From Pedobacter aquatilis (GTDB taxonomy: Bacteria > Bacteroidota > Bacteroidia > Sphingobacteriales > Sphingobacteriaceae), in assembly GCF_030409415.1 (NCBI RefSeq), contig NZ_JAUFPW010000036.1, forward strand, positions 248,001 to 312,000: a stretch of 64,000 bases of DNA, in the 5' to 3' direction. The position numbers and the translations under genes were made by a program. Positions 1 to 64,000 of this stretch are shown here, in pieces. The notes below the pieces were generated by a model, which made no database searches, was not told the DNA's origin, and saw only the letters and a list, made by a program, of their open reading frames with translations. How positions within the stretch are numbered: position 1 is the stretch's first letter; each line of letters begins with the position of its first letter.

Positions 1-86
1 TCTTTAGAGAACAGTCAGAAATGTCAACTTTAGGGTGTATATAAGACAAATTACATATATTTACTAAAGGCAAAATCTAACCACAA

Positions 87-1049
87 ATGAATAACATAGG
101 TATTTTAATTCCAGAACAATATAAATTATTAAGTGTAGCAGCAATTTTAGAAGTTTTAGAAACTGCTAACAAATTTCAACTCGATAATCAGGATAAAAAA
201 TCATTTGAAATAACACTGATTACGTTAGATAACTGTATTGATGGATTTTTTAAAAGCTACCGAACTGAAAACATAAATTCGGATATTAAATACGATTTGA
301 TTCTAGTACCTTCTTTTACAACGGAAAATATACAAGCCACAATTTCATTAAATAAAGCATTTATTCCATGGTTAATTAAACAATATAACACCAAAACCGA
401 AATTGCCACTTTTTGTACTGGTGCATTTTTATTAGCAGCTACGGGTTTACTTGATGGAAAGGTTGCAACAACCCATGTTGATGCTTGTGCTGCATTCTCT
501 GCTGCCTTCCCTCGCGTAAGACTTAAGCCTGATAAGACAGTTACCCAAGATGGGCAATTATATACAAGCGGCGGAGCAACATCTACCTTTCACCTACTTT
601 TATATCTGCTACAAATACACTGTGGTAAAGAACTAGCGATAAAGACTGCAAAGATTTTTGCAATTGATATGGACAGATCCAACCAATCTTATTTTAGCTC
701 TTTTCAACCTTCAAGACATCATAATGATGATATCGTAGCATCTGCTCAAGACAAAATTGAAAGTAATTACCAGGATGTTTCTACAATTGAAGAAATGATT
801 AAAGATATTCCATCGAGTAGAAGAAATATTGTTAGGCGATTTAAGCAAGTTATAGGGATTACACCAATTGAATACTTACAACAAACTAGAATTGAAGCCG
901 CAAAAAAATTATTGGAACAAACAACTCAGCAAATGACAGAAATTATTTATAATTCGGGCTATAACGACCCAAAAGCTTTTAGAAAAATTTTCAGAAAAAC
1001 AGTTGGAATGACACCCTCTCAGTACAGGGATAAATTTCAGGTTAGATAA
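87..1049 (+). CDS. GlxA-family AraC-type transcriptional regulator
   Basis: A 320-residue two-domain regulator. Residues 1-170 look like a DJ-1/PfpI (class I amidotransferase-like) domain, with Cys110 in TFCTGAFLLAATG at the nucleophile-elbow position. Residues about 225-315 are an AraC-type double helix-turn-helix, ending in the family signature YNSGYNDPKAFRKIFRKTVGMTPSQYR. GlxA-type proteins are cytoplasmic DNA-binding regulators; the N-terminal domain senses an unknown ligand and is usually not catalytic. The gene is monocistronic and has no convincing Shine-Dalgarno site. It points away from the RND operon downstream, so control of that pump is possible but not shown. The family call is firm; ligand and targets are unknown. 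Confidence 0.93.
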   Translation: MNNIGILIPEQYKLLSVAAILEVLETANKFQLDNQDKKSFEITLITLDNCIDGFFKSYRTENINSDIKYDLILVPSFTTENIQATISLNKAFIPWLIKQYNTKTEIATFCTGAFLLAATGLLDGKVATTHVDACAAFSAAFPRVRLKPDKTVTQDGQLYTSGGATSTFHLLLYLLQIHCGKELAIKTAKIFAIDMDRSNQSYFSSFQPSRHHNDDIVASAQDKIESNYQDVSTIEEMIKDIPSSRRNIVRRFKQVIGITPIEYLQQTRIEAAKKLLEQTTQQMTEIIYNSGYNDPKAFRKIFRKTVGMTPSQYRDKFQVR

Positions 1050-1184
1050 TTTTGATGATATAAATCATCAAGAAATGTTAATTATAGTAAAACTCTTCAA
1101 TACAATTAAAAATAAATCTAAATAATAAAATAATTGTTCTTAACTTAACGTTATAGTTATTTAACCAGATAATTATCCCTAATT

Positions 1185-1295
1185 ATGAGCACATTTCTTT
1201 TAATTATTTGTTCCTTCTATGTTGTTTCACTTTTCTCAACGGTTTACAGCTATTATTCTGCAGAACCAATGCCAGAGGATTACGAAATGATGTAA
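1185..1295 (+). CDS. possible 36-residue membrane microprotein
   Basis: An ATG-started frame of 36 codons and a stop. It encodes an N-terminal hydrophobic stretch of about 22 residues (STFLLIICSFYVVSLFSTVY) and a short acidic tail ending PEDYEMM. This is a plausible single-pass membrane peptide. No ribosome binding site is evident and I recognise no homologue. A GTGCGT/ACGCAC hairpin lies just downstream (1331-1347). A chance frame is quite possible. Confidence 0.25.
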   Translation: MSTFLLIICSFYVVSLFSTVYSYYSAEPMPEDYEMM

Positions 1296-1330
1296 TATAA
1301 GTTTCAACAGAAAATGAAACTGTGGGATAC

Positions 1331-1347
1331 GTGCGTTGAATACGCAC
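1331..1347. terminator. small hairpin between convergent small frames
   Basis: GTGCGT (1331-1336), loop TGAAT and ACGCAC (1342-1347) form a 6-bp stem, followed on the plus strand by TTTAATTT. It lies between the plus-strand 36-residue frame and the minus-strand 59-residue gene, so it could stop transcription in either direction. The U-run is weak. Confidence 0.35.
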
Positions 1348-1376
1348 TTTAATTTACTGATATCAGGTTTTTTAAA

Positions 1377-1556
1377 TTACTTGATAACTAATACTACGCC
1401 ATCATTTTTTATCTTATAATAATATTCTTTCTGTGTATTATGCTTTAGCACTTGAATAGCAATTACCTCACCGATTTTTTTGGCATAGCATATAATATCA
1501 CCTTTCTTTACACGATCTAATACAGATGCTGTGGTATGCTTCGAAATATTTATCAT
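1377..1556 (-). CDS. small hypothetical protein (59 aa)
   Basis: An ATG-started minus-strand frame of 59 codons, preceded by an AGGGGAG purine tract 6-7 bases before the ATG, which is an unusually good ribosome binding site for this genome. The predicted protein starts MINISKHTTASVLDRVKKGD and is a mixed alpha/beta peptide: one short helix, then strands with alternating hydrophobic residues (IICYAKKIGEVIAIQVL and YYYKIKNDGVVLVIK). There is no membrane segment or signal peptide. I do not recognise the family. The ribosome binding site and protein-like composition argue that it is real. Confidence 0.5.
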   Translation of the reverse strand: MINISKHTTASVLDRVKKGDIICYAKKIGEVIAIQVLKHNTQKEYYYKIKNDGVVLVIK

Positions 1557-1837
1557 TATGTTCTCCCCTTTATCTATTTAAGCAACAATATATTACAAAA
1601 AAAGTTTTAATAACATCAAGTGTACATTGAGTTAACAATTGTCAATTCGAGTTTTAATATTTGTTTAGAATAATTATAACGAGGAAAATATATATTCAGT
1701 ATCTAAAGACATTAAACTTCTATGTTTTGCGAGCTTTTTTTTTACAATCAGGTTTTTAACAAATTCACTACTAACAAAATCTTAAGAATATCAATTTTAT
1801 TAGTTCTATGAGAATTTACTGGAGATTTATTAAAGCA
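1557..1837. other. AT-rich intergenic region, no gene seen
   Basis: The space between the small minus-strand gene and the RND operon terminator is very AT-rich. I see no coding frame with support, no conserved RNA and no clear promoter match. It may hold the promoter of the 59-residue gene, but I could not identify one. Confidence 0.5.
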
Positions 1838-1865
1838 AAAGGCTTCCAAAAAAGTGGAAGCCTTT
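1838..1865 (-). terminator. Rho-independent terminator of the RND efflux operon
   Basis: AAAGGCTTCC (1838-1847), an 8-base loop and GGAAGCCTTT (1856-1865) form a perfect 10-bp stem about 27 bases beyond the stop codon of the outer-membrane channel gene. In the minus direction the stem is followed by a T-rich stretch. Confidence 0.85.
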
Positions 1866-1891
1866 AAACTATTATGTGTGTTGTTGTTTTA

Positions 1892-3322
1892 CTAATTCCA
1901 ACCGCCACCTAAAGCGTGGTAAACATTTACCACTGCATTAAGTTGTTGTTTTTTGGTTTCAATAAGCTCTAATTTTGATTGTAATGCATCTCTTTGTGTC
2001 ATTAAAACCTCAAAATAATCTGCTCTGGCCGCTTTAAACAGGTCATTTGAAATATCAATTGATTGTGTAAGGGCCTGCACTTGTTGTGCCTTCAAATCAT
2101 AGCTTTTTTGCAGATTACCGATGTTGGATAATTGATTGGCAACATCTATATAGCCATTTAAGATTGTTTTTTCGTAATTGAAAACAGCTTGTAATTGTTT
2201 CGCATTGGCGGTTAAATATTCAGCTTTTATGGCATTTCTATTAATTAGCGGACCAGCTAAATCTCCTGCTAAAGAATAAATTAACGACTCTGGAGTTCTT
2301 ATTAAATACGATGGGTTAAAAGCCTGATAGCCTAAGGTTGCTGATATACCCAATGAAGGGTAAAACTGCGCTTTAGCCACTTTAACATCTAATTTTGCCG
2401 CAGCCAAATCATATTCTGCCTGTTTAATATCCGGACGGTTTGCCAATAATTGAGAGGGAAGACCTGCTTGAATATTTGTTGTAACAAGCGTAGTAAAGCT
2501 GGTTTTATCTCTAACAATTGGCTGAGGAAACCGGCCTACTAAGAAATTAATTTTATTCTCTGATTCTGTAATTTGCTGCTGAATTTCGAACTCTAAACTT
2601 TTTGAACTTAAAACCTCTGCTTCAAATTTACGAACCGCCAATTCTGTAACCCTCGTTGCCTGCTTTTGAATTTTCATCAACTCGAGCGCATTGCTTTGCA
2701 GAGCGATATTTTGCTTTACAATTTCTAGTTGATTGTCTTGCGCCAGTAACTCGTAATATGTATTAGCAATTTCTGCAACCAGATTCGTTACGACAAAGTT
2801 TTTGCCTTCAACTGTTGACAGATAGCGTGTTAATGCTGCCTTTTTTGAATTGCGGAGTTTGTGCCAAATATCAGCTTCCCAATTTGCCTGCAAGCCAAAA
2901 GCATAATCAGGTAGTATCTCTGGCACACCTTTGCCTGGAGTAATGTCTGTTGAAGCATCTCCTGCACCAGCGCTTGTATAACGCCCAACCTTATCAATAC
3001 CTGCCCCAACACGATAACCTACACTTGGTAAAAGTTCACCCTTTTTCGCTTTGATTTCATTTTTGGCAATTTCAATCTCTTGAAGTGTGATATTCAGTTC
3101 CTGATTATTTTTCAAAGCCGTATCAATTAAGCTCACCAAATTCGGGTCGGTAAAAAACTGGCGCCATTGTACTTTGCCGCTACTTAAAGTATCTTGCGAA
3201 GCAGTAAAGCTTAAAGGAACATTTTTATTTTCATCGCGTTGAGCAAAATCTGGCACTTTACATGCGCTGTAAACAGCGCACATAAAAGCCAACCCAACCA
3301 TTTTATATCTATTATTCAGCAT
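1892..3322 (-). CDS. RND efflux outer-membrane channel lipoprotein (OprM/NodT-type TolC family)
   Basis: A 476-residue outer-membrane factor of a tripartite efflux pump. The N-terminus carries a signal peptide ending in a lipobox-like AVYSAC, so it is probably a lipoprotein. The mature protein has the two repeated OEP domains: long helical stretches around residues 60-110, 170-260 and 370-450, and the family landmarks LPSQLLANRPDIKQAEYDLAAAK and AQFYPSLGISATLGYQ. It forms the exit duct for the adjacent permease and adaptor. The start overlaps the end of the permease gene by 11 bases, so the two are translationally coupled. It is the last gene of the operon and is followed by a strong terminator. 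Confidence 0.95.
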   Translation of the reverse strand: MLNNRYKMVGLAFMCAVYSACKVPDFAQRDENKNVPLSFTASQDTLSSGKVQWRQFFTDPNLVSLIDTALKNNQELNITLQEIEIAKNEIKAKKGELLPSVGYRVGAGIDKVGRYTSAGAGDASTDITPGKGVPEILPDYAFGLQANWEADIWHKLRNSKKAALTRYLSTVEGKNFVVTNLVAEIANTYYELLAQDNQLEIVKQNIALQSNALELMKIQKQATRVTELAVRKFEAEVLSSKSLEFEIQQQITESENKINFLVGRFPQPIVRDKTSFTTLVTTNIQAGLPSQLLANRPDIKQAEYDLAAAKLDVKVAKAQFYPSLGISATLGYQAFNPSYLIRTPESLIYSLAGDLAGPLINRNAIKAEYLTANAKQLQAVFNYEKTILNGYIDVANQLSNIGNLQKSYDLKAQQVQALTQSIDISNDLFKAARADYFEVLMTQRDALQSKLELIETKKQQLNAVVNVYHALGGGWN

Positions 3323-6300
3323 TGTTTTCTAAATCTTCGGTTAACGGATATTCTTCTTCAATTTTGATAAGCTTACGTTTATCGGCAATTGTACCAAACA
3401 CATAATACAACCCTGGAATTACAATAACCCCAAATACAGTTCCGAACAACATACCACCGGCAGCAGCCGTTCCAATCGTTCTGTTTCCAACGGCACCAGG
3501 TCCGGTCGCAAAAACCAAAGGAATTAAACCTGCAATAAAGGCAAATGAAGTCATTAAAATTGGGCGGAACCTTACTACTGCACCTTCCATCGCCGATGCG
3601 AGAATGGTTTTACCTTCGGCGTGTTTAAGGGCAGCAAATTCTACTATCAATACCGCATTTTTACCAAGCAAACCAATTAACATTACCATTGATACCTGGG
3701 CATAAATATTATTCTCCAGGCCAAAAAGCTGTAAGAATAAAAATGCGCCGAAGATACCCGCAGGCAATGAAACAATAACCGCTAAAGGCAAAATGAAACT
3801 CTCGTATTGAGCAGAAAGCACCAGGTAAACGAAACCTAAACAAATCAGGAAGATGTAAATCGCCTCATTACCTCTGGTGGCCTGATCTTTTGAAATACCT
3901 GCCCAATCGATACCATATCCTCTAGGTAAAGTCTTTTTAGCTACTTCTTCTACCGCTTTCAAGGCTTCGCCTGAGCTATAACCTACCGCCTGAGACCCAT
4001 TAATCTCGGCTGAGTTGTACATATTATGACGTGTAATTTCAGATAGTCCATAAACCTTATCCATCGTCATAAATGATGAGAATGGTACCATTTGGTCTTT
4101 ATTGTTTTTAACATACAACTTCATAACATCCTGAGGAAGTGCACGATATTGTGGTAATGCCTGTACAATAACTTTATACTGTCTACCAAATTTAATAAAG
4201 TTGGTTTCGTAGTTACTACCGATTAAATCTGATAAAGTTTCTAATGCTTTTTCGGGTGTAACACCTTTTTGCTGTGCCTTATCGTTATCTATATTCACCA
4301 TATATTGCGGAAAACTAGCACTGTAAAATGTAAATACAGATTGTAATTCCGGACGCTTGTTCAGTTCTTTTACAAAATCCTTGCTCACTTTTTCCATTTG
4401 AACATAGTCATTGTTACCAGCTTTATCAACCAAACGTAATTCAAAACCACCAGCAGCTCCATAACCCGGTACAGCAGGCGGCTGGAAAAATTCTACCGTT
4501 GCGCCAGGCAAATCTTTCGATTTTTCTTCCAATTCTTTAATTACATCCTGAGCTGAATTTTTACGGTCTTTCCAATCTTTAAGGTTAATTAAACAGGTTC
4601 CTGAGTTAGAACCAGTACCTTCTGTAAGTACCTCGTATCCCGCTAAAGCTGAAACAGACTTAACACCTTCTATCTCCTCGCAAATTTTCTCCAGTTTTTC
4701 TGAAACTTGATTTGTACGTTCCAAAGTAGAACCCGGAGGCGTTTGAATAATGGCATAAATCATCCCCTGGTCTTCATTAGGAATAAAGCCAGATGGAACT
4801 GTATTGCTTAAAAAGTATGTACCTATACAGAATGCACCTAAAATTCCAAATAAAAGCAACCTGCGGGTTACCACTCTATCCATCACCTTTTGGTAACGAC
4901 CAGTTAACCTGAAAAACCAGGCATTAAACGCATCTAAGCCTTTATCAATAAGCGCTTTTTTCTTCGTGTGTGGGTTATGTTTTTTAAGCATTATGGCACA
5001 CAAAGCAGGTGTTAGCGTTAATGCTACAATACCAGAAAGAATGATTGCCGTGGCCATCGTTATCGAAAACTGACGATAAAATACACCTACCGGACCAGAC
5101 ATAAATGCTACCGGAATAAACACCGAAGCCATTAAGAATGTAATTGCTACAATTGCGCCTCCAATTTCACTTAAAGCTAATTGTGTTGCTTTCAAAACTG
5201 ATAGTTGCCTATCTGCTTCCATCTTGGCGTGCACGGCCTCGATTACCACAATGGCATCATCAACCACAATACCAATTGCTAAAACCAATGCAAACAAGGT
5301 AATTAAGTTCAGGGTGATGCCGAAAAACTGCATAAAGATAAACGAACCAATTAATGACACCGGAACTGCTATCGCCGGGATTAATGTTGATCTCCAATCG
5401 CCCAAGAAAATAAAAACCACTAGGCCTACTAAAATAAATGCCTCTACGAGCGTATGTACCACCTTTTCAATTGAAGCATCCAAGAATTTAGAAACGTCAT
5501 AACTGATTTCGTAATCCATCCCTTTGGGAAATGATGAAGCCTTAATTTCTTCCATTCTGGCTTTTACATTCTTGATTACCTCTTGAGCATTACTACCGTA
5601 AGATTGTTTTAAAACGATAGCAGCAGAAGGCTTACCGTTAATGTGCGAATACAAATCGTACATGGAACTGCCAAATTCTACATCGGCAACATCTTTTAAT
5701 CGCAACAGTTCGCCGTTTGCACTAGCCCGAAGAATAATATTTTTATAACCATCTTCGGTTGTAAAACGACCTGAATATTTTAGCACATATTCAAAAGATT
5801 CTGAACGTTTACCAGAACTTTCACCCGTTTTACCTGGAGATGCCTCTAAACTCTGGTTGTTTAAGGCTTCCAATACCTCTTCAGAAGAAATTTTGTAGGC
5901 CAGCATCTTATCGGGTTTTAACCAAATACGCATCGCATATTCCCGGTTACCCAAAATATCGGCAAAGCCTACACCATCTACTCTTTTCAATTCGGGAAGT
6001 AAATTAATATCCGAATAATTGTAAAGGAAGTTTTCATTCATGTGCGGGTCTTTACTGTACACGTTAATGTACATCAGCATATTCGGCTGCTCGCGACTGA
6101 TTTTAATACCCTCACGAATAACTAATGGCGGTAATTTATTTGTAACTGCTGCCACACGATTTTGTACGTTGATAGTAGCCTGGTCTGGGTCGGTACCTAA
6201 ATTGAAAACCAACTGCACTGATGCTTCGCCGTCGTTACCTGCATCAGATGTCATATATTTCATTCCAGGGATACCATTTAAGGCTCTTTCCAAAGGAATA

Positions 6301-6485
6301 ACTACAGCCTTAATTAACAGTTCGTTGTTTGCTCCGGGATATTCTGCCGTAATATTTACCATTGGTGGCGAAATATTTGGGAGCTGTGTTACGGGCAAGC
6401 CGACAAGGGCTAAAACGCCAATAAATATGATGACCAATGATATTACAATTGATAATACTGGTCTTTTAATGAATTTACTAAACAT
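3312..6485 (-). CDS. RND multidrug efflux permease, HAE1 (AcrB/MexB) family
   Basis: A 1057-residue inner-membrane proton/drug antiporter, the usual length for the AcrB family. It has 12 predicted membrane segments in two halves with large periplasmic loops after TM1 and TM7. The TM4 proton-relay pair is present as Asp409-Asp410 in GIVVDDAIVVIEAV. The start is typical (MFSKFIKRPVLSIVISLVIIF), as is PVTQLPNISPPMVNITAEYPGA. It is the middle gene of adaptor-permease-channel. The spacing to the adaptor is 21 bases, and it overlaps the channel gene. The substrate cannot be told from sequence. No dedicated regulator is adjacent on the minus strand. Confidence 0.97.
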   Translation of the reverse strand: MFSKFIKRPVLSIVISLVIIFIGVLALVGLPVTQLPNISPPMVNITAEYPGANNELLIKAVVIPLERALNGIPGMKYMTSDAGNDGEASVQLVFNLGTDPDQATINVQNRVAAVTNKLPPLVIREGIKISREQPNMLMYINVYSKDPHMNENFLYNYSDINLLPELKRVDGVGFADILGNREYAMRIWLKPDKMLAYKISSEEVLEALNNQSLEASPGKTGESSGKRSESFEYVLKYSGRFTTEDGYKNIILRASANGELLRLKDVADVEFGSSMYDLYSHINGKPSAAIVLKQSYGSNAQEVIKNVKARMEEIKASSFPKGMDYEISYDVSKFLDASIEKVVHTLVEAFILVGLVVFIFLGDWRSTLIPAIAVPVSLIGSFIFMQFFGITLNLITLFALVLAIGIVVDDAIVVIEAVHAKMEADRQLSVLKATQLALSEIGGAIVAITFLMASVFIPVAFMSGPVGVFYRQFSITMATAIILSGIVALTLTPALCAIMLKKHNPHTKKKALIDKGLDAFNAWFFRLTGRYQKVMDRVVTRRLLLFGILGAFCIGTYFLSNTVPSGFIPNEDQGMIYAIIQTPPGSTLERTNQVSEKLEKICEEIEGVKSVSALAGYEVLTEGTGSNSGTCLINLKDWKDRKNSAQDVIKELEEKSKDLPGATVEFFQPPAVPGYGAAGGFELRLVDKAGNNDYVQMEKVSKDFVKELNKRPELQSVFTFYSASFPQYMVNIDNDKAQQKGVTPEKALETLSDLIGSNYETNFIKFGRQYKVIVQALPQYRALPQDVMKLYVKNNKDQMVPFSSFMTMDKVYGLSEITRHNMYNSAEINGSQAVGYSSGEALKAVEEVAKKTLPRGYGIDWAGISKDQATRGNEAIYIFLICLGFVYLVLSAQYESFILPLAVIVSLPAGIFGAFLFLQLFGLENNIYAQVSMVMLIGLLGKNAVLIVEFAALKHAEGKTILASAMEGAVVRFRPILMTSFAFIAGLIPLVFATGPGAVGNRTIGTAAAGGMLFGTVFGVIVIPGLYYVFGTIADKRKLIKIEEEYPLTEDLENNAE

Positions 6486-6506
6486 AATAATCTTGTTTTG
6501 AGAGAA

Positions 6507-7589
6507 TTATTCAGCCTTTAATTGCAATTGTTTTAAAGCTTCTTTTGGAGCAACGAAAGTATATTTCACCTTATCATCGTCCCTTACTTTCTGTACACCT
6601 TCTAGTAAGATTTTATCCCCTGCAGCAAGGCCTTTTGATACGATATAGATATCAGGAAGTTCGCCACCAATACCGATTTCCCGGGAGTGTACAACATTTT
6701 TACTGTCGATTACAAACACAAATTTCTTGTCCTGTAATTCGTAAGTTGCCTTTTGAGGAATGATTAAAGCATTTTTTAACGGTACAAGCATCTGGATTTT
6801 GCCAGTTTCACCATTTCTTAATAATTGATTTGGATTTGGGAACTTAGCCCTAAATGCAATGTTTCCGGTTTCAGAATCGAATTCACTCTCTATTACCTCA
6901 ACCTTTCCTTTGGAACTTAACAACTGACCATTCGCCAACATCAAACTTACCTCTTGTTGCCCTTTACCTTTTTCGGTACTTTGATAATTTAAGTATTCAG
7001 GCTCTGAAACGTTGAAATAAGCATAAATCTGGCTATTATCTGATAAGCTGGTTAGTAGAGCACCTTCATCTACCAAGCTTCCTAATTTTAGCGGAATACG
7101 ATCTATAGTACCATCAAACGGCGCCCGTATTTCGGTATTTGATAAGTGAAATTTTGCTACAGAAGTTTGCGCATTGGCTTGTTGCAATTTTGCCTTCGCC
7201 ATCGCCAATTCGTTTTTAGATACTACATTTTTATCAGAAAGTAATTTGGTATTTTCAAGCTCGATTTCAGCAGCTTTAGTTTCTGCTTGCGATTTCAATA
7301 ATTCAGCCTGAGCCATTCTAGGCATAATCCTGAACAAAATTTGACCTGCTTTTACATGCTGACCTTCATCAACGTAAATATTTTGCAAATAACCCTTTTC
7401 TTGAGCTCGGATTTCAATATTTCTAACCGATCGGATTTGAGATACATATTCCTTAGTAAAGGATGTATCCATTGTAACTGGAGCTGTTGCTGTATAATTA
7501 ACAACTTCTTCTTTTTCTTCTTTTTTTGATGTGCAACTGGTAACGTAAAGCAAGGCACAAATGCCTAAACACATAACACTTCTTTTCAT
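6507..7589 (-). CDS. RND efflux periplasmic adaptor (membrane fusion protein)
   Basis: A 360-residue AcrA/MexA-type adaptor that bridges permease and outer-membrane channel. The signal peptide ends in the lipobox YVTSC (Cys19 or so), giving a lipid-anchored periplasmic protein. Order: biotinyl-lipoyl half-motif (IRAQEKGYLQNIYVDEGQHVKAGQ), an alpha-hairpin coiled coil with AELLKSQAETKAAEIELENTK, the second lipoyl half (IRAPFDGTIDRIPLKLGSLV), then beta-barrel and membrane-proximal domains. It is the first gene of the operon. Upstream sits a GTAC-N7-GTAC inverted repeat (7717-7731) that might be an operator. Confidence 0.96.
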   Translation of the reverse strand: MKRSVMCLGICALLYVTSCTSKKEEKEEVVNYTATAPVTMDTSFTKEYVSQIRSVRNIEIRAQEKGYLQNIYVDEGQHVKAGQILFRIMPRMAQAELLKSQAETKAAEIELENTKLLSDKNVVSKNELAMAKAKLQQANAQTSVAKFHLSNTEIRAPFDGTIDRIPLKLGSLVDEGALLTSLSDNSQIYAYFNVSEPEYLNYQSTEKGKGQQEVSLMLANGQLLSSKGKVEVIESEFDSETGNIAFRAKFPNPNQLLRNGETGKIQMLVPLKNALIIPQKATYELQDKKFVFVIDSKNVVHSREIGIGGELPDIYIVSKGLAAGDKILLEGVQKVRDDDKVKYTFVAPKEALKQLQLKAE

Positions 7590-7716
7590 CTTTTTGTCGA
7601 ATAGTTTATCTGATTTAATTATTTATCATTAAATTCAAGAGCATTCAATTTGCAAGACAATTTCTGTGAAGAAGTAATCGACTTATAAATTAACGTACCC
7701 TATTGATTTAATACTG

Positions 7717-7731
7717 GTACGAAATAAGTAC
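7717..7731. promoter_or_regulatory. possible operator upstream of the RND operon
   Basis: GTAC, seven bases, GTAC forms a short inverted repeat about 130 bases upstream of the adaptor start and about 70 bases before the divergent GrpB gene. A further ACGTAC lies at 7693-7698. TetR- or MarR-like repressors often bind such sites, but no cognate regulator is visible here. Confidence 0.25.
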
Positions 7732-7797
7732 AGATTTATGAAGTTATAATGAAGTTGATGAAGGAAGCCTATTGCAAGTATTATAGTTTAGTAACCA

Positions 7798-8340
7798 ATG
7801 TTAATAATAGAATATCGAAATAATTGGCCGGAAGATTTTTTAAAAATTAAAAATGTATTGCAACGTACTTTATCGGGATTAGAAATTACAATTGAACATA
7901 TTGGAAGTACAGCTATCCCATTTTTAGCAGCAAAACCAATAGTCGATATAGATGTAATTTATAATAAAAAAGTATCCTTTGGGCAAATTAAACATCGCTT
8001 AACAGAACTTGGATACTTCCATAATGGCAATCAAGGTATTAATGAGAGAGAAGTTTTCAAAAGACACAAAACTGTAGAACATAAAATACTTGACGCAATC
8101 AGCCATCATTTATACGTTTGCCCTGTTAATAGTGAAGAACTTGAAAAACATCTTTTGTTTAGAGATTATTTACGAAACAACGATTCTGAAAGGTTAGAAT
8201 ATCAGAAACTCAAATATGTAATTGCTGAAGAAGCTAAAAACGACAGAAAGAAATATGCTGCCATAAAAGAAGTTAAAGCCGAGGATTTTATAGAACAGAT
8301 AATCGCGAAAGCGAAAAACAAAGATAAGTTTAACCTATGA
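7798..8340 (+). CDS. GrpB/UPF0157 family nucleotidyltransferase-fold protein
   Basis: A 180-residue cytoplasmic protein of the GrpB family, whose members have a minimal nucleotidyltransferase fold. Family landmarks are visible: IEHIGSTAIPFLAAKPIVDIDV near residues 36-57 (the nucleotidyltransferase core with its D-x-D), HHLYVCP near residue 103, and the C-terminal YQKLKYVIAEEAKNDRKKYAAIK helix. The first 20 residues (MLIIEYRNNWPEDFLKIK) match the usual start, so the ATG chosen is the natural one. Biochemical roles in this family are poorly defined; some members are fused to dephospho-CoA kinase. The gene stands alone, divergent from the RND operon. Confidence 0.88.
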   Translation: MLIIEYRNNWPEDFLKIKNVLQRTLSGLEITIEHIGSTAIPFLAAKPIVDIDVIYNKKVSFGQIKHRLTELGYFHNGNQGINEREVFKRHKTVEHKILDAISHHLYVCPVNSEELEKHLLFRDYLRNNDSERLEYQKLKYVIAEEAKNDRKKYAAIKEVKAEDFIEQIIAKAKNKDKFNL

Positions 8341-8402
8341 AACAAACTTCATAATAAGAGAACAAATTATAGCTTTTAACTATTAATGTATAGAATTTAA
8401 TG

Positions 8403-10768
<2,366 letters not shown>

Positions 10769-10793
10769 TCAATCAATTATATATAAAAAAGTT

Positions 10794-10826
10794 AAGGTGT
10801 TGCAGTTAATGCAACACCTTTTTTAT
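10794..10826 (+). terminator. Rho-independent terminator of katG
   Basis: AAGGTGTTGC (10794-10803), a 7-base loop and GCAACACCTT (10811-10820) form a 10-bp perfect stem followed by a run of T residues, 25 bases after the katG stop codon. Confidence 0.9.
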
Positions 10827-10887
10827 TTAATTTATTTAGCTGTTTGGTCAAAGTGATTTGAAAAAGCTAGGTTCGGATTTCTTCCAA

Positions 10888-10929
10888 AATAAAAACACCT
10901 GCACTTTATTAAATGGAGGTGTTTTTATT
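10888..10929 (-). terminator. terminator of the HlyD/TolC export operon
   Basis: AATAAAAACACCT (10888-10900) pairs perfectly with AGGTGTTTTTATT (10917-10929). On the minus strand the stem ends in the U-rich arm, about 17 bases beyond the stop of the TolC-family gene. The A/T arms mean it could act on either strand. Confidence 0.75.
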
Positions 10930-10946
10930 AAATTATTGGTAGAGAT

Positions 10947-12407
10947 TTAATTCTGAAACACAAATTGCCTTGTACCAGCTTTGTAGTACAATTCAGCAAG
11001 TGTTTTTTGGTAACCAGCTACCATACTTTCCTGTTTTATTTTCATATCAATAAGCTTGGTTTCCCGACTATTAATTAAGAATAAAGTACTCTCTCCTAAA
11101 TTAAACTTTTGATTTTCGCCATTAACCAAAATTTGCTGGTTTTTAATGCTTTGTATCTGCACATTCAGCTGTGCAGAATATGCAGACAAATCGTTATAAG
11201 AAGCCATTATATTATTTCTAATTTCTCGACCAGATTGCTGCAAATCGTAATTATTTTCTAATTGCTTTATTTTAACTTCTCGCAGTTTTCCACGCTCAGA
11301 ACGTAAAAAAAGCGGAAACGCAAATTCTACCCCAAGCTTATAATTACTCCAGTTAAAATCATAGTATCCGGGTACGGTATTACTGAAATCAGTTCGGCTC
11401 GAAATTAAATTTCCAATAATATTAAGTTTGGGTTTCAGCAATTCTTGCCTGTAACTTTTTTCAATTTCTAGTTGGGCACTTTTACTTCTCAATTTTACAA
11501 GTTCTGGATGCTGATTAGCCGCTTGCCCGATAAGTGTATCTAAAATTAAAGGATTCGGACGAGGTATTGTTTCTAATACAAATTGCGGCAAGGCATCTAT
11601 TGGTAATTCTAACGGATTTCCATCTTCATTCCATAAATGGTTTGATAACACCAATCTTGCATTTTGTAATTCAATCGCTGTTTTTTCCTTTTGAATAATA
11701 CGTTCTTGTACAGTAATGTATGCTTCCACGGAATCAATTGCTGGCTTATCACCAATTATAGTTTGCGCACTTAAAGCCTGAAACCTGCGTTGTGCCAAAT
11801 CGACACCTTCGTTAACTAATTGATACTGTTTATAAGCATAGTACCAGCTCCAGTAATCTTTAACAATTTCGTACCAAACACTATTAATTTGTTTTAGTTG
11901 TTCCGCTTCTGCATATTGCACCATTACTTTAGCTTGCCTTAAAGTACTGCGGCGAGCATCAATAATAAAACCCTGACCTAAAGGAATACTTAAACCAATT
12001 GCAGATAAACCTTGATTATTGGTTCTGTTTTCTGGATCTACATAGGTACCAACATTTCGGTCGTAACCAACTTTTAAATCAGCTCCTGCTAACCAAAGCG
12101 GAATTTTCAATTCACTATTCCACTTGTTGTAGTATTCTGTATTACCAAAAAGCTTTCTTGCGAAGCCTGCCTTTAATGCCGGGTCGAAATAACCTAATGA
12201 TTGCAAAACACTTGCTCTTGCAGTTTCGCTTAAAAGTGCTGCCTGCTTGATTATTGGATGATACCTAAAAACCAAAAGTTGCAAATCATCTAATGCAAAA
12301 ATTTTAGCGGTATCTACGCTCACTGTTGTTTGCGCTACGCTTATGTTATTAAATAATAGCATCAGCATTGAGGCAGACAATAAAAATTTCTTAAAAAATA
12401 TTTTCAT
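10947..12407 (-). CDS. TolC-family outer-membrane protein of an export operon
   Basis: A 486-residue outer-membrane channel protein. A cleavable signal peptide (residues 1-25, ending ISVAQ) is followed by two OEP-type repeats of long amphipathic helices and short beta segments. IGLSIPLGQGFIIDARRSTLRQAK and LGVEFAFPLFLRSERGKLREVKIKQLE are typical of the channel repeats. It is the last gene of an operon with a HlyD adaptor and an ABC membrane domain, and so likely forms the outer-membrane exit of a type I-like exporter. Its start lies 14 bases after the HlyD stop. It is distinct from the OprM-type lipoprotein at 1892-3322. Confidence 0.9.
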   Translation of the reverse strand: MKIFFKKFLLSASMLMLLFNNISVAQTTVSVDTAKIFALDDLQLLVFRYHPIIKQAALLSETARASVLQSLGYFDPALKAGFARKLFGNTEYYNKWNSELKIPLWLAGADLKVGYDRNVGTYVDPENRTNNQGLSAIGLSIPLGQGFIIDARRSTLRQAKVMVQYAEAEQLKQINSVWYEIVKDYWSWYYAYKQYQLVNEGVDLAQRRFQALSAQTIIGDKPAIDSVEAYITVQERIIQKEKTAIELQNARLVLSNHLWNEDGNPLELPIDALPQFVLETIPRPNPLILDTLIGQAANQHPELVKLRSKSAQLEIEKSYRQELLKPKLNIIGNLISSRTDFSNTVPGYYDFNWSNYKLGVEFAFPLFLRSERGKLREVKIKQLENNYDLQQSGREIRNNIMASYNDLSAYSAQLNVQIQSIKNQQILVNGENQKFNLGESTLFLINSRETKLIDMKIKQESMVAGYQKTLAELYYKAGTRQFVFQN

Positions 12408-12421
12408 TTATACCTCCGCTA

Positions 12422-13783
12422 TTATTTTTTATCCTTGCTTTCGCTAGGTTCTTTTTCTAAACTTGGTGGAAAACCGTTAAGTTGACGCCAGATTTCATAC
12501 CAAAGTGGAACCGACCTTAAAATTATGCGTCCATACACACCTGAACCTTGCCTTAGCTGTGGTGGCCATGGGTCATCCTTAGTTGGAACCGGATTAGTTT
12601 GGCTGATTAATAAACGATAATTACCACCAGTACTGCTCACTTTATCAATAGAAAATACTTTTCCGGCAAATGTACCAACGGCTACTGATGGCCAACCAGA
12701 AAACTGTACTGAAGGCCAACCTTCAAACTGCAAACGCACATCGCTTGTATCCAAAATTAAGGGCACATCCATTGCACTAACGTACAATTCTGCTGCAACC
12801 ATAGGTGATTTTGGTTGTAATGTTGCTACAGATTCGCCTTCTTTAATATTTTCGCCAATACCTGCTTTGAGCGTTTTTACTACATATCCACTCTGTGGTG
12901 CTCTAACTACATACAAACCCCTTCTTATGCTGATGTTAGATATGTCATTTCTTAATTTTGCAATATCACCCTGAGCGCTAGCTCTGCTCGAAATCGCAGA
13001 ACTCATATCAGATTGTGCTTTAGACATGGATTCCTGATATTTGGCTCTGATGTTATCCAACTCGATAGAAGCATTTAAAAGGTTTTGTGTGGAGTTGCTA
13101 AGTTTATTCTGCTGACTAATTACTTTGGCATTATCTTCCTGCAATTTTAATCTACGTGTTTCAATATCCGTTAGTGAAAAAAGTCCGTTCTTGTAACCTG
13201 TTTCATATCGTTCTAAACGAACTTTTGTCGTTTCATAGAATTTTTGAACGGCCAAAAGTTCTGCACTATCAATGCTTACATAGTTTTTAGCCTGACGCAC
13301 TTTGTTCTCGGCAGCTTTCATTTGAAAATGAAGGCCGCTTGTCATAGCTGTCATTTGTGCTTTTGTAGCATCAATTTTTTGAACCGCAGCAGTCTCACTT
13401 CCCCGTTTTGCATCAAGTTGTTCATTTAAACGTTTTGGTAATTCCGGGTCGAAATAAGATTGACTGGTTTCAGAAATTACGAGTATTGTATCTCCTCTCT
13501 TAACCTCCTGACCTTCACGAACTGCCCAATGCTCAATTCGCCCACCAATTTGATTTTGTACCGTTTGCGGTCTGTCTTCTGGGCGTAATGCCGTAACAGT
13601 TCCTCTACCAGCTATAGTTTGGCGATAAGGCAAAAACAAAAGGATAAAGAAAAATGCAAATATAAAAAGCATGATTCTACCCAATCTTTTAGGGCCTTTT
13701 GCATCAATAATTTTGCTGTTAGCATGTACCGAAAGTTCTTCCCAATTTTTAATTTGAGCAAGATTGTTGCTAATTCTACCCAT
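12422..13783 (-). CDS. HlyD-family membrane fusion protein
   Basis: A 453-residue adaptor anchored by one N-terminal membrane helix (residues about 35-52, IMLFIFAFFFILLFLP). The rest is periplasmic: lipoyl half-motifs (GGRIEHWAVREGQEVKRGDTI and VVRAPQSGYVVKTLKAGIGENIKEGE) flank a long coiled coil at residues about 125-280, and a beta-barrel domain follows. HlyD proteins link an inner-membrane ABC exporter to a TolC channel. The gene overlaps the ABC membrane-domain gene by 8 bases and precedes the TolC gene by 14, so the three are one translational unit. Substrate unknown. Confidence 0.93.
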   Translation of the reverse strand: MGRISNNLAQIKNWEELSVHANSKIIDAKGPKRLGRIMLFIFAFFFILLFLPYRQTIAGRGTVTALRPEDRPQTVQNQIGGRIEHWAVREGQEVKRGDTILVISETSQSYFDPELPKRLNEQLDAKRGSETAAVQKIDATKAQMTAMTSGLHFQMKAAENKVRQAKNYVSIDSAELLAVQKFYETTKVRLERYETGYKNGLFSLTDIETRRLKLQEDNAKVISQQNKLSNSTQNLLNASIELDNIRAKYQESMSKAQSDMSSAISSRASAQGDIAKLRNDISNISIRRGLYVVRAPQSGYVVKTLKAGIGENIKEGESVATLQPKSPMVAAELYVSAMDVPLILDTSDVRLQFEGWPSVQFSGWPSVAVGTFAGKVFSIDKVSSTGGNYRLLISQTNPVPTKDDPWPPQLRQGSGVYGRIILRSVPLWYEIWRQLNGFPPSLEKEPSESKDKK

Positions 13784-14780
13784 GATTAGTATCTCCTTCC
13801 TCTAATTCAAGATCTGTTACAACGGCAAGTTTCTCACTACCTGTAACCATATCAAATACAGTATTTAAATTGGTCATAAGCTTTTCTATTGCGTAACTTA
13901 TCTGCACAATTATTACTTCGGCCGCAACGAATTGACCAAAAGTCATCTGACGTTCGAAAACAAAGTAAGAACCCAAAAGCAATAAAGCCCCCATTAATAC
14001 AGTTCTTGTTGCAACGGCGGTAATAAAAAATCTTTTTAAAACACCAAAATGTTGATTACGAGCCTGGATGTAATTGGCCGTTATTTCATCAGTGCGATTG
14101 ATAATTTCTTTTCGTTTCTGGCTGCTTTGCCTATAAGTGTCCAAATCGCTCGCAATCTCTTCCAAGTAACCTACAACCTCATATTTATAGCTCGATTCTT
14201 CGATGCTGGTTTGCACACCCTGACGGTAGTATAAAAACAAAATTAGAATAATAACGGCAAGAACAAACATTCCAAATACCATAAACACAGGGTGATAAAA
14301 CGATAACAAAATAACGCTAAAAAATATTTGAACCGCAGCCGCAACAATGTCTACCAATAACTTCGTTAGCCCTTTTTGTATAGTTAAAATATCAAAAAAA
14401 CGATTAATAAGTTCCGAAGGATTTTCACCTTCCAAAGCCTTTTTCTTAATCCGCGGTAAGCGGAAAGCAAACTCTAAGGCTGCTTTTGTGAATATTTTTT
14501 GCTCTAAAAACTCAACTAAAGTAAGCTGGCCAATAAGCAAGGTACCACCCACAACAATGCCTGTTAATATTACCGCAATAAGTATATAGGTTGAACTATA
14601 CATTGCACCGTTTGATAATAGATTAAATACAGCACTTGTGCCTAATGGCAGCGATAAGCCAATTAAGCCAATTAACATGGCGTAAATTAAAATGTAATTG
14701 ATGGTTTTACGCTCCAGATGAAGCATTCGCACCAATCTTTGCCAAGGCGTTGGCGCAGCGGCAATCTGATGATTTTTCAT
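13776..14780 (-). CDS. ABC exporter transmembrane domain without an ATPase domain
   Basis: A 334-residue type I ABC exporter membrane domain. Six membrane segments are visible (about residues 28-50, 62-84, 140-160, 165-187, 250-275 and 285-305), with the coupling-helix region GENPSELINRFFDILTIQKG. In exporters of this kind the polypeptide normally continues into a nucleotide-binding domain; here it stops at the linker (GSEKLAVVTDLELEEGDTNHG). There is no Walker A, signature or Walker B motif in it or in its operon partners. The ATPase must be supplied elsewhere or the protein works without one. The downstream HlyD start overlaps its end, so the short form looks established rather than a recent frameshift. 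Confidence 0.85.
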   Translation of the reverse strand: MKNHQIAAAPTPWQRLVRMLHLERKTINYILIYAMLIGLIGLSLPLGTSAVFNLLSNGAMYSSTYILIAVILTGIVVGGTLLIGQLTLVEFLEQKIFTKAALEFAFRLPRIKKKALEGENPSELINRFFDILTIQKGLTKLLVDIVAAAVQIFFSVILLSFYHPVFMVFGMFVLAVIILILFLYYRQGVQTSIEESSYKYEVVGYLEEIASDLDTYRQSSQKRKEIINRTDEITANYIQARNQHFGVLKRFFITAVATRTVLMGALLLLGSYFVFERQMTFGQFVAAEVIIVQISYAIEKLMTNLNTVFDMVTGSEKLAVVTDLELEEGDTNHG

Positions 14781-14943
14781 TTAAACAATATTGATAAACA
14801 ATTTTCCTGATTTTCGACCTTAATATAAAGATTGAAGTTAAAATTTACGAGACCCAACATTAGAATATAATTAAATGTTTTACCCGCATTTAATGTTTTT
14901 CAGAGATTGAGTTTTATTCAAGCAAAGAAAATTTAGGGAATGA

Positions 14944-15279
14944 TTAGCTAAAGTAGTTAGGAGGCGGCGTTGGTACCGTTTTTGGCGGCTCAACATTAAT
15001 TTTGATTCTAAATGAATCAATTTTAATTGGCAAAAAATTAATCGAAATAAGAGATTGTGGCACAAGACTAGAAAATTCGTACAGAACTAATTTCTTTTTG
15101 TTCTTTTCGCAAGCTTCTTCTTCCTTGTCCTTATTTTCTTCTGTTGATTTTTCGATAGCAAGCGCATTTTCATTCGGAGAAAAACAAGAAATTGAAAAGG
15201 CTATAACTTTAAAGGCTAGTATGCTTAAAAGCATAAAGCCAAAAGTACTTTTCAAAAAATTATTTCTTAACTTTTGCAT
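14944..15279 (-). CDS. small exported protein downstream of the metal-efflux genes
   Basis: A protein of 111 residues from the ATG at 15279 (an in-frame GTG lies one codon earlier). It has a hydrophobic N-terminal segment (residues about 9-32, a signal or membrane anchor), then a highly charged stretch rich in Glu and Lys (KSTEENKDKEEEACEKNKKK), and a proline-rich end (VEPPKTVPTPPPNYFS). I do not recognise a named family. It lies about 200 bases after the CzcB-like gene on the same strand. Its small size, export signal and Pro-Pro-Lys tail recall the protein at 21090-21506 on the other side of the pump genes, so an accessory role in metal efflux is a reasonable guess. Confidence 0.5.
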   Translation of the reverse strand: MQKLRNNFLKSTFGFMLLSILAFKVIAFSISCFSPNENALAIEKSTEENKDKEEEACEKNKKKLVLYEFSSLVPQSLISINFLPIKIDSFRIKINVEPPKTVPTPPPNYFS

Positions 15280-15479
15280 CACTAGAATTGCAAATATAGT
15301 ACAGAAGTGAGTTATATCAGAGAAAAATAATACAATTATTATCTAAATAATACTTTTATCATTTGAATATCAGATGATTCTTATAAATATGTAGAATATG
15401 TCAAAAAACAAATCCTTTCTAAGCATATTTCCTACGAGATTAAAATAAGATTAGAAAAGATTTGGATAATTAAGTGAAT

Positions 15480-16607
15480 TTATTCTTCATCACTAGTGTT
15501 TTTTAGTTTCATTAGCAAAGAATAAGCACCTTTTGATACGATTTTTTTGCCAGTTAAATCGGTATGGATTGATATATTGCCATCACTTGCTTCGCCTGTT
15601 GTCACAGCAATCATTTTATATTTCTCTTTCGATAGTTGTTCAAATACAAAATCCTTGTTCTCAAAACTAACTACAGATTCTTCTGGCAGTAATTGTACTT
15701 TTTGATTTTTAAACTTCAGTTCTGCATTCATATACATTCCCGGAACCAGACTTTTATCGTATTTCTCGAAATGACAATGAACTTCACTACTTCCACCCTC
15801 TTCAACATTATGACCGATTAGGATTACTTCTGCTTCATATTTAACATCTGGTTTTACATTGTTAAAAGTGATAACACTTTGACCCATGCTTATCTTGCTT
15901 AAGTCTTTTTCAAAAACAGTTAGGTTTAAATGAATATCTGTTGGGTTAATTAGTTCAAACAGCACATCAGATGGTGTAACATATTTACCAATATTCACAT
16001 TTACCTTACTAACATAACCATCAATTGGAGAATACAAATTAATAGACTTTGATATTTTACCATTCTTTAAAGTGTTTCCGCTGATGTTAATCAACTTCAG
16101 TTTTTCTAACAAGGCGCTATGCTCAACCTTTAAGTTTTTGTATTCAATTTCAGCACCTTGTAAGGTTTTATCGCTGTTCGCTTTATTTACATTTAGTTCT
16201 TTTTGTCGCGTGAGTTCTTTTTCAGCATAATAAAGTTTATTTGTAATACTTAAAAAATCTTGCTGCAACTGGATGTATTGTGGGTCTTCCATAATGGCAA
16301 TTACTTGTCCTTTTGCAACATGCATTCCAGGTAAAAGCTTTGTATGCTTCAAATACCCACCCAATGGAACGCTAATCGAAATCAAGTTTTGAGGTGGTAC
16401 ATCAATTTTACCTTGCAATTTCAAAACTTCACTGGTTTCGCCCCATTTTGGTTCAGCAACCTGAAGTTTAATATTTGCAAATTGTGCTGCTGCTAGGCTA
16501 ACTTCATCTTCCGAAATTGGTTTCTTTTCTTCTTCTTTTACTGGCTCGCTTGTGCAGGCATATGTGGCGCAAATGGCTAGAATAACCATGTATTTTTTAA
16601 ATTTCAT
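15480..16607 (-). CDS. heavy-metal RND efflux periplasmic adaptor (CusB/CzcB family)
   Basis: A 375-residue adaptor. The signal peptide ends at a lipobox (CATYAC, Cys18 or so), giving a lipoprotein. Residues about 60-110 and 195-225 are the lipoyl half-motifs (GGYLKHTKLLPGMHVAKGQVIA and LYSPIDGYVSKVNVNIGKYV), separated by a coiled-coil hairpin. The end is the membrane-proximal domain. It links the fused CusA-TolC pump to the outer membrane and may hand over metal ions. There is one base between its start and the stop of the upstream permease gene, so expression is coupled. It lacks the metal-binding N-terminal domain seen in some CzcB proteins, so the ion (Cu, Ag, Co, Zn or Cd) cannot be named. 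Confidence 0.92.
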   Translation of the reverse strand: MKFKKYMVILAICATYACTSEPVKEEEKKPISEDEVSLAAAQFANIKLQVAEPKWGETSEVLKLQGKIDVPPQNLISISVPLGGYLKHTKLLPGMHVAKGQVIAIMEDPQYIQLQQDFLSITNKLYYAEKELTRQKELNVNKANSDKTLQGAEIEYKNLKVEHSALLEKLKLINISGNTLKNGKISKSINLYSPIDGYVSKVNVNIGKYVTPSDVLFELINPTDIHLNLTVFEKDLSKISMGQSVITFNNVKPDVKYEAEVILIGHNVEEGGSSEVHCHFEKYDKSLVPGMYMNAELKFKNQKVQLLPEESVVSFENKDFVFEQLSKEKYKMIAVTTGEASDGNISIHTDLTGKKIVSKGAYSLLMKLKNTSDEE

Positions 16608-16608
16608 T

Positions 16609-19600
16609 TTATTGTCCTAACAGATAATTTAATTCAATAATTGTTGTATTCAATTGTTTAATGGCATCGAAATATTTTTCCTTAATGCTAATCGTTTCAT
16701 TATTCAGCAGTGTATATTCCAAATAATTAATTGCTCCATTTTTTAACTGACTGGCTAAAGTTTTATTGATATCAGCAGCAGTTTTTAAGCCTTTGCTTTC
16801 CAATTCATCAACCATTTGTAACTGTTGGTGATATTGCTGATAAGTAGCTTTTAAATGACTTGATAACTGTTTACTTTTCAAAGCAGTTTCTGATTTAGCA
16901 AATTCTTCATAAACCTTTGCTGATTTTACACGATTTCGTTGTGAACCGCCAAGTAATGGAATACTTAAACCCAATTGCATCGATTGAAACCGGTTATTGG
17001 TTCCGTATTTAATTCCATCTTGCAGGGTTGTAGTGTTATAACCCAAATTTATTTCGGGTAAAAGTTTAGATTGCTCCACTTTCGTAACCACGCTTGCCGT
17101 CTGCTCATCTTGCAATCGAAGTTTTATTTCCGGATGATTTTTAACTGCAAGCGTATCCGAAAATTCCAAGCCAGCTATCAAATCATCAGCCTTTGGCAAA
17201 AAAATATTATTGCTATTTAATAAAAATGAAAACTGTTGCTGCAATAAATTTTCTTCAATATTTAATTGCTTAAGCTTTGTCGAAATTTGCATTAACTGAT
17301 TATCTGCATTCGCTTTTTCCAGCATATTGCTTTCTCCGCTTTTTAAGCGCAATGTAGCCAGTTGCTGTAATTTACTGTAATTACTATCCGCTTGTTTATA
17401 CGTTTTTTTAATTTCCTTCAGAATCAATAAATCATAAAAAATCCTGGAGCATAAACGGGTCAACTCAACTTTGTTTAAATCTTGCTGTAGCACTGCGCTT
17501 TTCCATTCAGAAAGTAATTTATCCTTTTGTCTGGCATACACACTTGGCAAATTAAACCCCTGGATAACACTAATTTTGTTATCTGTAAAATCGCTGTTGT
17601 ATTTCCCGTATTCGCCATTAAGACTTAGTGGCGCAATGGTTGTTGCCGTTTTGCTAAGTGCTAAACTATGTGTTGCCCTCAAACTGCTGCTTTTTAGCGC
17701 TAAGTTATGTTGATACAAACTATCTAAAGCCTGTGGCAATGTTATCGATTGCTGTGCATTTACAAATATCGAACCCAAGCAAATGGCAATTATTGAAGAA
17801 ACCTGAATGGTCTTTTTACTTATTTTTATGCCCTTTTCAAAAGCTACATATAATATTGGCAGCACAAAAAGCGTAAGGAATGTGGCGATAATTAACCCGC
17901 CTATTACGACTGTGGCCAAAGGCCTTTGCACAGCTGCTCCTGCACCGTTACTTAGCGCCATTGGCAAGAAGCCCAGCGATGCCACAAATGCAGTCATTAA
18001 TACTGGTCTCAATCGTGTTTTTGTTCCTTTCAAAACAACTTTTTTCATATCACTTTCTCCTGATTTTTTGATGTTATTAAATTCCGATACAAGTACAATT
18101 CCGTTGAGTACGGCAATGCCAAACAGCGCAATAAAGCCCACACCAGCACTAATACTAAAAGGTAAGCCTCTTAAAGCGAGCAGAAAAATTCCGCCTATTG
18201 CAGATAATGGTATTGCGGTATAAATTAATAGTCCATATTTAATTGAACCGAATGCAAAATATAGCAATAGAAAAATTAAAATAAGCGATACCGGTACGGC
18301 AATCATTAATCTCGATTTTGCCTCATTAAGATTTTGGAATGAACCGCCATAGTTAATCGTGTATCCTGTAGGTAACTTAATATTAGCTTTTACCTTCTGT
18401 TGTAATTCATTTACAATACTCTCTACATCTCGGTCACTAACATTAAAACCAACTAAAATACGGCGTTTTGTATCTTCTCTTTGTATTTGACTTGGGCTAT
18501 TAATTAATGAAACCTTCGCAAGTTGACTCAATGGAATTTGATTGCCATTTGGAGCTGGTATAAGCAAGCGCTGCACATCCTGGATGCTTCTGCGCTGGTC
18601 ATTTTGAAGCTTTACAATTAAATCGAACCTTTTCTCTCCTTCAAAAACCAAACCTGTACTTTGCCCCGCAAAAGCTGTATTTACATTTCTATTGATATCA
18701 GAAATATTTAAACCATATTGCGCAATTACGGCCCTATTGTATTGAATCACAATTTGTGGCGTACCCGAAATCTGTTCTACATAAATATCTGTTGTACCAT
18801 CAATTTTTCGAAGCAGATTACCAACCTGCTTTGCATAAATCGCCAACGTATCAAAATCCTCCCCAAAAATTTTACAAACTACATCTTGCCTTGCACCTGT
18901 CATTAACTCATTAAACCTCATTTGTACCGGAAACTGAAAGCTTGTGGTCACCCCAGGAATGTCACTTGCTGCTTGCTCCATTTTTTTAGTTAAATCCTTA
19001 AAATTATCAGCAGTTGTCCACTCTTTTTTAGGTTTGAGATTAATAATCATATCGCCCATGTCCATTGGTAATGGTTCTGTAGGTACTTCACTACTTCCTA
19101 TTTTGGTTACAATATTCTTCACCTCCGGAAAACGGGATTTCAGAATTCCCGCTACTTTCTGAATATTTTCTATGGAAGTATTTAGGTTACTGCCAGATAA
19201 AACTCGTGTTTCAACCGCATAATCACCTTCTTCGATGGATGGGATAAATTCTCCTCCTAAATTGGTTAAGATAAAAACTGAAATTGTAAAAAGTATAATC
19301 ACAATGGTAATTACTGTTTTAGGGAAGGCTAATATTTTGTTTAGCCAGATGCTATATCTGTTTTCGATTTTCTCCATCCCACGGTCTGCAAGATTAGCTT
19401 TAGTTTTAATTTTCTTACTCAATAACAAACTGCTAATCATAGGGATGTAGGTTAGCGACAAAATGAATGCACCTAATAAAGCAAAGGCTACAGTTTGTGC
19501 CATTGGCTTAAACATTTTCCCTTCTATACCTTGCAAACTAAAAATTGGAAGGTAAACGATAAGGATAATAATTTGCCCAAAAACTGCGCTATTCATCATT

Positions 19601-20940
19601 TTCGATGAGGCACTTTTCACCTCCGAATCCATTTGATTTTGCTTAAGAATAGAAACACCGCCAAACTTTTTACTATGCGCAAGCTGATGCATAACAGCTT
19701 CTACAATAATCACTGCTCCATCTACAATTAAACCAAAATCTAGCGCACCTAAACTCATTAAATTGCCACTTACGCCGAAAATATTCATCATAATAATGGC
19801 AAAAAGCATTGAAAGTGGAATAACTGAGGCCACAATTAAACCTGCCCTTAAATTCCCAAGGAAAACAACCAATACAAAAACGACAATTAATGCACCCTCC
19901 AGAAGATTGGTTTCGACTGTATTGATGGCATTATTTACCATGCTTGTCCGATCTAAGAAAGGTACGATTTCTACACCCTCAGGCAAGGTTTCGGTAATTT
20001 GCTTAATCTTGGCTTTGATATCCTTAACAACAACATTACTATTGGCACCTTTCAGCATCATCACAATTGCACCAGAAACTTCTCCCTCATTATTAAAAGT
20101 CAATGCTCCGTATCTTGTTGCAAAGCCAATTTCAACATTTGCAACATCTCTAATAAGTAGTGGTGTACTTTCAGGATTATTCTTAACAACAATATTTTCA
20201 ATATCTTCCCTATTACCAATCAAACCCTCTGTGCGGATGTATTGTACAGTAGCCTGTTTCTCGATATAAGCCCCTCCGGTATTTTGGTTATTGCGTTCTA
20301 AAGCATTAAAAACATCACTAATGGTTACTTTATGTGCTAAAAGTTTGCTCGGATTAACCGTTACCTGATATTGTTTAAGCTTGCCGCCAAAACTACTTAC
20401 TTCAGCTACCCCCTTAACACCTAAAAGCTGTCGCCTTACAATCCAATCCTGAATGGTACGGAGTTCTGTAATATTGTAACGGTGTTCGTAGCCTTTTTTG
20501 GGTTTAATGGCATATTGATAAACTTCTCCCAACCCCGTAGAAATTGGTCCCATTTCTGGCTTGCCTATTCCTTGCGGAATTTGTTCCTGAACAACCAATA
20601 ACCTTTCGGCAACTTGCTGTCGAGCCCAGTAAACGTCCACATCATCGTTAAAAACCAGGGTAACCAATGATAAGCCGAAACGGCTGTAACTTCTGATTTC
20701 CTTTATCCCTGCAATATTGCTATTGGCTTGCTCTACCGGAAAAGTAACCAAACGTTCAATATCAGTTGCGCCATAAGATGGAGCAGTTGTAATAATTTGT
20801 ACCTGATTGTTTGTAATATCGGGTACAGCATCAATCGGTAATTTCGATAATTCGAAACAACCATAAATAATCAGACTAAAAGTGAATAGCCCGATAATGA
20901 GTTTATTCCTAATGGAAAACTCAATAATTCGATTCAACAT
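16609..20940 (-). CDS. CusA/CzcA-type heavy-metal RND permease fused to a TolC-like channel
   Basis: A 1443-residue fusion. Residues 1-1040 are a complete HME-family RND permease with 12 membrane segments; Asp407 in GLIVDGAVIIVEAV is the TM4 proton-relay residue, and METGARQDV-like MTGARQDVVCKIFGEDFD lies in the periplasmic cleft. Residues about 1062-1443 are an outer-membrane factor of the TolC/CzcC type with paired coiled-coil repeats. Between them sits KISKKTIQVSSIIAICLGSI followed by FVNAQQ, which reads as a complete signal peptide with an AXA-like cleavage site. CusA-TolC fusions of this length are known in Bacteroidota. The gene is followed one base later by the CusB-like adaptor. Confidence 0.93.
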   Translation of the reverse strand: MLNRIIEFSIRNKLIIGLFTFSLIIYGCFELSKLPIDAVPDITNNQVQIITTAPSYGATDIERLVTFPVEQANSNIAGIKEIRSYSRFGLSLVTLVFNDDVDVYWARQQVAERLLVVQEQIPQGIGKPEMGPISTGLGEVYQYAIKPKKGYEHRYNITELRTIQDWIVRRQLLGVKGVAEVSSFGGKLKQYQVTVNPSKLLAHKVTISDVFNALERNNQNTGGAYIEKQATVQYIRTEGLIGNREDIENIVVKNNPESTPLLIRDVANVEIGFATRYGALTFNNEGEVSGAIVMMLKGANSNVVVKDIKAKIKQITETLPEGVEIVPFLDRTSMVNNAINTVETNLLEGALIVVFVLVVFLGNLRAGLIVASVIPLSMLFAIIMMNIFGVSGNLMSLGALDFGLIVDGAVIIVEAVMHQLAHSKKFGGVSILKQNQMDSEVKSASSKMMNSAVFGQIIILIVYLPIFSLQGIEGKMFKPMAQTVAFALLGAFILSLTYIPMISSLLLSKKIKTKANLADRGMEKIENRYSIWLNKILAFPKTVITIVIILFTISVFILTNLGGEFIPSIEEGDYAVETRVLSGSNLNTSIENIQKVAGILKSRFPEVKNIVTKIGSSEVPTEPLPMDMGDMIINLKPKKEWTTADNFKDLTKKMEQAASDIPGVTTSFQFPVQMRFNELMTGARQDVVCKIFGEDFDTLAIYAKQVGNLLRKIDGTTDIYVEQISGTPQIVIQYNRAVIAQYGLNISDINRNVNTAFAGQSTGLVFEGEKRFDLIVKLQNDQRRSIQDVQRLLIPAPNGNQIPLSQLAKVSLINSPSQIQREDTKRRILVGFNVSDRDVESIVNELQQKVKANIKLPTGYTINYGGSFQNLNEAKSRLMIAVPVSLILIFLLLYFAFGSIKYGLLIYTAIPLSAIGGIFLLALRGLPFSISAGVGFIALFGIAVLNGIVLVSEFNNIKKSGESDMKKVVLKGTKTRLRPVLMTAFVASLGFLPMALSNGAGAAVQRPLATVVIGGLIIATFLTLFVLPILYVAFEKGIKISKKTIQVSSIIAICLGSIFVNAQQSITLPQALDSLYQHNLALKSSSLRATHSLALSKTATTIAPLSLNGEYGKYNSDFTDNKISVIQGFNLPSVYARQKDKLLSEWKSAVLQQDLNKVELTRLCSRIFYDLLILKEIKKTYKQADSNYSKLQQLATLRLKSGESNMLEKANADNQLMQISTKLKQLNIEENLLQQQFSFLLNSNNIFLPKADDLIAGLEFSDTLAVKNHPEIKLRLQDEQTASVVTKVEQSKLLPEINLGYNTTTLQDGIKYGTNNRFQSMQLGLSIPLLGGSQRNRVKSAKVYEEFAKSETALKSKQLSSHLKATYQQYHQQLQMVDELESKGLKTAADINKTLASQLKNGAINYLEYTLLNNETISIKEKYFDAIKQLNTTIIELNYLLGQ

Positions 20941-21089
20941 GAAAAAATAGGGTTAATCGTTTCTAAACTAGAATTGGTAGCGATTAGGTTTTGAAAACCT
21001 TTGAATCAAGATTTAATTTGATTATTTCTATAACGGTCAATAAAATTGACAAAAGAAAATCAAAAACTAATCAACTAAAAAGCTAAAAA

Positions 21090-21506
21090 TTAAGAAAGGA
21101 TTAGAGACTTTGGCGGTTGCCAGATTTTTCCGGCGTAAGCCGAGTAAATAACACAATCGTTATTTAAGATTATTTTTTGCTCGGGAACAAGATTAGAAAT
21201 TCTTTTTAGCATTATGCCAAAAGAAGGTGGCAATGCAGGGCTTAAAGCATTCGCAGCACAAAAGCTGTGTGTTTTAAATGGCAACTGATTATCCCTAGCT
21301 TCATCATTATCTGTGTGCGGAATGTTTCCGTAATGATGCACAAGATAGCCTACAAAAGTTATATTTTCATCAATACCTTTATGCTCAAAAAAATGCTGAA
21401 ATAACACAGGCAATTTGGCCAATTCCTGCAATTCTGTAGTAGAGAACAGGTAAAAACTTATTAGCAGTATGTGTATTAATCTTTTCAACAGCCCAAAATT
21501 AACCAA
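21090..21506 (-). CDS. small exported protein upstream of the CusA-type pump
   Basis: A protein of up to 138 residues. There is no ATG near the 5' end; the longest frame starts with TTG at 21506, and a second TTG at 21488 would give MKRLIHILLISFYLFSTTEL, which looks like a more natural signal peptide. Histidines cluster in HFFEHKG and VHHYGNIPHTDND, and the end is the characteristic IWQPPKS. I recall similar small proteins with the same IWQPPK tail in front of CusA-type pumps in other Bacteroidota, but no functional name. It is probably periplasmic and possibly metal-binding. It leads the metal-efflux operon, 149 bases before the pump gene. Confidence 0.7.
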   Translation of the reverse strand: MVNFGLLKRLIHILLISFYLFSTTELQELAKLPVLFQHFFEHKGIDENITFVGYLVHHYGNIPHTDNDEARDNQLPFKTHSFCAANALSPALPPSFGIMLKRISNLVPEQKIILNNDCVIYSAYAGKIWQPPKSLILS

Positions 21507-21752
21507 TTGAGTTTTAAAAGCAAGAAATGGGTGTAATTTTTACTATGAATTATGAAATAAGATTTAGAATATTGTTACTACAGGATTACAATCACCAATT
21601 AATTAAACCTTAACATAAAAGGTATTTAATGTACAAACATAGGTTTCAGCGACTATTTAATAATTATTTACAATGTTTACGTTTTTATTTACAATTCGAA
21701 TGATTCGATTCGGAAAACGTCAAGCTAGATTTGCTGAATCAATTCGAAAATT

Positions 21753-22310
21753 ATGAAAAATTTAAAAAGAATCACCTATGTATTAATCTTACCGCTTGTT
21801 GTGGTAAGCGGATTAGTTTTCGCTAACCGTGAAACTAAAAATGACGTTAAACCATCTCCAATCCTAACCAGTGCCGAGCGTAATGCCCGTGCAATGGAAG
21901 ATAGAAAAAAATGGGAAGCCTCTCCCGATGGTTTAAAGTACAAAGAATGGGAACTATCTCTTGATGGTAAAAGAGTGCATGCTAGTTATGATAAAATAAG
22001 AAAGTACATCAAGGATTTCAGTAATATGGAGGCCATTATTACATCTGTTACTTATCGTCGTCCAAATGCGAATTCATCATCACCAAAATGGCTTATTGTT
22101 AAGATTGATGGCGAGGAATATATGATGCAATTTAATGCTAAAGAATTCGAATCGCTAAAGAGCCTTAAGGTAAACGATAAAGTCATTGTAAAAAGCCACA
22201 GCGCTGGATATTCTCCAAATCATCTGTATTTAATTGTATCTGGCGATTATATTGAACATAATAATAAAGTACTTTTTAAACGTGAATTTAATAAAAATGG
22301 TGGTTGTTAA
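21753..22310 (+). CDS. hypothetical exported protein (185 aa)
   Basis: The N-terminal signal peptide or anchor covers residues about 6-25 (ITYVLILPLVVVSGLVFA). The mature part starts with a charged helical segment (SAERNARAMEDRKKWEASPDG) that resembles stress-related secreted proteins. Residues about 90-180 form a beta-rich domain (AIITSVTYRR, KWLIVKIDGEEYMMQF, LKVNDKVIVKSHSAG, HLYLIVSGDYIEHNNKVLFKR) that could be an OB-like or SH3-like barrel. I recognise no named family. It is divergent from the metal-efflux operon across a 246-base gap. A bidirectional terminator follows. A role in metal homeostasis is only a guess from position. Confidence 0.8.
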   Translation: MKNLKRITYVLILPLVVVSGLVFANRETKNDVKPSPILTSAERNARAMEDRKKWEASPDGLKYKEWELSLDGKRVHASYDKIRKYIKDFSNMEAIITSVTYRRPNANSSSPKWLIVKIDGEEYMMQFNAKEFESLKSLKVNDKVIVKSHSAGYSPNHLYLIVSGDYIEHNNKVLFKREFNKNGGC

Positions 22311-22346
22311 AATTTACGTTTTATAAAATTAGAAAAGAGCAAAAGT

Positions 22347-22374
22347 AAAAAGCCTGACAAATGTCAGGCCTTTT
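22347..22374. terminator. bidirectional terminator between the exported protein and tRNA-Leu
   Basis: GCCTGACA (22352-22359) pairs with TGTCAGGC (22362-22369). The stem is preceded by a run of A and followed by TTTT, so it can end transcripts of the plus-strand gene at 21753-22310 and of the minus-strand tRNA. Confidence 0.8.
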
Positions 22375-22378
22375 ATTG

Positions 22379-22462
22379 TACTCAAGAGGAGATTCGAACT
22401 CCCACACCCGTACGGGCGCCAGCCCCTCAAGCTGGTGCGTCTACCAATTTCGCCACCTGAGT
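22379..22462 (-). tRNA. tRNA-Leu (anticodon GAG)
   Basis: An 84-nucleotide cloverleaf on the minus strand. The acceptor stem pairs ACTCAGG with CTTGAGT (one G-U), the D-arm contains GAAATTGGTAGACGC, the anticodon arm is CCAGC-TTGAGGG-GCTGG with anticodon GAG, a long variable arm (GCCCGTACGGGT) marks a class II tRNA, and the T-arm contains GTTCGAATC. The 3' CCA is not encoded (the sequence reads CAA after the discriminator A). It decodes CUU and CUC leucine codons. Confidence 0.96.
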
Positions 22463-22507
22463 TTGCGATGCAAATATAATTTAATTTTAGATTTAAGAAA
22501 CTGCTAA

Positions 22508-23272
22508 TTACAATTCGATTTTTAAGCCATCGTAAGCTAAGCAAATGTTTGCTGGTAAATTTCTTTCTACAGCATCATGCAAGCCTAAGTTATGGCTTAT
22601 ATGAGTTAAATAAGTTGTTTCTGCACCAATTTTTTGAGCAAAAGCTATAGCTTCATTCAAAGTAAAATGAGAAATATGTGGATCTTTTTGCAAAGCATTA
22701 AGTACTAAAATTCTTGTTCCTTTTATTTTAGAAAAACTCTCAGTCGAAATAGTTTTAGCATCAGTAATGTAAGTAAAATCGCCAATACGATAACCAGTTA
22801 TAGGCAGTAAATGATGCATCACTTCGAAAGGAATTATATCATTTGTGCCAACTTGAAACGCTTCACCATTGTTAATGGTATGAAGATTAATCTGGGGCAA
22901 TCCGTGGTATTTAGTTTCAGCAAAAATATAATAGAATTCCCTTTTTAAAGCAGTCTGAACACGCTCTGTTGCATAAACATCTATTACTTTATGCAGCAAA
23001 TAATTAAAAGGGCGAATATCATCTAAACCAGCAATATGGTCTTTGTGCTCATGCGTAAAAAGAATAGCATCTAAATCCCTTACTCGTTCTCTTAAAAGTT
23101 GGTAGCGAAAATCTGGGCCGCTGTCTATTATGATATTTTTATCTTCTGTCTCTATTAAAACAGACGTTCGTAATCTATTATTATGGCTATCTACTGATGT
23201 ACAAACTTCGCAATTGCACCCAATTACAGGAACGCCTTGCGATGTACCTGTACCTAAAAAAGTAACCTTCAT
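22508..23272 (-). CDS. MBL-fold metallo-hydrolase, PhnP-like
   Basis: A 254-residue metallo-beta-lactamase-fold hydrolase from the ATG at 23272. A longer frame reaches 23374, but MKVTFLGTGTSQGVPVIGC is the family's natural start. The metal site motif HxHxDH is in FTHEHKDHIAGLDDIRPF, and a further Asp and His are in FTYITDAKTI and LTHISHNLGLHDAVE. A CNCEVC cluster (residues about 20-25) matches the extra structural zinc site seen in PhnP-like phosphodiesterases. PhnP cleaves cyclic ribose phosphate in phosphonate breakdown, but no phn genes are nearby, so the substrate here is open. It follows the 23322-23594 gene closely and could share its transcript. Confidence 0.92.
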   Translation of the reverse strand: MKVTFLGTGTSQGVPVIGCNCEVCTSVDSHNNRLRTSVLIETEDKNIIIDSGPDFRYQLLRERVRDLDAILFTHEHKDHIAGLDDIRPFNYLLHKVIDVYATERVQTALKREFYYIFAETKYHGLPQINLHTINNGEAFQVGTNDIIPFEVMHHLLPITGYRIGDFTYITDAKTISTESFSKIKGTRILVLNALQKDPHISHFTLNEAIAFAQKIGAETTYLTHISHNLGLHDAVERNLPANICLAYDGLKIEL

Positions 23273-23321
23273 CGTAAATAATCTTCCTTTCTTAACACGT
23301 AATATTCTGTTTGTACCTGCA

Positions 23322-23594
23322 TTAAAATAATTCTGTTTGCTGTAAGGAATGGAAAAATTGACGTTGCTTTTCATCTAACAGATTTTCGGCAGGATTAGTT
23401 TGTTTAACTAAATTAATAAGAGCAGCTATTTTACCTTCGAGGTTGGAAAACTTATTTACAACAATAACCTTATTATGTTCGAGTAAGCACGATCCAGTTT
23501 TGAAATTTCCTTTTTCATAACGAACCTTAAAACCCATTGCAAACAGCAATTGCTCCAATTTTTCTAAAGTATGATTTGTTAGTGGCAAAGACAT
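23322..23594 (-). CDS. hypothetical small cytoplasmic protein (90 aa)
   Basis: Starts MSLPLTNHTLEKLEQLLFAM at 23594; the frame extends 12 codons further upstream to 23630, but the part from MSLPLTN reads as the natural protein. It has two helical halves around a central beta segment (VRYEKGNFKTGSCLLEHNKVIVVNKFSNLEG), the feature most likely to be conserved. It ends with helix DEKQRQFFHSLQQTELF. There is no signal peptide or membrane segment. I do not recognise the family. It sits 49 bases upstream of the PhnP-like gene on the same strand and probably shares its transcript. Confidence 0.72.
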   Translation of the reverse strand: MSLPLTNHTLEKLEQLLFAMGFKVRYEKGNFKTGSCLLEHNKVIVVNKFSNLEGKIAALINLVKQTNPAENLLDEKQRQFFHSLQQTELF

Positions 23595-23765
23595 TAGAAC
23601 AAACTTAGAGAAATCTATGCAGCATTTCATATAACAAGAATATTTTTTTAGCGTTTTCTGTTGTCCGTTGTTCGTCTGGCGTTTTTCCTTAGGATGTTAA
23701 TGACGACTTGAGGAACAAAAGTTCAGTGTATTAGGTGTTTTTGTGGCAAAAAAAAATAAAATAAA

Positions 23766-23795
23766 AAAGGTTCAGCTGTTGCCAACTGAACCTTT
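23766..23795 (-). terminator. terminator after the lolA-like gene
   Basis: AAAGGTTCAG (23766-23775) and CTGAACCTTT (23786-23795) form a 10-bp perfect stem about 30 bases beyond the LolA-like stop codon. On the minus strand the stem is followed by TTTTATTTTA. Confidence 0.88.
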
Positions 23796-23826
23796 ATAAA
23801 TCTTATCCCGCAAAGCGGAAAAATAA

Positions 23827-24477
23827 CTATCTTAAATCTACTACTTCAACACCTGGATATTTCTTTGCATCAAAAGCAAAAGTTGTTTCAGGTACGTTTA
23901 CGTTAGGGGAAAAAGTTTTCACATTGTAAGTGTATTTATTTCCATTTTTATCGAATAAAACAACATTTGCAATTTGTTTAGCAGCTTTATCGATACTTAA
24001 ACGCACTTTAAAAATAGATTTTTTCGCATCAACTGGTGTTAAATCAATCATTTGATAGGTTTTAGCACCAGATTTTTCTTCTCCGGTGTAAACGTATTTA
24101 AAACCTTTTTCGTAAACCGTAAAAATTTTTGCCGGATTTATTGCATCTCCACTGTTATCTACATTACTAACTTGTACTTCCTTGTCCTTTTTTAAGTAAG
24201 TCCATTGGCTTTTACCATCACTAAACAACTCTTGATTTGTCATGGCTACTTTATATTTATTCGAGTTTGCCTTAACATATAAAGTACCTTGTTGCGTTTC
24301 TTTAACTTTTGCTTTCGGGTTATCTAGCGTAAAAGAGAAATCAGTTTTAACAATATTATATGATTTGTATTTTTTACTCACCTCTGCTAAAATTGCTTTT
24401 GCCTTCGCATCCGTTTGAGCATAGGCTGAAGTTGTAAAAGCAACAACAACCATTAATGCCGAAATTATTTTTTTCAT
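23827..24477 (-). CDS. lolA: LolA-like outer-membrane lipoprotein carrier protein
   Basis: A 216-residue periplasmic protein with a cleavable signal peptide (residues 1-20, ending SAYAQ). It belongs to the LolA/LolB fold: an incomplete beta-barrel built from strands such as TDFSFTLDN, QQGTLYVKANSNKYKVAM and WTYLKKDKEVQV. LolA ferries lipoproteins from the inner to the outer membrane. The Bacteroidota form is divergent from that of Proteobacteria, and the symbol is given by homology class rather than by proven function. It lies 60 bases downstream of ftsK on the same strand, an arrangement also seen in other bacteria where lolA follows ftsK. A strong terminator follows. Confidence 0.87.
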   Translation of the reverse strand: MKKIISALMVVVAFTTSAYAQTDAKAKAILAEVSKKYKSYNIVKTDFSFTLDNPKAKVKETQQGTLYVKANSNKYKVAMTNQELFSDGKSQWTYLKKDKEVQVSNVDNSGDAINPAKIFTVYEKGFKYVYTGEEKSGAKTYQMIDLTPVDAKKSIFKVRLSIDKAAKQIANVVLFDKNGNKYTYNVKTFSPNVNVPETTFAFDAKKYPGVEVVDLR

Positions 24478-24537
24478 CTTGTGTTTTTTAAATTTTCTAC
24501 TAAAACGTTGGAGTAAATTATTCGCTATTGGTTTAAT

Positions 24538-27129
24538 CTAATCCTTCTTATCTATACTATTCAAGAATTGTTCCAAAGAATATTCATCAGGATATAAAAC
24601 TTCTCGGGCTTTGCTTCCCTCAAACGGACCAACAATACCTGCAGCCTCTAGTTGGTCGATAATTCTACCTGCACGATTATAACCAAGTTTTAGTTTTCGC
24701 TGAATTAAAGATGTTGAGCCTTGTTGGTGTAATACAATTAGCCTTGCTGCATCTTCAAAAAATTTATCACGCTCGTTCGGGTCAAAATCTGCTTTGCTGC
24801 CCTCTCCTGCTTCATCAATATATTCTGGTAATTGATATGCATCAGAATAACCACGTTGGTTACCTATATATTCAGATATTCTATCAACCTCTGGTGTATC
24901 AACGAAAGCACACTGTAGCCTGATTAAGTCGCTACCTGTTGATAAAAGCATATCTCCACGACCAATTAACTGGTCTGCACCACCGCTGTCTAGAATTGTA
25001 CGTGAATCGATTTTAGATAATACCCTGAAGGCAAGCCTTGCCGGGAAATTGGCTTTAATGGTTCCTGTAATAATATTTACCGATGGACGCTGAGTTGCTA
25101 AAACCAAATGAATACCAATGGCACGTGCTAACTGTGCTAAACGGGCAATCGGCGCTTCAACCTCTTTTCCGGCCGTCATCATTAAATCGGCAAACTCATC
25201 AACCACTAATACAATAAATGGTAAAAATCTATGTCCGTTATTTGGGTTAAGCTTACGTTTAATGAATTTATCGTTGTATTCCTTTAAATTTCTAACCTGA
25301 GCATCTTTTAATAAATCGTAACGTTGATCCATTTCGATACAAAGCGAGTTCAAAGTATTTACAACTTTTTTGGTATCGGTTATAATAGCATCAGCCTCTC
25401 CCGGAAGCTTAGCCAAAAAGTGACGCTCAATTCTATTAAATAAAGTTAACTCAACTTTTTTCGGGTCGACCAATACGAATTTTAATTGTGCCGGGTGTTT
25501 CTTAAATAATAAAGAAACCAGAATCGCATTTATACCAACCGATTTACCTTGTCCGGTTGCACCAGCAACCAGTAAGTGCGGCATTTTAGCCAAATCAGCA
25601 ATAAATACCTCATTACTTATGGTTTTACCTAATGCGATTGGTAAATCCATGGCATTTGAAGTCCATTTTTCTGTGTTTAAAATGCTACGCATCGGCACCA
25701 TTTCTGGATGCTGGTTTGGAACTTCGATACCGATTGTGCCTTTACCCGGCATTGGTGCGATAATACGAATACCCAAAGCCGCTAATGAGAGCGCAATATC
25801 ATCTTCAAGGTTTTTGATTTTTGAAATCCTTACGCCAGGTGCAGGAATAATCTCATAAAGTGTAACCGTTGGACCAATTGTCGCTTTAATCTTATCAATC
25901 TCGATGTTGTAATGATTAAGCGTTTCTACAATTTTATTCTTGTTGGCTTCTAACTCTTCAGCATTGACCGAAATTTTGTTGGTGCCATAATTCTCTAATA
26001 AATCTACAGTTGGGTATTTATAACCAGATAAATCTAGTTTTTCATCATAATTTCCAAACTGTTCTACCAAATCATCAGATTTCTTCTCCTCTTCGGTTTT
26101 TTCAATTGTAAATGCAGGCTCTTTTTCTTCTTCAACTGTTGGCTCAACAGTTAAGGGCATAGCTGCTGCAGCCGCGGTTGCCAAAGGTAAGTTTGCTGCC
26201 GATGGAGATAAAACAACAGGTTTAACAACTTCTTCCTCATCTTTTTGCTCAAATCTGTTTGGTTGTAAAACTACATTTTGTTGCCTGCGCTCATTAATTG
26301 TTGATTTATCACGAATAGGGAACTCTATTGGCTCAACCGTCTCTTCAACTTCTCGGTTGTTGGAAAACTTTTCCCTAACCTCATTTACATAATCAGGCGT
26401 TTCGTTATCTAAGTAAACTTCTTTTTGCTTACGCTCTGGTAATTTAAAATCGATATTGTAAGCAATAATCAAAATAGTTAAGCCTGCAAAAGCAATTAAA
26501 CCGGCTACACCAGCCGCTCCAATTTGCGCCGCAAGTAATTTATTGCTCCAATAACCAAATTCACCCTCAACAAAATGCGGCGATTGCGACCAAAAACTAT
26601 GTGCAAAACCAAAGGTTAGTGATAAAAACAACAGAAAGAAAAAACTGTAAGCTAGTGTTTTAGAAATTGATAAAATTTTAACCTTAAAAAGTAAACGGTA
26701 ACCAATTATAAAGAAGGCCAAAACGAATAAGAATGATGCAATTCCGAACCATTCGTAAATAAATTGATGCGATAATAATGCCCCAAATTTACCTAACCAA
26801 TTTTGCACAATTGGAATAGTTACGCCTGAATCTTTTAATTCTTCAGAAGTTTTGAATAAGTTTCCCCAACCACCATTGGCATCAATTACATAACTCTGGT
26901 CATCTTGCCAGGTAAATAAATAAGATGTAAATGCAATTAAAAAATAAAGTGAAAGTATAACAAAAAACAAGCCTACAATTTTTACAGCACGGCCGTCTTG
27001 CAAATCGAAATTTGGTAAATATTCTCTTTTTTCTTTTGGCTGCCGACCAGATGACGACCTGCCTGACGCGTTTTCCGCACCTTTATCTCTGAATGTATTG
27101 GATTTAAATTGGTTTCCCCTTAACGCCAT
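24538..27129 (-). CDS. ftsK: DNA translocase FtsK/SpoIIIE family
   Basis: An 863-residue membrane-anchored motor that pumps chromosomal DNA through the closing septum and activates dimer resolution. Four to five N-terminal membrane segments lie within residues about 50-230. A low-complexity Glu/Pro/Ala linker follows (about 235-390), then the alpha/beta RecA-like motor with Walker A GATGQGKSVG, Walker B-type FIVLVVDEFADLMM and the ATQRPSVNIITGTIK region. The last 65 residues (STSLIQRKLKLGYNRAGRIIDQLE) are the gamma winged-helix that reads polar KOPS-like sequences. The length is typical for Bacteroidota. A possible minus-7 element (TATATTTG on the minus strand, 27155-27162) is 26 bases before the ATG. 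Confidence 0.97.
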   Translation of the reverse strand: MALRGNQFKSNTFRDKGAENASGRSSSGRQPKEKREYLPNFDLQDGRAVKIVGLFFVILSLYFLIAFTSYLFTWQDDQSYVIDANGGWGNLFKTSEELKDSGVTIPIVQNWLGKFGALLSHQFIYEWFGIASFLFVLAFFIIGYRLLFKVKILSISKTLAYSFFFLLFLSLTFGFAHSFWSQSPHFVEGEFGYWSNKLLAAQIGAAGVAGLIAFAGLTILIIAYNIDFKLPERKQKEVYLDNETPDYVNEVREKFSNNREVEETVEPIEFPIRDKSTINERRQQNVVLQPNRFEQKDEEEVVKPVVLSPSAANLPLATAAAAAMPLTVEPTVEEEKEPAFTIEKTEEEKKSDDLVEQFGNYDEKLDLSGYKYPTVDLLENYGTNKISVNAEELEANKNKIVETLNHYNIEIDKIKATIGPTVTLYEIIPAPGVRISKIKNLEDDIALSLAALGIRIIAPMPGKGTIGIEVPNQHPEMVPMRSILNTEKWTSNAMDLPIALGKTISNEVFIADLAKMPHLLVAGATGQGKSVGINAILVSLLFKKHPAQLKFVLVDPKKVELTLFNRIERHFLAKLPGEADAIITDTKKVVNTLNSLCIEMDQRYDLLKDAQVRNLKEYNDKFIKRKLNPNNGHRFLPFIVLVVDEFADLMMTAGKEVEAPIARLAQLARAIGIHLVLATQRPSVNIITGTIKANFPARLAFRVLSKIDSRTILDSGGADQLIGRGDMLLSTGSDLIRLQCAFVDTPEVDRISEYIGNQRGYSDAYQLPEYIDEAGEGSKADFDPNERDKFFEDAARLIVLHQQGSTSLIQRKLKLGYNRAGRIIDQLEAAGIVGPFEGSKAREVLYPDEYSLEQFLNSIDKKD

Positions 27130-27154
27130 TTTCTATCGTAATAATTATAAAGAA

Positions 27155-27162
27155 CAAATATA
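27155..27162 (-). promoter_or_regulatory. possible minus-7 promoter element of ftsK
   Basis: On the minus strand this reads TATATTTG, matching TAnnTTTG. No good TTTG lies at the expected minus-33 distance, so the promoter is weak or incomplete. The leader to the ftsK ATG would be under 30 bases. Confidence 0.35.
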
Positions 27163-27312
27163 AAATATCTGTTACGAGTTTTACATGTTGCATCAAATTA
27201 AATAAAATTATTAAATGCTTGTTAAACCTTAAACAGAAAAATCGGTCTATTATTTTACAACACACAAGTTGCACGTTTTGTCAAAAATGAAACGGATTTT
27301 GTTTTAGGTTTT

Positions 27313-27352
27313 ATCCCGTTTTGCCCGGATAGGTTAAACGGGATTTTTTTTT
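27313..27352 (+). terminator. strong plus-strand terminator with no annotated gene before it
   Basis: ATCCCGTTT (27313-27321), a 14-base loop and AAACGGGAT (27336-27344) are followed directly by eight T residues. The nearest upstream gene is ftsK on the other strand, so the terminator would end an unannotated plus-strand transcript arising between about 27130 and 27310, or act as an attenuator in a long leader of the ankyrin gene. No protein-coding frame is supported in that stretch. Confidence 0.7.
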
Positions 27353-27370
27353 AAAAAATCATTGTTTTGT

Positions 27371-27487
27371 GTTTCATAGGTACTGTAGTCCTGCTATTCA
27401 TTCCAATCTTTTTGTTAATTGCTAAAGGTATATATTCAGGGTTGCTGCAAACAAAAAGTATTTCCATTGCTATCAGGTTTATTTAAC
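27371..27487 (+). repeat. dispersed ~110-bp repeat, copy A1
   Basis: Contains the blocks TTTCATAGGTACT, AGTCCTGCTAT, TTCCAATCTTTTT, AAAAAGTATTT and TATCAGGTTTATTTAA in this order. The same blocks recur in order at 56617-56740 and, reversed, at 54956-55064; block subsets recur at 42312-42395 and 46584-46700. It lies directly after the orphan terminator and about 150 bases before the ankyrin gene. No coding frame is supported. It could be a non-mobile palindromic element or a structured RNA. Confidence 0.65.
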
Positions 27488-27637
27488 TCAGGTTAATGCT
27501 AATCACATGAAGCTGCTTCCCTCGTAGTTTTTTAAGAATGAGCTCACCAAATACGCAATAATATTTAGTTCAGTTAAAAATTTCGACACATTATTAATTT
27601 TTTGTTAATTTAAATCAACTTTTAAATAAAAATCTAT

Positions 27638-28291
27638 ATGAGTACAGGGCAACTTGAAGCGCAAATTGAAGCTGGAGATTTACAAGCTGTTAAAGAAATA
27701 TTAGTTCAGAATCCATCGTTAGCAAATGCGAATACCTCACATAATATATCGCCGTTATTGTTAGCTTGCTATTATAAAAAGCAAGAAATCGCTAATCTAA
27801 TAACAGAATTTACAGAAAACTTAACTTTATTTGAAGCCTGTGCTGTTGGGAAATTTGATACTGCCACGATGCTAATTTTTCAAAATCCAGCGAGTGTAAA
27901 CCAATTTTCTGATGATGGATTCACGCCCCTTGGTTTGGCATGTTATTTCGGGCATGAAGAATTATCGAAATTTCTAGTGCTGAAAGGCGCTGATGTTAAC
28001 TTGGCTTCTAAAAATGGTTTTAATGTTTTCCCGATACATTCTGCCGTGGCTGCAAATAACATAAACATTACTAAAATGCTTTTAGATGCAGGCGCTTATC
28101 CTAATGTTTGCCAAAAAGCTGGATTGGCACCTTTGCATACAGCTGCACAATTAGGTAATATAGAATTGATTATTTTACTCTTAGAACATGGTGCTGAAGT
28201 TCGCTTACGCATGGAAGGCGGAAAATTACCAGCAGATTTAGCAGCCGAAAAAGGATTTAATGAAATTGCGGATATTTTGAGGGAAGATTAA
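27638..28291 (+). CDS. ankyrin-repeat protein
   Basis: A 217-residue cytoplasmic protein made almost entirely of ankyrin repeats. About six units can be seen, the clearest being DGFTPLGLACYFGHEELSKFLVLKGADVN, NGFNVFPIHSAVAANNINITKMLLDAGAYPN and AGLAPLHTAAQLGNIELIILLLEHGAEV. There is no signal peptide and no other domain. Ankyrin arrays mediate protein-protein contacts; the partner cannot be told. Upstream is a 350-base region with repeat copy A1 and an orphan terminator, which leaves its promoter unclear. Codon use resembles the neighbours, so recent transfer is not indicated. Confidence 0.9.
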   Translation: MSTGQLEAQIEAGDLQAVKEILVQNPSLANANTSHNISPLLLACYYKKQEIANLITEFTENLTLFEACAVGKFDTATMLIFQNPASVNQFSDDGFTPLGLACYFGHEELSKFLVLKGADVNLASKNGFNVFPIHSAVAANNINITKMLLDAGAYPNVCQKAGLAPLHTAAQLGNIELIILLLEHGAEVRLRMEGGKLPADLAAEKGFNEIADILRED

Positions 28292-28370
28292 AATGAGTTT
28301 TACGTTACTTAAAATATGATAGGTAATGCATACTCTCAAATTAAATAAAGCTGTTTTTTGATTGTATTAT

Positions 28371-28410
28371 GTTAAGTTTTAAGTTATGTACTACTTAAAA
28401 CGTATAACGT
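28371..28410. repeat. TAAGTTTTAAGT-type palindromic repeat
   Basis: TTAAGTTTTAAGT is followed after a short loop by ACTTAAAACGTATAAC, forming an inverted repeat. Related copies flank pssA (34511-34583) and the winged-helix regulator gene (52533-52600). It lies between the ankyrin gene and the PspC gene and may serve as a bidirectional stop. Confidence 0.5.
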
Positions 28411-28423
28411 AAAAATTAACATT

Positions 28424-28642
28424 TTACTCCCAAATTCTTAACCTCATTTTCTTAATGTATGTTCGGATATCCAAAACAACTGCAGCCAAAAGATAAAAAA
28501 GAATTGGAAAACCGACTGCCAAAAAGGACGAATATATGAAAAACAGCCTCACTTTTGCCGTACTCATATTCAACTTATTCGCTAAATAAGTAGAAACCCC
28601 AAAACTCTGTTGCTCAAAATAAGTTATAATCCTTTGGAACAT
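28424..28642 (-). CDS. small PspC-domain membrane protein
   Basis: A 72-residue protein. Residues about 15-60 match the PspC pattern: a short helix with GVSTYLANKLNMSTAKVRLFFIYSSF, followed by one hydrophobic segment (LAVGFPILFYLLAAVVLDI). PspC proteins sense envelope stress with partners in the phage-shock response, but no pspA or other psp genes are nearby. Short stand-alone PspC proteins are common in Bacteroidota. It ends with a basic tail (KKMRLRIWE). It points away from the 28758-28973 gene's stop by 115 bases on the same strand, so co-transcription is possible. Confidence 0.82.
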   Translation of the reverse strand: MFQRIITYFEQQSFGVSTYLANKLNMSTAKVRLFFIYSSFLAVGFPILFYLLAAVVLDIRTYIKKMRLRIWE

Positions 28643-28757
28643 TTTATTTTGTTTAAATTTTAATTTCTATACCAATTAACGATAGCGAAATAAATTATTG
28701 CTAATCAAACCCTAATTTAATAATAATATTTGATTAAAGTAAAAACAGAAGATTAAG

Positions 28758-28973
28758 CTAGTCTAAAATCAATTTCTCGAAATCTTGTCTATTCTCATGT
28801 TTTATAAACAAAATTTGCTGTTCTTCTAAACCCGAATACTTTCTCTTCAATTCGCTTTTGAACTTTTCCAAATCTACATCAGCCTGTAAAATCACTGTCA
28901 GAGCATCAGCATTGCCCCTTACCTCAATAATTTTATCGGGATAAAGCTCTCTAAGTTCGTGTGGGAATTCCAT
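28758..28973 (-). CDS. hypothetical small protein (71 aa)
   Basis: A soluble 71-residue protein starting MEFPHELRELYPDKIIEVRG. It has a beta strand, LTVILQADVDLEKFKSELKRKYSGLE (helix) and a second strand (QQILFIKHENRQDFEKLILD), an alpha/beta arrangement that reads as a real small domain. There is no signal or membrane segment. I do not recognise the family. It is 50 bases downstream of the DUF2851 gene on the same strand and 115 bases before the PspC gene, so the three may be one transcript. Confidence 0.7.
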   Translation of the reverse strand: MEFPHELRELYPDKIIEVRGNADALTVILQADVDLEKFKSELKRKYSGLEEQQILFIKHENRQDFEKLILD

Positions 28974-29023
28974 ATTTCATAAACCGATTTAAAGGTGGAA
29001 AGTTTGAAAAAAATTGAAGGAAA

Positions 29024-30307
29024 TTAAGCTTGTTTTAAAATCTTAATTCCAATACCACAAGATAAACATTTTTTCTGATCGCAATATTGCTTTTTCAACT
29101 GCAAAATACCTTGAGAAGCAAAGGCATTTTCTATCATAACGCCTGCCGAAAGAAATTTATCAGTAATCGCATTTTCTTCAGCAGGTAAGCTTTCTAGTAA
29201 TTTAATAGCGCTGCTGATGTAGAATTGAGTACCGGTATTTTTACCATAGGCAAATAAAAACAATGCAACTGTGTTTAATAAAATATTATCAATCGATTTT
29301 TTTCCAATCTGAGTTTTTACACCAACCGCCTCTTTTTTAAAATGATAATGTGTTTTCCAATACGGGTTAACAGGTAGTTCATCAAATAAATTGCGTAAAT
29401 CTTTTACCTCTTTAATCTCTATTATTTTAGAAAACAAATGGTTTGCTTTTACAATTAATGCGGCAAATTGCGCTAAGCGAATAGTTGGAAAATTTTGTGG
29501 ACGCATTCGCATAAATTTCCACATTGAAACTTCGATAGGTTTCAGTGCGTATTTTCTTTGTAAAAACAGAAATTCTTGTTTCAACTTTACCGGATATTCT
29601 TCCTTAAATTCATCATTCAAAAAGCCGGCGGCACCAAAAACCAATGCTTCAATTTGCATAGCATTATCTTTATGCTTGCCGTAAATTTGCTGTGGAATTG
29701 CTTTTGCAAATAATTCAAATGGAAATGCGTTTACCTTAAATCCAAAATTTCTGGCCGTAAAACGATAAAAGGTTTCATCCCAATTTCCATTTAATCCTTT
29801 TAATGTTTTAATTACCGATTCCGTTTTCTCTTCAAATCTTTCTATCAGCGTTCTAGATAAGAAGGAATCTATTATCAGCTTATTTACATTTCCAATTTGC
29901 GTTGCACAGGGAAAATCTGTTAGTGATAAAAATAAATGTTCATATTTTTCGATCAGATCACCAGCAATTCGGTTTTTAAGTTCAAGCACTGGCAGAACCG
30001 AACCATCAATTCTTTTAATTTGAACATCATTATCATAAACCACATGCAGAATTACATTTTCATAACTGGCATCAGTTTGGTGATTGTGCTTTAACCAGTC
30101 AGAAGATTTTATGTGAATTTCAATGTTACCTGCCCAAACGGTTCCTCCAATCTGAATTTTAGCATTATTAAAATCTGGACCAGAATTTTTATTTAATAAG
30201 CCTTGATGAATAATTTTTAAATTTTCTCCAGTATCAATTTTTAGATCATTGTTATCAAACGACCTAAATTGCCATACATAATGAAGAAAATCTTCAAGAA
30301 AATTCAT
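29024..30307 (-). CDS. DUF2851 family protein
   Basis: A 427-residue cytoplasmic protein of the DUF2851 family, largely confined to Bacteroidota. The beginning (MNFLEDFLHYVWQFRSFDNNDLKIDTGENLKIIHQGLLNKNSGPDF) and WAGNIEIHIKSSDWLKHNHQTDASYENVILHVVYDND are the conserved N-terminal block and resemble restriction-endonuclease-like folds. The C-terminus carries a possible zinc cluster (CDQKKCLSCGIG). Function is unknown. It begins the possible DUF2851-small protein-PspC transcript. Confidence 0.9.
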   Translation of the reverse strand: MNFLEDFLHYVWQFRSFDNNDLKIDTGENLKIIHQGLLNKNSGPDFNNAKIQIGGTVWAGNIEIHIKSSDWLKHNHQTDASYENVILHVVYDNDVQIKRIDGSVLPVLELKNRIAGDLIEKYEHLFLSLTDFPCATQIGNVNKLIIDSFLSRTLIERFEEKTESVIKTLKGLNGNWDETFYRFTARNFGFKVNAFPFELFAKAIPQQIYGKHKDNAMQIEALVFGAAGFLNDEFKEEYPVKLKQEFLFLQRKYALKPIEVSMWKFMRMRPQNFPTIRLAQFAALIVKANHLFSKIIEIKEVKDLRNLFDELPVNPYWKTHYHFKKEAVGVKTQIGKKSIDNILLNTVALFLFAYGKNTGTQFYISSAIKLLESLPAEENAITDKFLSAGVMIENAFASQGILQLKKQYCDQKKCLSCGIGIKILKQA

Positions 30308-30388
30308 TTTTGAAGATAGAAAATATTCCTAAAAGTTTTATAACATTTTGTGTACCTGCTATTTTTTATAAAATGAGCTTTATAACAT

Positions 30389-30424
30389 ATTTAAAAGATT
30401 TCTCCACTTTCGGTCGAAATGACG
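30389..30424. repeat. CGTCATTTCGACC-type intergenic repeat, copy 1
   Basis: AAAAGATTTCTCCACTTTCG and the following GTCGAAATGACGGTTC are the reverse complement, with few changes, of the stretch at 42202-42236. It lies between the DUF2851 and EamA genes. Repeats of this sort (CGTCATT with GAA, TCG or GCG following) are common between Bacteroidota genes. Confidence 0.65.
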
Positions 30425-30434
30425 GTTCGAAATT

Positions 30435-31337
30435 TTAAATAGCTTGAACTTTCTTCTTATAATTAGTAATAAAAACCCCTGCAATAATTAAAATAGTTGC
30501 CACAATTAAATCTATATCCACTTTCTCGTTAAGGATTAACCAACCCAAAAATATCGCAATAATCGTATTAAAATAAGTTAAAATAGAAACCTCAGAAGCT
30601 GAAACTTTTTTCAAAGCATAGTGATAGCAGAAATAGCCCAGAACGGAGCCAAATATAGCCAGATAAACTGCTGCAAGTATGCTTTCAGTTTTCCATGAGC
30701 TTACATCGGCTTTGCCAGAAAAAATTAATGCCAAACCAAATTGCACAATTGCAGAGAATACAAATTGATAAAATAGATTTAAGAAAATGTACTGAGGTTT
30801 TCCACTGTGTTTTTTGGAATAAATGGTTCCGATAGTCCAACCTGAAACCGCGATAACTAATGATAAAATCCCATTGCGATAGCCAGGCTCAAGTAAATCA
30901 CTTATTCCATCTCTAAAAATAAATACTATACCTAAAAAACCTATAAAAACACCTATAAAACCTTTCAAACTTGGTTTTTGAATCCCCAGAAATACACAGC
31001 CTAAAAAAACTAATAATGGTGATGTTGCATTAATTAAAGAAGTTAAGCCACTTGGTATGGTTTTTTCTGCAACGGTTGTCATTCCATTTGCGATAACAAC
31101 CGTTAATATAGAGAGCAAAATCTGACGTTTAAAACCCGACCAACCAATCCATTTTAATTCCTTTTGCTTAATTAAAATAAATAGAATTATTAAAGATGCA
31201 ATGGTTTGGCGAATGGCTGTTACATACCAAGCCGGAATACTTTCTACCGCAACACGAATGCCTAAATAGGTTGTCCCCCAGATTAAGGCTACGCCTGATA
31301 ATGAAAGTATAAGTTTTAAATCTATTTTTGATTTCAT
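30435..31337 (-). CDS. EamA/DMT-superfamily transporter
   Basis: A 300-residue inner-membrane protein with ten hydrophobic helices in two EamA repeats (residues about 8-140 and 155-292). Each repeat has the family features: SGVALIWGTTYLGIRVAVESIPAWYVTAIRQ in the first, and LAAVYLAIFGSVLGYFCYHYALKKVSASEVSIL with a closing FLGWLILNEKVD in the second. Such permeases export amino acids, metabolites or drugs; substrate cannot be told. It ends in a positively charged tail (NYKKKVQAI). It stands alone, with GCCACGGAA-type repeats in front of its start. Confidence 0.93.
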   Translation of the reverse strand: MKSKIDLKLILSLSGVALIWGTTYLGIRVAVESIPAWYVTAIRQTIASLIILFILIKQKELKWIGWSGFKRQILLSILTVVIANGMTTVAEKTIPSGLTSLINATSPLLVFLGCVFLGIQKPSLKGFIGVFIGFLGIVFIFRDGISDLLEPGYRNGILSLVIAVSGWTIGTIYSKKHSGKPQYIFLNLFYQFVFSAIVQFGLALIFSGKADVSSWKTESILAAVYLAIFGSVLGYFCYHYALKKVSASEVSILTYFNTIIAIFLGWLILNEKVDIDLIVATILIIAGVFITNYKKKVQAI

Positions 31338-31343
31338 AATTCG

Positions 31344-31520
31344 AAAAAGCTTGCCACGGAAACACTAAAATCATGGAACTTAAAATACCTTTTCCGTGTA
31401 TTCCGTGCTCACGTGGCGATAATTTGTCAACACAAATCATTAAAATAAAAAAGCTTGCCACAGAAACACTGGATTCATGGAATACCTTTTCCATGTATTA
31501 CATATTTTCGTGACAAAATG
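31344..31520. repeat. tandem pair of GCCACGGAA-type repeats
   Basis: AAAAAGCTTGCCACGGAAACAC (31344 on) recurs with two changes at 31446 on, and both copies continue with TCATGGAA and TACCTTTTCCGTGTATT or close variants. Copy 1 closes with an inverted CACGTGGC, so each unit can fold back on itself. A related unit is at 42163-42200. It separates pyrF from the EamA gene. Confidence 0.7.
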
Positions 31521-31532
31521 ATAAACTTTTGG

Positions 31533-32363
31533 TTAAATTAAATCAGCGTCAACTAAAATCTGCTCCATTTCTTGCTGCAATTTTAGAGCCTCTTCCCTAG
31601 CCTTTTCTGCAAAATCTTCTCCCTGGCTAGCGTATATAATTGCTCTCGAAGAATTTATTAACAATCCGCATTGAGAATTTAAACCATATTTACACACTTC
31701 ATGTAAATCGCCTCCCTGTGCACCAACACCAGGAACTAAAAGAAAATGATTTGGTGCTAATTTGCGAACATCGGCAAATGCAGAACCGCGAGTTGCACCA
31801 ACGACATACATCATTTGTTCATCTGTTGCCCAATTTTGAGAGGTTTTTAATACCTTTTCAAAAAGCTTATCCGCTCCTATTTCTTGCAGTTGAAAATCAG
31901 CATGACCAGAATTTGAAGTTAAAGCCAACAGAATTACCCATTTATTTTCGAAAGTTAAAAATGGTGTTACTGAATCGCTGCCCATATATGGAGCAACGGT
32001 AACAGAATCGAAACTCATTTCTGATGATTTTTCATTGAAAAAGGTTTCTGCATACATTGCTGCTGTGTTTCCAATATCACCACGTTTTGCATCAGCAATT
32101 GAAAAAGTATCTTTAGGAAGATATTTCCAGGTTTCGATTAATGTTTCCCAACCTTTTTTGCCATAACACTCGTAAAACGCCGTATTCGGTTTATAACCAA
32201 CACATAAATCCTTAGTAGCATCAATAATTTGTTTATTAAACTCTAGGATAGGATTTTCATACTTTAATAAGTGCTGAGGGATTTTATCCAACGAAGAATC
32301 CAATCCAACGCATAAAAACGAACGCTTTTTTTGTATCTGCTCAAAAAGTTGTTGCTTAGTCAT
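31533..32363 (-). CDS. pyrF: orotidine 5'-phosphate decarboxylase
   Basis: A 276-residue enzyme of the last step of UMP synthesis, decarboxylating OMP. Start taken at the ATG at 32363 ([22 protein letters not shown]); a longer frame adds seven codons. The catalytic DxKxxD element is [15 protein letters not shown], and [14 protein letters not shown] with [13 protein letters not shown] forms the phosphate-binding part. The length and motifs fit the group 2 (PyrF type 2) family found in Bacteroidota, mycobacteria and Myxococcus. It is monocistronic. The minus-strand leader shows a CATATTTG close to the minus-7 consensus, but not an exact match. Confidence 0.96.
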
Positions 32364-32788
32364 ATAATGGCTTATTTGCTGCAAATATGAGGTTTTTTAA
32401 GTTTTTGTAAAGAAGAAATAATCTTCACATTAATTATTTTTATAAACATTTTAAACTTTTTCTTGCGGATTACGTTTCAAATACATACAATTGCAACATA
32501 ATTTCTCAATCGTTTATCTGAATATCCCAGAAAAAATTTATCAAGACTTGTTTTTTGTTACCATTTTCTAAAAACGAAACTTCGTTTTTATTCAGCACGT
32601 AAACAATTATAAAACCATTTTGAGTAAACAAAAACCACTCATTTTAGGATTTGTAACCAAAAGAATTTATGCACAATGAAACCGCCAGGGCTTTAGCACT
32701 AACACAAATATTTTAGCCTGAGCAGAGTTATAACGGGAAACATCCGTTATAAACAAATGAAAAATTTCTTGAAACATATAAATTTAGA
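32364..32788. promoter_or_regulatory. long leader region between pyrF and rho
   Basis: A 425-base region with no supported coding frame. It contains AAAAACGAA-AC-TTCGTTTTT (32570-32589), an AT-rich hairpin with a T-rich arm. Close to rho it has a hairpin, TTATAACGG (32727-32735), loop GAAACAT, CCGTTATAA (32743-32751), that ends 37 bases before the ATG. Rho genes in several bacteria are autoregulated through the leader, so these hairpins may matter. No exact Bacteroidota promoter could be placed. Confidence 0.45.
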
Positions 32789-34510
32789 ATGTTTAGCAAA
32801 ACAGAATTAAATGAGAAGCTTACTCCAGAGTTACGTGAGTTAGCAAAGTCTTATGGCATTGAAGGTGCCGAATCCCTAAGAAAAATTGACCTTGTTGAAG
32901 TACTTTTACACCAGCAAGATATTATAAATGCAGCTAAAGCTGGTACAGATCCTTATGGCGAATCTGAGCAAGCTGAAGTTGCCACACATTTAAAAGCGAA
33001 AGCTGTAAAAGCTGAAAAAACACCAAAAGTAGTAGCTGCTGCAGCCGAAAATCTGACGGCAGAAAAACCTATTAAAAAGAGAGCTCGGTTAAGCAAAGAT
33101 GAATCTGCTGCTCCTGTAGAAAGAAGAAGAGATTCTGTCACTTTATTTGATGAGCCGCAACATCAACAAAAAGCAGAAACGCAGCCAGATAGAATTGTTG
33201 AATCTGAAGATGGTGGCAGCAAACCTATTTCTGCTTTGATTGAGGAAAGTGCAGAAGTAATTCCTGCAGCTCCAAGACAAAGAACAGAGCCTAGAGAGAA
33301 GCAAGAAAAACCTCAACGCGAAGATAATCGCCAGCAAAAACAACCAGGAGGTGGCAATCATCATAAAAATGAAAACAGTTATTCAAATCTAGATTTTGAT
33401 AACGTTATTACAAACGAGGGCGTTTTAGAAATTATGCCTGATGGCTATGGTTTCTTGCGCTCTGCAGATTATAATTACTTAACATCTCCTGATGATATTT
33501 ATGTATCTCAGTCTCAAATTAAACTTTTTGGTTTAAAAACAGGTGATACTGTAAAAGGTAGCATTCGCCCACCTAAAGAAGGCGAAAAATATTTTCCATT
33601 GGTTCGTGTAGAAACCATTAACGGCAGAATCCCAGCTGAAGTTCGAGATCGTGTTCCTTTCGACTATTTAACACCACTTTTTCCGACCGAAAAATTAAAT
33701 TTGTTTACGGATAACAGTAACTACTCTACCCGTATTATGGATTTATTTACGCCAATCGGTAAAGGTCAACGTGGTTTAATTGTTGCGCAACCAAAAACAG
33801 GTAAAACCAATTTACTTAAGGAAGTTGCAAATGCAATTGCTAAAAATCATCCAGAAGTTTATTTAATTATCCTTTTAATAGATGAGCGCCCGGAAGAGGT
33901 TACAGATATGGCTCGTAGTGTAAGGGCTGAGGTTATTGCCTCTACTTTTGATGAGCCAGCAGAACGCCACGTAAAAATTGCCAATATTGTTTTAGAAAAA
34001 TCTAAACGTTTGGTTGAAAGCGGACACGACGTGGTTATATTATTAGATTCAATTACACGTTTAGCGAGAGCTTATAATACGACTGCTCCAGCATCGGGTA
34101 AAATTTTATCGGGTGGTGTTGATGCAAATGCATTACACAAACCTAAGCGTTTCTTTGGTGCAGCTCGTAACATTGAAAACGGTGGTTCATTAACAATTTT
34201 AGCTACTGCATTAACCGATACTGGTTCTAAAATGGATGAGGTTATCTTTGAAGAATTTAAAGGTACAGGTAACATGGAGTTACAGTTAGACCGTAAATTA
34301 TCTAACAAACGTATCTTCCCTGCAATTGATATTACAGCATCAAGTACTCGTAGAGATGATTTATTATTAGACAGAGATATATTACAACGTGTTTGGATTT
34401 TACGTAACCACCTTGCAGATATGAATAGCCAGGAAGCGATGGAATTTGTACAAGCACAAATAAAAGGCACCAAAAGCAACGAAGAATTTTTAATTTCGAT
34501 GAATAGCTAG
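32789..34510 (+). CDS. rho: transcription termination factor Rho with disordered N-terminal insert
   Basis: A 573-residue hexameric RNA helicase that ends transcripts. Residues 1-45 are the Rho N-terminal helical domain ([28 protein letters not shown]). Residues about 50-200 are a low-complexity, charged and Gln/Pro-rich insert, much longer than in E. coli Rho (419 residues). The RNA-binding cold-shock-like domain follows ([21 protein letters not shown]), then the motor with P-loop at 329-340 ([12 protein letters not shown]) and the Q/R-loop region. Rho from Bacteroides has a similar insert, reported to drive phase separation. A long structured leader precedes it. Confidence 0.97.
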
Positions 34511-34583
34511 TAAGTAATAAGTTTTAAGTGGTAAGTTTTAGGTAACTATCCACTTAAAACTTATAACGTATAACTTAGAACTT
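34511..34583. repeat. TAAGTTTTAAGT-type inverted repeat between rho and pssA
   Basis: ATAAGTTTTAAGTGG is followed by CCACTTAAAACTTATAAC, a near-perfect inverted repeat with a loop of about 20 bases, filling the whole space between the two genes. It can fold as a long hairpin and may terminate or stabilise the rho transcript. Related copies are at 28371-28410 and 52533-52600. Confidence 0.6.
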
Positions 34584-34584
34584 A

Positions 34585-35271
34585 ATGAAAAGGCATATCC
34601 CCAATGCGATTACCTGTGCAAACCTATTTTCTGGATGTATTGGAATCGTTTTTGCATTTAAAGGCGACCTTGAAACTGCAGCATATTTTGTTATTCTTTC
34701 AGGTATTTTTGATTTTTTCGATGGGATGGTTGCTCGTTTGCTAAATGTTAAATCGGCGATAGGTAAAGATTTAGATTCACTTGCAGATATGGTAAGTTTT
34801 GGTTTCTTGCCAGGAATAATCATGTATCAGCTATTAAAATCAAGTGATTATTCTTCAGAATATTTGCCGTATCTAGGCTTTTCCATAACCATATTCTCTG
34901 CTTTAAGATTAGCAAAATTTAATAATGATGAAAGGCAAACAGAAGATTTTATTGGATTAAATACGCCAATGAATACACTTTTTATCTGCTCTCTACCATT
35001 TATCGCAACTGATTATCCACAAGTGGTTGGTTCAACAATTTTACTCGTAGCTATTACAGCAATTACAAGTTTCTTACTGGTAAGTGAGATAAAAATATTT
35101 TCTTTAAAATTTAGTGATTTAAGCTGGGCAAAAAATAAAATAAAATTTATCTTCTTAATTCTATCGGCGATTCTAATTGCAGTATTGCAATTCGCAGCAA
35201 TACCTTTTGTTTTAATACTTTATATAGCAATGTCAATATTACATTTTAGGTCAAACCAATTAGTTCAATAA
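34585..35271 (+). CDS. pssA: CDP-diacylglycerol-serine O-phosphatidyltransferase
   Basis: A 228-residue membrane enzyme that makes phosphatidylserine, the precursor of phosphatidylethanolamine. The CDP-alcohol phosphotransferase motif D-x2-D-G-x2-A-R-x8-G-x3-D-x3-D is complete (Asp43, Asp46, Asp64, Asp68 in FDFFDGMVARLLNVKSAIG and KDLDSLAD). Six or so membrane helices follow. The start MKRHIPNAITCANLFSGCIG is typical for the family. It follows rho across a repeat and converges with the Hpt gene, with 3 bases between the stop codons. Confidence 0.95.
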   Translation: MKRHIPNAITCANLFSGCIGIVFAFKGDLETAAYFVILSGIFDFFDGMVARLLNVKSAIGKDLDSLADMVSFGFLPGIIMYQLLKSSDYSSEYLPYLGFSITIFSALRLAKFNNDERQTEDFIGLNTPMNTLFICSLPFIATDYPQVVGSTILLVAITAITSFLLVSEIKIFSLKFSDLSWAKNKIKFIFLILSAILIAVLQFAAIPFVLILYIAMSILHFRSNQLVQ

Positions 35272-35274
35272 AAC

Positions 35275-35658
35275 CTAAAGCATATTATATTTAGTTTTTA
35301 CATCCAGTTTGGAATGCTCTATTTGTACATAAATCTTTTCAAGCATCGTATGCAGCTCCTTAACCTTTTCAGGTAGTTTATCCAAATCTACAAGTTCTCG
35401 AGCACTGCGCTCAATTGTATGTACAAATTCTCTTACATCGGTTCTGCCAACATAGGTAAATGTGGGTTTAATTTTATGGGCACAATCTGCCAACTTCTTC
35501 CAGTTTTGCTGGAGAAGCGCATCTTCAAGCTCCGCTAAGTAAAAAGGCGTTTGCTCAATAAAGGTTTCAAAAATCTCAATCATGAATTCTGGATCATGAC
35601 CAACCATTTCGATAAGATATGATAAATCTAAGGGATGATTATCATAATGCTCTTCCAT
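35275..35658 (-). CDS. Hpt (histidine phosphotransfer) domain protein
   Basis: A 127-residue single Hpt four-helix domain. The phosphorylatable residue is His61 in LADCAHKIKPTFTYVG, where most Hpt proteins have HxLKGSS; the Ser/Gly-rich stretch after it is replaced by PTFTYVG, a variant seen in stand-alone Hpt proteins. It would relay phosphate between a hybrid kinase and a response regulator; none is nearby. No membrane segment. The stop lies 3 bases from the pssA stop (convergent), and it follows folK on the same strand after 17 bases, so they share a transcript. Confidence 0.9.
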   Translation of the reverse strand: MEEHYDNHPLDLSYLIEMVGHDPEFMIEIFETFIEQTPFYLAELEDALLQQNWKKLADCAHKIKPTFTYVGRTDVREFVHTIERSARELVDLDKLPEKVKELHTMLEKIYVQIEHSKLDVKTKYNML

Positions 35659-35675
35659 AAAGTAAATCTATAAAA

Positions 35676-36170
35676 TTAGATTCTTTTTACCTCCAAATTG
35701 TCTGAAATTTTTAATGCTATTTGAAAAATGGTTTTGAATATGACTGGATGCATAACATCACTGGCGATTTCAGCTAAGGGCAACATTACAAATTTTCTAT
35801 TAGCCATTTGAGGATGTGGTATTTGCAATTTCCCTTCGATATTAATAACCTCACTACCAAATAAAATTAAGTCTATATCTATCAACCTTTCTCCCCATTT
35901 TTCTTTTCTTATTCTACCTAATTTTTCTTCAATTGATAACGCTTTTTCTAAAACCTCTAATGCAGTTAGCTTTGTCGATATGCTAATCGCTTGATTTAAA
36001 AAAGCCGGCTGGTCCGTTTTTCCCCAGGCAGCTGTTTCGTAAATAGAAGATTTTAGTAGAATTTCTCCAACCTCCTTGCCTAAATGCTCAATTGCATCTT
36101 CCAGATTCTTTTTTCTATCACCTAAATTTCCACCTAGTAACAAATAAGCAGTTGTTTGCTCTAATGCCAT
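35676..36170 (-). CDS. folK: 2-amino-4-hydroxy-6-hydroxymethyldihydropteridine diphosphokinase
   Basis: A 164-residue HPPK, which transfers pyrophosphate from ATP to the pterin in folate synthesis. Landmarks: LLLGGNLGDRKKNLEDAI (N-terminal substrate loop), SSIYETAAWGKTDQPAFLNQAI and the signature KWGERLIDIDLILFG with the two catalytic Asp residues. The C-terminus has LQIPHPQMANRKFVMLPLAEI. Length is normal. It is first in a two-gene unit with the Hpt protein. It is divergent from sppA over a 50-base space, which must hold both promoters. Confidence 0.95.
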   Translation of the reverse strand: MALEQTTAYLLLGGNLGDRKKNLEDAIEHLGKEVGEILLKSSIYETAAWGKTDQPAFLNQAISISTKLTALEVLEKALSIEEKLGRIRKEKWGERLIDIDLILFGSEVINIEGKLQIPHPQMANRKFVMLPLAEIASDVMHPVIFKTIFQIALKISDNLEVKRI

Positions 36171-36220
36171 ATATGCGCTGTGTATTTTATATCTTTACAC
36201 CACAAAATTAAAACATTTAA

Positions 36221-37987
36221 ATGAGAGAATTTTTTAAGTATTTATTTGCTTCAATGTTAGGCTTTTTCTTGTCTATAATAATTGTGTTTATTATTTGCTT
36301 CGTTGTTATTGTTGCTGCAATTTCATCTATAGACGATGATAAAACAGTTGCAGTTGGTAGCAACTCTGTTTTATACCTAAACCTAGATCAAGCCATTACA
36401 GAACGTACACCAAAAAATCCCTTTGGTAATATTCCAATTGTTGGCGGCGATGAGAAAGATGGTATCGGTTTACAAGACCTTTTAAAATCAATTAAAAAAG
36501 CTAAAACAGACGATAATATTAAATGTATTTACCTAAATGTGAGTAGTCCTAATGCTGGGTTTGCAACCATGCGTGAGGTAAGAAATGCTTTGATTGACTT
36601 TAAAAAATCTCATAAAAAAATTATTTCTTACAGCGAAGTTTACACTCAAGGTGCATATTATATTGCTTCGGCCGCAGATAAAATTTATCTAAATCCTGAG
36701 GGCGCCTTAGAATTTAAAGGATTTAGTTCTGAGCTTACCTTTTTCAAAGGAACTTTAGAAAAAGTTGGCGTAGAAATGCAGGTTATCCGTGTAGGAAATT
36801 ACAAAAGTGCTGTTGAGCCTTTTATTTTAGATAAAATGAGCGATTATAATCGTAAGCAAGTTACAGCTTATGTTGGCGGCTTGTACAATACTTTTTTAAC
36901 AGATATTGCTCTAACACGAAGTATTCAAAAAGATAGTTTATACAGCATAGCTGATAATTATAAAATCAGAGAGCCAAAAGATGCGTTGAATTATAAAATG
37001 GTTGATGCATTGAAATATAAGGATGAAATTCTGGAAGAACTTAAATCAATCTCAGGCAAGACCAAAAAGCAAAATATCACGTCTGTTTCCGTAAATGATT
37101 ATGCAAAAAATAGCAGTTCTTCGGAGAGCAGCAAAAATAAAATTGCAATTGTTTACGCAAATGGAGAAATCATTGGTGGAGAAGGTTCAGATTCACAAAT
37201 TGGTTCTGAAAGAATTTCAAGAGCAATCAGAAAAGCCCGCTTGGACGACGATGTAAAAGCTATCGTTATCCGAGTAAATTCTCCAGGTGGAAGTGCTTTA
37301 GCTTCTGATGTAATCTGGAGAGAAATTGTGCTTACCAAAAAAGAAAAACCGGTAATTGCTTCCTTTGGTGATGTGGCCGCATCTGGCGGTTATTATATTG
37401 GCTGTGCTGCTGATAGTATTTTTGTTCAACCAAATACCATCACGGGTTCTATCGGTGTTTTTGGTTTAATACCAAATTTTCAAAATCTAATGACTAATAA
37501 ATTGGGAATTACTTTTGATGGTGTTAAAACTGGTAAGTATGCAGATATTATGGCAACAAACCGCCCAATGACTGAAGGCGAAAGATTCATCATACAAAAT
37601 GAATTAAATAGAATTTATAGCGGTTTTGTTAGCCGTGTTGCTGATGGGAGAAAGAAAAGTAAAGCTTACATTGATAGCATTGGTGGCGGTCATGTTTGGA
37701 TTGGAACGGATGCCGTTCAAATTGGTTTAGCTGATAAAATTGGTAGTTTTAATGATGCAATTAAAGCTGCCGCTAAAAAGGCCAAAGTGAAAGATTTTAA
37801 AGTTGTTGAATATCCTGATGTAATTGACCCGCTAAAATCCTTTCTGGATCAAGGTACAGATAGAATAAAAACTTATTACGCAAAGCAAGAACTGGGAGAA
37901 AATTATTTGCTTTACAATCAAATCAAAAAGGTTATGGCGAGCTCAGGTATTCAGATGAGAATGCCCTTTGAAGCTGTTATAAAATAA
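36221..37987 (+). CDS. sppA: signal peptide peptidase SppA, long (67K) form
   Basis: A 588-residue inner-membrane serine protease that degrades cleaved signal peptides. One N-terminal membrane helix (residues about 9-35) is followed by two ClpP-like domains. The Ser-Lys dyad is split between the domains, as in the E. coli enzyme: Lys195 in RVGNYKSAVEPF and Ser388 in FGDVAASGGYYIGCAAD. The end is MRMPFEAVIK. A possible minus-7-like TATATCTTTA lies 25 bases upstream. The region after its stop holds an inverted repeat family (38000-38100) that may act as a terminator. Confidence 0.95.
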   Translation: MREFFKYLFASMLGFFLSIIIVFIICFVVIVAAISSIDDDKTVAVGSNSVLYLNLDQAITERTPKNPFGNIPIVGGDEKDGIGLQDLLKSIKKAKTDDNIKCIYLNVSSPNAGFATMREVRNALIDFKKSHKKIISYSEVYTQGAYYIASAADKIYLNPEGALEFKGFSSELTFFKGTLEKVGVEMQVIRVGNYKSAVEPFILDKMSDYNRKQVTAYVGGLYNTFLTDIALTRSIQKDSLYSIADNYKIREPKDALNYKMVDALKYKDEILEELKSISGKTKKQNITSVSVNDYAKNSSSSESSKNKIAIVYANGEIIGGEGSDSQIGSERISRAIRKARLDDDVKAIVIRVNSPGGSALASDVIWREIVLTKKEKPVIASFGDVAASGGYYIGCAADSIFVQPNTITGSIGVFGLIPNFQNLMTNKLGITFDGVKTGKYADIMATNRPMTEGERFIIQNELNRIYSGFVSRVADGRKKSKAYIDSIGGGHVWIGTDAVQIGLADKIGSFNDAIKAAAKKAKVKDFKVVEYPDVIDPLKSFLDQGTDRIKTYYAKQELGENYLLYNQIKKVMASSGIQMRMPFEAVIK

Positions 37988-37997
37988 TTGAGCATGT

Positions 37998-38100
37998 AAG
38001 ATGTGAGGTGGAAAAGCAATTTGCCATCTCACATTTTCCATATTACATCTCACACCTTAAATATCACCTTCCCCTCTTTCACATTCCATTTTCCATCTTA
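37998..38100. repeat. GATGTGAGATGGAAAA-type inverted repeat
   Basis: AAGATGTGAGGTGGAAAA is followed by CCATCTCACATTTTCCAT, TTACATCTCACACC and CATTTTCCATCTTA, so several short arms can pair. A related CACACATCTTCCATT stretch is at 44936-44994. It fills the gap between sppA and the PolX-like gene. Confidence 0.5.
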
Positions 38101-38126
38101 ACTTTATTCGTTAATTTTACCTCCTT

Positions 38127-39812
38127 ATGGAAAATAAAACCATCGCCCGTACCCTACGTCTTTTGTCGCAGTTAATGGAACTGCATGAAGAGAATCCTTT
38201 CAAAATTAAATCTATTGCAAACGCCTATTTCAAGGTTGATAAATTACCTTTTGCCTTAAAAGATACACCAATTGAAGAAATAGATAAAATTGATGGAATT
38301 GGGAAAGGTCTGGCTTCAAAAATAATTGAGCTTTTACAAACAGGCGAGCTTAAAGAGTTAACCGATATTCTTCAGCAAACACCAGAAGGCATTATAGAAA
38401 TGCTGGGTATTAAAGGAATCGGACCAAAAAAAATTCTTATTATCTGGAGAGATTTAAACATCGAAAGTATAGGGGAATTATATTATGCCTGTAATGAAAA
38501 TAGATTAATTGAAGCTAAAGGCTTCGGTTTAAAAACGCAGGAAGAGATTAAAAAGGCCATCGAATTTAAGTTGGCAGCCAACGGTAGGTTTTTATTTGCC
38601 CAGGTAGAAAGTTTTGCCGATTCTATTTTAGATGAACTTTCGAGATGGTTAATTGGCGTAGACCACCATGCTTCTATCGCTTTTGCTGGTCAGTACCGTA
38701 GAGCTTGTGAAATTATTGATGAACTCGAAATTGTTATCTGCACTGAGGATATAGACCGTGTAATTTTTGAGTTGCCAAATTTTGAAAAATTATCACTCAT
38801 TGCTGGCGAAGAAGCATTTATAACCACAACCGAAGCCGGTTTAAGAATTAAAATTATCGTAGTAGAGAAAGCTGATTTTTACTTAGAGTGGTTTAAGCTA
38901 ACTGGGAACGCAGAACATGTACAAAAAGTTTTGGCATTAGCCAGTGATGGTCCTTTTGTAAATGAGCAAGAAATTTACAGCAAAGCTGGATTAGCTTTTA
39001 TTGAACCAGAATTGCGTGAGGATTTTGATGAAATTGAACTGGCAAAAGTTAACCAACTTCCTACACTAATCAAATATGATGATTTAAAAGGCAGTTTACA
39101 TAACCATTCTACATGGAGCGATGGTGTGCATACACTCGAACAAATGGCAGTTTACTGCAAGGACATGCTAAATCTGCAATATCTTGGCATTTGCGACCAC
39201 TCAAAAACTGCAGTTTACGCAAAAGGACTAAATGAGCAACGTGTTTTTGGTCAGCACCGGGAAATTGATGAATTGAACAAAAAGTTAGCACCATTCAAAA
39301 TTTTTAAAGGTATTGAGAGCGATATTTTAAGCGATGGTTCTTTAGATTATGCTGATGAAATTTTGAAAACTTTTGATTTTGTTGTAGCATCAGTTCATAG
39401 CAATTTGCGAATGGATGAGGCAAAGGCTACGGCTCGTTTATTAAAGGCCATTGAAAACCCTTACACTACCATTTTAGGTCACCCAACAGGGCGATTATTG
39501 TTAAGTCGTGCTGGTTATCCTATTGATTATAAAAAAATTATTGATGCTTGTGCCGCAAATAATGTCGTTATCGAAATCAACGCTAATCCGCTTCGTTTAG
39601 ATTTAGATTGGCGCTGGCATCGCTATGCTTTAGAAAAAGGCGTTTTGCTTTCTATAAATCCAGATGCGCACAGAACTGAAGGTTTTCATGATATGAAATA
39701 TGGAATTTTGGTTGCCCGTAAAGGTGGCTTAAGTGCAGAAAAGTGTTTGAATGCGTTTTCGTTGGAAGAAATAACGGAATATTTTGAAGGTAAAAAAGGG
39801 TTTAGGGTTTAG
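38127..39812 (+). CDS. PolX-like protein: degenerate polymerase domain with PHP phosphoesterase domain
   Basis: A 561-residue protein with the layout of bacterial DNA polymerase X. Order: helix-hairpin-helix 8-kDa-like region (1-150), X-family nucleotidyltransferase domain (150-310), PHP domain (about 322-561). The PHP metal site is intact: LHNHSTWSDG, ICDHSK, GIESDIL, VVASVHSN, LGHPTGRLL, INANPLRL and NPDAHR. The polymerase site is not. The usual G-S-x-R-R is GQYRR (188-192), the catalytic Asp-x-Asp pair is Glu199-Leu-Glu201, and the third Asp is Lys242. It may act as a nuclease or phosphoesterase only. The stop codon lies in a (TTTAGGG) array. Confidence 0.9.
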   Translation: MENKTIARTLRLLSQLMELHEENPFKIKSIANAYFKVDKLPFALKDTPIEEIDKIDGIGKGLASKIIELLQTGELKELTDILQQTPEGIIEMLGIKGIGPKKILIIWRDLNIESIGELYYACNENRLIEAKGFGLKTQEEIKKAIEFKLAANGRFLFAQVESFADSILDELSRWLIGVDHHASIAFAGQYRRACEIIDELEIVICTEDIDRVIFELPNFEKLSLIAGEEAFITTTEAGLRIKIIVVEKADFYLEWFKLTGNAEHVQKVLALASDGPFVNEQEIYSKAGLAFIEPELREDFDEIELAKVNQLPTLIKYDDLKGSLHNHSTWSDGVHTLEQMAVYCKDMLNLQYLGICDHSKTAVYAKGLNEQRVFGQHREIDELNKKLAPFKIFKGIESDILSDGSLDYADEILKTFDFVVASVHSNLRMDEAKATARLLKAIENPYTTILGHPTGRLLLSRAGYPIDYKKIIDACAANNVVIEINANPLRLDLDWRWHRYALEKGVLLSINPDAHRTEGFHDMKYGILVARKGGLSAEKCLNAFSLEEITEYFEGKKGFRV

Positions 39813-39855
39813 GGTTTAGGGTTTAGGGTTTAGGGTTTAGGGTTTAGGGTTTAGG
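39798..39855. repeat. heptanucleotide (TTTAGGG) tandem array, 8 copies
   Basis: A perfect run of TTTAGGG: GGG, seven full units and a final TTTAGG. The unit equals the plant telomere repeat; here it is simply a microsatellite. The first unit and a half encode the last residues and TAG stop of the PolX-like gene (FRV stop). Because seven is not a multiple of three, changes in copy number before the stop would alter the C-terminus, though the stop itself sits near the first units. Confidence 0.97.
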
Positions 39856-39912
39856 ATAAAACAATCTGGAATCTAAATCTTCAAAATCAATCCGAAGGAA
39901 AAGATCTTTTAA

Positions 39913-39920
39913 TATCTTTG
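39913..39920 (+). promoter_or_regulatory. minus-7 promoter element of the DUF4254 gene
   Basis: TATCTTTG matches the TAnnTTTG consensus and lies only 4 bases before the ATG at 39925. If used, the transcript would begin at or inside the start codon region. The minus-33 TTTG is not clear. Confidence 0.35.
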
Positions 39921-39924
39921 CCCC

Positions 39925-40530
39925 ATGATAAGTAAAATTGCCAACCGCGTATTTAATCAAGTTATTATAGATTATCACAAGTTTGATAATATTGACCAGC
40001 CGGTTGAAAACCCATTTGATGCAGAAAGTTTGGAGCATTTATTTTATGTTAAAAACTGGATTGACACCGCTCAATGGCATATGGAAGACGTTGTTCGTAA
40101 CCCCCAAATCGACCCAACTGAAGGTTTAAATTGGAAGAGAAGAATTGATGCACAAAACCAGGTTCGTACGGATATGGTGGAGTTTATTGATGGTTATTTC
40201 TTAAATCTTTACCAGGGAATTTCGGCTTTACCGGATGCGAAAATTAATACGGAAAGTCCGGCTTGGGCAATAGATAGACTTTCGATTTTGGCATTGAAAA
40301 TTTACCATATGCAGGAAGAAGCTGAACGCGAAAGCGCAACTGCTGAGCATCGTGATACCTGCCAAAGCAAATTAAATGTTTTGTTATCGCAACGCGATGA
40401 TTTATCGCAAAGTATTGATGAATTATTGGCTGATATTGAGGCGGGAAAAAAATTCATGAAAGTGTACAAGCAAATGAAAATGTACAACGACCCGAGTTTA
40501 AATCCGGTTTTGTACAAAGAGAAAGGATAA
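39925..40530 (+). CDS. DUF4254 family protein
   Basis: A 201-residue all-helical cytoplasmic protein of the DUF4254 family, a Bacteroidota family with no known function. Recognisable parts are the N-terminal HYKFDNIDQPVENPFDAESLEHLFYVKNWIDTAQWHMED-type region (residues about 15-50), LNWKRRIDAQNQVRTDMVEFID and AERESATAEHRDTC. The second half is coiled-coil-like. It is followed by glycosyltransferase and SixA genes, and DUF4254 genes often sit beside a GT9 glycosyltransferase in this phylum, which hints at envelope polysaccharide work. Confidence 0.9.
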   Translation: MISKIANRVFNQVIIDYHKFDNIDQPVENPFDAESLEHLFYVKNWIDTAQWHMEDVVRNPQIDPTEGLNWKRRIDAQNQVRTDMVEFIDGYFLNLYQGISALPDAKINTESPAWAIDRLSILALKIYHMQEEAERESATAEHRDTCQSKLNVLLSQRDDLSQSIDELLADIEAGKKFMKVYKQMKMYNDPSLNPVLYKEKG

Positions 40531-40555
40531 AAGAGCAAAGAATAAAGATAAAAAG

Positions 40556-40592
40556 TCGTCATTAAGATTGCTTCGTGCCTTACAATGATGGC
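40556..40592. repeat. CGTCATT/GCAATCTT-type intergenic repeat, copy 2
   Basis: GTCGTCATTAAGATTGCTTC, then GTGCCTTACAATGATGGC, is the degenerate form of the CGTCATTGCGAGGCACGAAG element. The copy at 44866-44893 has the same ATTGCTTCGTGCCTCGCAATGACGAC order. The repeat overlaps an upstream in-frame ATG of the GT9 gene (40587), which argues that the true start is the later ATG. Confidence 0.65.
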
Positions 40593-40607
40593 CGACTTAC
40601 AAAAACC

Positions 40608-41639
40608 ATGGCAGCAACCCAAAAAATTATCGTTCTACGTTTTTCGGCCATGGGCGATGTTGCGATGGTAGCTTCTGTTTTAAAGGAATTTTCAGTTCAA
40701 AATCCATCAACGGAAATTATAATTGTTAGTCGCGAGGCTTTTAAGCCATTTTTTGATGGAATTGAAAACCTTACCTTTCATGCAATCCAGCCTAAAACTA
40801 TTCACAAGGGAATTTCTGGCTTATATAAGTTATTTCAAGAGCTTAGCACTTACAAAGCAACTGCAATTGCAGATTTACACGATAATTTAAGAAGCAGAGC
40901 ACTTTCTACTTTTTTTAGGTTATCAGGTTTAAAAATAAGAAGAATTGATAAAGGTAGAAGCGAAAAAAAAGCACTTACCCGTTCCAAGAATAAAATTTTT
41001 AAAAAATTAAAGTTAACTGTTGAACGCTACGCTGATGTTTTCAGAATGCTTGGGTTTCCAATTTCTTTAAATCATAAATTGGTTCCTGCTCCACATGAAA
41101 TCCCTACAAAAGCTAAAAGTTTATTTGAAGATAGTGACAAAAAGAAGGTGGGCATTTCTCCTTTTGCCCAGCATATTTATAAAGTTTACCCATTAGAAAA
41201 GATGGAAAAAGTTGTTGCTCATCTATCTAATCTGGGTTACGAACTTTTCATTTTCGGTGGCGGAAAAACTGAACAATCAACCGCTGAGCAATGGTCTAAA
41301 ACTTATTCAAACACTCATAATTTAATCGGCAATTTTAACCTGACTGAAGAACTTGCCATTATTTCAAATCTTGATTTGATGCTAAGTATGGATTCATCCG
41401 GTATGCACATGGCTTCTTTAGTTGGTGTCCCTGCAGTTTCTATTTGGGGCCCAACACATCCTTACGCTGGCTTTTTGGGTTATGGTCAATTGGAAAGCGA
41501 TTGTATTCAAATTGAAAACCCTGCACGGCCAAATTCTATTTATGGAAACAAACCTTGCTTATGCGGTGTTGAAAGTTGTATGGACTTAATTGAGCCTCAA
41601 ACAATCGTTAATAAAATTAAAAAGAAACTAAATGGCTAA
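40608..41639 (+). CDS. glycosyltransferase family 9 (heptosyltransferase-like)
   Basis: A 343-residue GT-B enzyme from the ATG at 40608 (MAATQKIIVLRFSAMGDVAMV). An in-frame ATG 33 bases earlier falls inside a repeat and is less likely. N-terminal Rossmann-like half: LRFSAMGDVAMVASVLKEF; C-terminal half: VGISPFAQHIYKVYPLEKMEKV, ELFIFGGGKTE and MLSMDSSGMHMASLVGVPAVSIWGPT, the GT9 signature. Such enzymes add heptose or related sugars to the lipopolysaccharide core. It overlaps the SixA gene by 8 bases and follows the DUF4254 gene. Confidence 0.93.
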   Translation: MAATQKIIVLRFSAMGDVAMVASVLKEFSVQNPSTEIIIVSREAFKPFFDGIENLTFHAIQPKTIHKGISGLYKLFQELSTYKATAIADLHDNLRSRALSTFFRLSGLKIRRIDKGRSEKKALTRSKNKIFKKLKLTVERYADVFRMLGFPISLNHKLVPAPHEIPTKAKSLFEDSDKKKVGISPFAQHIYKVYPLEKMEKVVAHLSNLGYELFIFGGGKTEQSTAEQWSKTYSNTHNLIGNFNLTEELAIISNLDLMLSMDSSGMHMASLVGVPAVSIWGPTHPYAGFLGYGQLESDCIQIENPARPNSIYGNKPCLCGVESCMDLIEPQTIVNKIKKKLNG

Positions 41640-42129
41640 GCAGTTATTATTGGTGCGACACGGAAAATCGGATTGGGGAAATTTAGGCTTAAAAGATTTT
41701 GACCGCCCACTTAACAAACGCGGTAAAGAAAATGCACCAGAAATGGCAGAACGTTTAATAAATAGAGGCTTTAAGTTTGATTTGATAGTAAGTAGCCCGG
41801 CGAAGCGAGCAAAATCTACCGCTAAATTTTTCGCAGAGGCTTATCAAGTTGAAGAAATTCAGTATGAGGAATCTATTTATGAAGCTTCTTCATCAACACT
41901 TTTAAAAGTTGTGAATAATTTGGATGATAGTGCAAACACGGTATTAATGCTTGGGCATAATCCGGGTTTCACGGATTTAGCCAATGAATTAAGTGATGCA
42001 GATATATACAATATCCCAACTGCTGGTATGGTGTTAATTTCTTTTCCTTTTGATTCATGGCAAATGGTGAGTAAAGGAACAGGAGATTTGGTTTTCTTTG
42101 ATTATCCGAAGAACACGGATGAAACTTAA
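41632..42129 (+). CDS. sixA: SixA-type phosphohistidine phosphatase
   Basis: A 165-residue histidine phosphatase. The catalytic RHG is Arg9-His10-Gly11 in LLLVRHGKSDWGN, and the second catalytic His109 is in VLMLGHNPGFTDLANEL. SixA removes phosphate from phosphorylated His on signalling proteins, for example Hpt domains; an Hpt protein is encoded about 6 kb upstream, which may be coincidence. It is cytoplasmic. The start overlaps the GT9 stop by 8 bases, so it is translationally coupled. Confidence 0.9.
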   Translation: MAKQLLLVRHGKSDWGNLGLKDFDRPLNKRGKENAPEMAERLINRGFKFDLIVSSPAKRAKSTAKFFAEAYQVEEIQYEESIYEASSSTLLKVVNNLDDSANTVLMLGHNPGFTDLANELSDADIYNIPTAGMVLISFPFDSWQMVSKGTGDLVFFDYPKNTDET

Positions 42130-42162
42130 TTTTTGCGGCGGATTGAAAAGCTGTAAAATATT

Positions 42163-42236
42163 TTTTGCCACGGAAATACGGAAGACACGGAAAATATTTT
42201 GAACCGTCATTTCGACCTTAGTGGAGAAATCTTTTC
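42163..42236. repeat. GCCACGGAA and CGTCATTTCGACC intergenic repeats, side by side
   Basis: GCCACGGAAATACGGAAGAC, then ACGGAAAAT (42168-42197), is a unit of the family seen at 31344-31520. It is followed by GAACCGTCATTTCGACC, TTAGTGGAGAAATCTTTT (42202-42236), the reverse complement of the copy at 30389-30424. Two repeat families thus abut downstream of sixA. Confidence 0.7.
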
Positions 42237-42311
42237 CATTTGTTGATAATAGATATTTAAAAATTAATTCCATTTAGCTGCCTATATATTTCCCAAAATC
42301 ACAGTACTCTA

Positions 42312-42395
42312 TTAAATAAACCTGATAAAACGTAAAGCCCGCAAGCGAGATACGAGCAAGGATTTGAAGTGATAGCAGGGCTGAAAAATCAAAAG
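42312..42395 (-). repeat. dispersed ~110-bp repeat, copy A2 (reversed, shortened)
   Basis: Read on the minus strand this contains AGCCCTGCTATCACTTCAAATC and, after a spacer, TTTTATCAGGTTTATTTAA, matching the blocks of copies A1 and A4. The AAAAAGTATTT block is lost. The remainder of 42130-42582 holds the repeats above and a minus-7-like TATCTTTG at 42461-42468 for the DUF4290 gene. Confidence 0.6.
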
Positions 42396-42460
42396 AACCA
42401 CAGAACGTACATTTCCAAAAAAATCTAAAATCATAAATCTGCAATCGTAAATAATTTTAC

Positions 42461-42468
42461 TATCTTTG
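42461..42468 (+). promoter_or_regulatory. minus-7 promoter element of the DUF4290 gene
   Basis: TATCTTTG matches TAnnTTTG and lies about 115 bases before the ATG. The base run after it (AAATACAAAT) resembles the CTTTG-N5-CAAAG operator found at 51865 and 52931, but the second arm is imperfect. Confidence 0.4.
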
Positions 42469-42582
42469 AAATACAAATAACGAAAGTCCGGCAATAGACA
42501 TTTCGGTGAATTCTTAACCTCATCTCCTCTGGTTATTTCATAATTCGTATCGCCGGAAAATTTACCCATTAATTATCTATAC

Positions 42583-43260
42583 ATGAATTTTGATTATAAT
42601 ACTACGCGTAGCCATTTGATTTTATCAGAATATGGCCGCAATGTTCAAAACATGGTGAAATATATTTGCGAATTACCCACCATTGAAGAACGAAATAAAT
42701 ATGCCCAGGCGGTGATTGACCTAATGGGATTTCTGCAACCGCATTTGCGTGATGTTGCCGATTTTAAGCATAAACTTTGGGACCATTTACATATTATTTC
42801 TGGCTACCAGATTGATGTGGAAAGTCCATATCCGAAGCCTTTGCCCGAAAATGCATTTAAAAAACCAGAGCCACTGCCTTATCCTCAACAAAGAATTACC
42901 TACAAACATTACGGTAAAACGGTTGAGAATTTAATTGAAAAGGCCATGCGTGAAGAGAATCCGGAGCATAAAAAAGCTATGGTTCAAGGGATAGCAAACT
43001 TTATGAAAATGGCTTATGTTACCTGGAATAAAGATAATGTGAGCGATGATACCATCATTAAAGATTTAAAATACCTTTCTGGCGGTTTACTATCTCTTGA
43101 TGAGGGTGTAAATCTGGCGAAAGTTGAATTTAGATCGCAAAATCCTCGTCAGAATAATAACAACAATCGCGGACGAAATAATAACAATAATAACGGCAAA
43201 AACCGTCAGAATAATAACAACAATCGCGGACGAAATAATAACAATAAACCTAAATATTAA
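42583..43260 (+). CDS. DUF4290 family protein with Asn-rich repeat tail
   Basis: A 225-residue cytoplasmic protein. Residues 1-185 are the helical DUF4290 domain of Bacteroidota (MNFDYNTTRSHLILSEYGRN and the following NMVKYICELPTIEERNKYAQ). The tail (about residues 189-225) is Asn/Arg/Gly-rich, made of NNNNRGR-type units and ending NKPKY. It is coded by a 44-bp perfect direct repeat (43147-43190 and 43204-43247). The tail looks disordered and basic, as in RNA-binding RGG-like proteins. Function is unknown. It lies before murA, an order I recall as common in the phylum. Confidence 0.9.
   Translation: MNFDYNTTRSHLILSEYGRNVQNMVKYICELPTIEERNKYAQAVIDLMGFLQPHLRDVADFKHKLWDHLHIISGYQIDVESPYPKPLPENAFKKPEPLPYPQQRITYKHYGKTVENLIEKAMREENPEHKKAMVQGIANFMKMAYVTWNKDNVSDDTIIKDLKYLSGGLLSLDEGVNLAKVEFRSQNPRQNNNNNRGRNNNNNNGKNRQNNNNNRGRNNNNKPKY
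43147..43247. repeat. 44-bp direct repeat inside the DUF4290 gene
   Basis: CGTCAGAATAATAACAACAA and the next 24 bases at 43147-43190 recur exactly at 43204-43247, 57 bases apart. The period is a multiple of three, so copy-number change keeps frame and would only lengthen or shorten the Asn-rich tail. Confidence 0.95.
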
Positions 43261-43267
43261 CCAAAAC

Positions 43268-43333
43268 GTCATTCTGAACTTGATTCAGAATCTCAAAGAT
43301 AGATGCTGAAATAAATTCAGCATAACGAAAGAG
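43268..43333. repeat. CGTCATTCTGAAC-type intergenic repeat, copy 3
   Basis: CGTCATTCTGAACTTGATTC with AGAATCT, then GATGCTGAAATAAATTCAGC, form two short inverted repeats between DUF4290 and murA. The same GAAATAAATTCAG core recurs at 44787-44850. Confidence 0.7.
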
Positions 43334-43351
43334 TTAGCAAAAGAAAGATAT

Positions 43352-44677
43352 ATGAACGCATTTGAAATAACAGGCGGAATTAAATTAAAAGGCGAAATCA
43401 CTCCACAAGGCGCCAAAAACGAGGCTTTACAGATTTTATCAGCTGTTTTGCTTACCGAAAAGAAAGTAACCATCAGCAACATTCCTGATATTAAGGATGT
43501 AAATAAGCTGATTGAATTATTAGGTGATTTAGGTGTGGCGGTTGAGCGTATTAATAAAGATACTTACACTTTTGAAGCTAAAAATATTGATTTAAACTTC
43601 TTTGAATCTGAAACTTTTAAAGCTAAAGGTGGCGGATTACGCGGTTCTATTATGATTGTTGGTCCGTTGTTGGCTCGTTTTGGTAAGGCTGCAATACCAA
43701 AACCAGGTGGCGATAAAATTGGAAGAAGAAGATTAGATACGCACTTTATTGGTTTCGAAAAATTAGGTGCAAAGTTTGTTTACGATAGCAAAAAAGCTTT
43801 TTTTAATGTTGATGCAACCAACTTAAAAGGTGCCTATATTCTTCTAGATGAAGCTTCGGTAACTGGAACAGCAAATATTGTGATGGCAGCTGTTTTGGCT
43901 AAAGGCATTACAACTATTTATAATGCTGCTTGCGAACCATATTTGCAACAACTTTGCAAAATGCTTAACCGCATGGGCGCAAAAATTTCGGGCATTGGTT
44001 CTAATTTATTGACTATTGAAGGTGTAGAAGTATTAGGCGGCACAGAACATAGAATGTTGCCTGATATGATTGAAATTGGTTCTTTCATCGGTATGGCAGC
44101 AATGACTGAATCTGAAATTACCATCAAGAATGTTTGTTACGATGAACTTGGTGTAATTCCTGAAGTTTTCAAAAAATTAGGCATTAAATTAGAGCGCAAA
44201 GGCGATGATATTTATGTTCCATCGCAAAAGCATTACGAAATTGATACATTTATTGATGGTTCGATTTTAACAATTGCCGATTCTCCTTGGCCGGGTTTTA
44301 CGCCTGATTTATTGAGTATTGTTTTAGTTGTGGCTACGCAGGCTAAAGGAAACGTTTTAATTCACCAGAAAATGTTCGAAAGCCGTTTGTTCTTCGTAGA
44401 TAAATTGATTGATATGGGTGCTCAAATTATTCTTTGCGACCCACATCGTGCTACGGTTAATGGTATCGATAAAAAATATAAACTTCGCGGTATTAGCATG
44501 ACTTCTCCAGATATTAGAGCTGGTGTTTCATTGTTGATTGCTGCATTATCTGCAGAAGGCAAATCGACCATTTACAATATCGAACAAATTGAACGTGGTT
44601 ACCAGGATATTGATACGCGTTTACGTGCTTTAGGTGCGCAAATTAAACGTGTTAATGCTGATGCGCCAAGCCACTAG
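43352..44677 (+). CDS. murA: UDP-N-acetylglucosamine 1-carboxyvinyltransferase
   Basis: A 441-residue cytoplasmic enzyme that starts peptidoglycan precursor synthesis by adding enolpyruvate to UDP-GlcNAc. It has two inside-out alpha/beta barrels. The catalytic loop, normally PGGCxIG, is PKPGGDKIGRRRLDTH here, with Asp121 in place of the fosfomycin-reactive Cys (Cys115 in E. coli). Such Cys-to-Asp enzymes are active but fosfomycin-insensitive. Other landmarks: GAKNEAL at the start (residues 20-26) and SPDIRAGVSLLIAALSAEGKS near the C-terminus. Strong terminator downstream. Confidence 0.97.
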   Translation: MNAFEITGGIKLKGEITPQGAKNEALQILSAVLLTEKKVTISNIPDIKDVNKLIELLGDLGVAVERINKDTYTFEAKNIDLNFFESETFKAKGGGLRGSIMIVGPLLARFGKAAIPKPGGDKIGRRRLDTHFIGFEKLGAKFVYDSKKAFFNVDATNLKGAYILLDEASVTGTANIVMAAVLAKGITTIYNAACEPYLQQLCKMLNRMGAKISGIGSNLLTIEGVEVLGGTEHRMLPDMIEIGSFIGMAAMTESEITIKNVCYDELGVIPEVFKKLGIKLERKGDDIYVPSQKHYEIDTFIDGSILTIADSPWPGFTPDLLSIVLVVATQAKGNVLIHQKMFESRLFFVDKLIDMGAQIILCDPHRATVNGIDKKYKLRGISMTSPDIRAGVSLLIAALSAEGKSTIYNIEQIERGYQDIDTRLRALGAQIKRVNADAPSH

Positions 44678-44734
44678 AAAGTTGAAAGTAAAAAAATTGA
44701 AAGTAAAGACTAAAGCTTAAATAGCGTAATGCAA

Positions 44735-44769
44735 AAGGCCCGGGTAATTTCTTATCCGGGCCTTCTTTT
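44735..44769 (+). terminator. Rho-independent terminator of murA
   Basis: AAGGCCCGG (44735-44743), a 12-base loop and CCGGGCCTT (44756-44764) are followed by CTTTTG. The GC-rich 9-bp stem is 60 bases past the murA stop codon. Confidence 0.9.
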
Positions 44770-44786
44770 GTTTCAATAGGTTTAGG

Positions 44787-44994
44787 AAATTCGTCATGTT
44801 GAATTTATTTCAGCATCTCTAACATGAAGACCCTGAAATAAATTCAGGGTGACGGCCGCTGTAGGATTGCTTCGTGCCTCGCAATGACGACGGGTTTATG
44901 AAGGATCAGATTAGAGGACAATGAAACCCCTATGTCTAATTGTCTATTTCCAATTTTACCTCATCCATCTTCCCTCACACATCTTCCATTCTCC
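44787..44994. repeat. mosaic of intergenic repeats between murA and the cystathionine beta-synthase gene
   Basis: CGTCATGTTGAATTTATTTC, AGCATCTC and CCTGAAATAAATTCAGGGTGA (44831-44851) form inverted repeats; ATTGCTTCGTGCCTCGCAATG with ACGACGG follows (44866-44893). The last part has ATCTTCCCTCACACATCTTCC, related to 37998-38100. No gene is supported in this 300-base gap. Confidence 0.6.
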
Positions 44995-46356
44995 CTACCC
45001 CGAAATCGCGTTTATAATATCGTATTGTGTAATAATTTCAATTTTGCCTGATTCATCCTCTACTAAAACAGCAGAGTTTTCTTTATTAATTAACGATGAA
45101 ATTTTATCTATCGAGGTATTCAAATCTACAAAAGGGAATGTTGAGGTCATGATTTCAGAAATTGGTGCCGACTTTAATCCTGGGTTTTCAAGCAAAGCTG
45201 ACAAAATATCACTCTCCGCAATTTTGCCAACTATCATACCTTGTTGTGTAACCGGAATTTGAGAAATATTCATCGATTTGATGGTATTAATCGCCTCCAA
45301 AACAGATTTTGTAGCATCAAGCGTTACAATTTCAGTTGCTTCCTTTTTAGCTAAAATCGATTTTGCCGTTAATTTTTCGTCTTGTAAAAATCCACGTTCA
45401 CGCAACCAATCTTCGTTATACATTTTACCCATATAACGGCTACCGTGGTCGTGGAAAATAACAACAACCACATCTTCAGGTTTTAATTTATCTTTTAACT
45501 GAATTAAACCACCAATGGCTGCTCCGGCAGAATTACCTACAAAAATACCTTCTTTGCGGGCAATATCACGGGTCATCAAAGCAGCATCTTTATCCGTTAC
45601 CTTTTCGAATAAATCTATAACGTCAAAATTTACGTTCGCTGGTAAAAAATCTTCACCAATGCCCTCAGTGATGTAAGGATAAATTTCATCCTTATCGAAA
45701 ATACCTGTTTCCTTATATTTTTTAAAAACCGAGCCGTAAGTATCTATTCCCCAAATTTGGATGTTCGGGTTTTTCTCTTTCAAATATTTACCCGTGCCAG
45801 AAATTGTTCCGCCAGTACCTACACCAACAACCAAGTGTGTAATTTTACCTTCTGTTTGTTCCCAAATTTCAGGACCAGTTTGCTCATAGTGTGCAGCAGA
45901 ATTTGCTAAATTATCATACTGGTTTGGCTTCCATGAATTTGGAACTTCACGCTCTAAACGTGATGAAACCGAATAATATGAACGTGGATCTTCTGGCTCA
46001 ACGTTGGTAGGACAAACGATAACTTCTGCCCCAAATGCTCGTAAGGCATCAACCTTTTCTTTTGATTGTTTATCAGTTGTGGTAAAAATACATTTGTAAC
46101 CCTTAATAATTGCAGCCATCGCCAAGCCCATTCCGGTATTTCCAGATGTACCTTCGATAATTGTTCCCCCTGGCTTTAGCTTGCCACTTTTCTCAGCATC
46201 TTCAATCATTTTAACCGCCATACGGTCTTTAATTGAGTTACCTGGATTAGTCGTTTCTATTTTAGCCAAGATTGTACCAGGAACATTCTTTGTAATCGTA
46301 TTTAATTTTACTAAAGGCGTATTGCCTATCGTTTCGAGAATATTATTATACCACAT
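44995..46356 (-). CDS. PLP-dependent cystathionine beta-synthase with CBS domain pair
   Basis: A 453-residue cytoplasmic enzyme. Residues 1-320 are the fold-type II PLP domain: Lys43 in NPGNSIKDRMAVK binds the cofactor, SGNTG (71-75) the substrate, and GTGGTISGTGKYLK its phosphate. Residues about 330-453 form two CBS motifs (VLEAINTIKSMNISQIPVTQQGMIVGKI and STSIDKISSLINKENSAVLVEDESGKIEI), a regulatory module that binds adenosyl ligands in eukaryotic enzymes. It condenses serine and homocysteine to cystathionine, or could make cysteine from O-acetylserine. I cannot tell which from sequence. Monocistronic. Confidence 0.93.
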   Translation of the reverse strand: MWYNNILETIGNTPLVKLNTITKNVPGTILAKIETTNPGNSIKDRMAVKMIEDAEKSGKLKPGGTIIEGTSGNTGMGLAMAAIIKGYKCIFTTTDKQSKEKVDALRAFGAEVIVCPTNVEPEDPRSYYSVSSRLEREVPNSWKPNQYDNLANSAAHYEQTGPEIWEQTEGKITHLVVGVGTGGTISGTGKYLKEKNPNIQIWGIDTYGSVFKKYKETGIFDKDEIYPYITEGIGEDFLPANVNFDVIDLFEKVTDKDAALMTRDIARKEGIFVGNSAGAAIGGLIQLKDKLKPEDVVVVIFHDHGSRYMGKMYNEDWLRERGFLQDEKLTAKSILAKKEATEIVTLDATKSVLEAINTIKSMNISQIPVTQQGMIVGKIAESDILSALLENPGLKSAPISEIMTSTFPFVDLNTSIDKISSLINKENSAVLVEDESGKIEIITQYDIINAISG

Positions 46357-46750
46357 GAAGCAAAATTAAGCAAAGGCATTAACTATTTTATTAACTATAT
46401 TTTATTTGAAATATAATTTTGAAAATTGAATTTTAATAGAATTTAATTACATAATCTACCAATAACATGGGCATTATAGATTGATAATTGGGTGTAAGAC
46501 AATTATGATTTTATCCATTTGGAAAATTAGATATCAGTAAAAGAATTAATGTCTCGCAATTTTTATTTGAAAATTAACAGTCCGGTTTTCATAGGTACTT
46601 TAGTCCCGTTATCGCCTATAGTCCTCATTTCGCTGCGCTTCATTCCGGGCTATTTGGCTCTACCGGGTTTAATATTAAAGGTCAAACTTTCATAACAAAA
46701 TACAAAACACTATGAAAACCGTTCATGAACATTAATAGCGGTTTTTGGCA
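46357..46750. other. intergenic region with inverted-terminal element
   Basis: No gene is supported in this 394-base gap. Its notable content is CGGTTTTCATAG at 46583-46594 and its inverse CTATGAAAACCG at 46710-46721, bracketing about 115 bases that begin GTACTTTAGTCCCGTTAT. That start matches the first block of repeat family A, so this may be a fifth copy (46584-46700). The remainder is AT-rich and I see nothing else. Confidence 0.5.
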
Positions 46751-47845
46751 TTAAGCTAACTTGTAAACCTTACCCGGCATGGAAATAATAATACCCTGCA
46801 TTTCTAGCGTAAGTAAAATGATGGCGAGTTTACTCTGTTGTATATTCACATGAATGGCTAATTCATCAATGGCCAGCTGATTGCTTTGCAAAGCATCGAT
46901 AACTTTTTGCTCATTTCCCGTTAGGTTGAGTTGTAAGGATATTTGGTTTTTTATTTCCTTCCTTTTCACTTCATCATCCCAACCGAGATAATAAATTAAA
47001 TCGTTTGCATTATTAATTAAACCCGCTCTATTGGTTTTGATAAGGAAATTGCATCCCTCAGAGAAAACATCATTAGTTCTACCTGGAAACGCATAAACAT
47101 CTTTATTATAGGAATTAGCAATTTCGGCAGTTATTAAAGCACCTCCTTTAATTGATGCTTCAATTACGACGGTTACATCAGCAATGCCAGCAATGATGCG
47201 GTTTCTTTGTGGAAAATTTTGTCTATCAGGATTTGTCTTAGTCGGAAACTCTGAAAGTAAACCGCCATTTAACACCATTTTCTGCGCTGTCGGTTTATGA
47301 ATTTGAGGATATAATCTGTCTAAACCATGCCCTAAAACGCCAACCGTTGCAATATTATTTGAAATACATTCCTTGTGAGTAGTAACATCAATTCCGTAGG
47401 CTAAACCACTAACAATCAAAACATTATAAGGCGATAAAACTTCACAAAGTTGTTTGCACAGCATTTTACCGTATTCTGTTGCATTTCTGGTACCAACTAT
47501 ACTAATTATCCGCGAGTGATTTAAATCTGCATTTCCTTTAAAATAAAGTAAAATTGGGGCATCAAAACAATTTTTTAAACGCTTAGGATAGTTTTCATCA
47601 GAACAGAACAAAACCTCAATGCCATGTTTCTCTACAAAGTCAAGTTCTTCCTTTGCACGTGCTAACGCATCTGTTTTTAAAATTGCTTCAACAGTTTTTT
47701 CCCCAATTCCAGGAATTTGAAGTAATTGTTTTCTACTTGCTGAGAAAACTGCTTCAGCACTACCACAATAAGCCAGTAAATTTTTGGCATTTACCGGCCC
47801 GATAGATTTAATATAAGTTAAGGCAATTTTATGGAGTGTACTCAT
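46751..47845 (-). CDS. dprA: DNA-processing protein DprA
   Basis: A 364-residue protein that loads RecA on incoming single-stranded DNA during transformation. Start taken at the ATG at 47845 (a TTG one codon earlier is in frame). N-terminal helix-hairpin-helix domain (residues 1-70, LLQIPGIGEKTVEAILK), central Rossmann domain with IVGTRNATEYGKMLCKQ, SGLAYGIDVTTH and FPQRNRIIAG, and C-terminal winged helix (residues about 300-364). Length is typical. DprA occurs also in non-competent species. No competence genes are beside it. Monocistronic. Confidence 0.95.
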   Translation of the reverse strand: MSTLHKIALTYIKSIGPVNAKNLLAYCGSAEAVFSASRKQLLQIPGIGEKTVEAILKTDALARAKEELDFVEKHGIEVLFCSDENYPKRLKNCFDAPILLYFKGNADLNHSRIISIVGTRNATEYGKMLCKQLCEVLSPYNVLIVSGLAYGIDVTTHKECISNNIATVGVLGHGLDRLYPQIHKPTAQKMVLNGGLLSEFPTKTNPDRQNFPQRNRIIAGIADVTVVIEASIKGGALITAEIANSYNKDVYAFPGRTNDVFSEGCNFLIKTNRAGLINNANDLIYYLGWDDEVKRKEIKNQISLQLNLTGNEQKVIDALQSNQLAIDELAIHVNIQQSKLAIILLTLEMQGIIISMPGKVYKLA

Positions 47846-47902
47846 CAAAATAAGGCTAAGGTTAATAAACGCGGGATGATTTATTTCCTTAATCCTTAGA
47901 TA

Positions 47903-48169
47903 TTAAAAATCGATATCGATAAGGCTTTTAAGTGGAATGTGTATGTTATTTTTTAATTGAATATATTTCTCTGTAACAGCCCAAACCGTTGTATCAACTC
48001 TTTTAGGACCAATTGTTGTATTAAATGTAATTACTGCTTTTGATTTAAATTCATTTCCTAAACGTTGGGCTTCATCGAGTTTTTTTTGCAAAACTCCTGA
48101 ATTGTCTTCATTAGCATTTATAATGTTTAAGTATCCTATTTGTTCTTTCTCTACAGTCTCTATTGGCAT
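47903..48169 (-). CDS. hypothetical small protein (88 aa)
   Basis: A soluble 88-residue protein starting MPIETVEKEQIGYLNIINAN. It has a helix with charged residues (GVLQKKLDEAQRLGNEFKSK) followed by beta segments AVITFNTTIGPKRVDTTVWAVTEKYIQL and IHIPLKSLIDIDF. The pattern of a helix then several strands suggests a small PilZ- or SH3-like barrel. I do not recognise the family. It is 57 bases upstream of dprA on the same strand. Confidence 0.75.
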   Translation of the reverse strand: MPIETVEKEQIGYLNIINANEDNSGVLQKKLDEAQRLGNEFKSKAVITFNTTIGPKRVDTTVWAVTEKYIQLKNNIHIPLKSLIDIDF

Positions 48170-48265
48170 AATATCTCTTTAACGATTAATCTTAAACAAG
48201 CATATTAAAATTTTAGAACAAAAACAAGGTTTAAAATGCTTTTAATGTAATAAATCAAATAAAAA

Positions 48266-48292
48266 AAGCCGACATTTTAAAAATACCGGCTT
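48266..48292 (-). terminator. terminator of the S41 peptidase gene
   Basis: AAGCCG (48266-48271) and CGGCTT (48287-48292) pair with a 15-base loop. On the minus strand the stem is followed by TTTTTATTTG, a T-rich tail, 24 bases beyond the stop codon of the peptidase gene. Confidence 0.7.
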
Positions 48293-48315
48293 CAAATAGT
48301 TGTTTGTTTTAATAA

Positions 48316-49821
48316 CTAGAATTTAAATTTTCTCGTTTCAATCATCCCCTTAAACTCATGATCCATTTTACCTGTCAAATCAATTATTTGTGAGTTATTA
48401 AGTGGTGTTGTACCACTAATAGTATTTTCCTTTAAGAACGAAGTAAATGAACCTGTTGCAGAATAATTTAACGCCTGAGCCAAAAGTTTTTCCGTTGGGT
48501 CGCCAAATTCCTTAGTTACATCATCAGCTAAAGATTTATCTACAGCCATACCATCAAAATAATCGCCTTGATTTAATTGGTTTTTAGTTTGGAATTGAGG
48601 AATATACAAATCGCTTTTATCAATTTTAATTGCAAAAAATCCTACTGGTTTACCATAAGTTTTAGAACCAATTAGTTTCACATCCATTACTGGCTTTAAA
48701 TTGTTAATTAGCAGTTCACTTGCCGATGCTGTTGAACCTGTAACAATAAAGTAAACTCTGGTCAGATTATTTACCGAACCTCTCTTAGCAAAAACCTCTT
48801 GATTTCCTGCTGCAGCAGTTGGAACCCACGGATAATCGAACATAGAATATAATCTTGTAACACCATCGTTCCCTTTGGCATAAAATTTTTGATTTTGAAG
48901 GATGGTTGCTTTACCATCTTGCATGGTTTGAGTCCAATAGGTAGTGTACATTACTTTACCGTTTTGGGATGATGGTGCTATTAAATTAGTAAAAGCTTCT
49001 GAAGTTGCCACAGAACCACCACCATTATAGCGTAAATCTACTACCAATTCTGTAATACCATCAGTTGCAAATTTAGCGAAAGCTGCATCAAGTAAAGCAG
49101 TTGAGTTTGTGGTAAAACTATTGTAATTTATATAACCAACCTTTTTAGTCCCGGCGGTAAAAGTATTTGTTGCTAAAATTGGGTTAATATTATATGTTGC
49201 ACGAGTGACCACTACATCTTGTGAAGTTCCATCTGGTTTTTGAACCGTTAATGAAACCGAAGCATTTGAACCAAAAATTGCATCAACAACGGCATTTATA
49301 CTTGCATCACTAGTATTAATATTTGTACTTCCATTTATCTTGGTAATTTGATACCCTCTTTTTAATCCCTGTACTGCAGCTGGCGAAGTAGCATATACAT
49401 ACTTAATTCTTAAATCGTTGGTGCTGTTAAAAAACACAGAAAATCCAAAATCGCCGCTCACACCACCTAACTGACCAGCAACAGTTCCATTATCCATAAA
49501 AGAATATTTATCCTTTCCACCAGTGCTTGGTAATGCTTTAAGCGCAGCAATTACAGCATCGTTAGAGGCGTATTTACGTGGATTAAAGTTATCGTAACTA
49601 GGCATTCCTACATTCCAGAGATACGTTTGTTTTGCATAAAGAAAAATCGAATCTTTTGTTAAAAAATCACGATTAGTTGTAGAAGTTTGAAGCGCATTCG
49701 TTTCAGTAGAAGGCTCTTCAGCCGCAGGTGCATTAGAGCTTTTTTTACATGAAGTTGCGAACACCACAGCCGACAATAAAGTGCACATAAATAATTTTTG
49801 TGCAGAAAGGTTTTTAATCAT
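48316..49821 (-). CDS. S41-family (C-terminal processing) peptidase, lipoprotein
   Basis: A 501-residue secreted serine protease. The N-terminus is a lipoprotein signal (FATSC, Cys25 or so), followed by a Ser/Ala-rich linker. A PDZ domain (residues about 115-205, SVFFNSTNDLRIKYVYATSPAAVQGLKRGYQI) selects substrate C-termini. The protease core has the catalytic Ser366 in GSTASASELLINNL and a Lys in KTYGKPVG about 24 residues later, the Ser-Lys dyad of CtpA-type enzymes. In Bacteroidota such lipoproteins sit at the cell surface or in the periplasm. It is followed by a terminator and preceded by the HAD-like gene (3 bases apart), so it is the last gene of a short operon. Confidence 0.93.
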   Translation of the reverse strand: MIKNLSAQKLFMCTLLSAVVFATSCKKSSNAPAAEEPSTETNALQTSTTNRDFLTKDSIFLYAKQTYLWNVGMPSYDNFNPRKYASNDAVIAALKALPSTGGKDKYSFMDNGTVAGQLGGVSGDFGFSVFFNSTNDLRIKYVYATSPAAVQGLKRGYQITKINGSTNINTSDASINAVVDAIFGSNASVSLTVQKPDGTSQDVVVTRATYNINPILATNTFTAGTKKVGYINYNSFTTNSTALLDAAFAKFATDGITELVVDLRYNGGGSVATSEAFTNLIAPSSQNGKVMYTTYWTQTMQDGKATILQNQKFYAKGNDGVTRLYSMFDYPWVPTAAAGNQEVFAKRGSVNNLTRVYFIVTGSTASASELLINNLKPVMDVKLIGSKTYGKPVGFFAIKIDKSDLYIPQFQTKNQLNQGDYFDGMAVDKSLADDVTKEFGDPTEKLLAQALNYSATGSFTSFLKENTISGTTPLNNSQIIDLTGKMDHEFKGMIETRKFKF

Positions 49822-49824
49822 AGT

Positions 49825-50433
49825 CTATTTGTAAATTTCTAGTGACACAATATACGGCAAATTAATTAATTTAGATTGCTCCTGATCAAAATTATTTGCA
49901 CCAACAACTAACGCTTCATCAGTAGATAAATTGTTGCTGGTAAGTATGTTATTAAAAATTTCTGATTTTGGTTGTTTTAGCTCATCTGTAAAGAAAACGG
50001 TAAGGTATTTTTCTAAATCATTCCACTCGGTTTGTTTTATTTTATTTAATTGCTGCAAAGGGTTTCCTGTGGTTACAATGTTAATACTTATTCTATCAAT
50101 CACAAGATTTTGCATAAAATCGAGCATGTTTTTGTAAAGCAAAAGCTTTAATGGAAGTCTGGCGTTTTCATGCAGCAAATCGAAGTTACGCTTATATGTT
50201 TCTGGAAGTTCAAATTTCGAAGCTGTTTTTTCGAATAAATTTTCTGGACCAATTGATTCATATTCGCTACGCATAAAATCTAAAATATGCTGCGCACTTT
50301 TTTGTTCTGCGTATTCAATAAATTGTGCAAATAAATAATAAACCTGCAATAAGTAATCTTTCGATGGAAACAACACATCATCCAACTCAAAAATTACCAG
50401 TTTTTTATCCTTAATTAACTCGCTGATATCCAT
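49825..50433 (-). CDS. HAD-superfamily-like protein with altered catalytic motifs
   Basis: A 202-residue protein with the haloacid dehalogenase fold. Motif I, which normally reads FDLDDTL with a nucleophilic Asp, is FELDDVLF with Glu16. Motif II is IVTTGNP, the motif III Lys may be in QPKSEIF, and motif IV (normally GD-x3-D) is VGANNFD. With nucleophile and one metal ligand lost, phosphatase activity seems unlikely, so it may be a binding or structural protein. Its start overlaps the stop of the upstream 158-residue gene (TAATG), which shows coupled translation. It precedes the S41 protease gene by 3 bases. Confidence 0.8.
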   Translation of the reverse strand: MDISELIKDKKLVIFELDDVLFPSKDYLLQVYYLFAQFIEYAEQKSAQHILDFMRSEYESIGPENLFEKTASKFELPETYKRNFDLLHENARLPLKLLLYKNMLDFMQNLVIDRISINIVTTGNPLQQLNKIKQTEWNDLEKYLTVFFTDELKQPKSEIFNNILTSNNLSTDEALVVGANNFDQEQSKLINLPYIVSLEIYK

Positions 50434-50909
50434 TATATGGTGAAAAGTTTTAGATCATCATTAGGCGCATTATAACCGAAAACACCACTAACATTATCAT
50501 CTCTTTTGATGAAAATTTCGGCTCCGCTGGCAAAAATGCATTCACCTTTTATAAAAACAGCAAAATTCGAATAAGCTTTATCCTCTGCTAAAAAAACATT
50601 TAAGGAGTCTGCATCCGGAGTTAACACCTCAATGCCATATTCATTAAATAAAACAGCAGATTTAGCTATAGGTTCAATTTCATAACTATTTAAAGGAATA
50701 ATTGCATCAATAGATTCTGTTATACAGAAATTAAGAAGAATATGTGCAATACTGTCTTTATTAAGGATTCCCAATGTTTTAAATGCGTAATGGACTGTAC
50801 TCATTCCCGGTACATCACCATAGTCGGCCAGTAATATAAAGTGATTTGGAAAAGCTTTTAATAATTTTAGTGCTTTAGCATTATTTCCGCCTGTAATAAG
50901 TATTTTCAA
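50433..50909 (-). CDS. hypothetical protein with pre-ATP-grasp-like Rossmann fold (158 aa)
   Basis: The first residues MKILITGGNNAKALKLLKAF and the pattern HFILLADYGDVPGM, then ESIDAIIPLNSYEIEPIAKSAVLFNEYGIEVLTPDADSL match the N-terminal Rossmann-like part of carbamoyl-phosphate-synthase-like ATP-grasp enzymes. The ATP-grasp catalytic part that should follow is absent: only about 50 residues follow it, ending NAPNDDLKLFTI. It might be a nucleotide or ligand-binding remnant. Its stop overlaps the HAD-like start by one base, so the two are co-translated. The two-gene unit is conserved in my memory of Pedobacter genomes, but its job is unknown. Confidence 0.7.
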   Translation of the reverse strand: MKILITGGNNAKALKLLKAFPNHFILLADYGDVPGMSTVHYAFKTLGILNKDSIAHILLNFCITESIDAIIPLNSYEIEPIAKSAVLFNEYGIEVLTPDADSLNVFLAEDKAYSNFAVFIKGECIFASGAEIFIKRDDNVSGVFGYNAPNDDLKLFTI

Positions 50910-51028
50910 ATTGAGTAGAAATTTTAAATGAATACATTTTGAGTTAATGACTTTTTGTTGATAGAATGACCAGAATCAAGTTTTTTAGTTGAAAATACCT
51001 TGAAAATCCTGTAATTCATTAATTATAA

Positions 51029-51679
51029 CTATACAATTAGCCCATCTTTCATGGTAACTATCCTATCGCTGGTTTTAGCCAAATCCTCATTATGTGTTAC
51101 AATTACAAACGTTTGTTGAAAGTTATCTCGTAAACTAACAAAAAGCTGATGCAATGCTTTGGCATTTTCAGAATCTAAATTACCTGAAGGTTCATCTGCT
51201 AAAATAATAGATGGCTCATTTATCAATGCTCTCGCAATGGCAACACGTTGTTGTTCTCCGCCAGATAATTGATTGGGTTTATGTTGAGCTCTATCTTTTA
51301 AGCCAAACATATCCAATAATTCAAGCGCTCTGGTTTCGGCTTGCTTTTTATTTTTCTTTGCTATAAATGCAGGAATGCAAATATTTTCTATAGCGCTAAA
51401 TTCTGGTAGTAGATGATGAAATTGAAAAACGAAACCAATATTCTGGTTACGAAAAGCACTGAGTAATTCTCCGCTAAGTTTACTTATTTCAGTTCCTTTG
51501 AGTTCAACAGTTCCCGCATCAGGTTTATCTAGAGTACCTAAAATGTGTAGCAATGTACTCTTTCCTGCTCCAGATGGACCAATTATACTTACAATTTCTC
51601 CTTTTTGAACTTCAAAATTTACGCCTTTTAATATTTGTAAATTTCCGTACGATTTTCTAACCCCATTGGCTTTTAACAT
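51029..51679 (-). CDS. lolD: ABC transporter ATP-binding protein, LolD-type
   Basis: A 216-residue ATPase with Walker [10 protein letters not shown] (residues about 34-42), signature [15 protein letters not shown], Walker [13 protein letters not shown] and the His switch [10 protein letters not shown]. It belongs to the LolD/MacB-like family that powers FtsX-type permeases; LolD with LolCE extracts lipoproteins from the inner membrane. No permease is beside it, so the partner is encoded elsewhere, as is usual in Bacteroidota. The symbol rests on family similarity. MacB- or FtsE-like use is also possible. Confidence 0.85.
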
Positions 51680-51838
51680 GGCGTAAAAATAGTTAAAAGT
51701 TTAAAGTTGAAAGAATAAAGAGTAAGGATAAAAGAGCAAAGCCTAAAGACCCGACGACTGATAAACAGAAAAAAATCTGTGCAATCACTTAATTTGTGTA
51801 ATCGCATCAACGGAAAAATCATTAAATCAAAAATAAAA

Positions 51839-51889
51839 TTTGCAGTTATCAATTTCTTATTTAACTTTGAAAAACAAAGCACTTTTAAA
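51839..51889 (+). promoter_or_regulatory. consensus promoter with overlapping palindromic operator
   Basis: TTTG (51839-51842), 19 bases, TAACTTTG (51862-51869) is a full Bacteroidota minus-33/minus-7 match. The minus-7 overlaps CTTTG-N5-CAAAG (51865-51879), followed by CACTTTTAAA up to the base before the ATG at 51890. The same 25-base block, 23 of 25 identical, is at 52931-52955 in front of the DUF4173 gene. A repressor bound here would cover the promoter. The winged-helix protein encoded at 52613-52909 is the obvious candidate. Confidence 0.7.
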
Positions 51890-52540
51890 ATGAGCACTTC
51901 AGAGGAACAACTTAATGCATTAAAAGACATCAGACAAATGATGGATAGATCATCAAAATTTATTTCATTAAGCGGTTTATCTGGTGTATTTGCAGGGTTT
52001 ATTGCATTAATAGGCTCATATTTTGCATATAATGAAATCGAAAAGTTCTTTAATTACAGAGGTTACAGCGCAGGGATTCAAGGCGAAATTGACTTAAAAA
52101 ACAACCTTATAAAGCTTGCTCTAATTATTTTGGTGGTTGCATTGGCTGGTGGTGTATTGTTTACATATAGAAAAAGCCAGCGTAATAATTTGCCAATTTG
52201 GGATAAAACATCAAAATCTTTACTATTTAATTTATTTGTACCCTTGGCTGCTGGCGGATTATTTATCATTGCGTTATTATTAAACCACCCGAATACTTAC
52301 AGCATCATCGCACCAACCTGTTTAATTTTTTATGGTTTAGCTTTAATTAATGCTAGTAAGTTTACCTACAGCGATATCAGATATTTAGGCTTTTTAGAGA
52401 TTATTTTAGGTTTAATATGCATGTTTTATGTAGGTTATGGATTAATTTTTTGGGCATTTGGCTTTGGTGTATTACACATTATTTATGGGCTTTTAATGTA
52501 TTTTAAATACGAGAAAGGGCAAAATGGTGAAAAGTTGTAA
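51890..52540 (+). CDS. hypothetical membrane protein (216 aa)
   Basis: The start is the ATG at 51890 (MSTSEEQLNALKDIRQMMDR); a longer frame from 51779 reads through the promoter and is rejected. A cytoplasmic helix (residues 1-25) is followed by five or six hydrophobic segments (about 28-48, 74-96, 115-138, 140-160, 172-190, 192-210). I recognise no named family, but recall proteins starting with the same MSTSEEQL/MMDRSSKFISLSG pattern next to the same kind of winged-helix regulator in other Bacteroidota. It is first in a four-gene region with shared operator-like sites. Confidence 0.82.
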   Translation: MSTSEEQLNALKDIRQMMDRSSKFISLSGLSGVFAGFIALIGSYFAYNEIEKFFNYRGYSAGIQGEIDLKNNLIKLALIILVVALAGGVLFTYRKSQRNNLPIWDKTSKSLLFNLFVPLAAGGLFIIALLLNHPNTYSIIAPTCLIFYGLALINASKFTYSDIRYLGFLEIILGLICMFYVGYGLIFWAFGFGVLHIIYGLLMYFKYEKGQNGEKL

Positions 52541-52600
52541 GTTTTAAGTTATGTGTTATCCATCTAGATACTAAACACCTGAAACTTAATACTAAACATT
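52533..52600. repeat. TAAGTTTTAAGT-type repeat between the membrane protein and regulator genes
   Basis: GTTGTAAGTTTTAAGTTATG and the later ACACCTGAAACTTAATACT form a degenerate inverted repeat related to 28371-28410 and 34511-34583. It includes the stop codon of the upstream gene, so the repeat is transcribed. Confidence 0.5.
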
Positions 52601-52612
52601 TAGTACTAAAAA

Positions 52613-52909
52613 ATGAAAAACCCGATAGCAGATTTAAATAAGATTTTCGACAGCAGGATTAGATTGGGTGTAATGTCTGTTCTAGTAGTTAACGATGAAA
52701 TTGGTTTTAACGATTTGAAGCAAATGCTCGAATTAACCGATGGCAATTTAGCTTCGCACTTGAATACTTTAGAGCAAGCTGAATTTATTAAAGTACATAA
52801 AGGTTTTATTGGCCGAAAAACCAGCACTACCTACTCTATCACAGAATTAGGAAAACAATCTTTCAAAGCGCATTTAGATGCACTTGAAAAAATGATTAAA
52901 AAACTTTAA
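52613..52909 (+). CDS. winged-helix transcriptional regulator (ArsR/MarR-like)
   Basis: A 98-residue protein consisting of one winged helix-turn-helix and a C-terminal dimerisation helix. The DNA-reading part is DEIGFNDLKQMLELTDGNLASHLNTLEQAEFIKV (residues about 28-62), and the wing is KGFIGRKTSTTYSITELGKQ. There is no sensor domain or metal-binding Cys pair. Such proteins repress nearby membrane-protein genes. The two 25-base palindromic elements at 51865-51889 and 52931-52955 flank this gene and are its likely binding sites. It lies 72 bases downstream of the membrane protein gene and 54 bases before the DUF4173 gene. Confidence 0.9.
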   Translation: MKNPIADLNKIFDSRIRLGVMSVLVVNDEIGFNDLKQMLELTDGNLASHLNTLEQAEFIKVHKGFIGRKTSTTYSITELGKQSFKAHLDALEKMIKKL

Positions 52910-52930
52910 AATATTTTTTTTGACCATATA

Positions 52931-52955
52931 CTTTGAAATTCAAAGCACTTTTAAA
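52931..52955 (+). promoter_or_regulatory. second copy of the palindromic operator element
   Basis: CTTTG-N5-CAAAG (52931-52945) followed by CACTTTTAAA, 23 of 25 bases identical to 51865-51889. The minus-7 match here is weaker (TATACTTTG has one extra base). It lies 8 bases before the DUF4173 ATG, between that gene and the winged-helix regulator gene. Confidence 0.65.
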
Positions 52956-52963
52956 TAAACATA

Positions 52964-54538
52964 ATGAAAAATAAATCCAACCTCTTATTACTGTCGGCTC
53001 TTTTGGGCGGCTTGTTGTTCAGCTTCCTATTTTGGGAAGAAAGATTAGCGCTAAACTTACTGATTTACAGTATTTATCTCTTAGCAATCACTTATATAAA
53101 CCCAGAAGTAATAAAAAGTAATAAACTTCATATTTATGGGTTTGCGCACTTTTTTGCAGCAATTTTGGTGGTTACAAATAACTCCGATTTAACCTTAGCG
53201 AGTTATTACTTTAGTTTGATCTTTTTTATTGGTTTTGCCCATCACCAGCAATTAAGGACTGTTTTTATGGCTTTCCTTTCAACAATATTGCAAATGCTTA
53301 CCACCCCATTTAATTTTATAAGAAATTTAAGTGAGGTATCTATTGGTAATTTTAACCTAAAACCTGTTTTCAGAATTATTAAATACATCATTATTCCTCT
53401 AATAGTCGTTATAATTTTTACCTCATTATACTCTGCTGCGAATAGCGTATTTGCTCATTACACTGAAGCCATATTAATCAACATTGGCTATTTCTTCGAT
53501 AACATCTTTGGGTTTATATTCGAAGATTTAAGCTTTGCTCGCTTTATGCACTTTTGTTTTGGTTTGGCTGTTACAGCAGGTTTAATACTCACATTTTCTG
53601 ATAAAACATTTGAAAAAGCTGAACTAAACTTTAACGAACAGTTGGTTAGAATAAGAAGAGGCATAAATCAAAAAACATTACTCCAAGAAATATCAGGCAT
53701 TTTTACAGGCAATTTATTGATTAAAAAACTTGCGCTAAAAACTGAGTTTATTATTGGCTTAATTTCTTTTAGCGCTCTAAATATACTACTGCTTTTTTTA
53801 AACGGAATTGATATTTGGTGGTTATGGCTAGGGCATGGAAAAAATTTAGCAGAAACCAATTATTCGGCAGAATTACATGATGGCACAAATACATTAATTT
53901 TCAGCATTGTACTTGCAATGGTAATTATTGTTTATTTCTTCCGCGGAAACTTAAATTTTTACTCAAAAAACAAAACATTAAAAATATTGGCAATTGCCTG
54001 GATGGCTCAGAATTTCGTTTTAATCGTTTCTGTTTTTGTTAGAGATGCACATTACATCGAGTTCTACGGTTTAACACATAAACGTATCGGTGTTTTAGTT
54101 TTTGCAATTCTTTGCATCATTGGTTTAGCAACAGTTTATTTAAAAGTTGCAAAGCAAAAAACACTTTTCTATTTACTTAAAGTTAATGGAAACATTTGGT
54201 TTGTACTTCTACTTGCTTTCAGTACCATAAACTGGGATATTTTAATTGCTAAATACAATTTGGCACAAAGTGATAAAATATCTTTAGATGCCAGTTATTT
54301 GCTTGGTTTATCGGACAAAACCTTAGCTGTTTTAAATGAAAACCGCAGAAAATTGCATTATACTGAATCGAAATATGAATATGGAACTACGATAGCCACA
54401 CCAGAAAGCATAGAAGCGTACCAAAATAGATTAGACACCCGAATTAATATTTTTAAAGAGCGCTATGCAAAAGCAAGCTGGCTTTCGTGGAATTTGCCAG
54501 ATTGGCAAGTTGCTGAGTATTTCAATTCAAAAAGATAA
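52964..54538 (+). CDS. DUF4173 family membrane protein
   Basis: A 524-residue protein with about 12 hydrophobic segments and no signal peptide. DUF4173 members carry the conserved FVRDAHYIEFYGLTHKRIGVLVFAILC region (residues about 355-385). It also has LNFNEQLVRIRRGINQKTLLQEISG in a cytoplasmic loop (residues about 222-246) and a soluble tail of about 90 residues with LSWNLPDWQVAEYF. The family has no proven function, but is repeatedly found beside small winged-helix regulators. It is under the second copy of the operator. The 102-residue membrane protein follows. Confidence 0.85.
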   Translation: MKNKSNLLLLSALLGGLLFSFLFWEERLALNLLIYSIYLLAITYINPEVIKSNKLHIYGFAHFFAAILVVTNNSDLTLASYYFSLIFFIGFAHHQQLRTVFMAFLSTILQMLTTPFNFIRNLSEVSIGNFNLKPVFRIIKYIIIPLIVVIIFTSLYSAANSVFAHYTEAILINIGYFFDNIFGFIFEDLSFARFMHFCFGLAVTAGLILTFSDKTFEKAELNFNEQLVRIRRGINQKTLLQEISGIFTGNLLIKKLALKTEFIIGLISFSALNILLLFLNGIDIWWLWLGHGKNLAETNYSAELHDGTNTLIFSIVLAMVIIVYFFRGNLNFYSKNKTLKILAIAWMAQNFVLIVSVFVRDAHYIEFYGLTHKRIGVLVFAILCIIGLATVYLKVAKQKTLFYLLKVNGNIWFVLLLAFSTINWDILIAKYNLAQSDKISLDASYLLGLSDKTLAVLNENRRKLHYTESKYEYGTTIATPESIEAYQNRLDTRINIFKERYAKASWLSWNLPDWQVAEYFNSKR

Positions 54539-54582
54539 ATCAAATAAATAATTAAACAACAAAACATTAAATTCAACACATC

Positions 54583-54891
54583 ATGACAAATCAAGAAATT
54601 TCAAATTCATCAAAATTAAGAATCTACGTTATTCTATTCGGTACTGCAATTATTTTAAGTATTCCATTAATTGCTATGCAATTTACCAATGAAGTAAATT
54701 GGAGCTTATTCGACTTTGTTGTAGCCGCAGTTTTACTTTTATGTACTGGTTTTGCTATAGAACTTGTGATACGTAAGGTAAAGACTACCACAACAAGGGC
54801 TGTTTTATTTTTTATAATTCTGCTAGTGTTGTTCCTAGTTTGGGCAGAACTGGCTGTCGGTATTTTCGGCTCGCCGATTGCCGGAAGTTAA
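54583..54891 (+). CDS. small hypothetical membrane protein (102 aa)
   Basis: Three hydrophobic helices (residues about 12-32, 40-62 and 72-95) with a short polar N-terminus (MTNQEISNSSKLR) and KVKTTTTRA between helices two and three. The sequence ends GIFGSPIAGS. I recall similar short proteins in Pedobacter but no functional name. It is 44 bases after the DUF4173 gene and probably on the same transcript. Confidence 0.75.
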   Translation: MTNQEISNSSKLRIYVILFGTAIILSIPLIAMQFTNEVNWSLFDFVVAAVLLLCTGFAIELVIRKVKTTTTRAVLFFIILLVLFLVWAELAVGIFGSPIAGS

Positions 54892-54955
54892 AGCCTTTGC
54901 AAAACAGATTTTATAAAAATCGCTAAGCTCAATTTGCCAAGAACTATACTCTTCG

Positions 54956-55064
54956 TTAAATAAACCAGATTGAGTGTAAATACTTTTTGGCAAGCAGGTT
55001 TTTATTAAGCATATACTAACATTAACAAAAAGATTGCAACGAAAGCGGGGCTGAAATTCCCGAT
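54956..55064 (-). repeat. dispersed ~110-bp repeat, copy A3 (reversed)
   Basis: On the minus strand it has, in order, GAATTTCAGCCCCGCTTTCG, TTGCAATCTTTTTGTTAATG, CCAAAAAGTATTT and ATCTGGTTTATTTAA, the same order as copies A1 and A4. It lies between the small membrane protein gene and the sucC promoter. With it, the 341-base gap 54892-55232 is largely accounted for. Confidence 0.65.
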
Positions 55065-55107
55065 TAACACAAAACGTTCATTTTCTAAAAAAAACCTAAT
55101 TTTCTAT

Positions 55108-55138
55108 TTGTTTAAAGGCTTTAGAATTGTAGCTTTGG
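55108..55138 (+). promoter_or_regulatory. consensus promoter of sucC
   Basis: TTTG (55108-55111), 19 bases, TAGCTTTG (55131-55138) is an exact match to the Bacteroidota promoter. Transcription should begin around 55145, giving a leader of about 88 bases. Confidence 0.7.
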
Positions 55139-55166
55139 GCAAATTTTGTAGCAAATGAACCCGAAT

Positions 55167-55194
55167 ACCATCAAAATAATTATTTTGATGGTAA
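55167..55194. promoter_or_regulatory. perfect 28-bp palindrome in the sucC leader
   Basis: TACCATCAAAATAA (55167-55180) is followed without a gap by its reverse complement TTATTTTGATGGTA (55181-55194). It begins about 20 bases after the predicted start of transcription and ends 38 bases before the ATG. It could be a repressor operator or an RNA hairpin in the leader. Confidence 0.75.
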
Positions 55195-55232
55195 AGGCTC
55201 CATCTGACAGGTAAACACAAAAATATAAACAG

Positions 55233-56432
55233 ATGAATATTCACGAATACCAGGGTAAACAAATATTAAAAAGTTTCGGTGTTAACGTTCAAGAAGGAAT
55301 TGTTGCCGACACTCCAGAGCAAGCTGTAGAAGCTGCAAAGCAATTAAAAACGGATTATAACTCTGATTGGGTTGTAATTAAAGCGCAAATCCACGCAGGT
55401 GGTCGCGGTAAAGGTGGTGGTGTTAAATTAGCCAAAAACCTTGATGAAGTTAAGCAACGTGCTACCGATATTATTGGTATGCAGTTGGTTACACCTCAAA
55501 CCGGTCCGGAAGGTAAAAAAGTGAATAAGATTTTGGTTGCTCAAGATGTTTATTATCCAGGTGCTTCTGAAACTAAAGAATTCTACATTTCAGTATTGTT
55601 AGATCGTGCAAAAGGTCGCAACATTATTATGTACAGTACCGAAGGCGGTATGGATATTGAAGAAGTTGCTGAACATACGCCACACTTAATCTTTAAAGAA
55701 GAAATTGACCCGAAAGTTGGCTTACAAGGTTTTCAGGCTCGTAAAGTTGCGTTTAACTTAGGTTTAAGCGGTGCAGCTTTTAAAGAAATGGTTAAATTTG
55801 TAACTGCTTTATATAAAGCTTACGATACTACAGATTCTTCGATGTTCGAAATTAACCCGGTATTAAAAACTTCTGATGACAAAGTTATCGCGGTTGATGC
55901 TAAGGTTGATATCGATGAGAACGCATTATATCGCCACGCTGATTACGCAGCAATGCGTGATACCGCTGAGGAAGACCCAATGGAGGTTGAAGCAAGTGCA
56001 AGTAATTTAAACTTTGTTAACCTTGATGGTAACGTAGGTTGTATGGTTAACGGTGCTGGTTTGGCAATGGCAACTATGGATATTATCAAATTAGCTGGTG
56101 GCGAGCCTGCTAACTTCTTAGACGTAGGTGGAACTGCAAATGCTCAAACAGTAAAAGCGGCTTTCAACATTATTTTGAAAGACCCGAATGTTAAAGCTAT
56201 TTTAATTAACATATTTGGTGGCATTGTACGTTGTGACCGTGTTGCGCAAGGTGTTATCGATGCTTACCAGGAAATCGGAAATATTCCTGTGCCAATCATT
56301 TGCCGTTTACAAGGTACAAACGCAGAAGAGGCTAAGAAATTAATCGATGAGTCTGGACTAAAAGTTTACTCGGCAATCGCTTTAAAAGAAGCTGCTGATT
56401 TAGTAACTAAAGTTTTGGCTGAACAGGCTTAA
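55233..56432 (+). CDS. sucC: succinyl-CoA ligase (ADP-forming) beta subunit
   Basis: A 399-residue TCA-cycle enzyme subunit that binds nucleotide and, with the alpha subunit, interconverts succinyl-CoA and succinate. MNIHEYQGKQILKSFGVNVQ is the usual start. The ATP-grasp domain has KAQIHAGGRGKGGGVKLAKN (residues about 47-66) and FEINPVLKT. The C-terminal domain has NFLDVGGTANAQTVKAAF and INIFGGIVRCDRVAQGV. The alpha-subunit gene is not adjacent, as often in Bacteroidota. It has a clear promoter, a palindrome in its leader and a strong terminator. Confidence 0.97.
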   Translation: MNIHEYQGKQILKSFGVNVQEGIVADTPEQAVEAAKQLKTDYNSDWVVIKAQIHAGGRGKGGGVKLAKNLDEVKQRATDIIGMQLVTPQTGPEGKKVNKILVAQDVYYPGASETKEFYISVLLDRAKGRNIIMYSTEGGMDIEEVAEHTPHLIFKEEIDPKVGLQGFQARKVAFNLGLSGAAFKEMVKFVTALYKAYDTTDSSMFEINPVLKTSDDKVIAVDAKVDIDENALYRHADYAAMRDTAEEDPMEVEASASNLNFVNLDGNVGCMVNGAGLAMATMDIIKLAGGEPANFLDVGGTANAQTVKAAFNIILKDPNVKAILINIFGGIVRCDRVAQGVIDAYQEIGNIPVPIICRLQGTNAEEAKKLIDESGLKVYSAIALKEAADLVTKVLAEQA

Positions 56433-56480
56433 TTAGCTAAAGCAGAAAGACTAAAGCTTAAAGCGGAAGTCATGATATAT

Positions 56481-56515
56481 AAAACCTTTCAGTGCAAACT
56501 GGAAGGTTTTTTTTG
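56481..56515 (+). terminator. Rho-independent terminator of sucC
   Basis: AAAACCTTTCAG (56481-56492), a loop of 6, and CTGGAAGGTTTT (56499-56510) pair along 12 positions with one G-U, followed by TTTTG. It lies about 50 bases past the sucC stop. Confidence 0.9.
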
Positions 56516-56616
56516 TGCACAATACCGTCATTGCGAAGCCGATTTTTCTTTGCCGAAATTTCGGGATGGTAATCTAATTAAATAGATATATTTTTTATTT
56601 TGAAAATCAAGGTTCG

Positions 56617-56740
56617 GTAGTGCTTCGGTTCCGAAAGTCCCGCTATCACTTCAATCTTTTTTAAACTCACTGTCATAGTAAATTTATGGTCTGTGCTAAA
56701 AAAAGTATTTTCGTTCTATCAGGTTTAATTTACTTAAGTA
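56617..56740 (+). repeat. dispersed ~110-bp repeat, copy A4
   Basis: Has GTGCTTCGGTTCCGAAAGTC, CCGCTATC, TTCAATCTTTTTT, AAAAAGTATTTTCGTTCTAT and CAGGTTTAATTTA, in the order of copy A1. It lies 100 bases after the sucC terminator. A CCGTCATTGCGAAGCCG stretch of the other family is just upstream (56525-56541). No gene is supported in 56433-56943. Confidence 0.65.
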
Positions 56741-56765
56741 AATCGCTTTAAAGTGAAGCCCTTAA

Positions 56766-56939
56766 CAACTAAACTTACAAAGTTTTGCCTAGTTTCTATT
56801 TTGCCTAGGTTCGTGTATTCACGAAACGAAAGTATAAAATATTGGTTCGTGAAGACACGAACCATGGCCAAATCGCATTAACTTAAGCTACAACTAAACT
56901 TTCGAAGTTTTGCCAAGCTTCTATCAAAGTTAAACTTTG
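56766..56939. repeat. cluster of five perfect hairpins and a 34-base direct repeat
   Basis: Direct repeat: 56766-56799 and 56891-56924, 30 of 34 identical. Hairpins: AAACTT-ACA-AAGTTT (56771-56785), TTCGTG-TATT-CACGAA (56810-56825), GGTTCGTG-AAGA-CACGAACC (56844-56863), AAACTT-TCG-AAGTTT (56896-56910), and CAAAGTT-A-AACTTTG (56925-56939). The last ends 4 bases before the stop codon of the XRE regulator gene on the minus strand. It is thus the 3' region of the XRE-DUF2975 operon. Confidence 0.85.
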
Positions 56940-56943
56940 CAAG

Positions 56944-57150
56944 TTATTCCGGCCGAAACTCTAAAATATCTCCAGGTTGACAATTCAAAACGCTACAAAT
57001 AGATTCTAGTGTTTCTAAACGAATTGCTTTCGCCTTGCCTGTTTTTAATATTGATAAATTAGACATTGTAATCCCAACACGTTCACTTAATTCGGTAAGC
57101 GACATTTTACGTCGGGCAAGCATAACATCTAAATTTATAATTATGGGCAT
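56944..57150 (-). CDS. small XRE-family helix-turn-helix regulator
   Basis: A 68-residue single-domain Cro/CI-type DNA-binding protein: MPIIINLDVMLARRKMSLTE, with the helix-turn-helix at residues about 18-37 (LSERVGITMSNLSILKTGKA), and LESICSVLNCQPGDILEF, the close of the YozG-like type. It has no sensor domain. Small regulators of this group are typically paired with DUF2975 membrane proteins, as here. It is last in the operon (58496 to 56944), 21 bases after the second DUF2975 gene, and likely controls the operon's own promoter. Confidence 0.92.
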   Translation of the reverse strand: MPIIINLDVMLARRKMSLTELSERVGITMSNLSILKTGKAKAIRLETLESICSVLNCQPGDILEFRPE

Positions 57151-57171
57151 TTAATTGTTGGGATGAGCATT

Positions 57172-57978
57172 TTAAATCGTTAAATCGTTTTCTTTTTTTA
57201 TCGCTACAGCATCTTTAATAATTTTAGAAAGAATTAAAACCATTAATCCTATGCCAATATTGGAGTAACTTACAGAATTACCAAAATTTAAGTTTAGTTG
57301 AATTTTACTTTCTATAAACTCTTCTCTTAAACCATTAGTTTCTAAAAAAACAGCTGGAATAATTTTACTGCTTACAATTGCGCAAACAAATTCAAAAACT
57401 TCGGCAATTATTAAAATTAACCCAATAAACGAAATTAATTTAAAGCTTTTACGATTTAAAAAATCTCCACGTAAGTAAACATTTATTAGCTTAACAATTA
57501 AAACGAAAATACATAATATAAATAATGCTTTGAGTACGCAGTAAAAAGTCCAGAAAATTCTATAGGGTACATAACTAGTATTAACATGTACGCCAACTGG
57601 ATTATTAATCATTAATTGATTAGAAATGGTTACTGGATGGTTATTATCATTTGTAACCAATCGCTGGGTAACTCTTTCTGTAATTTCTGCTTCATGATAT
57701 TCCGAAGAGATAATTTGGCTACTACTGGCAAATCTTTTAACTACACCGCTATGTTTCGACCCTTTAAAAGTTATTATCGTATCCGGTATCGAAATTTGTA
57801 ATCCCATTGGCAAGGAAAAACCATCTACCTTTTCGCCAACTGTTAAATCACCAAACTGCCAATATTTCTTCTTCTTAAATACTTCACCATAAATATTTTG
57901 AATAATGCCAATCGACATTAATAATATGCCAAGCATTAAAAAACCTCTAATTGTTCGAGCTAAAATGATATATCTCAT
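57172..57978 (-). CDS. DUF2975 family membrane protein, long form
   Basis: A 268-residue protein. An N-terminal membrane helix (about 10-32) is followed by an extracytoplasmic stretch of about 100 residues (GDLTVGEKVDGFSLPMGLQI to NPVGVHVNTSYV), then three more helices (about 145-170, 185-207 and 235-255). The DUF2975 part is residues 140-268. The C-terminus VAIKKENDLTI ends with the same E-N/Q-D-L-T-I tail as the neighbouring short paralogue. The function of the family is unknown. The start lies 2 bases after the stop of that neighbour; the XRE gene follows. Confidence 0.85.
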   Translation of the reverse strand: MRYIILARTIRGFLMLGILLMSIGIIQNIYGEVFKKKKYWQFGDLTVGEKVDGFSLPMGLQISIPDTIITFKGSKHSGVVKRFASSSQIISSEYHEAEITERVTQRLVTNDNNHPVTISNQLMINNPVGVHVNTSYVPYRIFWTFYCVLKALFILCIFVLIVKLINVYLRGDFLNRKSFKLISFIGLILIIAEVFEFVCAIVSSKIIPAVFLETNGLREEFIESKIQLNLNFGNSVSYSNIGIGLMVLILSKIIKDAVAIKKENDLTI

Positions 57979-57980
57979 AT

Positions 57981-58496
57981 TTATATCGTTAAATCGTTTT
58001 GTTCTTGTAGTGCAATTCCTTTCTTAAAAACGAATGCAACGGCTAGCATCGTAATTCCAAAAATCAGTAACCAGACATTAAATTCTGCATTTCTTAAAAT
58101 CTCCATATTAAAATTTATAGATTTTGTTATTTTCAAAACATTGAAAGTGTAGACTAAAAACGAAGTTACTACTGCGTAAACACCAATTTTGTATAAACGA
58201 ACGTAGTTCTTTTCAATAAAAACATCTTTAGAATTTGCAGAATTAACAAATGCATATAAATATGCAATAATCATAACCCCAAGATAAGCCATTACAAATA
58301 ATATACTGCCAAACAGAAATTCAAAATACCAAACAGGCGGTTTAGCATCTTCAGAATGAATCGATAACGACGGAACTCCATTCCAACCATCATTAAATCC
58401 TCTTATCCCATCTTCCAAACCCAATAAAATAATAACAGTTAGGATTACAATATATCCCACCTTAACAAGCACTAATTGATTGTATGTCTTTATCAT
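57981..58496 (-). CDS. DUF2975 family membrane protein, short form
   Basis: A 171-residue protein with four hydrophobic helices (residues about 10-25, 56-82, 101-122 and 140-160), the DUF2975 topology. ENYVRLYKIGVYAVVTSFLVY and NVWLLIFGITMLAVAFVFKKGIALQEQNDLTI resemble the end of the downstream paralogue. The first gene of an operon with the long form and a small XRE regulator. A consensus promoter lies 53 bases upstream. DUF2975-XRE pairs resemble small membrane-sensor and regulator units, but no signal is known. Confidence 0.83.
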   Translation of the reverse strand: MIKTYNQLVLVKVGYIVILTVIILLGLEDGIRGFNDGWNGVPSLSIHSEDAKPPVWYFEFLFGSILFVMAYLGVMIIAYLYAFVNSANSKDVFIEKNYVRLYKIGVYAVVTSFLVYTFNVLKITKSINFNMEILRNAEFNVWLLIFGITMLAVAFVFKKGIALQEQNDLTI

Positions 58497-58548
58497 CTAT
58501 TCTTGTAGTTAATATGTAATAAGTTTGCTTTTTAAATTATTAGCATAA

Positions 58549-58580
58549 CAAACATAAAAAATTAATTACCACAAATCAAA
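58549..58580 (-). promoter_or_regulatory. consensus promoter of the DUF2975-XRE operon
   Basis: On the minus strand TTTG (58580-58577), 20 bases, TATGTTTG (58556-58549) is an exact Bacteroidota promoter match, 53 bases upstream of the first ATG. The rest of the 306-base gap to the sigma factor gene shows no coding frame with support. Confidence 0.7.
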
Positions 58581-58734
58581 ATATATTTATTGTTTTACAA
58601 TAAATACTAATCGTAAATCAACTATAAGCAATAAAGGCCGACAAATATTCATTAAAACTAAATTGGAATGATTTTTGTTGTAAGTATAACTGTAAAAAAC
58701 TTGTGCAAACACTAACATTTTCAGCATTTTATCC

Positions 58735-58765
58735 TTTCGGATTGGCATACAATTTCGTAACTTTG
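58735..58765 (+). promoter_or_regulatory. promoter of the primary sigma factor gene
   Basis: TTTC (58735-58738, one base off TTTG), 19 bases, TAACTTTG (58758-58765), 38 bases before the ATG. It matches the consensus the gene's own product is expected to read, which would allow autoregulation. Confidence 0.6.
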
Positions 58766-58802
58766 CACACTTCAATAATTAAAGAGCACACAAAACGTAT
58801 AA

Positions 58803-59663
58803 ATGAGACAACTCAAGATAACGCAATCCATTACCAACCGTGAAAGTCAGTCGTTAGATAAGTACTTACATGAAATTGGTAAAGTAGATTTAATAACAGC
58901 AGAGGAAGAGGTAATTTTAGCAAGAAAGATTCGTGAAGGCGACCAAGCTGCTTTAGAGCGATTAACTAAAACCAACTTGCGTTTCGTTGTATCTGTTGCA
59001 AAACAATATCAAAATCAAGGTTTAACACTAGGAGATTTAATTAATGAAGGTAACTTGGGTTTAATTAAAGCTGCAAAACGTTTTGATGAAACTAAAGGTT
59101 TCAAATTCATTTCTTATGCCGTATGGTGGATTCGTCAATCGATTTTGCAAGCGATTGCTGAGCAAAGCCGTATCGTACGTTTACCTTTAAACCAGGTAGG
59201 TTCGTTAAGTAAAATCAGTAAAGCTTTCTCTAAATTAGAGCAAGAATATGAGCGTGAGCCATCTCCAGAAGAATTGGCAGACATTTTAGAAACTACGGTT
59301 GATAAAATCTCTGATACTTTAAGTAACTCCGGCCGTCACGTATCAATGGATGCACCATTTGTTCAAGGTGAAGAAAATACATTGTTAGATGTATTGGAAA
59401 ACCATGAACCAAATACAGATAGTTCATTAATAAACGAATCACTTTCAGAAGAAATCAAACGTTCTTTATCAACCCTAACAGAGCGAGAAAGAGAAATTAT
59501 CGTTTTATTCTTTGGCTTAGGTTCTAATCACCCTTTATCATTAGAAGAAATTGGGGAAAAATTTAACCTAACTCGCGAACGTGTTCGTCAGATTAAAGAT
59601 AAAGCATTACAACGTTTACGCCATACTTCGAGAAGTAAGATTTTAAAATCTTACTTAGGATAA
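58803..59663 (+). CDS. rpoD: RNA polymerase primary sigma factor (RpoD/SigA)
   Basis: A 286-residue sigma-70 without region 1.1, the short form usual in Bacteroidota. [20 protein letters not shown] and [20 protein letters not shown] are region 1.2; [20 protein letters not shown]-type residues (about 62-84) are region 2.2; region 2.3-2.4 is [20 protein letters not shown] (about 95-114) with [16 protein letters not shown]; region 3 follows; region 4.2 is [20 protein letters not shown]. This sigma recognises the TTTG/TAnnTTTG promoters seen across the window. Monocistronic, with its own promoter and terminator. Confidence 0.97.
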
Positions 59664-59692
59664 ATTAATCCTTAAAAATATTTTAATACTTA

Positions 59693-59722
59693 AAAAGACC
59701 GACAAAATTGCCGGTCTTTTTT
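59693..59722 (+). terminator. Rho-independent terminator of rpoD
   Basis: AAAAGACCG (59693-59701), a 10-base loop and CGGTCTTTT (59712-59720), then TTG. It lies 30 bases past the rpoD stop. Confidence 0.9.
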
Positions 59723-59759
59723 GTTTAGTAAGCTTCTGAGTTTTTATATAAATTTAAGC

Positions 59760-60122
59760 ATGTCTGTTGTGCTACTCAAAAAATCAATCTTAGTTTATAA
59801 ACCAATAATATATTGGAATATTTTAATAAGCATCATCATAGGTTTATTTTTTGTTATTGATGGTTTTTCAAAGCCTGGACCTTACGTTATGACAATTATA
59901 ATGAAACCCATCGGATGGATATTTTCAATTCTTATTGAACGCTTTTTCTTGATTAAACATTCATACTTCTATAAAAATCAAGCGTTAGGATTTCGTAGAA
60001 TTTTTGGTAACATCATTATTTATGATATTTTTATGCAGTTTTTAATTATTATAATATTTCTTTTATGCAGGAACTCACTATTGACAGTGTTACCCACAAC
60101 TTTAATAAACAAGCAATATTAA
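59760..60122 (+). CDS. hypothetical membrane protein preceding an ABC ATPase (120 aa)
   Basis: Start taken at the ATG at 59760 (MSVVLLKKSILVYKPIIYWN); a TTG-started frame from 59721 runs into the rpoD terminator and is rejected. Three hydrophobic segments are seen (about 17-35, 48-65 and 88-107), with the basic loop RFFLIKHSYFYKNQALGFRRIFG between the last two. It overlaps the ABC ATPase gene by 58 bases, so the two are translationally coupled and the protein may be the membrane partner of the ATPase, though it is small for a permease. Confidence 0.75.
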   Translation: MSVVLLKKSILVYKPIIYWNILISIIIGLFFVIDGFSKPGPYVMTIIMKPIGWIFSILIERFFLIKHSYFYKNQALGFRRIFGNIIIYDIFMQFLIIIIFLLCRNSLLTVLPTTLINKQY

Positions 60123-60724
60123 ATGGCGTTTTCATTAACTGCAAAATTGGGGAAATTGTTGGCCTACTGGGGAGAAATGGCAGCGGGAAATCTACTTTAC
60201 TTAAAATAATATTCGGTAGCGTGAAAGCCGATTTCAAATTTCTGAAAATTAACGAGAGCATAATCGATAAAGGATATCTTTCTCAAAACCTCTCCTATCT
60301 TCCACAAGATAATTTTATTCCTTTAAAACTTACAGTTAAAAAAGCGGTTGAAATATTTTGCAGCGAATATAAAAGTGAAATACTGAAAATAGAATTGATT
60401 GCAAATAATCTGAATTACAGATTTTGTGAACTTTCTGGTGGAAACCAAAGGTTAATAGAAGCTTTGGTAATAATTTACGGTGATGCTGAGTTTATTCTTT
60501 TAGATGAACCATTTTCACAATTAGCGCCATTAATGGTTGAGGAATTAAAATTTCACATCGATTTAGCAAAAAAGCATAAAGGAGTAATTATTACAGACCA
60601 TTATTACAATTCTATCATAGACATTGCCGACAGAATTGTATTACTACACAATGGTTGTAATTATCAAATAAAAGATAGAAATGATTTAATTCTTTATGGT
60701 TATTTACCAGAAAATAAATATTAA
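60065..60724 (+). CDS. ABC transporter ATP-binding protein
   Basis: A 219-residue ATPase. Walker A GLLGRNGSGKSTLLK (residues about 33-47), Q-loop region LSYLPQDNFIPLKL, signature LSGGNQRLIEAL, Walker B EFILLDEPFSQLAPL, and switch His in ITDHYYNSI. The signature has N where most have E-Q. It belongs to the broad exporter-type ATPases. The only adjacent membrane protein is the overlapping 120-residue one, which may form the membrane part as a homodimer. No further permease follows; the next gene is amn on the other strand. Confidence 0.9.
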   Translation: MQELTIDSVTHNFNKQAILNGVFINCKIGEIVGLLGRNGSGKSTLLKIIFGSVKADFKFLKINESIIDKGYLSQNLSYLPQDNFIPLKLTVKKAVEIFCSEYKSEILKIELIANNLNYRFCELSGGNQRLIEALVIIYGDAEFILLDEPFSQLAPLMVEELKFHIDLAKKHKGVIITDHYYNSIIDIADRIVLLHNGCNYQIKDRNDLILYGYLPENKY

Positions 60725-60739
60725 AATTTAAGGCAAAAA

Positions 60740-60762
60740 AAAGACCAGCTTTAGCTGATCCG
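60740..60762 (-). terminator. terminator of the AMP nucleosidase gene
   Basis: On the minus strand GATCAGC (60760-60754), loop TAAA, GCTGGTC (60749-60743) then TTTTTTTTG: a 7-bp stem with one U-G pair and an eight-T run, 50 bases beyond the stop of the gene at 60810-61673. Confidence 0.8.
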
Positions 60763-60809
60763 AAATTATTAAACTTTTAGCCTTGAGATTAATACCTCAC
60801 AAAATAAAA

Positions 60810-61673
60810 TTAAAACAATAAGTGCTTAACAGTTAGTCCGTTGTTTATTAATTGTTTTAAAGAATCTATACCAATTCTCAAATGCGTTTCCACATATTTC
60901 TCTGTTACGCTGCTATCACTTTCTGCTGTTTTAACACCTTCTGGTATCATCGGTTGATCTGAAACTAATAATAAAGCACCAGTTGGAATTTTATTGGCAA
61001 AACCTGTTGTAAAAATGGTTGCCGTTTCCATATCTACCGCCATTGCTCTTAAAGTTTTTAGATATTTTTTAAAATCTTTATCGTGCTCCCATACACGTCT
61101 GTTGGTTGTGTAGCAAGTTCCAGTCCAGTAATCTCTGCCATGATCGCGAATGGTTGTTGAGATCGCTTTTTGCAAAGCGAATGCAGGTAATGCAGGTACT
61201 TCTGCGGGCAAGTAATCGTTTGATGTACCTTCTCCCCTAATTGCTGCGATTGGTAAAATTAAATCACCTAACTGGTTTTTCTTTTTCAACCCACCACATT
61301 TACCTAAAAACAATACTGATTTTGGTTTTATAGCAGTTAGTAAATCCATCATCGTAGCAGCAAGTGGGCTACCCATACCAAAATTGATAATGGTTATGCC
61401 ATTTGCAGTTACACTTTGCATCGGCTTATCTAAACCCATAATTGGCGCATTATCATTCCATTCAGAAAACATGCTCACATATTTACTAAAGTTAGTTAAT
61501 AGAATATAATCGCCAAACTGATCTAGTGGCCGGCCCGTATAACGAGGCAACCAGTTTTTTACAATTTCATCTTTTGATTTTAAACCTGATTTTACAGGAG
61601 ATTCTACTTCCTTAATTTTTTTAGATTTCTCTACAATCGCTTCATCTTTTTTTACGTCTTTTTCTTCGTTCAT
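60810..61673 (-). CDS. amn: AMP nucleosidase
   Basis: A 287-residue enzyme that cleaves AMP to adenine and ribose 5-phosphate. It has the nucleoside phosphorylase fold. FGMGSPLAATMMDLLTAIKP-type residues (about 98-118), SVLFLGKCGGLKKKNQLGDL (about 120-140) and a MAVDMETATIFTTGFANKIP stretch near residue 215 hold the substrate-binding residues. It is shorter than the E. coli enzyme (about 484 residues), lacking its regulatory N-terminal domain; the first 45 residues here are a charged Lys/Glu-rich tail of low complexity. This short form is usual in Bacteroidota. Monocistronic. Confidence 0.93.
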   Translation of the reverse strand: MNEEKDVKKDEAIVEKSKKIKEVESPVKSGLKSKDEIVKNWLPRYTGRPLDQFGDYILLTNFSKYVSMFSEWNDNAPIMGLDKPMQSVTANGITIINFGMGSPLAATMMDLLTAIKPKSVLFLGKCGGLKKKNQLGDLILPIAAIRGEGTSNDYLPAEVPALPAFALQKAISTTIRDHGRDYWTGTCYTTNRRVWEHDKDFKKYLKTLRAMAVDMETATIFTTGFANKIPTGALLLVSDQPMIPEGVKTAESDSSVTEKYVETHLRIGIDSLKQLINNGLTVKHLLF

Positions 61674-61788
61674 ATATTTTTATTCTTTAAATAATATAAG
61701 AAATTTCTATCAAACTAACAAATTCAATTTTAGCACTGTATTAATCCAGCATAAAATCAATATGCTAAGAAATTCTTATTGTTAAAAA

Positions 61789-61817
61789 AAATCCTTCCCG
61801 ATGTTTGGGAAGGATTT
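61789..61817 (-). terminator. terminator of the clpP-clpX operon
   Basis: AAATCCTTCCC (61789-61799), loop GATGTTT, GGGAAGGATTT (61807-61817) form an 11-bp perfect stem directly after clpX (stop at 61823). On the minus strand it is followed by TTTTAAC. Confidence 0.9.
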
Positions 61818-61822
61818 GAATT

Positions 61823-63061
61823 TTATGCGGCTTGCAACTTTTTAAAGTCGGCCTTTTCAAATTTCTCTATCGCATAATCGAGATTAATGTGTAGCTCTTT
61901 CACATCATTTTGCGTAGGTGTATCGAACATGGCATCGAGCATAATTGCCTCGCAAATAGACCTTAGTCCACGTGCACCAAGCTTGTATTCCATTGCTTTA
62001 TCTACAATAAAATCTAACACTTCCTCATCAAAAACTAACTTTACATCTTCGTATTCGAAAAGCTTTTCGTATTGCTTAGTTAATGCGTTCTTAGGTGCTG
62101 TAAGAATATTTCTAAGTGTTTCCTTATCCAGCGGATTTAAGTGCGAAAGAACCGGAATACGTCCGATTAACTCCGGAATTAAACCAAATGATTTTAAATC
62201 TTGAGGAGTAATATACTTGTAAAGGTTTTTCAAATCTAAAACTGTGTCATCTTTCTTAGTTTTAAAACCTACAGCTTGCGTACGTAAACGATTTGCTATT
62301 TTACGTTCTATACCATCAAAAGCACCACCACAAATAAATAAAATATTGTTGGTGTTTACCGGAATCATCTTTTGATCTGGATGTTTACGTCCGCCCTGAG
62401 GTGGAACATTAACAATTGTACCTTCCAAAATCTTTAATAAAGCTTGTTGTACACCCTCTCCAGATACATCACGTGTAATTGATGGATTATCGCTCTTACG
62501 TGCTACTTTATCCACTTCATCGATATAAACTATACCACGTTCAGCAGCAGCAACATCATAATCAGCAGCTTGCAATAAACGTGTTAAAATGCTTTCCACA
62601 TCTTCACCTACATAACCAGCCTCGGTTAATACAGTTGCATCGCAAATACAAAAAGGTACATGCAAGATTTTTGCAATTGTTTTAGCCAGTAGGGTTTTTC
62701 CCGTTCCGGTTTCTCCAACCAGCATAATGTTCGATTTTTCAATCTCAATTTCGTCCTTATCAATTTTTTGATTTAAACGTTTATAGTGATTGTAAACTGC
62801 AACAGATAATACTTTTTTTGCATCATCCTGACCGATAACATATTGATCTAAATGCTGCTTTATTTCTAACGGCTTTAATAAAGTAAGTGCCGATTGAATA
62901 CCTTTGCTGCTTTTTGTACCTAGCTCTTGCGCAAGCAATTGATTAGCTTGGGTTACACACTTATCGCAGATAAATGCATCCATGCCTTCAATTAACATTA
63001 AAGTTTCATGCTTGCCAGAGTGGCAGAATGAGCAACGGGATTCTTTATTTTGTTTCGCCAT
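61823..63061 (-). CDS. clpX: ATP-dependent Clp protease ATP-binding subunit ClpX
   Basis: A 412-residue AAA+ unfoldase that feeds proteins to ClpP. Start taken at the ATG at 63061 ([20 protein letters not shown]); the in-frame ATGs further upstream would extend it into clpP. N-terminal zinc-binding domain with CSFC and CDKC (residues about 10-40). Walker [13 protein letters not shown], pore loop GYVGEDVES, Walker [11 protein letters not shown], and LIGRIPV, the IGF-loop region is less clear here. The C-terminal [20 protein letters not shown] is typical. It overlaps the end of clpP by 17 bases, which couples translation. Confidence 0.97.
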
Positions 63062-63752
63062 TTTTTCTTGCGTTTCTCGATAATACTTCATCAATCATAC
63101 CAAATCCTTTTGCTTCTTCAGCACTCATCCAGTAATCACGATCTGAAGCTTTCTCTACCCAATCATAAGTTTGACCAGAGTGCTCTGCAATAATATCGTA
63201 TAATTCTTTTTTCAATTTTAACATTTCTCTCAGGTTAATCTCCATATCTGAAGCTACACCTTGTGCACCACCTGACGGTTGGTGAATCATTACTCTTGAG
63301 TGTGGTAGAGCTGAACGCTTACCTTCTGCACCTGCAACCAATAATACTGCACCCATTGATGCCGCCATACCTGTACAGATTGTTGCAACATCTGGTTGGA
63401 TATATTGCATGGTATCATAAATACCTAAACCTGCATACACAGAACCTCCTGGAGAATTAATGTAAATCTGAATGTCTCTTTCAGCATCAGTTGATTGCAA
63501 AAACAACAACTGCGCCTGGATAATATTTGCGTTTTGATCATAAATCGCATCACCTAAAAAGATAATACGATCCATCATTAATCTAGAAAACACATCCATT
63601 TGAGCTACGTTCAACTGGCGTTCTTCTATAATATAAGGCGTCATATTCTGAGGGTTCAGATTCGCCTGTGCAATAAATTTATCTACGTGTAAACCGCCAA
63701 TTCCCTGATGTTTAACGGCAAATTTTCTGAATTCTTGTGAATCTATGTTCAT
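63045..63752 (-). CDS. clpP: ATP-dependent Clp protease proteolytic subunit ClpP
   Basis: A 235-residue serine protease that forms the 14-mer chamber. The catalytic triad is Ser132 in TGMAASMGAVLL, His157 in VMIHQPSGGAQG, and Asp206 in ASDRDYWMSA. The N-terminus is longer than that of E. coli, about 30 residues before the conserved YIIEERQLN, and is a likely propeptide cleaved on maturation. Order clpP then clpX on the minus strand is the normal operon. A minus-7-like TAACTTTG (63815-63808) and a leader hairpin (63773-63808) precede it. A tig gene usually precedes clpP, but the window ends before any upstream gene. Confidence 0.97.
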   Translation of the reverse strand: MNIDSQEFRKFAVKHQGIGGLHVDKFIAQANLNPQNMTPYIIEERQLNVAQMDVFSRLMMDRIIFLGDAIYDQNANIIQAQLLFLQSTDAERDIQIYINSPGGSVYAGLGIYDTMQYIQPDVATICTGMAASMGAVLLVAGAEGKRSALPHSRVMIHQPSGGAQGVASDMEINLREMLKLKKELYDIIAEHSGQTYDWVEKASDRDYWMSAEEAKGFGMIDEVLSRNARKNGETK

Positions 63753-63772
63753 GGTTTCGTTTTACGATTATA

Positions 63773-63815
63773 GTTTGGTGTTAAACGCCGACTAGCGTAT
63801 TGCCAAACAAAGTTA
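63773..63815 (-). promoter_or_regulatory. clpP promoter element and leader hairpin
   Basis: On the minus strand TAACTTTG (63815-63808) fits the minus-7 consensus. It is followed by GTTTGG (63808-63803), ACGC (63798-63795), loop, GCGT (63788-63785) and CCAAAC (63778-63773), giving a bulged hairpin in the leader. No TTTG is at the expected minus-33 distance. Confidence 0.45.
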
Positions 63816-64000
63816 TAATTTTAACAAATATTTCTTGAAGTTGGTTAATTTCCGTGCCAATTTATCTAATTAAAGGCACATGCAAAATTATTCTGTTTAA
63901 CAAATGACAATATAATTTCTTAAACGACTAGAAATACAATGAGCACGACTCAATAATATTCTATAATATCCAAATAATGAACAAATTAGGAACTAATAAC
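63816..64000. other. AT-rich end of window, no gene seen
   Basis: No frame with coding support reaches the window end. A short AT-rich stretch with no repeat or RNA that I recognise. It probably holds the remaining clpP promoter parts and the 3' region of the next gene. Confidence 0.5.

Follow-up and report, generated by a model that had tools for sequence, protein, structure and literature searches.

The window, by which we mean the whole analysed stretch of 64,000 nucleotides of Pedobacter aquatilis DNA, carries the gene for the ADP-forming succinate–CoA ligase subunit beta (sucC). In the leader of this gene lies the perfect palindrome TACCATCAAAATAA/TTATTTTGATGGTA, with 14 + 14 bases, zero spacer and zero mismatch. 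The initial annotation had reported it at 55167–55194; the perfect arms stand, and the true position is one base to the left, at 55166–55193. Its judgement that a chance origin is very unlikely is borne out: given the composition of the window (35% GC), chance alone would produce 0.0008 palindromes with zero loop and 14-base arms per 64 kb, and 0.06 per 4.63 Mb, the size of this genome. Zero-loop palindromes with arms of at least 8 bases occur in the window once each with 14, 12 and 8 bases. A perfect 24-bp palindrome, AAGTAAGATTTTAAAATCTTACTT, at 59633–59656 spans the end region of a sigma-70-like ORF (58803–59663). Allowing up to three mismatches, the sucC palindrome is single-copy in the whole genome, and its sequence is absent from 58 other genomes.

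The promoter described upstream, TTTG-N19-TAGCTTTG, is likewise present, one base from where it had been placed, and 28 bases separate it from the palindrome, in agreement with the 20–30 given before. It fits TTTG/TAnnTTTG, the Bacteroidota promoter consensus, and genus genomes have a closely similar sequence ahead of sucC whether or not they carry the insertion described below. An intrinsic terminator was rejected, as no T run follows the palindrome (the next bases are AAGGCTCC on the plus strand and TTCGGG on the minus strand). A Flavo-1 RNA-like repeat (RF01705) was also matched above the gathering score at 27383–27484 (minus strand), and two such repeats below that score flank sucC, at 54958–55056 (plus) upstream and 56632–56730 (minus) downstream, the upstream one resembling further places in the same genome. 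The features of the leader are as follows.

55107–55137, plus strand: native sucC promoter (TTTG at 55107–55110, 19 bp, TAGCTTTG at 55130–55137)
55155–55232, plus strand: inserted element, 78 bp (occupied versus empty sucC leaders; covariance-model match)
55155–55159, plus strand: 5' ATGAA copy, the old sucC start-codon position (ATG1), now upstream (from empty sites reading GTAGCAA-ATGAAT)
55155–55214, plus strand: upstream ORF of 19 codons and a stop, beginning with ATG1, MNPNTIKIIILMVKAPSDR (read from the sequence)
55166–55193, plus strand: main hairpin of the element, identical with the 28-bp palindrome (sequence; paired changes across 25 elements)
55194–55208, plus strand: conserved block AAGGCTCCATCTGAC (mostly invariant or near-invariant columns in the 25-element alignment A1)
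55201–55206, plus strand: CATCTG, left side of the start-codon stem (predicted pairing with 55230–55235; paired changes)
55207–55229, plus strand: A-rich tail, presumably where translation now initiates (base composition ahead of ATG2 in 85 elements)
55230–55235, plus strand: CAGATG, right side of the stem, holding the sucC start codon ATG2 at 55233–55235 (predicted fold)
55233–56432, plus strand: sucC, 399 aa (NCBIfam NF001913, 554 bits, cut-off 370)

Empty and occupied sites

In empty sites of Pedobacter relatives the sucC leader reads ...GGGCAAATTTTGTAGCAA followed directly by ATGAATATTCACG, with GTAGCAA joined straight to ATGAAT. In occupied sites GTAGCAA is followed by ATGAACCCGA, the hairpin and AGGCTCCATCTGACAGATAAAGACAAAAATATAAACAG before ATGAATATTCACG, the full layout being GTAGCAA-ATGAACCCGA-hairpin-AGGCTCCATCTGAC-A-rich tail-CAG-ATGAAT. 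Because empty and occupied leaders differ in this way, 78 bp are inserted in the present genome with ATGAA at both ends; owing to that repeat, the bounds may equally be drawn at 55160–55237. A covariance model matched 55161–55232 in the window (63.8 bits, E 8.4e-9). In eight genus genomes (G000, G001, G003, G004, G009, G016, G027, G034), the sucC leader used as query matched as one piece across the element, and in others it matched either in the coding part only or in two pieces with the element missing. Among 40 sucC rows examined, 15 were occupied and 25 were not, and the 15 loci scanned out of 80 named sucC loci contained no element. The palindrome arms differ among the orthologues, with pairing largely kept. 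As to conservation in sister species, the structure of the palindrome is thus conserved and its sequence is not.

Empty sites were read for three genes, sucC, transketolase and gldC. The transketolase gene is empty in three genomes (G018, G024, G069) and carries a full element in G006 behind a closely similar leader, and ATGAA stands on both sides of the element and once in the empty sites for both sucC and transketolase, as in a target-site duplication. In G013 only the tail of the element is left at this gene, and in G019 and G023 long palindromes of entirely different sequence extend from the old ATG to the CAT of CATCTG, followed by the conserved tail. Three transketolase orthologues (L381, L383, L386) share one tail and have palindromes whose sequences differ entirely. 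The hairpin arms at these orthologues seem to have been replaced as a pair. At gldC, the site is empty in G012, and the copy in G026 is without its left part and five flanking bases, which looks like a later deletion.

A dispersed family at start codons

The stretch 55155–55237 matched many places other than sucC in the leader search. Within 60 genus genomes, an exact 3'-end pattern was found at 107 places in 38 genomes, versus 9 for the reversed pattern (three of the 107, L059, L074 and L121, look like chance), and an exact 5'-end pattern at 34 places in 21 genomes, versus 0 for its control. An exact search with the 13 bases GGMTCCATCTGAC in 11 genomes gave 35 matches, distributed over nine of them, and 0 for the control; no master gene was recognised among those of the 35 places that were read. 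Twenty-five elements with the ATGAA ends left out served to build a covariance model, R1, and the position of its matches can therefore be tested free of circularity. R1 matched in 40 of 60 genus genomes (with a maximum of 15 in one genome, G029, and a few matches being the reverse strand of the same palindrome), in 55 of 201 family genomes from 7 of 25 genera, and in 8 of 395 class genomes, four of these outside the family and one of the four weak. The present genome holds a single match at E ≤ 0.001. Elements are about 66–151 bp long, usually 97–103 bp, the sucC copy measuring 78 bp. Carriage by phages or plasmids was rejected, neither collection giving a match at E 0.01; three viral contigs matched by a 16-base pattern had no covariance-model match and appeared unrelated by eye. 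A second hairpin type, CCGAGC...GCGAGCTC, occurs before start codons in four loci (L045, L077, L322, L352), either replacing the main hairpin or nested in the tail.

The position of the element was scored in 159 loci, which gave 144 distinct matches of about 40 bits or more after removal of antisense overlaps; these are a sample, the genus and family match lists containing more than were fetched. Loci first found with an ATGAA-bearing pattern or query contributed 56 copies, and searches blind to ATGAA the other 88. An ORF was counted at the 3' end of the element if it had at least 60 aa or was open to the end of the locus. Among the 88 blind copies, 74 have ATGAA at the 5' edge and 67 have an ORF start at the 3' end, 66 of these being ATGAA; for all 144 copies the corresponding numbers are 117, 116 and 114. 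One of the ORFs counted, at L347, depends on a TTG start and is doubtful.

Copies lacking a long ORF directly at the end number 21 among the blind 88. Thirteen are explained (one inner tandem copy, three with a further tail repeat, five with a start a few bases inside or beyond the end, four with a gene about 50–85 bases on), and eight are without a recognisable gene start. In the whole sample there are 28 such copies, the eight startless ones all belonging to the blind set, and they fall into the following classes.

Inner copies of tandem arrays, 5 of 28: L048, L096, L097, L100, L330
Further repeat in the tail before the gene, 3 of 28: L322, L352, L375
Start a few bases inside or beyond the end, 6 of 28: L039, L203, L225, L340, L367, L379
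Gene about 50–140 bases on, 6 of 28: L062, L101, L210, L329, L334, L337
No recognisable start, 8 of 28: L227, L234, L345, L353, L356, L365, L366, L369

In three genomes (L334, L337, L210) a 12-aa ORF, MK(L/I)HN(R/S)FYIRKQ, directly follows the element and precedes a similar larger ORF. Outside the family, five of seven loci were read (those other than L412 and L419): an ORF starts within 7 bases of the end in L411, L417 and L420, and about 35 bases on, after an extra hairpin, in L415 and L421, and the 5' edge is ATGAA in four of the five and TTGAA in L420. At L415 and L421 of G406, a genome from another family, a longer hairpin, ACACCTGCC...GGTGTGAC, takes the place of the CATCTG block, followed by the A-rich tail and a start codon. 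Of 85 target starts, 72 have A directly after ATGAA, 9 have T, 4 have C and none has G, compared with A 69, T 21, C 14 and G 7 for 111 ATGAA starts in general.

The host genes are varied. Ten target proteins were scanned, of which three scored above their NCBIfam cut-offs (sucC, lpd and a PorY-type sensor kinase), transketolase and a relative of fumarylacetoacetate hydrolase matched below theirs, one gave a weak match and four gave none; mqnD, zwf and gldC are names that we presumptively gave to hosts from their sequence. Copies before sucC (14 sequences), mqnD (8) and lpd (7) are kept in many species.

Similarity among the copies of one genome is not raised everywhere. In G024, copies before unrelated genes are 93–94% identical (L040, L120, L321), and mean identity is 0.886 within the genome versus 0.748 to other genomes. 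Over eight genomes the within-genome excess is small (0.017, reached by shuffled labels in 10 of 2000), and G155 shows none (0.663 within versus 0.674 to others). The closest pair, L365/L366 of G180 at 96% identity, has no clear gene next to it. In a tree of 40 sucC genes, from which L239 and L031 were left out, presence of the element changes six times, at least five of the changes being forced by well-supported branches. Because the sucC tails are alike in both occupied clades, a single old insertion that was then exactly lost more than once is plausible; slippage as the route of loss would be helped by the ATGAA repeat and by the hairpin.

Two stems around the translation start

In the main hairpin, 95% of 418 cells are paired across 25 elements, and 34 cells are changed on both sides compared with 6.3 in shuffles (0 of 500 reaching this value) and far above slid controls, with the reservation that the copies are related and the shuffle counts hence overstate significance. 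G-U pairs account for only about 10 cells, less than mismatches do, and the arms may be preserved as DNA, or one arm may be a copy of the other. The second stem, CATCTN/N'AGATG, holds the start codon. Its variable pair is GC in 69, GU in 18, AU in 11, UA in 4 and a non-pair in 18 of 120 copies, and N and N' are associated (Fisher p 6e-4, G/A versus C/T, related copies being treated as independent). A corresponding stem, CATGTG/CACATG, is found in another family (L411), and L420 is similar.

The sucC leader fold is computed to be stable (z −2.41), and ATG2 is computed to be paired at 37 °C with a probability of 0.99 in the sucC copy and of approximately 0.8 in a typical element, with little change from 10 to 30 °C; in the transketolase palindromes of G019 and G023, the last base of ATG2 is computed to be mostly unpaired. 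The earlier suggestion of a hairpin controlling mRNA stability or translation is upheld as far as a hairpin in the sucC leader is concerned, and a second predicted stem pairs the sucC start codon itself; an effect on translation is something that these stems may have.

The A-rich tail has A at −6 in 74, at −12 in 71 and at −13 in 60 of 85 elements. A at such positions is favoured in Flavobacterium johnsoniae according to the consulted part of PMC6847099, which gives A as favoured at −3 too. Contrary to this preference, −3 is C or T in 82 of 85 elements, whereas starts in general have A in 120 and C in 58 of 378 cases. The start stem costs the favoured A at −3, and the three bases before ATG seem to be held by that stem. 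Upstream ORFs in the 85 full elements have four codons in 54 cases and seven in 22. None of the 85 reaches ATG2, compared with 6.2 expected in shuffles, which may simply reflect common descent.

Origin of the element and its relation to known systems

With a probability of about 0.82, we read the palindrome as the variable stem of one copy of a dispersed, non-autonomous, mobile non-coding element that is inserted or retained at ATGAA start codons. The insertion sits precisely at the start codon, and relatives have empty sites for sucC and transketolase; the element stands before many unrelated genes, has near-copies within one genome and tandem copies, and shows paired changes in two stems. 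Its spread would depend on separate machinery. A copy entering at an ATGAA start, an outcome that is seen whether targeting or retention lies behind it, would part the old 5' leader from the gene, which would then start at the second ATGAA. Judging from the ORF structure, the gene would be read from there by way of the A-rich initiation region of the element, and the stem around the new start codon might lower or time initiation, the paired changes speaking for the structure. Exact loss, to which the sucC tree and the empty sites point, would restore the old start. Transcription of sucC may begin near 55143. At sucC itself, the leader would have been lengthened from about a dozen bases to approximately 90, a short upstream ORF would have been left at the old start codon, and translation would be tuned through the stem CATCTG/CAGATG.

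How the bond with start codons arose can be read in two ways. One, a rival to targeting only, is that insertion occurs at any ATGAA and start-codon copies dominate through selective loss of the others or useful retention. Copies inside genes would break them, those at sucC, mqnD and lpd are kept in many species, and both stems are kept by paired changes, as expected of an RNA in use. By simple ORF calling, however, the ATGAA sites of the window comprise 19 ORF starts, 170 sites inside ORFs and 37 elsewhere, so that 19 of the 56 outside ORF interiors are starts and non-start sites are about twice as frequent (37 versus 19), yet only 8 of the 88 blind copies are without a nearby gene start. We regard retention as a serious possibility, short of an even chance. 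The other, which we put forward tentatively and consider doubtful as a whole, is that translation start sites direct the integration (by way of the mRNA, the initiating ribosome or CAT–ATG base pairing), that the start codon is rebuilt in a regulatory stem, that a hairpin-controlled set of genes is acquired by transposition, and that the mover is not of the Y1 type that hairpin repeats usually have.

A MITE or REP-like repeat moved by a Y1 transposase (IS200/IS605 or RAYT) appears unlikely. Hairpin repeats of small size that go with such transposases are already known (PMC2817692, PMC3116915), and a Y1_Tnp (PF01797) match was present in 38 of 60 genus genomes, the present one included. However, the profile matched nothing in G013, G014, G018, G019, G024, G026 or G029, the last five being the genomes richest in exact 3'-end matches, and the Y1 transposase was on this ground rejected as the present mover; a very divergent Y1 protein would escape such a search. 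Nor did an exact-pattern search reveal a gene-bearing version with the same ends at 30 left-end loci, where CCATCT was close by in 26 and, by eye, the other four had a variant or a nearer right end.

A retro-element copied through RNA, with 5'-truncated copies, is a still less probable origin. It would account for the copies that keep their 3' end and lack the left arm (L049, L066, L089, L091, L101), and the start-codon bond suggests a target at the mRNA level. A reverse transcriptase domain, RVT_1, is found in 35 of 60 genus genomes, among them the copy-rich G019, G026 and G029, but in the search for this family it was absent from G024, and in G018, likewise copy-rich, only a sub-cut-off fragment of 58 aa appeared, by which RVT_1 as the mover is only weakened. 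Moreover, the 5' loss at gldC takes five flanking bases with it and the G013 transketolase gene keeps only the tail, both of which fit later deletion. The mover may have been lost, or may lie outside the Y1 and RVT_1 kinds.

That the leader is an ordinary gene-specific sucC RNA, such as a riboswitch, attenuator or thermometer, is very improbable. The stable fold and the predicted pairing of the start codon would suit it, but the element precedes unrelated genes and its presence at sucC comes and goes on the tree (six changes, at least five forced). A known Rfam leader was rejected, Rfam 15 giving no match at 55155–55232 and none in six element loci at E up to 1, and so was an RNA thermometer, the computed pairing of the start codon being near constant from 10 to 37 °C. 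Least credible of all is the operator that the initial annotation proposed, a DNA site bound by a dimeric TCA-cycle regulator, which would explain a perfect palindrome shortly downstream of a promoter and the presence of the element in several species at both sucC and lpd, genes of related enzyme complexes, but is rejected by the single genomic copy and none in 58 other genomes, by arms that vary among sucC orthologues with no half-site conserved across regulon genes, by the unrelated genes among the other hosts and by the 25 of 40 sucC rows that do without it.

Small mobile repeats are usually treated as neutral intergenic debris. The present element changes the leaders of central genes (sucC, lpd, transketolase), and the new start codon can be hidden in a stem kept by paired mutations. 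If insertion were truly directed, it would require a targeting principle of a kind that we do not know for bacterial transposons; if retention were the cause, ready-made parts for translational control would be spread by transposition. Automatic gene calling at element loci could choose the wrong ATG.

Among known systems, mobile translational bypass elements of yeast mitochondria are likewise small hairpin insertions with a repeat at both ends that translation tolerates. Unlike in those, no bypass is needed here, as the second ATG starts the ORF. Bacterial MITEs, as portrayed in the consulted part of PMC10969869, are likewise short, non-coding and dispersed with a short direct repeat at their flanks; the words 'start codon' do not occur in the main text of that review. 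The ends of the present element, ATGAACCCGAC and AAACAGATGAA, by contrast do not form inverted repeats, its only palindrome is internal, exact-pattern searches of the 30 left-end loci showed no parent transposon, and the element sits at start codons. Rickettsia palindromic elements, according to the same part of that review, are also palindromic and tied to ORFs, but lie in frame inside them and add a peptide (PMC10969869), whereas this element lies before the ORF and leaves the protein unchanged. With the REP/REPIN and RAYT systems, as given in the consulted parts of PMC2817692, PMC3116915 and PMC3733652, it shares the nature of a non-autonomous hairpin repeat in host genomes. It differs from them in number, with at most 15 covariance-model matches per genus genome (some on the reverse strand) against more than 100 copies stated for REPs, in having neither the GTAG nor the CGTC end tag of PMC3733652 in its A1 consensus, in the lack of any Y1 match in those genomes where exact 3'-end matches are most numerous, and in its fixed position relative to genes. 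The titles and opening lines of abstracts in the open-licence PMC literature held no description of such a start-codon element, which is weak evidence of novelty. As a short mobile repeat with a hairpin, the element belongs to a known kind, and it is set apart by its bond with start codons, its start-codon stem, its lack of terminal inverted repeats and its lack of a Y1 partner.
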